A DNA stretch of 33,534 nucleotides, from IMG/VR virus record IMGVR_UViG_3300025860_000044, positions 1 through 33,534 of that record; one strand, given 5' to 3'. Every line of letters starts with the position of its first letter. Within the stretch, counting starts at the first letter, position 1. Below, piece after piece: positions 1 through 33,534 of this stretch. This DNA comes from a virus. The notes under the pieces are model-generated. The model made no database searches, was not told the DNA's origin, and saw nothing but the letters and a program-made list of their open reading frames with translations. A program made the position numbers and the translations under genes.

Positions 1-1005
1 GCGGCAGGTGGGTTTGATCTGTTTATCGTTGACGAGGCTACACACTACAAGAACGCACAGACAAAACGGTGGAAGACACTAAACAAACTAATCAAAGAAG
101 ACGATTGGTTGTGGATGATGACAGGTACACCCGCCGCACAAAGTCCAGTTGATGCTTACGGCCTAGCTAAACTTGTGAACCCATTGGCAGTGCCAAGGTT
201 CTTTGGTGCATGGAGAGATATGGTCATGTGGAAGGTCACACAGTTCTCTTACAAACCTAAAGAGACCGCCAAGGATACAGTGTTTCGCGCACTACAACCT
301 GCAATCAGGTTTACCAAAGACGAGTGCCTTGACCTTCCAGATATGGTCTACACCAAACGCTTCGTCGAAATGACACCACAACAGAAGAAGTACTACGAAA
401 CACTGCGCAAACAAATGCTGATGCAGGTAGCAGGAGAGTCCGTGACTTCGGCTAACGCCGCGATCAACATGAACAAGCTACTGCAGATTAGCGCAGGGGC
501 AGTATATACTGACGATGGAGATTCGATAGAGTTCGACATCAGGAGCCGATATCAAGCGTTAAGGGAAACCATTGACGAGAGTAGTAAGAAAGTAATTGTG
601 TTCGTGCCGTTCCGACACACTATAGATATGTTGGTAGAGAAGCTCCGAGATGATGGTGTTACGTCTGATGTCATACGAGGAGATGTATCTGCGGCTAACC
701 GCACACAGATATTTGACAGGTTCCAATCAACGCCTGATCCGAAAGTCCTAGTTATTCAACCTCAGTCTGCCGCGCATGGTGTGACCTTGACTGCGGCGAA
801 TACAATAGTATGGTGGGGGCCTACTTCTTCTTTGGAGACTTACCTACAAGCTAACGCCCGTATTCATCGTGCGGGACAAGACCAAAAGTGTACTGTAATT
901 CAATTAGCGGGGTCAGCCGCGGAAAAACGTATTTACCGCATGCTAGACGAACGTATAAACATACACACTGCGATGATAGATTTATATAAAGAAATACTTG
1001 ACTAA
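1..1005 (+). CDS. SNF2-family helicase, C-terminal part (5' truncated by window edge)
   Basis: The reading frame is open from base 1, so the gene starts upstream of the window; 334 residues are visible. Walker B/motif II appears as IVDEATHYKN at the extreme left and motif III as TGTPA at about 121-135. The C-terminal RecA lobe follows, with KVIVFVPF (motif IV region), a GVTLTAANTIVWWGP stretch (motif V region) and QANARIHRAGQ (motif VI with the two arginines). This arrangement is characteristic of SNF2/DEAD-like ATPases, which in phages are usually small single-polypeptide translocases tied to replication or recombination. The acidic box reads DEAT instead of DEAH. It heads the plus-strand replication module, upstream of an SSB-like protein and a primase-helicase. 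The family call is firm; the exact role is inferred. Confidence 0.93.
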   Translation, partial: AAGGFDLFIVDEATHYKNAQTKRWKTLNKLIKEDDWLWMMTGTPAAQSPVDAYGLAKLVNPLAVPRFFGAWRDMVMWKVTQFSYKPKETAKDTVFRALQPAIRFTKDECLDLPDMVYTKRFVEMTPQQKKYYETLRKQMLMQVAGESVTSANAAINMNKLLQISAGAVYTDDGDSIEFDIRSRYQALRETIDESSKKVIVFVPFRHTIDMLVEKLRDDGVTSDVIRGDVSAANRTQIFDRFQSTPDPKVLVIQPQSAAHGVTLTAANTIVWWGPTSSLETYLQANARIHRAGQDQKCTVIQLAGSAAEKRIYRMLDERINIHTAMIDLYKEILD

Positions 1006-1025
1006 CTACCATACAATCGTATATG
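998..1025 (+). promoter_or_regulatory. weak candidate sigma70-like promoter
   Basis: TTGACT (998-1003), a 16-base spacer and TATATG (1020-1025) lie across the end of the helicase gene and the 51-base gap before the next start. The -35 is good (5 of 6) but the -10 is poor (4 of 6), so this may be chance in an AT-rich gap. It could re-initiate transcription of the downstream replication genes. Confidence 0.25.
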
Positions 1026-1056
1026 ACAGTAAAACAAGTATAAAACGGAGAACAAC

Positions 1057-1446
1057 ATGGCTGTGTCAGTAGACAAGTTAGTTAATGCGTACACTAAGAT
1101 ACGCGACAAACGCTCGGAGTTAACTTCCAAATATAAAGAGGAAGAGGGCAAGCTCCGAGAACAGCAGGACAGGGTAAAACTTGCCCTGCTGGAATATTGC
1201 AAGGAACACGAGGTCGATAGTGTGCGCACTGCTTCGGGTTTGTTCTATCGCACTGTGAAGCAACGCTATTGGACAAGCGACTGGGAATCCATGCACAAGT
1301 TTATTATGGATAACGAAGTCCCTGAGTTTTTTGAAAAGCGTTTAAATCAAACCCATGTACGTCAGTTCATTGAGGAAAACCCTGACCTAGTACCGGCAGG
1401 TCTCAATGTGGATTCTGAGTACGCAATATCTGTGAGGAAAAAATGA
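1057..1446 (+). CDS. hypothetical protein with N-terminal coiled coil
   Basis: This 129-residue protein is not confidently recognised. Residues about 8-45 are highly charged and helical (KLVNAYTKIRDKR then KYKEEEGKLREQQDR), suggesting a coiled coil. The middle has aromatic/charged residues (YWTSDWESMHKF) and the C-terminal part holds a FIEENPDLVPAGLN segment. The layout recalls small phage proteins found beside helicases or nucleases, such as Gam-type proteins, but no diagnostic motif was seen. The ATG at 1057 has a GGAG ribosome-binding site a few bases upstream. Its TGA overlaps the ATG of the next gene (ATGA), so the two are probably translationally coupled within the replication operon. 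Confidence 0.75.
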   Translation: MAVSVDKLVNAYTKIRDKRSELTSKYKEEEGKLREQQDRVKLALLEYCKEHEVDSVRTASGLFYRTVKQRYWTSDWESMHKFIMDNEVPEFFEKRLNQTHVRQFIEENPDLVPAGLNVDSEYAISVRKK

Positions 1447-1673
1447 GTGATATTGAATCGCCATATGTGAATATAAATACTGTAGTGGATTACTTCCAAG
1501 TATCCCTATCTACAATTCGCAAGTGGGTATATACAGGTGAAATCCCTGCGAGTAGCTACATAAAGGTGGGTGATATCTACCGGTTTCGGCTCGATGAAGT
1601 GGAAGCGGCATTAGCTTCTAAAACCAACAAGGCTCAAAAAGAAGCCTCAAAAACAAATTCAGAAGGAGAATAG
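1443..1673 (+). CDS. small helix-turn-helix protein (MerR/excisionase-like)
   Basis: This 76-residue protein has a compact winged-HTH pattern: NTVVDYFQVSLSTIRKWV (about residues 13-30) is a recognition-helix segment typical of MerR/HTH_17/Xis-type DNA-binding domains. It is followed by GEIPASSYIKVGDIYRF, the usual wing with the R/K-F hairpin. The C-terminal tail is Lys/Ala/Ser-rich and probably disordered. It could be a transcriptional regulator of the phage or a replication accessory factor. No integrase is visible, so an excisionase role is unsupported here. It overlaps the upstream stop by four bases (ATGA) and is followed three bases later by the SSB-like gene, so it is an internal operon gene and not an autonomous regulator unit. 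Confidence 0.8.
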   Translation: MSDIESPYVNINTVVDYFQVSLSTIRKWVYTGEIPASSYIKVGDIYRFRLDEVEAALASKTNKAQKEASKTNSEGE

Positions 1674-1676
1674 TAC

Positions 1677-2555
1677 ATGTCAGAAGTATCATTGTTTGGA
1701 GAAGGCAACTCCCTAGTAAGTAGTGACCTGTTTAAACAACTGCAGGAAGCCGACGATAATCTAGCCGGTGGCGGTGGTGGCGGCGGATCAAACCGTATCA
1801 GCCTACGTGGTGGTCGTTTCCGTCAAATGGTTAGCGGTGAGCAAGTCAATGTTAAGAGCGATGGTCTCTTAAACGTAGTCGTTATTAACGCGGCAAAGCT
1901 ATCACGTACATACTATGCAGGGGCATACGATCCTGAGAACCCAACTCCACCTGCTTGTTGGTCTCCCGATACACAAACCCCGTCTAAAGATGTACCGGCG
2001 GATACCCGCCAAGCGTCTCGTTGTATGGATTGCCCGCAGAACATTAAGGGTTCTGGGCAAGGCGAGAGCCGTGCATGTCGTTACAATCAGCGCGTCGCTG
2101 TAATGCTCGAAGGCGAGTACGATACTGTGTATCAACTACAACTACCTGCTACGTCTATATTTGGCGAAGCTAAAGATGGTAAGATGGGTATGCAAGCATA
2201 TGCTAAATACCTTAAAGCCCACAAGACACCGTCAATCGCTGTGCTTACGCAGATGTATTTTGACGAAAACAGTGACACACCTAAACTGTTCTTCAAGCCA
2301 GTCCGTCCATTGACTGAGGAAGAGCTAAATCAAGCTGTGTCCATGAAAGATAGCGATGACGCTATCAAAGCAATTACGTTGACTGTTTCTCAAACCGATA
2401 AGGTAGAGACGAAACGTAATGGATCAGTGGCAAAGCAAGAGCCTGTACTCGACGATGCACCTGAACCTAAGAAGGTCGCCAAGAAGAAAGAGGTTACTGC
2501 TCCCTCTCCTGACGAGGCCGATCTTGCTTCTATCGTAGACAACTGGGACGACTGA
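1677..2555 (+). CDS. putative ssDNA-binding-like replication protein with Cys cluster
   Basis: This is a 292-residue protein. After a short N-terminus comes a poly-glycine linker (seven consecutive Gly near residues 31-37), then a beta-rich core starting at ISLRGGRFRQM. The core holds four cysteines in the pattern PPACW ... SRCMDCPQN ... RACRYN (C-xn-C-x2-C-xn-C), which could bind zinc. The C-terminal third is Lys/Pro/acidic and disordered and ends in IVDNWDD. An acidic tail with one aromatic residue is a hallmark of phage and bacterial SSBs that recruit partners through it. Its position directly before the primase-helicase fits an SSB role. I infer SSB function from the tail and context; a zinc-binding recombination mediator is the main alternative. 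Confidence 0.6.
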   Translation: MSEVSLFGEGNSLVSSDLFKQLQEADDNLAGGGGGGGSNRISLRGGRFRQMVSGEQVNVKSDGLLNVVVINAAKLSRTYYAGAYDPENPTPPACWSPDTQTPSKDVPADTRQASRCMDCPQNIKGSGQGESRACRYNQRVAVMLEGEYDTVYQLQLPATSIFGEAKDGKMGMQAYAKYLKAHKTPSIAVLTQMYFDENSDTPKLFFKPVRPLTEEELNQAVSMKDSDDAIKAITLTVSQTDKVETKRNGSVAKQEPVLDDAPEPKKVAKKKEVTAPSPDEADLASIVDNWDD

Positions 2556-2585
2556 GGGGTCAGTCACCTAGTTTAACGATAGGCA

Positions 2586-2634
2586 GTCGTGGCGGGTTTA
2601 CTACCCTTTCGAGAGCCCGCCACGACATATTTTT
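2586..2634 (+). terminator. perfect 11-bp hairpin followed by T5: attenuator/terminator-like
   Basis: Arms GTCGTGGCGGG (2586-2596) and CCCGCCACGAC (2616-2626) are exact inverted repeats around a 19-base loop, extendable inward by about three pairs including wobbles. Five T's follow at 2630-2634, three bases after the stem. The ribosome-binding site of the primase gene (GGAG, 2635-2638) starts immediately after the T run. The element could be a leaky intrinsic terminator that lowers primase-helicase expression relative to the SSB-like protein, or an RNA structure affecting primase translation or mRNA stability. Confidence 0.6.
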
Positions 2635-2646
2635 GGAGCAGTAACA

Positions 2647-5472
2647 ATGAACAACTTAGACTTTTTAAAAGGATTACTCAGCGACTCAGGACACTATTGC
2701 GTATTTGCCGCTAAAGGTGACGTACGTATACAGAAGTTTTACGATACTATTGAAGACGCAGAGAGAGCTACACGTAAGTTTATAGCAGACGGGCTAAACA
2801 CGTACTTTGCTTTAAGCACATTTAAAGAACCAACCAAGGATGCAGGTCGTAAAGGTGCAAACGCACACCAGTTGAAGTCTTTCTTCCTCGACTTGGATTG
2901 TGGACCAACATACGAATACCCTACTAAAGAAGCCGCAGTAGCCGCAGTGCGCGATTTCTGCAAGAAACTAGCACTCCCTAAACCCTTGATGGTTAACAGT
3001 GGGCGGGGGGTGCATGTGTATTGGCCTCTTACCGAAGCACTTTCGGCGGAGCAATGGGCTGTGGAAGCTGACAGATTAAAGCGGTGCTGTTCCGAGAACG
3101 GATTACTCGCTGACCCTGCTGTTACTGCTGACGTGGTACGTATCTTACGTATGCCCAACTCAAAGAACTATAAGGAAGACCCGCCTTTACCAGTAGACTT
3201 TCTTGGTGTGTCCATGCCAGAACCTATTACGCTTGAAGATTTTACATCCAAGCTAGGTGTATTAGCGAAGCCAGTTATCAAGATCGACTTAGGTACTGAC
3301 GCTCTTTACGAAGCCTACGCCGAGAACAGTGAGAATGTTTTTAAGACAATCATAAAGAAAACTGTGCAAGGTCGAGGGTGTGAACAGTTAAAGTATATTG
3401 CCATGAACCAAGCAGAAGTGAGCGAACCTCTGTGGAGAGCAGGGCTATCTATTGCGAAGTTCTGTAGTGATGGAGCTACAGCCGCAGTAAAAATATCAGA
3501 GAAACACCCCGGATACAACGAAGCAGATATGCGCAAGAAGATGGACGAGATAAAAGGCCCATACACCTGTGCACGTTTCAACGACCTTAACGAAGGTACA
3601 TGCGAGAACTGTCCTTTATGGAACGAGATTAAATCACCGATTGTACTGGGTAAGCGTATTCGGGAATCCGAAGGTGAAGTGGTGGTGTCTGCACCGATAG
3701 TAAAGGCAGGGGTAAAGAAGTCCGAAGATTTTGAGATACCAGAATATCCTAAGCCTTACTTTCGTGGAGCGGCGGGTGGCGTATTCTTACGCAGTAGTAA
3801 CTCTGACGGGGATATCGAAGAAGAGGTTATATACCATCACGACATTTATATTACTCGGCGTCTACATGACATCGAGCTAGGTGAGACGTTAGTGTTTCGC
3901 TTACATCTACCGCGAGACGGTGTGCGCCAGTTTAACGTGCCTCTTACGAGTATAACTTCCCGTGAGGAGTTCCGTAAGTGCATGGCAAAAGAAGGCGTAA
4001 CTGCATTTGGAAAGGGTACAGACAAACTTATGGCATACACAACAAAATGGGTTGACGAGTTACAGCGTACAACTGTAGCCGACGAGGCGCACCGACAATT
4101 TGGTTGGGCAGACGACAACATGGAAGCGTTCGTATTAGGTGACAAGCTAGTTACTGCGACAAGTACTGACTTTAATCCATCTTCTTCTAGTACAGCAGGG
4201 TTAATGGATTCGTTTGAGGCTAAAGGTACTCGAGAAAAGAACCTTGAACTGTTAGAGTTCTACAACAAACCAAGCTACGAACTGCATCAATACGTGGTTG
4301 GCGTTGGTTTCGGCTCACCTCTCATGGCCTTGACGGGTTTAAACAGTATGTCTATCCACCTGTACGGCGGTTCGGGTGTAGGTAAAACTACTGCACAGAT
4401 GGCGGCAATCGGTATATGGGGAAGCCCTGACGATCTGATGAACAAGCCGGAAGATACACATAACTCTCGTATGCTACGTGGCGAGGTGATGCACAACATA
4501 CCCTTAGTGTCGGATGAGATGACTAACGTAACAGGTGAGCAGATGTCTGACTACGTTTATCAGGTGTCTGGTGGTCGGCAGAAAAACCGTATGTCTATGA
4601 ACGGCAACACGGAACGGGCGCGGGGTAAACCTTGGCAACTGCTCGCGTTAAGCTCAGGCAACACGAGTGCATGGGAAGTACTGGGTCGTCACAAAGCGTC
4701 GCCGAAAGCAGAGATGTATCGGATGTTTGAGATACGTGTTAAAAAGATGGACTTCGTTAAGGGGGACAACACTGCTACAGCCTCTCTCATAAACGACTTC
4801 AAGAACAATTACGGGCATATAGGCATAGAGTATATCCAATGGGTTATAAACAACAAAGAAGAAGTACGCCGTATTGTTGAGTCTGTGCGTACACGTCTGG
4901 ACAAAGCGGCGGGACTTAGCACGGAGCATCGGTTCTGGTCTAACGGTAACGCGGTTATTATCGCAGGGCTTATAATCGCTAACAAGTTGGGTCTTGTTAA
5001 TTATGATGTCGGTGCTGTGTATAAGTGGGTTGTAGGCGAATTGCTTTCTCGTAACAGCTACGTTAGCGATACAGGTTCATCTGTTACTCAAACACTTAAC
5101 AACTACTTGTCAGAAAACTTTAACAACTTGCTCAAGATCGAAAGCACTGAAGACCTTCGTGGTAGAAACGAGAATGGTCTAGATCAACTTGTACCTGTCG
5201 GGGCATCGCCTAAAGGCCATTTGGTTGCACGTTACGAGCCTGATACGAAGCTATTGTTCCTACGGTTGAAGCCATTCCGAGAGTGGTGCATCGACCAACA
5301 GATAAACTACCAAGGTATTGTAGACGACTTAAAGAAAAAGTTAGGCGCAAAACGAACAAAGAAACGACTTACTAAAGGCACTGACTTTAACCTACCGCCG
5401 GATTGGGTGTTAGAGATGGAGTTTGCAGAGATGGAGCAGGATAGTGATGGATCAGAAGGTATTGAAGGTTGA
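2647..5472 (+). CDS. bifunctional primase-helicase: AEP-type primase fused to DUF927-type helicase
   Basis: This 941-residue protein probably primes and unwinds DNA at the phage fork. The N-terminal part carries archaeo-eukaryotic primase motifs: FFLDLDCG with metal-binding D82 and D84, SGRGVHVYW with H123, and VRILRMPNSKNYK (about 164-175). A Cys cluster (C308, C319, C322; CARFND then CENCPLW) resembles the Zn/PriCT linker of such fusions. The C-terminal half is a DUF927/SF3-like ATPase with Walker A GGSGVGKT (574-581, K580), Walker B PLVSDEM (D623, E624) and a LALSSGNTS motif with the sensor-like Asn. The ATG at 2647 has GGAG eight bases upstream. The tail ends in an acidic stretch overlapping the next gene. 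The domain assignment is strong; enzymatic activity is inferred. Confidence 0.88.
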   Translation: MNNLDFLKGLLSDSGHYCVFAAKGDVRIQKFYDTIEDAERATRKFIADGLNTYFALSTFKEPTKDAGRKGANAHQLKSFFLDLDCGPTYEYPTKEAAVAAVRDFCKKLALPKPLMVNSGRGVHVYWPLTEALSAEQWAVEADRLKRCCSENGLLADPAVTADVVRILRMPNSKNYKEDPPLPVDFLGVSMPEPITLEDFTSKLGVLAKPVIKIDLGTDALYEAYAENSENVFKTIIKKTVQGRGCEQLKYIAMNQAEVSEPLWRAGLSIAKFCSDGATAAVKISEKHPGYNEADMRKKMDEIKGPYTCARFNDLNEGTCENCPLWNEIKSPIVLGKRIRESEGEVVVSAPIVKAGVKKSEDFEIPEYPKPYFRGAAGGVFLRSSNSDGDIEEEVIYHHDIYITRRLHDIELGETLVFRLHLPRDGVRQFNVPLTSITSREEFRKCMAKEGVTAFGKGTDKLMAYTTKWVDELQRTTVADEAHRQFGWADDNMEAFVLGDKLVTATSTDFNPSSSSTAGLMDSFEAKGTREKNLELLEFYNKPSYELHQYVVGVGFGSPLMALTGLNSMSIHLYGGSGVGKTTAQMAAIGIWGSPDDLMNKPEDTHNSRMLRGEVMHNIPLVSDEMTNVTGEQMSDYVYQVSGGRQKNRMSMNGNTERARGKPWQLLALSSGNTSAWEVLGRHKASPKAEMYRMFEIRVKKMDFVKGDNTATASLINDFKNNYGHIGIEYIQWVINNKEEVRRIVESVRTRLDKAAGLSTEHRFWSNGNAVIIAGLIIANKLGLVNYDVGAVYKWVVGELLSRNSYVSDTGSSVTQTLNNYLSENFNNLLKIESTEDLRGRNENGLDQLVPVGASPKGHLVARYEPDTKLLFLRLKPFREWCIDQQINYQGIVDDLKKKLGAKRTKKRLTKGTDFNLPPDWVLEMEFAEMEQDSDGSEGIEG

Positions 5473-5674
5473 CGATCTAAACCCAGATGGGTTACGGATC
5501 ACTGTTGACTGGGAGGACATGAGTGTGGGGGCATCCATATTCGTGCCTTGTGTCAACACTGAGAAGGGCAAAGAACAACTAAATAAACTCGCAAAACGTA
5601 AAGAATGGGAGTTTGATACGCAAACCTGTATAGAAAACGGTAAATTAGGTTTACGTACGTGGCGTACTGTGTAA
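5447..5674 (+). CDS. small hypothetical protein, last gene of the plus-strand operon
   Basis: This 75-residue protein has no recognised family. It begins MDQKVLKVDDLNPDGLRI and ends KLGLRTWRTV. It looks like a small mixed alpha/beta domain: an N-terminal beta-rich part (LRITVDWEDMSVGASIFVP) and a basic helix (KGKEQLNKLAKRK). A longer reading from a TTG at 5423 is possible. The ATG at 5447 is preferred because AGGA lies five bases upstream and the overlap with the primase stop is then only 26 bases. It may be a replication accessory protein by position only. A strong terminator follows about 50 bases downstream. Confidence 0.7.
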   Translation: MDQKVLKVDDLNPDGLRITVDWEDMSVGASIFVPCVNTEKGKEQLNKLAKRKEWEFDTQTCIENGKLGLRTWRTV

Positions 5675-5725
5675 CAATACTGGTACGACGTTCGCCTGTG
5701 AATGTTGTTCTCAACCTGAATACTT

Positions 5726-5751
5726 GCCCCTGCTTCGGCGGGGGCTTTTTT
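5726..5751 (+). terminator. intrinsic terminator with UUCG tetraloop
   Basis: GCCCCTGC (5726-5733), loop TTCG, GCGGGGGC (5738-5745), then six T's (5746-5751). The 8-bp stem has one T-G wobble. The T run lies only on the plus-strand side, so it should end the replication operon. It sits exactly at the convergence point: the stop codon of the minus-strand 2231-residue gene is at 5750-5752, inside the T run. Confidence 0.93.
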
Positions 5752-8700
5752 ATTCGTATTCTTCGAAGCTCTTACGCATGGCGTCTGTGTACACGATACC
5801 GTTGACCATCTTACCGGTTGTTGTGAGGAACCCACTGAGAGACTTCTTCAACGCTTTGCCATCAATCGCATCTTCCTTATACTCTGCGGGTAAGGATTGG
5901 TTGAACTCTCGTATATCTTCTCGTATCTTACGAACCGCTTCTCTATCGCCTTGAGTTTTAGCCATGTTGTGCCGACGTAATAGCTTACGGCGTCTTTCAT
6001 CTACAGCGTTTTGTCTACGTCGCTCACTGCTGTTGATCTTTAAATTTTCTACATAGTCTGCAGGTGCGAAGCCTAACAACTGCATAAACGAGTTGTATGG
6101 GTTTATATCATCTACGATTGGGTTGCCCCGCATCGTGTTCGCTCCCTCAGTAGAAAATCTTTGGAACTTACTCAAGTTACGCATAGCGGCAGGTGCCATA
6201 GCCTCAAGCCCACGTTGAACCTCGCCTTCTTGTAGAAGATCATACCCTCGCTCAACACTCAAACCTACACCAACAACAGGGCCGCCTAGCTGTTCTATAA
6301 GTGTGTAGAACCTGCTCTGGTCTTTGTCGATAAACGGCTGGCGATACAATAGGCTGTTCATAGACACACGACTAGCAATATCCACGCCTAGTAGTTCGTT
6401 GGCTAACCCATCATATAACGTGCCGGGCACCATCTTACGCATCATAGCTTCGAAGTCATCTTCGTCATCATCAGCAAACATATCGTAGATTGCGCCCACT
6501 GCGCCCATCAAAGGTAGCCCAGCAACACCGGCCAATGATCCAGTAGTGACCATAAAGTAAGCAAGTTGACTCCGTGCAATCTTACGGGTTTCTGGGTCTG
6601 CTCCGGCTAGTGCTTGGTCTACTAAGTGCGCCATAAAGTAATATCGAGATACCGCAAACCGTTTAAACAAGAAGGCTACGTTACCCACGGGCGTCTGCGC
6701 CCACACCGGACGACCTGCGGAAGCCGTAGAACCTAGTGTTAACTCGGTAGCTTCCATAGCTTTCTGCGCCGCCGCGTCGTAATCGGCTTGGGTCGCTGGC
6801 TTTTTACCATTATCAGTACGCCTGTTTAACTCTAAGTCATATGTAGCCATTAACGATATTTGGCGTCCAAAGCGTTCACCGTGATGTACAAGGAACCCAC
6901 TTACTTGATTCATCTTAGCTAAAACATCTTTACGGTTAGTTAAGTCCACATGCTCTTGATCTATACTTTGGTTAAACATACCTCTAGCACCGGCTTTCTC
7001 AACCAATGTTTTATACCTTAGAATATCTTCAGGTGTGTTCGGATCGTCGAAGTTGTAGTTATCAAACCCTTTGTTATGCTTACCAAGCTGTACTTCTCGT
7101 ACCTCTGGTTTGCCATCTGCACCCATAACAGTAATCATCTTTGTAGATGGAGACCCCATGAACAACTTTGTTGCTCGAGATATAGCTGATGTAGCTTTCC
7201 CCCCACCATACTGTCCAGATAGATAAGGATGTACCGCCATAGGAATATCAAACATTATGTTAAAGGCAGATGATATGTTAGCCCCCATCGTCCAGCCGAA
7301 ACCCATAGAAGTAGCGATTTGTGACCACCGTGCCATTGACGGAGATTGAGCAAACTTTGCAACATCATCTAACTTCTTCGCTATATCCATAGTGTCGAGC
7401 CGTTTTAGGTAGTCGCCATCTTGGAGTTTGTTTCGGAAAACCTGTATTTTTGCGCCGTATTCTAACTGCACAAGCTGTTTTTCAATGCTTCGAAAGTTGT
7501 CACGGAATCTTTCTGCAGGGTCAACTTCCATTCCCGGCATACCAGACGGAGTAACATCACCCAATGCACCTAGAATACCACGTTTACCTTCACTACGCTC
7601 TTTACGACTACGGAACGATTGCATAAATGATCGTTCTGGTATTGCATCTAAGGACAGGTCAATAATTCTATCTATAGCTTGTGGGTCTACTCCCGCCCCC
7701 TGTAAAGTTTGCAACACTTCAAACACAAATGAGGAGCTTGGAGCTTTACTGTAGTCCCTCTGTGCGTCACGTTTACCAACTTCAATATTGCTGACCTCAT
7801 CGCCACGTCCAATACTTCGTAAGTATTTAACGACGTTTTCCTGCGCCTGCAGCATATCTTTTTCAGATGTGTAGTACTCAGTAAACACTTCTAGACCACC
7901 ATTCCTAAGAGGGTCAGGGGCATTGTATGATAACCTGAAATCCCCATCGCGGCCTAGTTTAAAGTAAGGGCGGATGACACCACCTTGAGCATGCAGTAGG
8001 TCAGATAGTTTTTCAAACGCAGTTTTCTGGGCTTCTGCATCTATACCTAAAGAAGATATACGTGCTTTAATGGCAGGCATAATACGGTCCTGCGCGGCTT
8101 CGCCCATGTCACGAGTAATTTTATACAGGTCTTGCCCTTGTTTACCGAGTAGTTTGTACTCTTTATTTAAAGTATCCCATATTTCGCCTTTTTCGTCAGA
8201 TGGTTCCCCTGCTTTCTTAGCTTTTGACCTCGGCATGTCTTGACCACCGAACTTTTGTTCTAAATCGTCATTTAATTTTTTAATCTCTGCGTTTCGATCT
8301 TTGACATTGCTGAAGTCCTGCATAACCGTTCTTTCGGTTTTCATGTCGTAGTACGATAACCAATACTTATCATAGGTGCTTCGCGGGCGGGCAGGATCGA
8401 CTTCGTCTTGCGTAGCACGGTTCATCAGTGCCTGCATCCTGTTGTACCCTTCAGGGTTTGCTTTGCGGTAGGCTCTGTAATCGTTATATAGCACATCCAC
8501 AGGCTCGAAGGATTTACGCAGTGCGCCTGATGTTTGGTCGATTAAGACGTTTAACTCATCAGCGAAAGGTATTCTATCTTTAGCTAGCCGTGCCAAGTTG
8601 TTTACAGGCTGTACTGCGAGAACCCACTGTTTTAATTTACGAGGAGTGTTTTCGCTAACAAAGTCTCTTGCCTGTTCGTAACGACTTTTATCCTCCAACG

Positions 8701-11700
8701 GTACTGCTGTAACGTGTTTACGTAACAACTCGGTTGCACCTTTTGCGGTACGTCCCAGCAACAACATGTCAGGTACTGCTCGTGTATCTGGTGCTGGAGT
8801 AAGTAGCCCCATAACTAAACGGTCTATATCGTCGAGCGGTGATTCTGGAGGTTTCGGTTTAAACCCTAGCGCCTTGCGGAAAGCGCGCATGACTGCACTT
8901 GCAAACTTCTTCCACCCTGCCATTTTGCCGCCGTCTACACTCATAAGAGCTAGCGCTCTTTGGAACTCAGGATTACCGAACGCCTCTGCAACAAACTCGT
9001 CTAAGTTTTTCGTACCGTACACGTCGCCAAGTTGCGCTCTCGCCGCTTCAAGAAGTGCTTGCAACTGCTTAACTTCTGGTAAATTAGGGTTAGCTAAAGA
9101 TGCTGAAGTAACCGCGTGAGCCATCTCGTGTAGAACAGTATGCACGTTCATACCATTGTTAGCGTCTATAAATATTGTGTTCGTTGCGGGACGGAACATA
9201 CCAGCCGCTTTGCGCCCTACCATTGTAGATAGATCGCCAACTACTTGAACTTGTGTAGTACCAACAGTTTCGGCCAACTTACCTGCAATCTGACGGACAC
9301 GCTTTACTGGGTTTGTAGCGGATATTGCATTGAGCGCGAACTGTAAGTCACCTCTTTGCAGTGCGTTCTGTATACTAGGTAGCAATGCTTGATCTAAACC
9401 ATGCACCGGATCAGCAAGCAAGAAGCCCAAATCTCGTGAGTGTACATAGCCGTCATACAGACCCATAATTTCCTCGCCTGATATAACTGATTTAGCTTCA
9501 GGGTCGTACACTATTCTTGTAGTTTGCGGTAAGACGGTAGATACTTTATTATTTTCTCTAAGCTGAAGACCCGTGCCGATAAGATACGATTCAAACGCAG
9601 TGCGGCCTCTAACCGGTGTAGTTACGCGGAATAATTCCTCGCCTGACTTCAATGTAGTTGTTTTAACATCGCTAGCCATAGAACTGTCTAATGCAAGAGT
9701 TTTGTTTATCCGTTCGTTTGCAACTTTCAAACGTTCTGCAGCTGCGATTTCTTTTGCATCTTTGTTTTGCTGCTTTTTAAACGTCCTATCTATACTTTTC
9801 TGTATTGATTTAGCGGCATTGACCACGCCTATGTAGGCATCAGATGGATTAAACTTAGAAGTATCACGGTTAGCCATACGGCGGGCACGTATCATCTCTT
9901 GGATAGCACTGTCAGACATGTTTTCGTGAACCCAACGACGTGCGTTCATAGCCGCAGGCTGTGTAATACCACTATAGAAAGCGAAGTCCGCGGTCATGTC
10001 TTCGTCTTTTAATTCTTTAGCAGTTTTAATAACGTCACTTTCAGAGTCCGCGCCTTTTTTAAGGTTGTAGGCTTTAACGTAATCAAGTTTTTGAGTGTTT
10101 CTAGGGCCGATTGCAGCTACAGCACCAATTTCGGCGAGGGCATCAACGGGTCTACGGAAACGTTTAAAGAAACTTTTTGCTGCTTCGGCTTGTTTATCAC
10201 CTTTAATAGCAGCGTCCGCTTTAGTTAGAAGTTCAATAATACCTTGTTTATCTACTGCAGTAGTAACTTCAGGCGCGGATAGCGCATTTATTTCTGTGTC
10301 GTGATACTCTCGAGCTTTATCTGAACGACGCCCATCTTCGAATAAAGCGTCGAGTTTTGCCTGAGCTTCTTGATTGCTCAAGTCTTCCATAGCTTGTAGC
10401 TCTTCTTGTGGTACTGCTTCCCCTTGAATTTCATTGGGGGGTATAGGAGCATATAGCTCTTCGTCTTGAAGGATTGGTCCACTTTTCTGGTTAAGGTCTT
10501 TATCATACTGATATTTAGCACCCGGTATAAGTTGTCCCGTAAGGGCTTCAACAGCTTCTGGGTCAACATCTTCGGCTTTATCTTGAATATCTACTTCAAC
10601 GATCTCGTTGCCGAAATGTATGTTTCTGCCTCCTCCCGGAGCATTATTCTTATCGTTTAAAATCTCTACGGGGATAAGACCTACTCTGGGCTGAACCTCA
10701 AAAGTAACAGTTTCACTAGCATCGTCGCCAGCTTTCTTCTGATTCTTCCCTGTACCATAAGGTTCTAGGTGCACAAGTTTAGCTTTGTTGTCATCCGTAG
10801 CGGTAAACTGTACAGGAATTTCCTCGGTTTGAAATAAGCCGCCTATTTTACCAGCTTCCTCGACAGGCATGTATATAGTCCTGCTTACACGAGGCTGTAT
10901 TCCTGCACCCTTACCATATTTTTTATCTCGTATTGTAGTCGCGTCGGGGTACAGATCGTAGATAGAACCTTTCTCTATACTACGCCCCTTTTTCAAAGTC
11001 CTAAATCTGCTTACAGGATCGTCTTCTTGTTGAGCTGCGGCTTCTTCTAGTGTATTGAACTTTGGTCCCGCTGGTCCTCTAAACTCAGGAGCATCTGCAC
11101 TATTTGCTCCCAGTGCATCGGTGTAAGATGTTGGAGGTTTTTTGGAATTTCCACGTTTACCTGATCTATCTCCGCCCTCTCCCACGCGGACTCCACTACC
11201 CGAAATGCTTGCTCCAGCTCCTCCGTCTTTAAGTTCAGGTTGTCCATTAATCAAAGCCTCTATTTTAGCTGCTAAGTCAGGTTGTTGATTACGGATTATT
11301 GTATTTTTTGCGTAATTCTGCAAGAGTTCTTGTGTGTCTTTGTCGGCAATAGGCTTACCAAGTACTTTTTGACGGAATGGTGAGTTTTTAAGAACGCCTA
11401 AATTATTAAGTACTTCGTCGTCTATAACAGTAGGTGTAGGGGCAGATACCTCTTTAGGAGCATCGGATGCCACTGTAGGGACTGTGCTTCTACCTTCGCC
11501 AAACGCACCAAGTGTAGCTCGTGTACCACCACCGATTAGACCACCTGCAATAGCGGCTTCACGATACTCTGTAATGGCATCGTCACTATCAATAGGTAGC
11601 CCAGCTTGAGCGCGTTCTAGCATTTGCTGCCCGACTTCGGTCAAACTTTCAGTACCAGCGCCGCCTGTAGCACGAGAACCTGTACGGGTGAGTACGCCTT

Positions 11701-12445
11701 TCCAGCCTTCTTTAGTAGAACCAACCGGTTTTAGTAGTTTAAACCCACCTAGTAATAACTTGTCTGCAACACCTTCAAGTGCCGCTTGGCCGAAAGTAGC
11801 GGTCAGCGCATCGCCTACATCGACTCTATCTTTTTTACCCGCGGCTACTTCGTCTTCTTGACGTTGAATATTGTTACCAAACAGAATCGGCGCGGTTACA
11901 AGACCAGCAGCTGTAGCACCAACAACAAACGGTGCAGCTGCACCCAAAACAGGAGCCGCTACAGGAGCCGCTAGAGTACCTAACGCCGCCGCGCCAAGAC
12001 CTAGACCTAGTTGTGTACCTTGCTCACCTACAACTTCACCTGCGTATGTCAACGCTGATCCAATACTATCAACATCGCTAGACTGCAATCGTTTAGGCTG
12101 TTCAAGAGATAAGCGTCCAAGTTGTTGACCAGCACGTTCTTCTACACCAGTGCCATACTTCTCAAGAAACCCAAGCCCAGTCTGCTCTCCGATAGTGCCG
12201 ATAGTCTCACCAACAGCTTGCTTAACTTGTTGGAAACCGCGAGCACCACCACGACCTAACGCAGTGCCGTCATCCACGTATAACTCTTCACCGTACCTAT
12301 CTTCGTATGCTTTAAGGTCTTCTTCCCTATCGCGCTGAAGAATCTGCGCTATTTTAGCAAACTCTGCGTCTGAAGGATTTTCTCCGGATATAGTAAAGTC
12401 GTAACCTTTACCCGTTTGGGAGTCTACGTATTGGAAAATACCCAT
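5750..12445 (-). CDS. giant internal virion / DNA-ejection protein with embedded zinc metallopeptidase motif
   Basis: This is a 2231-residue protein, the largest gene here. Residues about 145-189 form a long Ala/Gly-rich hydrophobic stretch, and another hydrophobic segment lies near 1960-1990. Much of the rest is charged, helical and low complexity. In the middle, VLHEMAH gives an HExxH zinc-peptidase signature (H1106, E1107, H1110), with candidate third-ligand glutamates E1150 and E1154 in DEFVAEAF. Such giant proteins with membrane-active segments and enzymatic modules occur as internal core/ejection proteins in podoviruses and as polyvalent proteins. It is the last of a row of virion genes, like the T7 gp14-gp15-gp16 block, although no homology to gp16 was seen. 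The start at 12445 lies ten bases after the previous stop with a weak ribosome-binding site, suggesting coupling. Virion location is inferred. Confidence 0.8.
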   Translation of the reverse strand: MGIFQYVDSQTGKGYDFTISGENPSDAEFAKIAQILQRDREEDLKAYEDRYGEELYVDDGTALGRGGARGFQQVKQAVGETIGTIGEQTGLGFLEKYGTGVEERAGQQLGRLSLEQPKRLQSSDVDSIGSALTYAGEVVGEQGTQLGLGLGAAALGTLAAPVAAPVLGAAAPFVVGATAAGLVTAPILFGNNIQRQEDEVAAGKKDRVDVGDALTATFGQAALEGVADKLLLGGFKLLKPVGSTKEGWKGVLTRTGSRATGGAGTESLTEVGQQMLERAQAGLPIDSDDAITEYREAAIAGGLIGGGTRATLGAFGEGRSTVPTVASDAPKEVSAPTPTVIDDEVLNNLGVLKNSPFRQKVLGKPIADKDTQELLQNYAKNTIIRNQQPDLAAKIEALINGQPELKDGGAGASISGSGVRVGEGGDRSGKRGNSKKPPTSYTDALGANSADAPEFRGPAGPKFNTLEEAAAQQEDDPVSRFRTLKKGRSIEKGSIYDLYPDATTIRDKKYGKGAGIQPRVSRTIYMPVEEAGKIGGLFQTEEIPVQFTATDDNKAKLVHLEPYGTGKNQKKAGDDASETVTFEVQPRVGLIPVEILNDKNNAPGGGRNIHFGNEIVEVDIQDKAEDVDPEAVEALTGQLIPGAKYQYDKDLNQKSGPILQDEELYAPIPPNEIQGEAVPQEELQAMEDLSNQEAQAKLDALFEDGRRSDKAREYHDTEINALSAPEVTTAVDKQGIIELLTKADAAIKGDKQAEAAKSFFKRFRRPVDALAEIGAVAAIGPRNTQKLDYVKAYNLKKGADSESDVIKTAKELKDEDMTADFAFYSGITQPAAMNARRWVHENMSDSAIQEMIRARRMANRDTSKFNPSDAYIGVVNAAKSIQKSIDRTFKKQQNKDAKEIAAAERLKVANERINKTLALDSSMASDVKTTTLKSGEELFRVTTPVRGRTAFESYLIGTGLQLRENNKVSTVLPQTTRIVYDPEAKSVISGEEIMGLYDGYVHSRDLGFLLADPVHGLDQALLPSIQNALQRGDLQFALNAISATNPVKRVRQIAGKLAETVGTTQVQVVGDLSTMVGRKAAGMFRPATNTIFIDANNGMNVHTVLHEMAHAVTSASLANPNLPEVKQLQALLEAARAQLGDVYGTKNLDEFVAEAFGNPEFQRALALMSVDGGKMAGWKKFASAVMRAFRKALGFKPKPPESPLDDIDRLVMGLLTPAPDTRAVPDMLLLGRTAKGATELLRKHVTAVPLEDKSRYEQARDFVSENTPRKLKQWVLAVQPVNNLARLAKDRIPFADELNVLIDQTSGALRKSFEPVDVLYNDYRAYRKANPEGYNRMQALMNRATQDEVDPARPRSTYDKYWLSYYDMKTERTVMQDFSNVKDRNAEIKKLNDDLEQKFGGQDMPRSKAKKAGEPSDEKGEIWDTLNKEYKLLGKQGQDLYKITRDMGEAAQDRIMPAIKARISSLGIDAEAQKTAFEKLSDLLHAQGGVIRPYFKLGRDGDFRLSYNAPDPLRNGGLEVFTEYYTSEKDMLQAQENVVKYLRSIGRGDEVSNIEVGKRDAQRDYSKAPSSSFVFEVLQTLQGAGVDPQAIDRIIDLSLDAIPERSFMQSFRSRKERSEGKRGILGALGDVTPSGMPGMEVDPAERFRDNFRSIEKQLVQLEYGAKIQVFRNKLQDGDYLKRLDTMDIAKKLDDVAKFAQSPSMARWSQIATSMGFGWTMGANISSAFNIMFDIPMAVHPYLSGQYGGGKATSAISRATKLFMGSPSTKMITVMGADGKPEVREVQLGKHNKGFDNYNFDDPNTPEDILRYKTLVEKAGARGMFNQSIDQEHVDLTNRKDVLAKMNQVSGFLVHHGERFGRQISLMATYDLELNRRTDNGKKPATQADYDAAAQKAMEATELTLGSTASAGRPVWAQTPVGNVAFLFKRFAVSRYYFMAHLVDQALAGADPETRKIARSQLAYFMVTTGSLAGVAGLPLMGAVGAIYDMFADDDEDDFEAMMRKMVPGTLYDGLANELLGVDIASRVSMNSLLYRQPFIDKDQSRFYTLIEQLGGPVVGVGLSVERGYDLLQEGEVQRGLEAMAPAAMRNLSKFQRFSTEGANTMRGNPIVDDINPYNSFMQLLGFAPADYVENLKINSSERRRQNAVDERRRKLLRRHNMAKTQGDREAVRKIREDIREFNQSLPAEYKEDAIDGKALKKSLSGFLTTTGKMVNGIVYTDAMRKSFEEYE

Positions 12446-12454
12446 TTATTTAGC

Positions 12455-14473
12455 CTATTTAGTTAAATCGTATGCAGTGTTTTTACTACCTGTAGTGTTA
12501 ATGTTAATTCCAGCACTGCGGTACGCCTGATTTATAGCTCGTTCTAACTCAGCTATTTGGTCGTTTATTCTTTCACGAGCTACTTTGTCAGGGTCGTCTA
12601 TTGCCCCACCTCGTAGAAATGGCATCTTTTTAGGTTCTTTAAGCATGCTACGTTCTTCCAGTAGGTTATCTACTCGTTTTTGTAGGTTTGTAACGTATGC
12701 TCCAGCGATAGGTTTGCGTGTGTTAGCCTTTGCTTTGGCTAAATCAATCGACGTTAAATCTTTATATGCAGATAGACCAGCTTGCCCTGCTTTGCCGAAA
12801 TCACCTGTACTCATTAACGTAAGACCAGCTTGGGCTAGGGATAACCATTGGTTTTGATTTAACTTGCTAGCAGTAGACTTAAATGATTCGCCCTCTTTAT
12901 CTAAGGCTTTAATCCCCGAAAGCTGATTCTTCTGCATCCTAGCTTCTTCTTTAGCACGTTTCTCTCTTTCTAGTTTAAGTTCAGCTGCTTCAGCATCGTC
13001 TTTCTTCTTCTGCATCTTAACTTCATAAGGGTTTGGCTGAGTGAACACCTCCGCTGCGGCACCCATAGCGTTACCTTGGCTCTCAGCTGCGTTGAATCTA
13101 CCGATGTTATCTATGTTTTGATCGCGCTTCTTTTGCGCTCTTTCTTCCACGTCTATAAAATACTGGTCAAGTCCGCTGGGGTTATTCGGATCACGCATGA
13201 ACCCACTAAAAGCAGATTGCCCTTCATATCTAGGGAATCCCTTAGAAGCACGGTCAAGAAAAGGGCCGACCCCTTCTGCTATTCTTTCTACAAAACCGGG
13301 ATTTTCTGGGTCGCGTCCGTACCCACCATAGATAGAAGTGGCGTTGGGGTCTAAGATTTGACCTAAGCCCATGCCTCCTTGCACCTGCTGTCCGGGGTAT
13401 GCTTTAGGAACAAAATTTGGAAAAGTAAGCGGCCCAGTCTTAACGGCATCGGGGTTATAGTCTGGTTGTTGAGGTAACAAACCCGGAGGTTGTGCATTTA
13501 TACCCTGCGGGACTCCGTCTAGCTTAGTAGTTTCAATAACGCCCGGGCTATAGTCTGGTTGTAACTGCCCAGAGAACTTCATACCATAAGCACTTAAAGT
13601 CGTACCATTAGAATCTGCTGGGTTATATTCGCCGCCGGACTCTATAAACTGACGCATACCACTTTTACCACCTAAGTGAGCCATAGCCATGATGCTGTCG
13701 TCATTAATTAGCACCCCATTAATTGTTTGTCCCTTGTACTCATCCAAGCCCGTGTCATCCGCATAGTCCGAAATATCTTTCTGGTGCCATTGCACAACTT
13801 CTTCTTGTAATGCTGGACTATCTTTAAACTGCTCCATAGTAAAATCTTTACCTGTCGCGTCACGAAAGTCTGTAAGCCTAGCATCCCCAAACTGATACTT
13901 CCCAACATAACCCTCACTGTTCTGTGCGTTATATCCACCAAGTCCTTGGCTCTCGCTTTCTCCAAGGTTTGTTAACATGCTAGACGATAAAGACGCTGCA
14001 ATACGAGCAAGTTCTTCTGGGTTGTCTTTGTACTGTTCGTATAGGGCTGGGTTACTTACTTTTAACCTTGCAATAGCATTCATATCGTCACCTGACACAA
14101 ACCCACCGGGAGCTAGGCGCATAATGCCACCATCAGCCATACGTTGAGGTTGGTTAGGTTGTCCGGGTAGTTTCGATGCTTGTACGCTTGGTACACCTGT
14201 ATTTTGTGTCATGTCTGTTTTAGGTGCTAGGGACTGTGCGACTTGTGCAATGCCTTGTTGTGGTACGCCCGCCGCAGATACGGCTTCTTGGGCAACAGTA
14301 GGTTGCATCAACCCTTCTTGTCGCTGTGCGTCTGACCGCATACGCTTTCGACGCTCAATCTCACTCAACACCATGAACTGAGGCGCAGAACCCGAAGGCA
14401 TCTGCATTTCTTTTATCAGTTGAGCTTCAGAGAAGTTCTTTAGCTTATCTTGGGTGTCGATCATATTGAGCAT
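12455..14473 (-). CDS. virion-associated lytic transglycosylase-like protein
   Basis: This is a 672-residue protein. Residues about 165-300 look like a lysozyme/SLT-type fold: GESESQGLGG (likely catalytic E174), then SEGYVGKYQFGDARLTDF, QEEVVQWH and MAHLGGKSGMRQF, the usual order in phage transglycosylase domains. Upstream is a GGIMRLAPGGFVSGDD segment of a kind seen in phage structural proteins. The rest is Pro/Gly/Gln-rich linker followed by a strongly charged coiled coil (about 480-520) and a helical C-terminus. Such proteins locally open peptidoglycan during genome entry. It shares one base with the upstream stop (TAATG at 14473) and has no clear ribosome-binding site, so reinitiation is likely. 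MIDTQ, three codons in, is an alternative start. Confidence 0.8.
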   Translation of the reverse strand: MLNMIDTQDKLKNFSEAQLIKEMQMPSGSAPQFMVLSEIERRKRMRSDAQRQEGLMQPTVAQEAVSAAGVPQQGIAQVAQSLAPKTDMTQNTGVPSVQASKLPGQPNQPQRMADGGIMRLAPGGFVSGDDMNAIARLKVSNPALYEQYKDNPEELARIAASLSSSMLTNLGESESQGLGGYNAQNSEGYVGKYQFGDARLTDFRDATGKDFTMEQFKDSPALQEEVVQWHQKDISDYADDTGLDEYKGQTINGVLINDDSIMAMAHLGGKSGMRQFIESGGEYNPADSNGTTLSAYGMKFSGQLQPDYSPGVIETTKLDGVPQGINAQPPGLLPQQPDYNPDAVKTGPLTFPNFVPKAYPGQQVQGGMGLGQILDPNATSIYGGYGRDPENPGFVERIAEGVGPFLDRASKGFPRYEGQSAFSGFMRDPNNPSGLDQYFIDVEERAQKKRDQNIDNIGRFNAAESQGNAMGAAAEVFTQPNPYEVKMQKKKDDAEAAELKLEREKRAKEEARMQKNQLSGIKALDKEGESFKSTASKLNQNQWLSLAQAGLTLMSTGDFGKAGQAGLSAYKDLTSIDLAKAKANTRKPIAGAYVTNLQKRVDNLLEERSMLKEPKKMPFLRGGAIDDPDKVARERINDQIAELERAINQAYRSAGININTTGSKNTAYDLTK

Positions 14474-15528
14474 TATGCGAAAGCCTTATATAGAGATAGT
14501 CCAGTTAAACCTGCACCAACCGCTTGCTGTACCGCACCGGGTTGTTGTCTAGGAGTAGTTGTAGTGCTTGTTCCTGAAGTTGAGCCTGTTGCTGCGATAG
14601 GCATACCGGATAGAATACCCGTCATGTTACCAATCTGCTCACGAGTGTAGCCTTGCTGTTCAAGGAAGTTAGCGTAATCCAAATCAAGCTGTGCCTGATC
14701 TCCAGCCTGTTCGGCTTGGCCAACACCTTCAAGCAACTGTGTGTCTTGAATAGCTGTCTGACGCTCTAACTCACCTAGACGAGCGAGCTCTGTACCCATA
14801 CCGGCACCGGCTCTAAGTGCGGCAAGTCCTTGCCCTGCACCGAATTGACTAGCTGCTTCTTGACCTGTTTGTACTCGTCCAAGTTCAGCGGCGCGTCGTT
14901 GCTCTGCGGTCATCTGTGCGGCTCTATCGGCACCGAACTGTTTAGCCGCGGCGTCAAACGCACTCTGCGAGCCTTTGGCTTGGATGTTAGCCAACTGGCC
15001 TAGTAGCTGTTCTTCTGCTAGACCTTGTTGTACTGCTTGACGTGACCCACCGAAAGCACCAGCTTGAACTGCCTTAGCATCTCGAGCGCCCTGTAAACGA
15101 TTGAAGTCTGTGATAGCTGCTTCTTTTTGTTGGTCTGTTACTAACTGTTGATACGGAGACATGTACTGAGATACGTTGTCACCAGTAAACATAGCTGGAT
15201 CAGAGTAGGCAAACTGTGAATAGTCGCCACCACCGTAGTTACCAAGCTCAGTAGCACGATCCATTCCTGCAGTAGCATAATCTTGTGCCGCTCCAAGTCC
15301 GGGGATTCCAGAACCCACGAGCCCTTCAACCATCTCCCGAGACCTAGTTACATTCGGATCGGTTGCCGCTAGGCGTTCTCCAGTGTAGGCTTCATAGGGT
15401 TTGTTAAACTCTGCCTCTGCTTTAGCTATGTTGCGCTCAAAGTAAGGCTTCGCCCATTCTGGCAAGTCTGACTGAGTAGTTGTCTGCCCAGTAGTTTGAT
15501 CGTATACAGTTTTACTGCCACCACACAT
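14473..15528 (-). CDS. putative internal virion protein, Ala/Gln-rich helical
   Basis: This 351-residue protein is rich in Ala, Gln and Gly. It starts MCGGSKTVYDQTTG, followed by LPEWAKPYFERN and an EAYTGERLAATDP segment I associate with phage internal core proteins. The middle is long amphipathic helix (LAEEQLLGQLANIQAKG, then AAQMTAEQRRAAELG) with AGAFGGSRQ. The C-terminus is a Thr/Ser-rich linker and a small hydrophobic end. Position and composition fit a podovirus inner-core/ejection protein (the T7 gp14 slot), but this is by analogy. A perfect AAGGAG lies eight bases before the ATG. It overlaps the next gene by one base. Confidence 0.72.
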   Translation of the reverse strand: MCGGSKTVYDQTTGQTTTQSDLPEWAKPYFERNIAKAEAEFNKPYEAYTGERLAATDPNVTRSREMVEGLVGSGIPGLGAAQDYATAGMDRATELGNYGGGDYSQFAYSDPAMFTGDNVSQYMSPYQQLVTDQQKEAAITDFNRLQGARDAKAVQAGAFGGSRQAVQQGLAEEQLLGQLANIQAKGSQSAFDAAAKQFGADRAAQMTAEQRRAAELGRVQTGQEAASQFGAGQGLAALRAGAGMGTELARLGELERQTAIQDTQLLEGVGQAEQAGDQAQLDLDYANFLEQQGYTREQIGNMTGILSGMPIAATGSTSGTSTTTTPRQQPGAVQQAVGAGLTGLSLYKAFA

Positions 15529-15539
15529 AATTTAGCTCC

Positions 15540-17261
15540 TTACGCTGTTCTAGCTGCAAGCTCGCGTATAACACGCGGTGCATCGTTTTCGGCTTCGTTT
15601 ATAGTGTCGAGAAACCCGCCACCGTATTTCTTTTCAAGTGCATCTGCGGTCTTTTTACGAAGCACAAACTCTCCATCTGCAAGCAACACATCCTGCTGAC
15701 CTTCAAGAGACGCAGGCACTTTATCGTCAACACCAGAACCATCACCCGGCCCGTTGACTTCACCAGCTTCGCCGTTAGCGAAACGCTCTATTGTATCGTC
15801 TAGTTCGCCAGACTGTACTGCCTCAACTAAGTTTTTAAGAGCTTCTTCACCGTAAGTAGCTAAGAATTTACCTAACGCAACGGATGCTTCCTCTTTAGAC
15901 ATCTCACCTTTTACAGCCATAACTGCATCGACTATATCAGTCTTCTCATTACCACCCTCTTGCGGAACAGCTGCAATACCTTCTTGTGGGGCTTGCTCAA
16001 GCTCACCACCTTCGGCAAAACCTCTCGTAAGGTTTTGTGGGAAAGGGCTTTGAATCTTGTCGTAACCTTCGGGCATCCCTAGTTGGCCGGGCCCTCCTTG
16101 GTGTAGACCGGGTCTAGGTTGCGCCATCATCAGATTCCCGAGTCCACCTTGACCAAACGTCTGCCGTTCTTTCATGTTGACTTCTTCTAGGAAATTATCC
16201 TTCTTTTGCTCAAAGCCAGAATCGCCGTATTCACCCTCTAGGTAGTTACCGTACTGCTGTAAAGGCTCGCTATACGCAGGTCGTCGCATTTTAAAATCAG
16301 CAAACGTATCAATTTTTGGGTATCCACCCATAGCCATACCTGTAACTTGGCTTTGTTGGTACTCAAGCAACTGTTGATAGCTTGGGTTGATTAGGAATCT
16401 AGGAGACATCGGATCATCAGGATCGTAATCAGGATTTGGAATCGGCTGAAACGCACCCTCTGCAGCTGCCGTACTCATATCGGACATAGCCGACCCCGCG
16501 GGGGCAACCGCTGTAGGTGTAGTTACTGTTTGCCTAACTCTATCGTCGTTATTGTCAGAACCATCTGCCATAGACCGCCCAGCTTCAACAGCTCTATTCT
16601 TTTGTTCAAGCATGTACTTTGATCGTTCTTCGGCAGTTTCAAATTGTGGCCCTGCAAAAAAGCCTCCGGGTTGGAACATACCTTTAAAACCACCATCGTT
16701 TGTTGTGCCGTACTGTACACCTTTAGTATATGTGCTTGGGTCTGTAAAACCACCCGGGGTTACACCTGCAATACCTGTAGCGCCTTGTATAGCATTGCCG
16801 AAGCGATCACTTACTGTGCCACTACCAACGTTTGTATTTACTGCAGAAACGTTTCTTCTGTCCCTGTTACCATCACCACCACCGGAGAATAAAGCGTTTC
16901 GCGCCATATTCCCGCCTATACCAGCAGCTATGCCGGGTAGCCCCCCAGTCAGCCCACCAAAAACAGCAGACATAACTAGACCATCGTTGTATTTTTTAGT
17001 TTCGCTTTTAGGTACAAAGAACGATCCCGTGTCATCACTATTGCGTACAAGGATATTCCTGTCTCGCTCTTCGTTAGGGTTTGAAGATACAGGCGTATAA
17101 GTATTCCTAGCCCTATCGGCAGTTAACACGCCGTCTCGATACGAAAACCCGTCATTCGGGGTGATAGCGTTGGCTAACTTTTCTCCAGCACTGTTGCCAG
17201 AACCTTTTTTCTTATCATTATCTTTATTGTTTGATCCGCCTAAGTCACCGCCGCCACACAT
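15540..17261 (-). CDS. putative virion structural protein with GSGVDDKVPA / GEFV motif
   Basis: This 573-residue protein has an N-terminus (MCGGGDLGGSNNK) that matches the MCGG start of the downstream gene. A Gly/Ala-rich hydrophobic patch (about 94-115) is followed by long Asn/Gly/Asp-rich low-complexity sequence, then Pro/Tyr/Gln-rich sequence. The C-terminal domain (about 503-532) carries GDGSGVDDKVPASLEG and LLADGEFVLRKK, a pattern recurrent in podovirus internal or structural proteins (generic form G-x-G-x-D-x-h-P-A-x-L ... GEFV). A virion role is likely; the precise position (core, ejection or tail) is unknown. A GGG lies about eight bases upstream of the ATG. Confidence 0.72.
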   Translation of the reverse strand: MCGGGDLGGSNNKDNDKKKGSGNSAGEKLANAITPNDGFSYRDGVLTADRARNTYTPVSSNPNEERDRNILVRNSDDTGSFFVPKSETKKYNDGLVMSAVFGGLTGGLPGIAAGIGGNMARNALFSGGGDGNRDRRNVSAVNTNVGSGTVSDRFGNAIQGATGIAGVTPGGFTDPSTYTKGVQYGTTNDGGFKGMFQPGGFFAGPQFETAEERSKYMLEQKNRAVEAGRSMADGSDNNDDRVRQTVTTPTAVAPAGSAMSDMSTAAAEGAFQPIPNPDYDPDDPMSPRFLINPSYQQLLEYQQSQVTGMAMGGYPKIDTFADFKMRRPAYSEPLQQYGNYLEGEYGDSGFEQKKDNFLEEVNMKERQTFGQGGLGNLMMAQPRPGLHQGGPGQLGMPEGYDKIQSPFPQNLTRGFAEGGELEQAPQEGIAAVPQEGGNEKTDIVDAVMAVKGEMSKEEASVALGKFLATYGEEALKNLVEAVQSGELDDTIERFANGEAGEVNGPGDGSGVDDKVPASLEGQQDVLLADGEFVLRKKTADALEKKYGGGFLDTINEAENDAPRVIRELAARTA

Positions 17262-17291
17262 GTAAAAACCCTTTTTCTTAAACTTGTTGTG

Positions 17292-17750
17292 TTATTCTAC
17301 TACACGTTGCTTATAATTTCCACCCACAACATTATATCCTAACTTTTGTAACATTGCACCGGTTTTGCCGGCACTTAAACCACTAGAAACACCCATGTAT
17401 ATCTCAGCAGCTTTACGCTCTTTAGCCCACTTTTCAAAGGCTCGTAGCAACTGCAGTCCAACGCGAGAACCTCTGCTTTGTGTAGACACATACCACACTG
17501 TGTCGGATGCTATCAAGTCAGTACCGAAATAATGTTCACCTATAGACCCAAGAAGAATACTATTAGGTACGCCATTAGCAGTGCCAATATACGCAAAGCG
17601 CGTATCTGGGTTAGTCATAAAGTCATATATTAATCGGCCACACTTATCTGGGTCGTAGTTAAAATGCCTATAAACACTTTCTTGGTGCATCTGATAGCCA
17701 AGATCAATAGCCGCAGGTACATCTTCTGGTTCTATAGGACGTATAGGCAT
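17292..17750 (-). CDS. GNAT-family N-acetyltransferase
   Basis: This 152-residue protein has the GNAT layout. It begins MPIRPIEPEDVPAAIDLG (strand 1 and helix 1). The acetyl-CoA loop follows strand 4 as VWYVSTQSRGSRVGLQLL (about 85-102), where the usual RGxGxG reads RGSRVG. Residues about 113-140 (AEIYMGVSSGL ... LQKLGYNVVGG) are strands 5-6, with the common kLGY ending. The acceptor is unknown; phage GNATs next to virion genes may modify host or virion proteins. It is wedged between the endolysin and the internal-virion genes, its ATG directly following the endolysin's TAG, so it is co-expressed with the late genes. Confidence 0.88.
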   Translation of the reverse strand: MPIRPIEPEDVPAAIDLGYQMHQESVYRHFNYDPDKCGRLIYDFMTNPDTRFAYIGTANGVPNSILLGSIGEHYFGTDLIASDTVWYVSTQSRGSRVGLQLLRAFEKWAKERKAAEIYMGVSSGLSAGKTGAMLQKLGYNVVGGNYKQRVVE

Positions 17751-18365
17751 CTAGCTTAACCACCCATATATCTTATTAGTCTGCTCTATACGGTCGTCTA
17801 GTCCGTGATACCCACCATTAACACGCTTAGTAATCCGCTTGATTACATCCTCGGTTACACCTTCGTCGGCGATATCAAAGAGTTTGTTCTTTTTAAAGAA
17901 CCACAACGCTGTCTCGAACGCATAGTCTGTAGCAGCTAGGTCAGGGTCAGTCATTACATCAGGTAAGCCCATATCACTAGAGAAAGAACGGTAATTTGCC
18001 TTGCCGGTTAATTGTAAAAATCCTCGACCGATGAAATCTTTAGCATCTTGCTCCGTGAGGTTTCCAAGTGATTCTCGCAAATACACTTTTCCTGCAATCT
18101 TACTAGGCTGTCTTTCGTACTCTTTGGCTTCCTCTTCCGTAAATCTACTAGGCCAAGTCCGCATAAGAGCTTCCCAACCGTAGTTTAGGTTTTCTCGGCA
18201 AAGTCTAAATCCCCCGCTTTCGTGTGCGGCTTGCCCCAGTAAGTGTGCCCCGTGTTCAGGGGACAACTCGTAGTGAGATACAATAGCACGGGCTGTATTT
18301 GGTCCGAAGCCTCCGTCGGGTGTAACCCCGCATCTCTCCTGCAGTAGTTTTAAAGAGTCACTCAT
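17751..18365 (-). CDS. endolysin, glycoside hydrolase family 19 (chitinase-like lysozyme)
   Basis: This 204-residue enzyme should cleave the glycan strands of peptidoglycan at the end of infection. A short N-terminal piece (LKLLQERCGVTPDGGFG) resembles a remnant peptidoglycan-binding motif. The GH19 core follows: AAHESGGF with likely catalytic E49, ENLNYGWEALMRTWPSRF with the second glutamate E58, and GRGFLQLTGKANY, the family's substrate-cleft signature. No signal peptide is present, so release through the holin is expected. Its ATG overlaps the TGA of the holin gene (ATGA), giving a classic holin-endolysin pair. Length and motif order match single-domain GH19 phage endolysins. Confidence 0.95.
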   Translation of the reverse strand: MSDSLKLLQERCGVTPDGGFGPNTARAIVSHYELSPEHGAHLLGQAAHESGGFRLCRENLNYGWEALMRTWPSRFTEEEAKEYERQPSKIAGKVYLRESLGNLTEQDAKDFIGRGFLQLTGKANYRSFSSDMGLPDVMTDPDLAATDYAFETALWFFKKNKLFDIADEGVTEDVIKRITKRVNGGYHGLDDRIEQTNKIYGWLS

Positions 18366-18766
18366 TTTGTAATTCCTTGTTTCTTCTCGTAGCTGCGGAG
18401 ACCGCCCAATCCTAACATTCCCATCATAACAGTCATCAAACTACCCATATCAAACTCTGGTAGCTCGGGAATGTCAACGCCAGCGGCGGTTACGCCAAAC
18501 ACTATAAGCGGCTGTAAAACGAAGTGGTATGCAAACGCTACACCGCATACCCAGCCAATGAAGGGCCTCCAGCCGCCCTTAAATAAAGACCCCGATGCAG
18601 CTTCAGCTTTGTTTATTTCTAATTGCCCCATTAAGGCTTGCTGGGCATGATTATCGGACATTGTTGCGATCTCGTGGGCTAACTTAGCCTTTTGATCTTT
18701 GTCCTCAATAACTTTGTCTAGTAGCCCAGTAACAGGCCCTACCAAATTACTTACTAAACTCATCAT
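18362..18766 (-). CDS. holin, 3-TM (GTA/phage holin) family
   Basis: This 134-residue membrane protein carries SLFKGGWRPFIGWVCG (about 60-75), the recognisable signature of the 3-TM holin family shared with gene transfer agents. Hydrophobic segments lie at about 69-97 and 108-122; the N-terminal 60 residues form an amphipathic or first helix (LVGPVTGLLDKVI). Holins permeabilise the inner membrane to release endolysin and time lysis. It precedes the endolysin with an ATGA overlap and follows the EF-hand membrane protein with a TAATG overlap. Two tandem ATGs (18766 and 18763) allow starts one codon apart. Confidence 0.9.
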   Translation of the reverse strand: MMSLVSNLVGPVTGLLDKVIEDKDQKAKLAHEIATMSDNHAQQALMGQLEINKAEAASGSLFKGGWRPFIGWVCGVAFAYHFVLQPLIVFGVTAAGVDIPELPEFDMGSLMTVMMGMLGLGGLRSYEKKQGITK

Positions 18767-19086
18767 TAGTTATTTTCCTTCCCTTTTGTGTAGGCTTCCT
18801 TGCCATAGAAGGCGGCAACAATAGCAGCTACAGAAACAAAATACACACCAGCGATAGAAGCTAGCGACTTCATGGCTTCGTCAAGACTAGCCAAGTTACA
18901 GATAATTATTGCGAAAGGGTACAACAACATGCCGAATAATGCAAACCATGCCATCTGTCTTTGGGCATCTCTTTGAGCATCCTCATCAGCCATTTTTAGA
19001 CGTTTGTCTTCTAATGCTAACTTATCCCATTCGGCTTGGTCTATTGTACCGCTACCATCTAAATCGGCTTTGTCAAATTCTGTCAT
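18766..19086 (-). CDS. EF-hand, two-TM membrane protein of the lysis cassette
   Basis: This is a 106-residue protein. The N-terminus holds a canonical EF-hand loop DLDGSGTIDQAE with ligands at D8, D10, S12, T14, D16 and E19. A charged helix follows (about 26-44), then two hydrophobic segments (about 45-66 and 75-94) and a charged Lys/Glu/Asn tail. Topology would put the Ca-binding loop and both termini on the same side of the inner membrane. It lies directly before the holin with a TAATG overlap and has a good AGGAG site. A role as holin partner or antiholin, or as a calcium-responsive lysis modulator, is inference from position; no such activity is shown by sequence. Confidence 0.82.
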   Translation of the reverse strand: MTEFDKADLDGSGTIDQAEWDKLALEDKRLKMADEDAQRDAQRQMAWFALFGMLLYPFAIIICNLASLDEAMKSLASIAGVYFVSVAAIVAAFYGKEAYTKGKENN

Positions 19087-19095
19087 ATTAATCTC

Positions 19096-19605
19096 CTAAT
19101 CTGCAAGGGGGTTATCTAATGCCCGCTGTAGTTTACCCATTAATTTATCTTCTAATTCTTTCATATCACCGCTTTGCGATACTCTAACACGTTCTCGTTG
19201 ATTTTCAAATCGTACTTCTGCATTGTCTATCATCTTGCGAACTTTGTCCTCAGACTCTCGCACCATATCTTCCACACGATCTGTTTGCTTCTCTATACTC
19301 AATATATCCGACCGCAACCCGTTCTTAATGTCACGACTGTACTCTACCGATTCTTCAACCTTCTCTGCGATACCCGTGACTTTTGCATCCATAACATCCA
19401 TCGCTTGTTGATAAGCTCCAAGGTCTAGACCTGCGACCTCTTCGATCTTTTGGTACATTACGAACCCGCCATACAAGCCACCTACAACTGTAGACAAGAA
19501 AGCAAATATAGCCATGATTGAACCGAATGACAGCTTCATACCACCGGTCTTAAACTCACGATCTGCAAGCCCATCAATGTTATCCGCTATCTTGGTAGTA
19601 TCCAT
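19096..19605 (-). CDS. membrane-anchored coiled-coil protein (possible i-spanin analogue)
   Basis: This 169-residue protein has one TM helix (about 27-51, FGSIMAIFAFLSTVVGG) followed by a long charged coiled coil through the rest (VEESVEYSRDIKNGLRSD, then VEDMVRESEDKVRKMIDNAE). An N-in, C-out orientation would place the coiled coil in the periplasm, the architecture of inner-membrane spanin subunits, though it is longer than lambda Rz. Cytoplasmic orientation cannot be excluded. Its ATG overlaps the TAA of the preceding signal-peptide protein (TAATG), and an AGGAG site follows for the next gene. No family was recognised. Confidence 0.7.
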   Translation of the reverse strand: MDTTKIADNIDGLADREFKTGGMKLSFGSIMAIFAFLSTVVGGLYGGFVMYQKIEEVAGLDLGAYQQAMDVMDAKVTGIAEKVEESVEYSRDIKNGLRSDILSIEKQTDRVEDMVRESEDKVRKMIDNAEVRFENQRERVRVSQSGDMKELEDKLMGKLQRALDNPLAD

Positions 19606-20003
19606 TAGTTCTCAAACTCCATTTCGCCACCAGCGCTTTGTAAATTTTTTAGTTCTTCTAACTCATTACGTAGTTGTTGTATCTCTAACCTACGTTGTGC
19701 TAACTCTACTTGGTATAAATCATCACAATTAATTCGAGACTTAGGTTTATCCAAGGGTATAACAATACGTGCGTATACGCCTATATCCTTGCCTCTGCTG
19801 TTTGTGTCTAAGCCTGACAACACACCTGTCACGCCATACTCTAAGTTTATACCCCCACCTACAGCATTACTGCATCTCATATTCCCTGTGGAAAAACTGT
19901 CTGATTGGTAGTTCATTGGCGGGTTGGGCAGTGATAAAGATAAAGCGCTGTTATCTGCTACCGCAGAACTAGCTAATATACAAAAAACTAACGCTAACCT
20001 CAT
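19605..20003 (-). CDS. exported protein with signal peptide and C-terminal coiled coil
   Basis: This 132-residue protein starts MRLALVFCILASSAVADN, a clear Sec signal with cleavage likely after AVA (residue 16). I chose the ATG at 20003 over one nine codons upstream (20030): GGAG lies seven bases before it, it overlaps the previous stop as ATGA, and it puts the signal peptide at the N-terminus. The mature part has a beta-rich region (GGGINLEYGVTGVLSG ... GVYARIVIPLDKP), two Cys (MRCSNA, INCDDL) and an amphipathic coiled coil at the end (QVELAQRRLEIQQLRNELEE). It may pair with the neighbouring TM coiled-coil protein. Function unknown; it resembles a conserved hypothetical of marine phages (recall, unverified). 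Confidence 0.7.
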   Translation of the reverse strand: MRLALVFCILASSAVADNSALSLSLPNPPMNYQSDSFSTGNMRCSNAVGGGINLEYGVTGVLSGLDTNSRGKDIGVYARIVIPLDKPKSRINCDDLYQVELAQRRLEIQQLRNELEELKNLQSAGGEMEFEN

Positions 20004-20389
20004 GCTGGTTCTCCATCTAGTCTTGAGCATATCTTAGAAGAAACGAGTGTTCTAGATACATTAGTTTTCCTTACTTTTGACGTAGTGCACAGATATACCG
20101 CTTCTGGTAAATCTCTTTTTCTTATATATACATCAAAAGCCCTATGTTCTTTGTAATCAACCTTCATAATCCTATACGTTGTAGAGAAAGGTATAGGCAT
20201 CCAATTTAAGTCAAACAAATCAATCTGATAATACTTTATCTCTTCCCTAGAATTAAAGAGAGACATCTCTACCTTGAGTACATTTTTAACGTGAGACATC
20301 TTTACTTCTGGGTAAGCAGGCGTCATTTCATGCGCTGTTACATAAGACGCCCAAACCAAAAAAGCTATAATTGTCTTACTTAGCAACAC
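20000..20389 (-). CDS. exported Ig-like beta protein
   Basis: This 129-residue protein begins at a GTG (20389) within the end of the upstream gene (14-base overlap) and starts MLLSKTIIAFLVWASYVTAH, a Sec signal with cleavage after VTA (residue 19). The mature domain of about 90 residues (TPAYPEVKM ... VKNVLKVEMSLFN ... YYQIDLFDLNWMPIPF ... FDVYIRKRDLPEAVYLC) alternates strands like an immunoglobulin-type fold, loosely reminiscent of periplasmic pilus chaperones. No PapD signature is certain. Two Cys (LCTTSK, KICSR) could form a disulfide. It directly follows a pilin-like exported protein. Function unknown; the Ig-like fold is a guess from the strand pattern. Confidence 0.62.
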   Translation of the reverse strand: MLLSKTIIAFLVWASYVTAHEMTPAYPEVKMSHVKNVLKVEMSLFNSREEIKYYQIDLFDLNWMPIPFSTTYRIMKVDYKEHRAFDVYIRKRDLPEAVYLCTTSKVRKTNVSRTLVSSKICSRLDGEPA

Positions 20390-20864
20390 AACTTGCCTGC
20401 ACTACCGCAGTGTAAGTGCCGCCCGGTAATGGTTTAGCTGAACCATAAACAGCACTTGAAGATGTAGAGAACCACGTAGACCCTGCGATAGTTAAGTCGA
20501 AAATTGTGGTATCATCTACTACAACTTTGGCAGCTTCATATCCTGACATACTAGCGTCGGATGTTTGAGTTACGCTTGTGCTACCTGTCCATGCAACTGT
20601 ATCTGATAAAGATGGGGATGAACTAAACGATGTTGGGTGTTTTATGTTAGCTGTATAAGAATCTGCAATAGACACATCATACCTAATTACAGGCAATATA
20701 CCTCCGTCAGAAGTGGTGGTGCTCAACTTACTAGCAATCGGGTTTCCGTACACGCCATTCTTAGTTGTTTGAATGACACATTTAGCTTCTACACTACCTG
20801 TAATCTCAACATCAGCTAGTGCAGGGAGTGCGCACAGTGAAAGTGCCATAATAGAATATTTCAT
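20376..20864 (-). CDS. exported pilin/coat-like beta protein
   Basis: This 162-residue protein has a Sec signal MKYSIMALSLCALPALADV (cleavage after ALA, residue 17). The ATG at 20864 is preferred over the one four codons upstream (20876) because GAGG lies six bases before it. The mature protein is Ser/Thr/Gly-rich and beta-predicted, beginning VEITGSVEAKCVIQ, with VIRYDVSIADSYTAN in the middle and ending GGTYTAVVQASCVAK. Two Cys near the ends recall the disulfide of spore-coat U and fimbrial subunit domains. A true homology needs structure prediction. It lies between two other signal-peptide proteins, which suggests a jointly exported assembly. Confidence 0.68.
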   Translation of the reverse strand: MKYSIMALSLCALPALADVEITGSVEAKCVIQTTKNGVYGNPIASKLSTTTSDGGILPVIRYDVSIADSYTANIKHPTSFSSSPSLSDTVAWTGSTSVTQTSDASMSGYEAAKVVVDDTTIFDLTIAGSTWFSTSSSAVYGSAKPLPGGTYTAVVQASCVAK

Positions 20865-20872
20865 AATAAACC

Positions 20873-21742
20873 TCATTTGTTGTACTGCATGTCGACCATC
20901 TTCTCGTGCAGTATTTGTTGTGCTAAGTTATTACGCAAGGCTTTCTTGTTATCAAGTATTTTTGAATCAGCAAGACCAGCAGCGTCAGCATAAACACCAC
21001 CATTAATAGATGCATTGTAGTACATGGTTATATTAGTCTGTTCATTAATAGCCATGATAATATCATCTTGTCCTTGTGTCTTAAAGAGAGTCAACGCATT
21101 GGCAGATGCAGTTAAACCCATTTCAATTCTAGTTTCTTCTTCTTCCTCTTCTTCAGATAGAATAAGTTTGCCATCTTCATCATACTGAAACTCATCTACT
21201 TCTAACGTCTCAACAACAGCGTCATCTTCTAGCGCATCATACACTTCTATCACAGGAAGAACAGGCATGGGCTTTACATACCCCGGACAGTTAGGGTTGG
21301 ACTGTGGGTCAAAACACTCGTCGACCCTATAGCTATATATAACCACAGCATCTTTGACCGAACCCTCCCCTTCAATGTCAATCGAACCTGCACCCCATTG
21401 GGTAGCTGGAATGTTAGAAAGGGGAAAGGATTTAACGATTGTGTTGCCGGGAACTCCCGACCAGTCGTCGGTTTCTCGAAAGATATAACCATCTCCGTTA
21501 GCGTTTTTATTACCGACATGAACTTTCATATCGTCTTCCGGGTTCTTCACAGTAGTATATCTATACAGGAGACCGTTTATATCAATTCCCGGAACATCGG
21601 GTAAGACAGAACCCATCCCCCAACTCAGTGCTGTGGACGCCGCGTTCCCTGTTGCCCCGTAGCTATAGGGATCACAAGAAGAGTAAGAAGGCCAAAGTGC
21701 TAATAATAACACTAAGACCTGTTTTTGTTTCAATGTTTTCAT
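20873..21742 (-). CDS. exported acidic protein of unknown function
   Basis: This 289-residue protein has a signal peptide (MKTLKQKQVLVLLLALWP..., cleavage near SSC at 22-23; not a good lipobox, since YSSC has Tyr at -3). The mature part is Gly/Asp/Asn-rich with SYGATGNAASTALSWGMG at its start and two more Cys (DECFDPQ, NPNCPGY). A Pro-rich hinge follows (YVKPMPVLPVIEVYD), then a strongly acidic stretch with seven consecutive Glu near 200. A helical C-terminal part contains QDDIIMAINEQTNITMYYN. AGGAAG precedes the start. The first 71 bases overlap the upstream gene in another frame. Its TGA overlaps an upstream alternative ATG of the next gene. Confidence 0.68.
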   Translation of the reverse strand: MKTLKQKQVLVLLLALWPSYSSCDPYSYGATGNAASTALSWGMGSVLPDVPGIDINGLLYRYTTVKNPEDDMKVHVGNKNANGDGYIFRETDDWSGVPGNTIVKSFPLSNIPATQWGAGSIDIEGEGSVKDAVVIYSYRVDECFDPQSNPNCPGYVKPMPVLPVIEVYDALEDDAVVETLEVDEFQYDEDGKLILSEEEEEEETRIEMGLTASANALTLFKTQGQDDIIMAINEQTNITMYYNASINGGVYADAAGLADSKILDNKKALRNNLAQQILHEKMVDMQYNK

Positions 21743-22238
21743 TGAAAATCTTCCTCATTGGATTGTTCTGTTCACGCTCAATAGTTTCCTTAACAGCTTC
21801 CATTTCCCATGCTAGCCTAGCTTTATCGCCCACCAACCCATCCTTGGGGCAGGGCGTCCCAGCATTGAGCATGGCTTCAAACACTCTTTCGTCTTGACAC
21901 ATTACGGATACCGCTGCCACTTTCATCCCCATATCGTACATGGTTTTCGCGTTCTTTAATTTTTCACAATTCATGTCTCGAACGGTTCTACCCGCAGAGA
22001 TACCTAGTATTTGCGTCTGCACCGCCCCCGCGACACCTACAGTGCATAGGTCAGAGTTGCTTGCGCTAATCTGCGGAGAAATCGCAGAAGGCGGCGGACT
22101 TTTAACAGTAGTGTCCATCGAACCATTAGAAGTTATAGTACTGTTAGTATCAGTCCGAATTGTATCATCAGCAAATACATAGTTACCTATAGCAAGACCT
22201 GCAATAAAGAAGAGTACCGCTATAAGTAAACGTATCAT
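21672..22238 (-). CDS. exported/membrane protein, Cys-rich, with C-terminal hydrophobic tail
   Basis: This 188-residue protein has an N-terminal signal or anchor MIRLLIAVLFFIAGLAIGN, possibly cleaved after VFA (residue 23). It is followed by a Ser/Thr-rich linker and a domain with four Cys (SDLCTVGV, DMNCEKL, VMCQDE, TPCPKD) likely paired in the periplasm. A helix (KDGLVGDKARLAWEMEAVKE) precedes a hydrophobic C-terminal stretch (VIISTLAFLLFL). GGAG lies six bases before the ATG, which overlaps the upstream stop (ATGA). The tail shares 71 bases with the next gene's signal peptide. I recall this Cys pattern as a marine-phage conserved hypothetical; function unknown. Confidence 0.72.
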   Translation of the reverse strand: MIRLLIAVLFFIAGLAIGNYVFADDTIRTDTNSTITSNGSMDTTVKSPPPSAISPQISASNSDLCTVGVAGAVQTQILGISAGRTVRDMNCEKLKNAKTMYDMGMKVAAVSVMCQDERVFEAMLNAGTPCPKDGLVGDKARLAWEMEAVKETIEREQNNPMRKIFNENIETKTGLSVIISTLAFLLFL

Positions 22239-22471
22239 TGTCGCTCCACTAACCTATCTAGCTTCTCTTCTATCTTATCAAACTTACTCATTATTTGACC
22301 TAACACTTGGTTAGAATCGTACTTAGTGACGTACTCTTTAGCTAATTCTTCACGAGTCCTATTAAGCAGGATAGTAACACGCTTCACTTCTTCGTGGTGA
22401 GACTTAATCCACCACACTAAAAAACCGCCGCCAGCGGTTAGCCCAATATTCCAAATTGCGGCCATCTCCAC
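22235..22471 (-). CDS. small TM-coiled-coil protein
   Basis: This 78-residue protein has one TM helix at the N-terminus (about 4-23, AIWNIGLTAGGGFLVWWI) and a charged coiled coil behind it (HHEEVKRVTILLNRTREE ... MSKFDKIEEKLDRLVERQ). The GTG at 22471 is chosen because it shares one base with the TAG of the preceding mini-gene (TAGTG), a coupling form repeated in this operon. An ATG two codons in (22465) is the alternative. The size and layout fit a small spanin- or holin-accessory-like protein. Confidence 0.65.
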   Translation of the reverse strand: MEMAAIWNIGLTAGGGFLVWWIKSHHEEVKRVTILLNRTREELAKEYVTKYDSNQVLGQIMSKFDKIEEKLDRLVERQ

Positions 22472-22554
22472 TAGAATACGCCCCCACCAGCAGGTTTCGG
22501 CGCAGTGATTGGCACAGATACGTCTTTACGTTCAGGTGTTGTTTTATCAGTCAT
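22471..22554 (-). CDS. 27-residue Pro/Gly-rich mini-protein
   Basis: A 27-codon gene beginning MTDKTTPERKDVSVPITAPK and ending GGGVF. AAGGA lies seven bases upstream of the ATG, which overlaps the preceding stop (ATGA at 22551-22554), and its own TAG shares a base with the next GTG. Start signal and position in the coupled row argue that it is translated. It is too short to classify. Confidence 0.55.
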   Translation of the reverse strand: MTDKTTPERKDVSVPITAPKPAGGGVF

Positions 22555-22802
22555 ACTACTATCCTTAATTCTCCAGTTGCGGTCTTATATACATCATTAA
22601 CTGCCAAACCACCAGACACAGCTGCAGCGTTGTTTGCGTAGACGGAAAGTCCAGTTAAATTGAGTGTACTAGCTCTGCTCGGGCCGGGGTTCTGCTGCTG
22701 TTGAGCATATAGGGCAAACGCCCTTGTAACCTGCGCCATGTAGGACTGCGTATATTCTTGAGGAGCATCGGCGAAGAATGGTATTGTTGTTTGTTGGGAC
22801 AT
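22551..22802 (-). CDS. small protein, likely virion-associated beta domain
   Basis: This 83-residue protein begins MSQQTTIPFFADAPQEYTQS. The ATG at 22802 is preferred over one 17 codons upstream (22853) because GGGAGG sits five bases before it and it shares one base with the upstream TAA (TAATG). It has a helical Gln-rich middle (FALYAQQQQNPGPSRAS) and a C-terminal module LSVYANNAAAVSGGLAVND...ATGELRIVV, which resembles a short terminal beta domain common in phage fibre and tail proteins. It directly follows the gp10-like tail protein, so a tail accessory role is possible but unproven. Confidence 0.6.
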   Translation of the reverse strand: MSQQTTIPFFADAPQEYTQSYMAQVTRAFALYAQQQQNPGPSRASTLNLTGLSVYANNAAAVSGGLAVNDVYKTATGELRIVV

Positions 22803-24658
22803 TACCGCCTCCCATCTGTGCGCATATCTGCGCGTGGTGTACCAAGTCTCCACTGCGTTCCAAGAGTATTCGAGGAAACTTTCAAAGCCATAGACCGACC
22901 GCGTAAGCGGAAGAACAACTGCTCTGTAAACTGCTCAACAGGTGCTGTAGCAGACCGCACTGCCACACCTGAGTTTGTCTGGTCAAAGTTGGCTCCGGGG
23001 AAGTCTCTCGCACTTACTTCAAACGTAGCACTGGGGGTAGATGTAGAATTTCGGAATGTCAGGTCTGGTAGAACTCTTGACACAAACATAAACTGATCCC
23101 CGTCCCCCATGTCTATAGCGCTAGATTCTATATAACTGCTTATTGGGCTAGGTGGGTTGGTGCTGCCATCGTCTACACCGTTTTCTTGGAAATATATGTA
23201 TCCATCGGGTGAAGCCGCGATAGGTAAGTTAGAAACAGCATTATCGAACCACGCAGTGCGGGCAAGAGTTCCGTAGTACCAGCTTTTTTCAACGTAGTTA
23301 TACACGACGTAGCTGTCGTTTGTTTGGCTAGTAGCCGAAGGGTAGAACCACCATATCTCATTAAACTTACTATTGGCTGCAGCAGTGACTTTAGACCGTT
23401 GTGCAGTGTTCATGTTGTCAAATACGTATTCTTCTATAGGGCAGGGTATAGGTTGTACGTTACCGTCATACTTGTAGAATACTTGATCACCCATCCAATA
23501 CACTGCGTCCCCGAAAGCAACAGCGGCGTTTTGGCCCGCGATAGATGTGTTTGTGGAGACTTCAGTAAGTCCAAAAGTAAACGGAGCGCCAATAAATTGC
23601 ATCGAAGACACGGAACGATCCGTAAAGATTATAACTTGCTGTTTTGTTTGTACTGCGGCTATAATTTCAGAGCCTGTACCTATACGTAGTTCTCCAGCGG
23701 TGTTAGTTGATGTCGCCGCCCAGTCAGTAAAACTTTCTTGATCTGAAAACCGTATTGTAAGTGGGTCTAGTACGCCGGGATCGCCTTGTGGATCACAGCC
23801 AAATGCAATGACATGTCTATCTCGTTCAGAAACAAGGACAATGTTAGCAACTTGAGGTTGGTTGTTCCCACTTAAACTAGTTATATCTACAGCACGAGAA
23901 GAAGTACCTGCAGAAGTATCCCAGTAGTAGATACCCCCACCTCGAGCGTTTGCTAATAAATCTTCTCCGAAGTTGTCCATAGACCATAAACGAAGTTGTG
24001 CACCCGGAACTGTTACGTCCGCTGGAGAGTTCCATGTACCACGCCCCCAAACACCTGCACCCCATCCACTACCGGACGCAGGGGATTCTAAACCTGTGTT
24101 TATTTGATACGCACCTACTACGGAACTACCACCATTACCTGTGTCTGAAGAATTAGCCGTAGCGGTAGCAGTTATAGTGTAAGAGTTAGCGTCGATTATT
24201 GCAGTAACCTGATATTCTTTATTCAACACCGCGGCGGTTATAGCTCCCCCAAGGCTGACAGCCCCTGAAAACGTAACGAAATCATTTAAAAAGACGGCGT
24301 TGCTTGCATCTGACACAGTAATTGTAGAAGAGCCGTTTGTAGCCGCAAAGGTAACATCCCCTGCAGAAGTAGTTTGTCTGATAGGCGTAATGTCTACAGG
24401 GCTATTACCGTCTAAAACATATAGTTTTAAATTAGTACCCGCTGCAACAAACCTTGTACCTGCTAAAGAAGTCCACGCATGTAGATCGCGGCAGATTCCC
24501 AACATAGCTGTGTTTGTGTACTGAGTCCAACCACCAATAGTTTCGGGGAAACCTAAACGAAAACGTATTTTATCCCCGTCACGCCAACCACCTTCGTTAG
24601 TGTAATCGGTTGTATCTCGTACAATTCCGGGGCGAAATTGGAGTTTTTGTAGTGGCAT
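22802..24658 (-). CDS. P22 gp10-like tail hub / packaged DNA stabilisation protein
   Basis: This 618-residue protein starts MPLQKLQFRPGIVRDTTDY; a GGWRDGDKIRFRLGFPETIGG region (about 23-43) is the diagnostic N-terminus of the Phage_stabilise (P22 gp10-type) family. The body is beta-rich with repeats of a beta-propeller kind (LRLWSMDNFGEDLLA, IVLVSERDRHVIAFGCD, VAFGDAVYWMGDQVFYKYDGN). The C-terminus is a Ser/Thr-rich beta domain. In P22, gp10 closes the tail channel after packaging and carries tailspikes. Adaptor-type proteins lie further upstream in the same operon, as expected. Confidence 0.9.
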   Translation of the reverse strand: MPLQKLQFRPGIVRDTTDYTNEGGWRDGDKIRFRLGFPETIGGWTQYTNTAMLGICRDLHAWTSLAGTRFVAAGTNLKLYVLDGNSPVDITPIRQTTSAGDVTFAATNGSSTITVSDASNAVFLNDFVTFSGAVSLGGAITAAVLNKEYQVTAIIDANSYTITATATANSSDTGNGGSSVVGAYQINTGLESPASGSGWGAGVWGRGTWNSPADVTVPGAQLRLWSMDNFGEDLLANARGGGIYYWDTSAGTSSRAVDITSLSGNNQPQVANIVLVSERDRHVIAFGCDPQGDPGVLDPLTIRFSDQESFTDWAATSTNTAGELRIGTGSEIIAAVQTKQQVIIFTDRSVSSMQFIGAPFTFGLTEVSTNTSIAGQNAAVAFGDAVYWMGDQVFYKYDGNVQPIPCPIEEYVFDNMNTAQRSKVTAAANSKFNEIWWFYPSATSQTNDSYVVYNYVEKSWYYGTLARTAWFDNAVSNLPIAASPDGYIYFQENGVDDGSTNPPSPISSYIESSAIDMGDGDQFMFVSRVLPDLTFRNSTSTPSATFEVSARDFPGANFDQTNSGVAVRSATAPVEQFTEQLFFRLRGRSMALKVSSNTLGTQWRLGTPRADMRTDGRR

Positions 24659-24679
24659 TATAAACCTCCAATGAGATAG

Positions 24680-25531
24680 TTACGAAATAGTTCCATTAGT
24701 AGTTAAGTCACCCAAGGCTGTTAGATTGCCGGAGCTATCTACGCGAAGGACATTTGTGCCGTTATAGGCAAAAGTTAAGTTTGTCCCCGCCGCTGTTACT
24801 GTCCAGCTTTGCGTTCCGCCTGTTATCGTAATAGCAGAGCCAAGCGTAGGTGTTGTGAGCGTAGGGTTTGAAGAAGGCGCTTTAGCATTAAGCTGTGTTT
24901 GTACGTTGGATGTAACGCCATCGACGTAATTAATTTCAGCCGTCGTAGCTGTAATACCATCGAGAACATCAAACTCAGAAGTTGTAACCCCTGTCGCTCG
25001 TAAATCTTTAGCGTAGTTTAAATCGTTAACGTCACCCGTAAACCCATCGAGTTTATTAAGTTCTGCCGACGTAGAAGTTACAGTTACACCCCCTACTATT
25101 AACGCGCCAAGATCTAAAGAACCTGTAATATCTACAACAGCTGCACCAGAACCTGCACCGTCACAATATATAATTTTAGTTGTGTTCGCTAACACGCTGA
25201 CGTTTGCCCCAGAACCTTGAGTAAATGTGGCTGTCTGCCCAGTACCGTTCTTAACAATATATATGTGCTGCCCATCGTTTGGGCTCACAGTCACCGTGTT
25301 AGTTCCAGAAGGAGACCCTCCCAGTACGAGGACTTTGTATTGCCCGTCAGAAACCGTGCCATCAGTAGTAGTCAGTGTATGGGTTGTGCCGGAAAGAGTA
25401 ATTGAACCGACTCCGTTAGTCAGTCGATCTATAATACTCATGTTATCGTTTACGGTGTTGCCCCATGTAGCGGACTGTTCTCCGCTGGCTGGAAGCTCAA
25501 TGCCACCATTGTCTGTATATGTACTAGGCAT
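24680..25531 (-). CDS. tail fibre-like protein
   Basis: This 283-residue protein has an N-terminus MPSTYTDNGGIELPASGEQ followed by SATWGNTVNDNMSIID, a typical fibre-attachment start. It is rich in Thr, Gly and Asn. Between about residues 155 and 215 there is a run of related segments ending in AELNKLDG, SEFDVLDG and AEINYVDG, the spacing of trimeric fibre shafts. The C-terminus is beta-rich (WTVTAAGTNLTFAYNGTNVL). It has an AAGGA site seven bases before the ATG and lies nine bases after the preceding gene. No peptidase or chaperone domain is present, so it may be a shaft or head-fibre rather than the terminal receptor-binding fibre. Confidence 0.82.
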   Translation of the reverse strand: MPSTYTDNGGIELPASGEQSATWGNTVNDNMSIIDRLTNGVGSITLSGTTHTLTTTDGTVSDGQYKVLVLGGSPSGTNTVTVSPNDGQHIYIVKNGTGQTATFTQGSGANVSVLANTTKIIYCDGAGSGAAVVDITGSLDLGALIVGGVTVTSTSAELNKLDGFTGDVNDLNYAKDLRATGVTTSEFDVLDGITATTAEINYVDGVTSNVQTQLNAKAPSSNPTLTTPTLGSAITITGGTQSWTVTAAGTNLTFAYNGTNVLRVDSSGNLTALGDLTTNGTIS

Positions 25532-25540
25532 TATCCATCC

Positions 25541-26176
25541 TTACGCTGCTATTCTTGTCCATATTGTACCGGGATCAGGCTTAATCCTACCCCATACAAG
25601 TGCTTGTCCAACGGTTCCTGTAGCTGATACCCCAGTAGTAGTTACCAATGCTGCGGCCGTCGTTGTTACAGAGCCTACACTACCTGTAGCAAAAACTCCA
25701 GTAGCAACCACACCTGCACCTGCTTGGCCTTGTACCGTGCCCACAGACATAGTTCCAGCTACGCCTGTTATGGAGAACGTAGCATTAGAAGTAGTAGAAA
25801 CACTCGGAGTATTCGTAGTGCCCACAAGACCCGTAGGGCTAATAACCGAGGCGTTTATAACAGTAACGGTGCCCGGCGACCCAATAGCCGCAACGCCTGT
25901 AAGTGTAAGCTCTAAGTCTGTAGAAGCTATAACTGTACCTAGACCACTTACCATAACGTTTGGAGATGTGATTACAGGTGTACCGCCAGCGTCTACTGCC
26001 ACGCCACTGATTACTGCGGAGCCTTGTACAGAGCCGAGAGTTAGCCCACTTTGATTCCCCGTAACTGATACCGTACCAACAGCCGAAGTCCCCACAACCC
26101 CCGTAGGTATAAACAGCTGCTCACCACTACCTACATCGGAGAAGGCCGCGGCTGAATATGGGGAAAAGCCTAACAT
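25541..26176 (-). CDS. repeat-rich beta structural protein
   Basis: This 211-residue protein starts MLGFSPYSAAAFSDVGSGEQ. Nearly all the rest is degenerate copies of a Val/Gly/Thr unit of about 20 residues (TGVxAxGxVGxVxT), for example PTGVVGTSAVGTVSV, ITGVAGTMSVGTVQG and TGVFATGSVGSV. It ends VWGRIKPDPGTIWTRIAA. Repeats of this kind form beta-solenoid or fibre shafts in phage structural proteins. It sits between a fibre gene and an AT-rich insertion and has its own candidate promoter just upstream. The apparent long reading frame on the opposite strand is a composition artefact. Confidence 0.75.
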   Translation of the reverse strand: MLGFSPYSAAAFSDVGSGEQLFIPTGVVGTSAVGTVSVTGNQSGLTLGSVQGSAVISGVAVDAGGTPVITSPNVMVSGLGTVIASTDLELTLTGVAAIGSPGTVTVINASVISPTGLVGTTNTPSVSTTSNATFSITGVAGTMSVGTVQGQAGAGVVATGVFATGSVGSVTTTAAALVTTTGVSATGTVGQALVWGRIKPDPGTIWTRIAA

Positions 26177-26210
26177 GTTATACTATGTATCCTAAGTTTA
26201 AACTGCTGTG

Positions 26211-26240
26211 ACTATAACATATTTTTATGGTATTTAACAA
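26211..26240 (-). promoter_or_regulatory. candidate sigma70-type promoter
   Basis: Read on the minus strand: TTGTTA (26240-26235), 18-base spacer, TATAGT (26216-26211; 5 of 6 to TATAAT). It lies in the only sizeable gap inside the minus-strand tail region, between the AT-rich insertion and the repeat-rich structural gene, about 35 bases upstream of that start. It would drive the tail and lysis genes separately from the upstream fibre genes. AT richness here makes chance matches plausible. Confidence 0.4.
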
Positions 26241-26262
26241 TATCTGCCGCCTTTTGTCATTT

Positions 26263-27003
26263 TTATTCAGATTGTATTAGTTTTATTAGCTTCGGCTTTA
26301 GTTTTGATTTTGTAAACAATTCATATAGCTTGGCTAACTTAGTGTTTTTTATGTAATTTTTTGTGGTAACTGTAGCTTTCATAATAGAAGTAATTTCACT
26401 TGTCATAAGGAAACGCTTTAATTTTATCTTATTATCTGTATGAAATTTTATGTAGAATAATGGATCACCTCTTCTAACTTTAAAATCTACTTTGTCTTTA
26501 TTAAAAACAGCAAGATGAATAGGTCTAAACCACTTTGCACAATCAAAAGAACCTGTAACTATTGGAAATTTAGATACTTCTGTTTTATGGTAATTAGCAG
26601 GCTGTATACTAATGGGTAACGAATTATTATTGCTTATTACACAAAGACCAAAACCAGACAGTAGTTGGTAAATTGTAGGCACGTCAGTGTTATTTATAAG
26701 CAAATTAAATTCTGATTGGCTATTTATATTCACCCCATCTATAGTATATAAACGCTCATCTTCTGTATAGTTAACATCAAAAGAAATAGGTGATCTATAA
26801 ATAAAAGTATTTTTTAATTCCTTTTGTAAAGCGTAGCAGTTTAAGATATGTTTTGTATCAATGTCATCCCCATACTTTTTGTGTAAATTAGGTAACAAAG
26901 GCTCTAAGTCAATGTTAACAATTTCAGAAACTAGATTTGGGCTTTCATTAATACCACACATACCACTAAATGCGTAATATACAATATGGCTTTTATTTAG
27001 CAT
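26263..27003 (-). CDS. AT-rich hypothetical protein, probable acquired gene
   Basis: This 246-residue protein stands out by composition: Asn, Lys, Ile and Tyr rich, with clearly more A+T than neighbouring genes. It begins MLNKSHIVYYAFSGMCG. The middle has aromatic and polar residues, then FDCAKWFRPIHLAVFN and RRGDPLFYIKFHTDNK, a WFRP...GDPLFYIKF pattern like an uncharacterised family I associate with cyanophage/marine T4-like proteins (DUF6065-like in outline; low confidence). The C-terminus is Lys-rich. Its ATG directly follows the TAG of the tail assembly chaperone, so it is co-translated. Composition indicates recent transfer. Confidence 0.68.
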   Translation of the reverse strand: MLNKSHIVYYAFSGMCGINESPNLVSEIVNIDLEPLLPNLHKKYGDDIDTKHILNCYALQKELKNTFIYRSPISFDVNYTEDERLYTIDGVNINSQSEFNLLINNTDVPTIYQLLSGFGLCVISNNNSLPISIQPANYHKTEVSKFPIVTGSFDCAKWFRPIHLAVFNKDKVDFKVRRGDPLFYIKFHTDNKIKLKRFLMTSEITSIMKATVTTKNYIKNTKLAKLYELFTKSKLKPKLIKLIQSE

Positions 27004-27207
27004 CTACTCTGGCTTTGTAGGCCAAGTAATTGAAGTTGGAAAGCCTGATTGCTGTGGTACATTAAGTAAATCAGTGCGGTACTGTGTCCACTCCGCTTGT
27101 TTAGAAGCTGTTAAATCGCCCCAAATTAAAACATTACTAACTAATGGGTCTACACAATGTATTAAGTGTAAATCTCTTACCTGTCTTACTTCTTCTTCTT
27201 TAGACAT
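27004..27207 (-). CDS. tail fibre assembly chaperone-like protein
   Basis: This 67-residue protein has the sequence pattern of the phage tail assembly chaperone family (Phage_tail_APC type): SKQAEWTQYRTDLLNVPQQ, then SGFPTSITWPTKP, with the W, YR and WP residues typical of that family. A strong AAAGGAGG lies upstream of the ATG. It follows the Gly-rich adhesin gene, where such assembly factors commonly lie. It would help fold or attach the distal fibre; its partner here is probably the 262-residue adhesin, but this is inferred. Confidence 0.8.
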   Translation of the reverse strand: MSKEEEVRQVRDLHLIHCVDPLVSNVLIWGDLTASKQAEWTQYRTDLLNVPQQSGFPTSITWPTKPE

Positions 27208-27218
27208 GATAGCCTCCT

Positions 27219-28007
27219 TTAATAATAAATTCTTACAGAACCAGAACCGCCAGCATATGAGCCACTAGCTAGTCCACCACCACCGCCGCCTCCAGGGACA
27301 CTACCAACCGCAGTATACGCACCGCCATTGCCGCCGTATGTAGAAGTCGCAGGAAAAGCCTGACCATAGTACCAGCCACCACCGCCTGCACCGCCAAATA
27401 CGCTACCATTCGATGTCCCACCACTGGAATATCTTGAACTACCACCATTAACATCTGTTGATAAAGGGATAGCGTTCGGAAAACCCGATTGTTCTGCAAG
27501 TCTAAACCCTCCGAGTGCGTCAAAGGAGCTACTTTGTTGTCCACTCCCGGCTAGTCCGCCATCAGCAGTGAAGGAATTTCCACCCATAGATATGCTAGTG
27601 TCTCCCCCGGCATTACCTTGTGAGGAAACTGCTGCACCAGCGCCACCAGCGCCAACAGTAATTGTTACTCCAGAAGTTATTTCACTACCAAGTATGCAGA
27701 CTATATACGCCGCCGCACCATGCCCTCCTTGGCTGAAGTTAGCGCCCCAGTTATACCCGCTTCCCCCACCGCCTACTAGGTAAAAAGTAACCCAGTCGTT
27801 GTCACCAACAGAACCCGGCTTATTCCAAGTTGTACTAGAAGTGTAAGTTGTTTGTGGGCTACCCCAAGTTGGAACTGTATATAACTCCGGACCGCCACCA
27901 ACACCAGCCGCCGTGATAGAGGCCGCCGTAGTAGAGTCCACAGACGCAATATTCTGTAAAGCCCTACTATCATTAATAACAGTAGTATTACTTACTTTTA
28001 TAGCCAT
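27219..28007 (-). CDS. Gly-rich tail-tip adhesin / receptor-binding protein
   Basis: This is a 262-residue protein. The N-terminus MAIKVSNTTVINDSRALQN and VDSTTAASITAAG form an attachment domain. The rest is dominated by Gly runs separated by aromatic/Ser/Asn segments (LVGGGGSGYNWGANFSQGG, FGGAGGGGWYYGQ, PGGGGGGGLASG) and ends SGSVRIYY. Gly-rich tips with exposed aromatic loops are the receptor-binding layout of T-even gp38-like and related phage adhesins. AGGA precedes the ATG by eight bases. The gene is directly upstream of the tail assembly chaperone and downstream of the long S74 fibre, forming the host-range module. Confidence 0.82.
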   Translation of the reverse strand: MAIKVSNTTVINDSRALQNIASVDSTTAASITAAGVGGGPELYTVPTWGSPQTTYTSSTTWNKPGSVGDNDWVTFYLVGGGGSGYNWGANFSQGGHGAAAYIVCILGSEITSGVTITVGAGGAGAAVSSQGNAGGDTSISMGGNSFTADGGLAGSGQQSSSFDALGGFRLAEQSGFPNAIPLSTDVNGGSSRYSSGGTSNGSVFGGAGGGGWYYGQAFPATSTYGGNGGAYTAVGSVPGGGGGGGLASGSYAGGSGSVRIYY

Positions 28008-28025
28008 CTTCGTATTCCTTTACTA

Positions 28026-30251
28026 TTAGCCGTTAAGTTTTTGTTTTAGCTCGTCAATTTGAGCTTGTTGTTCTTTGATTGCTTCGATTAACAAACCAAC
28101 CATGTTGCCATACTGTACTGATAGAAGACCTTCAGCACCTTCTTGAACTAGCTCGGGCATAACTTTTTGTACCTCTTGAGCTATAACACCTGAAGACTTC
28201 TCGTCAGTTGCTTTAAGAGTAAATGAATACCCACCCAACTGTTGAACCTTATCCAAAGCACCTGTAATCGGCGTTATGTCTTCTTTAGCACGTTCGTCTG
28301 AAGTGGTATTAACCGTACCTGCATTAACCGTAGTCACCGTTATCGTACTATCCAGATTGAGTGTAACTCCACCACTAGACCCACCACCATTAAGGTTTGT
28401 CCCAGCAGTAACACCTGTGATATCACCAGTGTTTGTCGTGTATCCAGCACCATTAGTTAACTGATTGTTGTTTGTGATGTAGTTAGCGTTTGTTGCTCCA
28501 GTATAGCCTAAGTTAGCTAAAGTCAGGGTGTGAGAGCCAAGACCTGTGACGTGTCCGTATGTGTCAAGCGTAACGTCTTGGATGACTGTAGCACCAGAGT
28601 TATTAACGCTGCTTTGTGAAGATGTATCCGAGTGGCTTAGTGTTACATTACCAGTGCCGCCGCCTGATAACCCAGAACCTGCGGTAACTGTCTGGTCTGC
28701 TGTAGCTCCAGTCTCAATACCATCTAACTTAGAGCCGTCTGTAGCTACGTCACGCCCATCGAAAGTCGAGTTGGTTGTAATGGCACCTGTCATAGCCCCA
28801 CCGGCTTTTGGTAAAGCGGCGTCAGCCGTAGCACCTTGAGCGGCTGTAGCATATGCGGAAGCTGCGGTAGTAGCGGCTGTACCTAAACCTAAAGTTGATC
28901 TAGCTGCAGCGGCGTCCGCGTCATCAACTAATGTCTTACCATACGCACTGATAGTTGTATTAGCAGGTAGTGACAAAGTCTTAATATCAGCGTCAACTTC
29001 AGAATCCATCAAGGCTCCTGCGGCAGTGACATTAGCTGTGTCTGTCTGATCTGCACCGGACTCTATACCATCTAGTTTAGAGCCGTCTGTAGCTACGTCA
29101 CGGCCGTCGAAAGTGCTGTTAGTAGTAATCGCTCCGGTCATAGCTCCACCAGATAGCGCCAGTGTTGTTGTCTCATTAGCGAGCACAATCCAGTTTCCAG
29201 CGTGTGCGTAATATCCTTTACCCGTTCCATGAACGTGAGCAAACATACCGTGATAGGTAGACGCGCTTGGTAAGTCTGATACTTGGGAATAAACATTCGC
29301 AAATAAGACTTTGTTCCCATTACCATCTATATCACCGGACATAGTGCCGCCAGACAAGTTCAACTTAGTTGATAAATCTACCGCTGACCAAGCGTAATCG
29401 CTACCATTCCAGCCAAGATACTGCCCACTGCTTGCACCGCTGACATTTACATGGGAATCCACTAGTGGGTTTACGTTACCCGCGTCTGTCACGTTTGCAC
29501 CGTCTTCTACATTTAGTGCAGATAACAAGCCGCTTTTTGTTACAGACCCAGTTAAACCTACAACGGCTTGGACGGCGTCTGTCTGGTCGTGTTTCGACCA
29601 ATTACTCGCATAAGTAGAAGTAGACGCATTATCTGTAGTAGCAACGATGTTGTCTCCTACTGTAAACGATATACCATCAACAGTACCTGCCCCTGAAACG
29701 TAATAGAACCAGCCCGTCTGAGCAGAGCCCCCACCGGGGAAACTACCTGAACCTGCGTTCCAGTCACCTTTATAGACCATACCGTTTTCAAGTGCGGCAA
29801 TATCAGTTTCCATTTGATCAAGATCGACGGCCTGTGTAACCGTAACAAAGTCTAACTTAGTTCCATCAGCGGCTACGTCACGACCATCTACTGTACCGCC
29901 CACAACTAAGTTGTTGCCAATGGTTACATTGTTGCTCGCATCCTCAACTACAGCTTTATCTGCTGGGTATGTAAGAAATATATTCTTTGTTCCTATACCC
30001 CAATTAACCGCATTGTTAGAGTTAGATGAAGCGAACACCGATGTGCGGGTAATGGTTCCCCCACTAGAAGCATAAGTCCCAAGACCTACCTCGTAATCTG
30101 CGTTATCAGTAATTGAGTAGTATACAGTATCCGCGTTAGACACAACGGAAGCAAATGTTTGGAAACCTGCAACCGCGCCTCCCAGAGTATAAGCCCCAGT
30201 CCCCGTAGAATTAGTGGTTTCTTGTACGCGATCGGCGACGATTAAGGCCAT
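28026..30251 (-). CDS. long tail fibre with C-terminal S74 intramolecular chaperone
   Basis: This 741-residue protein begins MALIVADRVQETTNSTGTGA, a conserved fibre attachment start. The shaft is Thr/Gly/Asn-rich with repeated GGAMTGAITTNSTFDGRD blocks. The C-terminal domain (about 650-741) is a peptidase S74 chaperone: TSDERAKEDI with the Ser-Lys dyad S651 and K656, then FTLKATDEKSSGVIAQEVQ, LLSVQYGNMVGLLIEAIKE and a terminal heptad helix. It should trimerise the fibre and cleave itself off before S651. AAGGGG lies seven bases before the ATG. Family call is strong; receptor unknown. Confidence 0.93.
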   Translation of the reverse strand: MALIVADRVQETTNSTGTGAYTLGGAVAGFQTFASVVSNADTVYYSITDNADYEVGLGTYASSGGTITRTSVFASSNSNNAVNWGIGTKNIFLTYPADKAVVEDASNNVTIGNNLVVGGTVDGRDVAADGTKLDFVTVTQAVDLDQMETDIAALENGMVYKGDWNAGSGSFPGGGSAQTGWFYYVSGAGTVDGISFTVGDNIVATTDNASTSTYASNWSKHDQTDAVQAVVGLTGSVTKSGLLSALNVEDGANVTDAGNVNPLVDSHVNVSGASSGQYLGWNGSDYAWSAVDLSTKLNLSGGTMSGDIDGNGNKVLFANVYSQVSDLPSASTYHGMFAHVHGTGKGYYAHAGNWIVLANETTTLALSGGAMTGAITTNSTFDGRDVATDGSKLDGIESGADQTDTANVTAAGALMDSEVDADIKTLSLPANTTISAYGKTLVDDADAAAARSTLGLGTAATTAASAYATAAQGATADAALPKAGGAMTGAITTNSTFDGRDVATDGSKLDGIETGATADQTVTAGSGLSGGGTGNVTLSHSDTSSQSSVNNSGATVIQDVTLDTYGHVTGLGSHTLTLANLGYTGATNANYITNNNQLTNGAGYTTNTGDITGVTAGTNLNGGGSSGGVTLNLDSTITVTTVNAGTVNTTSDERAKEDITPITGALDKVQQLGGYSFTLKATDEKSSGVIAQEVQKVMPELVQEGAEGLLSVQYGNMVGLLIEAIKEQQAQIDELKQKLNG
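28717..28802 (-). repeat. in-gene 86-bp repeat, copy A
   Basis: An 86-base unit within the S74 fibre gene, encoding GGAMTGAITTNSTFDGRD and the following ATDGSKLDGI. Its partner is at 29065-29150 in the same register with identical translation but many synonymous differences. A shorter related element (DGRDVAADGTKLD) is at about 29850-29890. Confidence 0.85.
29065..29150 (-). repeat. in-gene 86-bp repeat, copy B
   Basis: Partner of the repeat at 28717-28802, offset by 348 bases (116 codons). The two give the same residues although the DNA differs at several third positions, so the duplication is old or under protein-level constraint. Confidence 0.85.
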
Positions 30252-30269
30252 AGGGCAACCCCTTTGTTT

Positions 30270-30707
30270 TTAAGCGATTCGAATAATAGCGTTCGAAGCG
30301 TCCGCTGTTGGGAACTGAATAGTAAATGTACCAGTAGTCGAAGTCTTGTCTGCACCGAAGTCCAGAACCGCAACTGTTGGATCGCCAGCAGCAGTGTCGT
30401 TATATATCAACGCGCCACGAGCTGTAATTGTAGCAGATGTAAACGCAAGGTCAGCAAAGTCTGTTAACCCTGTTGTTCCTGAAGATGTCGGTGTCACGTT
30501 TGTAAGTGTACCCCCACCAGCGCTGTACGAACCCGAGTTAGATACTTCGTTTGCAGAAGTATACGCAGTAGTAGCTGCAGTAAACGATGCACTGTTAGTA
30601 TACAGAGCAAGTTTGAATGTATTGCCTGAAGAGGCAGTGAAGTTGTGCGTACCTTGAAGAAGTTCTTTCTTGAACGATGTACACATGAAGTTACCTGAAA
30701 AGGCCAT
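30270..30707 (-). CDS. putative virion structural protein
   Basis: This 145-residue protein is beta-rich in Thr/Ser/Ala/Gly. It starts MAFSGNFMCTSFKKELLQG; NTFKLALYTNSASF, YTSANEVSNSGSYSAGGG, LTDFADLAFTSATITARGALIYND and AVLDFGADK form a compact pattern. It ends TFTIQFPTADASNAIIRIA. I recall similar sequences as small structural proteins of many phages (head or tail accessory), without defined function. AGGAG lies eight bases upstream of the ATG. It sits between the small gene of 30708-30995 and the long fibre gene, so tail-decoration or fibre-base roles are possible. Confidence 0.7.
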   Translation of the reverse strand: MAFSGNFMCTSFKKELLQGTHNFTASSGNTFKLALYTNSASFTAATTAYTSANEVSNSGSYSAGGGTLTNVTPTSSGTTGLTDFADLAFTSATITARGALIYNDTAAGDPTVAVLDFGADKTSTTGTFTIQFPTADASNAIIRIA

Positions 30708-30995
30708 TTAAAGTCTCCTAAGTTGATTTGCGAGGTCAGGAAACCCAGCCTCTTGTAGTTTTACGCATGTAGTTGCGCGGTCTTCCTTAACCGCTACTTT
30801 AATATAATGCGCGATAATTTGCAACATCTGCGATTTATACGCTTCTGCTTGCAATCGTATCTCGGGCGGGGCAGAAGTAGACACACTCATTAGCTTGTCT
30901 ACACACATTTCCGCTACAGAATCAGGACTATGCCCTCCTTTGTTAGCGGTATGTACTTTTATGGCGTCAAAGCCAAAATCCATTTCAACTTGCAT
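30708..30995 (-). CDS. small hypothetical protein, late operon
   Basis: This 95-residue protein begins MQVEMDFGFDAIKV. The ATG at 30995 is used: it shares a base with the upstream TGA (TGATG) and has GGAG seven bases before it. A TTG codon just before gives a one-residue extension. The sequence is helical (HSPDSVAEMCVDKLMSVS, then RLQAEAYKSQMLQIIAHYIK) and ends PDLANQLRRL. Similar short helical proteins lie between adaptor and fibre genes in other phages (recall). Function unknown. Confidence 0.68.
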   Translation of the reverse strand: MQVEMDFGFDAIKVHTANKGGHSPDSVAEMCVDKLMSVSTSAPPEIRLQAEAYKSQMLQIIAHYIKVAVKEDRATTCVKLQEAGFPDLANQLRRL

Positions 30996-31630
30996 CAAAG
31001 TCTCCCATCTCTGTACTCGTCTGTCGAGCTACGTATTTGAACCCCGGTAAGCTGTCCAAGAGCTTCGTCGTAACGAGTAGTATATAATTGGATGAGGTCG
31101 GCCTCACCCTTCATGTATGTATATGCCTCAATCAAAGAACCATAAAGTAGAGCAGATTCGGCGTTGTCGCCATACCAAGATGTTCCTGCGGTAACGATTG
31201 AAGCCGGATCGTAGTAGTAATGTAACTCAACTGTGTAGGCGTCGTCAGGTGTTGGACCAAGAATAAAGTTACCTTGTTCCCCTTCATAGTCTCCGTCAAA
31301 CTGAGCGTAATATTTTGGTAATGCAGAAGTACTCGCTGAAGGATAGGCTTCACGAATAAAGTTCACATCCTTATCAATAAGGAACGAATAATCCCCAGAC
31401 GAATCTATAACAGCTAAAGAAAACACAGAGAGAAAATCAGCAGGTCGCGCTAAGTATACACTGCCATTAGAAGTAATTCCCGTAACATTTTTACGTAGTT
31501 CAGGCACCATGATAGATCGGTTAAGGCGTTCTTCTGACTGCCTAACGAACGTAGGAATGTTAGAGACAAAGCTCGTCTCCTCATTCTGTGTATAGTCTTG
31601 TATTGCTGCAACCAGCTCTGTGTAGTTCAT
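30995..31630 (-). CDS. head-tail adaptor-like protein (SU10 adaptor type)
   Basis: This 211-residue protein starts MNYTELVAAIQDYTQNEETS, then FVRQSEERLNRSIMVPELRKN, the characteristic opening of phage adaptor proteins of the SU10/P22-tail type. A beta-rich middle follows (VYLARPADFLSVFSLAV, YYAQFDGDYEGEQGNFILGPTP with the typical F-x-x-L-x-P-x-P pattern). A helical end (SALLYGSLIEAYTYMKGEAD) completes the domain. These proteins bridge portal and tail. It overlaps the next gene by one base. Confidence 0.83.
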   Translation of the reverse strand: MNYTELVAAIQDYTQNEETSFVSNIPTFVRQSEERLNRSIMVPELRKNVTGITSNGSVYLARPADFLSVFSLAVIDSSGDYSFLIDKDVNFIREAYPSASTSALPKYYAQFDGDYEGEQGNFILGPTPDDAYTVELHYYYDPASIVTAGTSWYGDNAESALLYGSLIEAYTYMKGEADLIQLYTTRYDEALGQLTGVQIRSSTDEYRDGRL

Positions 31631-31636
31631 CAGAAC

Positions 31637-32035
31637 TTACCCCATCTTATAACCGCCACCACGAGTAGCAGCTCCCATACCACGGCATTTACCGCCGTCT
31701 CTCATCTTCTTGACCTTAGCTTTGCCACCGTAGTTCATTTTCTTAACTTTACCGCCGTAAGCCATTTTACCAACGCCATCAGCAGCATAATCAGGGACCA
31801 TTTCCCCTTTTTTATTCTTAACCATCTTTAGTTTGCCCCCCGAAGCCTTCTTCATAGCTTCCCTCTCGCGGCCTTCCATCTTTTGAATACGGAAAGCTCG
31901 TTCCATTGCGTCCATTTCTTTTTTAGTAGCACCCAAACCTGCTGGGCGCGGCTTAGGCATTGGAGAATTAGCAGGTACACCGCTCTTCTTCTTTTTCTTT
32001 TTTAAGTTTTTTGGTCTGAGTCTAGGGGTCTGCAT
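31637..32035 (-). CDS. highly basic Lys/Gly-rich protein
   Basis: This 132-residue protein starts MQTPRLRPKNLKKKKKKSG. The ATG at 32035 is preferred over one four codons upstream (32047) because GGAG lies six bases before it. A helical segment (KKEMDAMERAFRIQKMEG) is followed by a C-terminal run of MxYGGKxKK units (KMAYGGKVKKMNYGGKAK) and RGGGYKMG. Very basic repeats of this type may bind DNA in the capsid or scaffold head assembly; both are inference. Similar YGGK-repeat proteins occur in marine phages (recall). Confidence 0.62.
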   Translation of the reverse strand: MQTPRLRPKNLKKKKKKSGVPANSPMPKPRPAGLGATKKEMDAMERAFRIQKMEGREREAMKKASGGKLKMVKNKKGEMVPDYAADGVGKMAYGGKVKKMNYGGKAKVKKMRDGGKCRGMGAATRGGGYKMG

Positions 32036-32036
32036 A

Positions 32037-32357
32037 TTAGTCTCCATCTGTTGTTGCTATGGTAACGCTTCCTACAGAGCCTACCATATATTGAGCCGGG
32101 TTCCAAACAGGATTCCAGCCAAATAAACCTCTTCCCGGATTAACATCTGGGCGTGGGTTAAGTAAAGATTGCGGGTCTGCTGTGTTAACATCCCCAAGAA
32201 AGTTCTGTGGTTGATCAGGATCAAAGACATCCTTGCCCACACGTAGCCCTGTACGTACTCCATGTTGAACCTCATATATAAGGTCTTCGAGCTTGTAGCG
32301 AAACCCAGTCCGGTCACATATACCGTATGCGTGTTTACCACTAGCATATCCGGGCAT
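32037..32357 (-). CDS. conserved small phage protein (CDRTGFRYKL type)
   Basis: This 106-residue protein opens with SGKHAYGICDRTGFRYKL, followed by GLRVGKDVFDPDQPQNFLG and DPQSLLNPRPDV. In other phages I recall this block as a small conserved protein with CxxC knuckles (CDRCGF). Here the second knuckle cysteine is Thr (CDRTGF), so zinc binding is doubtful. It is Pro/Gly/Asn-rich at the C-terminus. It lies between the gp4-like adaptor and the basic protein. Function unknown; a virion role is likely by position. Confidence 0.7.
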   Translation of the reverse strand: MPGYASGKHAYGICDRTGFRYKLEDLIYEVQHGVRTGLRVGKDVFDPDQPQNFLGDVNTADPQSLLNPRPDVNPGRGLFGWNPVWNPAQYMVGSVGSVTIATTDGD

Positions 32358-33034
32358 TACATAGCTCCTCTAAACGGCACCATACGAAAGGTAGACCTGT
32401 CTTGGTCTTGGTCTGCAGCCCTACGGAATTGTTCTTCATATTCTTGTTTTAAAGGACCAACTCTCTCAGCCACTTCAGGTTTTTTCATAGCAACATAGTA
32501 TGCCAAGCCAGACACAAGAGCAGGTACAAAACGTGGTGGTATAGAAGTAGTAGCTCCTCCAACACCGCTTGCCAGCCCATCTATACCTTTAAGACGGTAG
32601 TAGGCTAACTTGTATGTAGTATCATCATTTGGTACAGGCCAAAGGGTAACCTGCACGTCTGTAGCATTGCGCTGTACGTATATTTGAGACGGACGCCCTT
32701 GTGTATTCTTATTCCCTTGCTGTGAGTATGTAGAAACACTCATACGTTGGATATACGAATCAAGTTGTTGCGTCGTGCCTTCATCAGTGCGAAGTTGATG
32801 TTCTATTAGGTCAATAGTATCAGAAGGTAGCGTATAAGTCGCTGTACCTGCAACCAGAGGTATAGTCCCAGCCTCTATGGTAAATAGGTTCAAACCACGG
32901 TTCTGCCACTCTAGCGTCATAATATTAAGGCTGCGACGGGCGGTTTTTAAGTCATACCCCGAACGCATTTCAAGTCCCGCACGTTCGTACGCCTCTTCAA
33001 ATAATTCATTTAGCTCTGGTACAACAACTGCCAT
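32357..33034 (-). CDS. P22 gp4-like head-tail adaptor / tail accessory protein
   Basis: This is a 225-residue protein. Residues 1-50 (LNELFEEAYERAGLEMRSG ... LNIMTLEWQNRGLNLFTIE) match the typical N-terminus of P22 gp4-type tail accessory proteins. A beta-rich region follows (TYTLPSDTIDLIEHQLR, WPVPNDDTTYKLAYYRLKG) and a helical end (PRFVPALVSGLAYYVAMKK, EEQFRRAADQDQDRS). It would extend the portal and help close the DNA channel. With the SU10-type adaptor and the gp10-like protein it completes a P22-like tail set. Its TAA overlaps the start of the next gene. Confidence 0.85.
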   Translation of the reverse strand: MAVVVPELNELFEEAYERAGLEMRSGYDLKTARRSLNIMTLEWQNRGLNLFTIEAGTIPLVAGTATYTLPSDTIDLIEHQLRTDEGTTQQLDSYIQRMSVSTYSQQGNKNTQGRPSQIYVQRNATDVQVTLWPVPNDDTTYKLAYYRLKGIDGLASGVGGATTSIPPRFVPALVSGLAYYVAMKKPEVAERVGPLKQEYEEQFRRAADQDQDRSTFRMVPFRGAM

Positions 33035-33037
33035 GAT

Positions 33038-33295
33038 CTAAGTCTTTCTATACTTCGCCGTCTTCTTGGCTATCTTTTTAGGTTGTTTAGAAACCTGTTT
33101 ACCTTTTTTAGTAGCCGCTCGTTTAGCCTTGGTAGTAGCAGCGTATTCTTTAGATGACAAAGCCTTTATAGCTTTAGCGGGTAGATACCGCTCACCTGTA
33201 GCCTTTTTCCCTTGCGTCGATGGCTTACCAGACTTTGTACGCCATTTCTGCTTAGTCCATTTGCTAAGACTTTTTTGACTTTTTGCTTTTGCCAT
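33038..33295 (-). CDS. small basic protein, DUF5872-like
   Basis: This 85-residue protein is Lys-rich. The core KWTKQKWRTKSGKPSTQG followed by ATGERYLPAKAIKALS is the recognisable DUF5872 pattern; the C-terminus is Ala/Lys repeats (KKGKQVSKQPKKIAKK). It overlaps the preceding gene by 32 bases and has a weak ribosome-binding site, so it may be coupled. Similar small basic proteins are common at the start of late operons in marine phages; function unknown. Confidence 0.75.
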   Translation of the reverse strand: MAKAKSQKSLSKWTKQKWRTKSGKPSTQGKKATGERYLPAKAIKALSSKEYAATTKAKRAATKKGKQVSKQPKKIAKKTAKYRKT

Positions 33296-33455
33296 CGGCT
33301 TTAGCCTTCGCTTTCTTACTCAAATCTTTGTAATGTACCAACTTTACGCTCGTCTTGCCGTGAGTTTTACCTGAGTGCAACGAACCGTTAGGCATCTTGT
33401 GCGTACCTCCTGTGTGAAGAGTTCCATCCCTTTTGTAATGTTTTACACCCTTCAT
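33264..33455 (-). CDS. small basic His/Lys-rich protein
   Basis: This 63-residue protein begins MKGVKHYKRDGTLHTGG and shows two related halves (DGTLHTGGTHKMPNG and NGSLHSGKTHGKT), with a Lys-rich tail ending SKKSKKS. Its ATG overlaps the TGA of the upstream partial gene (ATGA). It is probably expressed with the DUF5872-like gene, and the TLHTGGTH/SLHSGKTH repeats suggest a small motif family. Function unknown. Confidence 0.62.
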   Translation of the reverse strand: MKGVKHYKRDGTLHTGGTHKMPNGSLHSGKTHGKTSVKLVHYKDLSKKAKAKADGKSKKSKKS

Positions 33456-33534
33456 TTCCTATAACCCCCGCCTTTAGCTTTATACTGTTTTGCGAGCATC
33501 TGAGCTTTGCGAGCAGACCACTGTCCGGGTTTAC
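33452..33534 (-). CDS. partial small basic protein (5' end beyond the window)
   Basis: The last 26 codons of a gene whose start is off the right edge. The C-terminus KPGQWSARKAQMLAKQYKAK followed by GGGYRK resembles the ends of small basic phage proteins related to the neighbouring DUF5872-like gene. The stop overlaps the next gene's ATG. Too little is visible for a function. Confidence 0.65.
   Translation of the reverse strand, partial: KPGQWSARKAQMLAKQYKAKGGGYRK

Follow-up and report, generated by a model that had tools for sequence, protein, structure and literature searches.

Six consecutive phage genes, P0002 to P0007, are read here, tentatively and somewhat short of an even chance, as encoding a mobile, Sec-exported envelope assembly in which a PapD-like chaperone of one domain goes with a pilin-like subunit. 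Its effect would most likely be a modified envelope or surface of the infected cell, rather than a replacement of spanins. The genes were analyzed in a stretch of 33,534 nucleotides, called the window below; this 33.5 kb record is probably a fragment, with related records reaching 55-60 kb.

An earlier note, made from the sequence, had described seven consecutive genes linked by ATGA, TAATG or short overlaps and running into an EF-hand membrane protein, a holin and an endolysin. All seven open reading frames were found in this arrangement on the minus strand, and the three neighbors were identified by Pfam and PHROG matches, weakly in the case of the EF-hand protein (Table 1). All six junctions overlap or abut: P0001 and P0002 have 4 nt in common, P0002 and P0003 overlap by 71 nt, P0003 and P0004 by 4 nt, and P0004 and P0005 by 14 nt, while P0005 and P0006 are joined by ATGA at 20000-20003 and P0006 and P0007 by TAATG. 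The start of P0006 was moved from 20030 to the ATG at 20003, which is the conserved start in alignments of homologues. Two proteins with a transmembrane segment (TM) and a coiled coil, P0001 and P0007, flank P0002-P0006. P0001 and P0008 were considered as core members and rejected, being missing from many loci; EF-hand proteins recur as neighbors in diverse loci.

Table 1. Genes of the cassette and its neighbors in the window.
Gene	Position	Strand	Features	Group
P0001	22235..22471	-	78 aa; GTG start; N-terminal TM and coiled coil; related to phrog_462; optional neighbor	
P0002	21672..22238	-	Signal peptide; domain with four invariant Cys; hydrophobic C-terminal tail	Submodule A
P0003	20873..21742	-	Signal peptide; N-terminal part that looks beta-rich, with an acidic linker; ends in ...MVDMQY	Submodule A
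P0004	20376..20876	-	Signal peptide; predicted pilin-like beta domain	Submodule B
P0005	20000..20389	-	Signal peptide; one predicted PapD-like Ig domain	Submodule B
P0006	19605..20003	-	Signal peptide; two invariant Cys; C-terminal coiled coil	Submodule B
P0007	19096..19605	-	N-terminal TM; coiled coil; C-terminus ALDNPLAD	Submodule A
P0008	18766..19086	-	EF-hand and TM protein; EF-hand_5 E 3e-5, just under cut-off	Frequent neighbor
P0009	18362..18766	-	Holin, GTA_holin_3TM (PF11351, E 4e-24)	Neighbor, outside cassette
P0010	17751..18365	-	GH19-type endolysin (phrog_181, E 1e-46; PF00182, E 4e-8)	Neighbor, outside cassette

Export was evaluated with a simple SPI-type test, which asks for a charge-free hydrophobic core and a -3/-1 site, and which was applied to 35 genes of the window. 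Exactly five were positive, P0002, P0003, P0004, P0005 and P0006, at a false-positive rate of 3-10% per protein as estimated from shuffled sequences; these are the five that the earlier note had predicted to be exported. Divergent homologues keep signal-like N-termini. Clear cleavage sites had been claimed for four of the signal sequences, and likely sites are indeed seen in P0002 (VFA|DD), P0004 (ALA|DV), P0005 (VTA|HE) and P0006 (AVA|DN). P0003 was considered as a lipoprotein and is probably not one, because the cysteine of its SSC motif is not kept among homologues, which read SYSSC, LHSDP or SYSNP at this place.

The order of the six genes P0002-P0007 is kept far beyond this phage, in IMG/VR contigs that have other flanking genes and share as little as about 52% identity, and pattern-limited scans of IMG/VR gave more than 500 relatives each. 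The block is also modular. Pelagiphages, roseophages and a myovirus have P0002, P0003 and P0007 but lack P0004-P0006, and Vibrio phages of 59-128 kb have P0004-P0005-P0006 but lack the other cassette genes. An ORF ending in NPL, equivalent to P0007, was found at 48/48 module-A loci, and nearly all P0007 homologues carry this C-terminus. P0001 matches phrog_462 (E 9e-8) and has a homologue in roseophage CRP-810; P0002 matches phrog_20531 (E 2e-14), with homologues in pelagiphages and roseophages; P0006 matches phrog_37374 (E 2e-8), has homologues in Vibrio phages, and shows a conserved mature N-terminus, SLxLxLPxxP. P0003 gave no family match in profile searches; its positional analogues in pelagiphages have a signal peptide and an acidic linker, and two of them show sub-threshold similarity to CBM_4_9. 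Three families, phrog_20531, phrog_25895 and phrog_37374, matched by P0002, P0004 and P0006 respectively, are of unknown function, and nothing was found that links them to one another or to chaperone-usher folds. That so many aquatic phages carry these six genes as one fixed, exported block implies that selection maintains it for some role in the host envelope.

The block had been placed inside a lysis cassette, which is mostly not supported: other phages carry it beside unrelated genes (DNA polymerase, thymidylate synthase, small terminase, exonuclease, alternative oxidase and others), and such heterogeneous flanking genes rule out obligate membership. In this clade it does adjoin the holin and endolysin, which lends something to an improbable alternative: an unconventional spanin in place of Rz/Rz1, in which P0007 and P0002 would act together with P0003-P0006 to disrupt the outer membrane when the cell lyses. 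P0007 would then be an N-in TM protein whose coiled coil lies in the periplasm, and P0002 an N-out protein with a C-terminal hydrophobic segment. A survey of phages that infect Gram-negative hosts recognized no spanin in about 13% of them, and its authors proposed that inner-membrane proteins of N-out topology that end in a TMD could serve instead (PMC6139136). The earlier note saw no Rz/Rz1 pair, in agreement with the absence of a lipobox ORF in the six frames of the window, by a scan that found lipoproteins in some Vibrio phages and overlooked a short one in Bennett, and with the absence of a match to phrog_812, an Rz-like spanin family, in the window and in three 55-60 kb relatives. Against this, the same family is matched in 8/30 records that carry the cassette or one of its submodules. 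Vibrio phages Bennett and VPG01 (E ~1e-26) are among them, and so is record G007, where the complete cassette is found together with two overlapping genes that resemble an i-/o-spanin pair. The block is also often distant from lysis genes. Because Rz-like spanins coexist with it, a spanin substitute was rejected as the general function, and a general role as an unconventional spanin is already weakened. Compared with two-component spanins (lambda Rz/Rz1 and the phrog_812 type), the cassette shares the i-spanin layout of N-terminal TM and periplasmic coiled coil, in P0007 and P0001, and a gene overlap, that of P0002/P0003, but no lipoprotein accompanies it, several phages have it alongside true spanins, and it is not tied to lysis genes. 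A literature search found no spanin work on pelagiphages.

The same variable position bears on two further readings. In one, which seems rather unlikely, the proteins would act in superinfection exclusion by blocking receptors directly, as small exported phage blockers do, with several proteins and no pilin-type donor-strand chemistry. Their export, cassette-like mobility and independence of lysis genes are consistent with it, and in some phages the block lies downstream of tail-fibre-like genes; six genes would be a heavy investment, however, and in the window they stand among late-type genes, with structural genes on one side and lysis genes on the other, although exclusion usually pays off early. 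The other reading, highly improbable, takes them for virion or adsorption components that mature in the periplasm and are picked up by virions at release. Tail-fibre-like genes do lie nearby in Vibrio phages and S28-C10, but the position varies to include replication genes as neighbors, and virion proteins of tailed phages rarely have Sec signals. No virion proteome paper was found in the literature search.

Structures of P0004 and P0005 were predicted with AlphaFold2 and compared using Foldseek, in which Ig-like folds give wide structural matching. The P0005 model (pLDDT 90.4) has as its best 12 PDB matches only chaperone-usher chaperones, among them FaeE, Caf1M, SafB and PapD, with E from 3.1e-4 (best) to 1e-3 and TM ~0.5-0.6. 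Its invariant cysteine pair is located in the strands predicted as F and G; an F1-G1 disulfide characterizes FGL chaperones, together with a long F1-G1 loop, and the loop of P0005, about 13 residues, is closer to FGS length (PMC4133393). PapD-type chaperones have two Ig domains, whereas P0005, about 110 aa long after cleavage, is modeled as a single PapD-like domain with no second one. There is moderate support for grouping P0005 with the chaperone-usher chaperones by predicted fold.

P0004 can be placed with the pilins on its model (pLDDT 89.7), more weakly than P0005 with the chaperones. Its top Foldseek match is the CfaB pilin, a weak one (E 6e-3, TM ~0.4); the PapG pilin domain and FimF are in the top 5 and further chaperone-usher pilins in the top 10, with unrelated beta folds interleaved. 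P0004 carries an N-terminal motif, VxIxGxVxxxC, which resembles FimF TITIRGYVRDNGC, and a C-terminal one, GxYxAxVxAxCxA. A strand closes the model at its C-terminal end, while the part before residue ~32 is strandless and of low confidence. Chaperone-usher pilins have a cysteine pair in the A and B strands, whereas the conserved pair of P0004 is in the N-terminal region and the last strand.

Homologues of both proteins were recognized in Vibrio phages (hhalign Prob 96 for each), and neither has a Pfam match. Direct sequence homology to E. coli K-12 pilins was considered and dropped, as apparent hhalign probabilities of 58-75% became borderline once signal peptides were removed. With signal peptides removed and Vibrio homologues included, 6/120 column shuffles score as high as P0004 against the K-12 pilins and 1/120 as high as P0005 against the K-12 chaperones, which is borderline similarity for both; the P0005 profile without Vibrio homologues gave no similarity signal to these chaperones (42/120 shuffles). 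PDB sequence searches with the profiles returned nothing significant. No usher (PF00577) was found in the window, and none of 22 related records, which include fragments, gave a match above cut-off; the large genes preceding the Vibrio trio were ruled out as ushers, having no Usher Pfam match and no N-terminal signal peptide.

Of the earlier proposal, the conserved, tightly packed exported and membrane set stands and plausibly forms an envelope assembly, while outer-membrane disruption as its general role does not. With the chaperone- and pilin-like pair, the idea of a structure in the periplasm or at the cell surface gains substance. In the reading preferred here, P0005 would cap P0004 as a single-domain PapD-like chaperone without an usher. 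P0004 appears to miss its last strand, and a donor-like strand at the N-terminus of a second P0004 molecule or of a partner protein may then complete it, so that a short fiber or tether would form; P0006, a small exported coiled-coil protein, would accompany the pair. Submodule A might anchor the assembly, with P0007 in the inner membrane and its coiled coil in the periplasm, P0002 in the periplasm with its hydrophobic C-tail, and P0003 as a large exported partner. The infected-cell surface could be changed by this, for example by shielding receptors from further or repeat adsorption; such envelope shielding is suggested purely by elimination and by location. Stated in full, as an usher-less miniature chaperone-pilin machine whose donor-strand-joined subunits form a trans-envelope fiber in the host envelope, tethered by P0002, P0003 and P0007, the model is doubtful.

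If the chaperone/pilin reading is true, this would be the first such pair described in phages, as far as a limited literature search goes, in which no phage-encoded PapD-like chaperone was found, and it would offer a way to study donor-strand assembly without an usher. Parts of the cassette are present in cultured pelagiphages and Vibrio phages, and these homologues make the reading testable; members of the cassette are annotated as hypothetical. Compared with the chaperone-usher pathway, this phage-encoded cassette has no counterpart of the usher, and the pathway has none for the companions P0002, P0003, P0006 and P0007. What the two seem to share is an adjacent, Sec-exported pair, P0004 and P0005, predicted as a pilin and a chaperone N-terminal domain, and an N-terminus of P0004 that echoes the pilin donor strand.

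The seven consecutive minus-strand ORFs of the block, P0001 to P0007, are all present as the earlier note described them. Their tight linkage is also borne out: the genes are joined by 4-nt overlaps or ATGA and TAATG junctions, plus overlaps of 14 nt (P0004/P0005) and 71 nt (P0002/P0003). The latter measures 62-74 nt in most homologous loci, and in the window the same ~70 nt encode, in two frames, the hydrophobic C-tail of P0002 and the signal peptide of P0003. The pelagiphages read have little or no such overlap, and most of their P0002 proteins are without the hydrophobic tail. For P0006, the conserved start lies at 20003 rather than 20030.

Coordinates of the features discussed (a position after a colon lies within the related locus that carries the L label)
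Feature	Position	Strand
P0001	22235-22471	minus
Two-frame segment, P0002/P0003	21672-21742	
P0007	19096-19605	minus
EF-hand + TM protein	18766-19086; L363:12310-12642; L370:12249-12566	
Acetyltransferase-like gene	17292-17750	
672-aa protein	12455-14473	
HTVC115P gp46	L081:11399-11848	
Small exported-looking proteins	L113:4533-4880; L120:3885-4346; L132:4269-4631; L149:3837-4229	
Lipoprotein-like ORF, Vibrio phages	L237:6329-6505; L238:6314-6517; L272:6655-6822	
PagP-annotated gene, Vibrio phage D71	L273:10224-10661	

A simple signal-peptide test was applied to 35 window genes, with false-positive rates taken from shuffles (3-10% each), and was positive in exactly five, P0002-P0006. Five adjacent calls and none elsewhere in the window are not chance, and the claimed run of five exported-looking proteins stands. 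The SSC of P0003 was rejected as a lipoprotein signal because its cysteine is replaced in homologues.

A P0002 scan of IMG/VR returned 548 relatives and a profile scan at least 590 and more, counts that are not independent because loci from different scans partly overlap. The order P0002-P0003-P0004-P0005-P0006-P0007 recurs in loci with enough DNA, and contigs that end early show shorter versions. As the earlier note had proposed to check, the order is conserved in related phages, even at 52-65% P0002 identity with different flanks. One locus (L160) has P0002, P0003 and P0007 with P0004-P0006 undetected, and in a few loci an EF-hand family match sits before P0007 or upstream. P0007 homologues end almost without exception in ALDNPLxx; among 171 profile matches, we read two that end otherwise as Rz-like proteins that the profile drew in. 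Genome-collection matches to P0002 (L239-L262) come from contigs in a wide variety of marine MAGs, archaeal and Bacteroidetes bins included; these are probably viral contigs binned together with hosts. The six-gene cassette P0002-P0007 is real and widespread, and apparently undescribed so far.

The cassette splits into two submodules. Several cultured or named phages (HTVC115P, HTVC033P, HTVC202P, Baldr, S28-C10, roseophage CRP-810 and the myovirus Mosig) carry P0002 without P0004-P0006 nearby. In such phages, with submodule A (P0002, P0003, P0007), behind the P0002 homologue there usually come a long, acidic, exported protein and a TM/coiled-coil protein with an NPL end. Wherever downstream DNA sufficed, these loci had an NPL-ending ORF (48 of 48), against 243 of 6527 ORFs in a background that itself counts in the P0007 family. 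Near submodule A, HTVC115P gp46 is annotated as a toxin-activating lysine-acyltransferase and Baldr has an annotated acetyltransferase; the window has an acetyltransferase-like gene. Small exported-looking proteins near the cassette, with GFNF/TFNF/FSF-like ends, may be small outer-membrane beta-barrels.

Submodule B (P0004-P0005-P0006) occurs in Vibrio phages, with P0006 homologues in 180 phages and the P0005-like protein in 179 records. In K478b, Bennett, D96a, D71 and VPG01 the P0004-like and P0005-like genes come first, ordered as in the window, and P0002, P0003 and P0007 were not seen in these five. In D96a the P0006 frame carries no annotation and was recognised by translating the DNA; for D71 the comparison covers the P0004-like and P0005-like genes. 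Profile comparisons with the Vibrio proteins, signal peptides included, gave Prob 95.6 and E 1e-8 for P0005, and Prob 96.2 and E 2e-9 for P0004. Directly after the Vibrio P0006 homologue, often overlapping it, lies a conserved small lipoprotein-like ORF (phrog_16916, SGCTxNFxIDTDYA). In D71, a gene with the annotation PagP, for lipid A acylation, is located a few kb away from the P0004/P0005 homologues.

Downstream of P0007 the block runs, as claimed, into an EF-hand TM protein, a GTA-type holin and a GH19 endolysin. EF-hand plus TM proteins also turn up in divergent phages, close to the cassette or to genes that neighbour it. The claim that no Rz/Rz1 pair is evident also holds: no spanin was seen in the window, and no lipobox ORF in any frame of its 33.5 kb, a result for the window rather than the whole genome because related records reach 55-60 kb. 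This setting is what an unconventional lysis function, one of two main rival explanations, would draw on. Phages without a spanin are documented and unusual topologies have been suggested (PMC6139136), so a lysis role is possible in the window's clade. The lysis-cassette placement mostly does not extend to diverse loci, however, where 137 scanned neighbour proteins were a mixed set (small terminase, exonuclease, fatty-acid desaturase, alternative oxidase, carbamoyltransferase) and just two matched GH19 endolysin. Among 64 larger upstream proteins sampled, DNA polymerase led with 11 matches, ahead of thymidylate synthase, portal and others. Moreover, the Rz-like spanin family phrog_812 occurs in 8/30 records with the cassette or a submodule, Bennett and VPG01 included, and one record (G007) has the full cassette plus an overlapping i-/o-spanin-like pair. 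The cassette is therefore no general substitute for spanins; the lysis reading is for the most part unsupported, and we consider unconventional lysis improbable. Elsewhere in the window, a 672-aa protein with an endolysin-like domain (phrog_26675) adjoins a DNA-ejection-type protein and is probably a virion-associated lysin.

We suspect instead that what the cassette makes alters the infected cell's envelope or surface. P0005 would cap P0004, P0004 would be completed by a donor strand, and P0007 and P0002 may act as anchors. The other main rival, direct receptor blocking, seems doubtful to us, if less so. What the analysis itself shows are N-termini of the export type, a gene order that is fixed, a modular make-up, conservation of cysteines and of C-terminal motifs, and two predicted folds, a single-domain PapD-like chaperone (P0005) and a pilin-like beta domain (P0004).

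AlphaFold2, given alignments of 54 and 40 sequences for P0005 and P0004, returned models with pLDDT 90.4 and 89.7. Against the PDB, nine matches to the P0005 model fell below E 1e-3, and each was a chaperone-usher chaperone or a complex of one (FaeE, Caf1M, SafB, PapD); further such chaperones and MSP domains came next. The P0004 model matched CfaB best, then the PapG pilin domain, FimF, FimG and CsuA/B, amid AP2-mu and other beta proteins, with none below 1e-3. Since matches to Ig-like folds are widespread, either result is modest taken singly. What speaks most strongly for a predicted chaperone/pilin-like pair, which is interesting but unproven, is that neighbouring genes, each independently, match the two partners of a single system. 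Comparisons with K-12 sequences are only suggestive: with its Vibrio homologues, P0005 aligned over 100 columns to the chaperones and 1/120 shuffles scored as high, without them there was no signal (42/120), and for P0004 against the pilins the figure was 6/120. A higher hhalign probability was discounted as inflated by signal peptides.

The search for an usher gave nothing in the window, and in 22 related records nothing passed the cut-off. In the P0004 motif VxIxGxVxxxC, the Gly and Val that precede the first Cys are invariant; the motif resembles FimF TITIRGYVRDNGC. P0005 has invariant cysteines in its predicted F and G strands, a feature of FGL chaperones (PMC4133393), and differs from these in its short loop between the cysteines and its single domain. 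On the predicted models, P0004 and P0005 appear to resemble the chaperone-usher pathway in fold and possibly in mechanism, rather than to be members of it.
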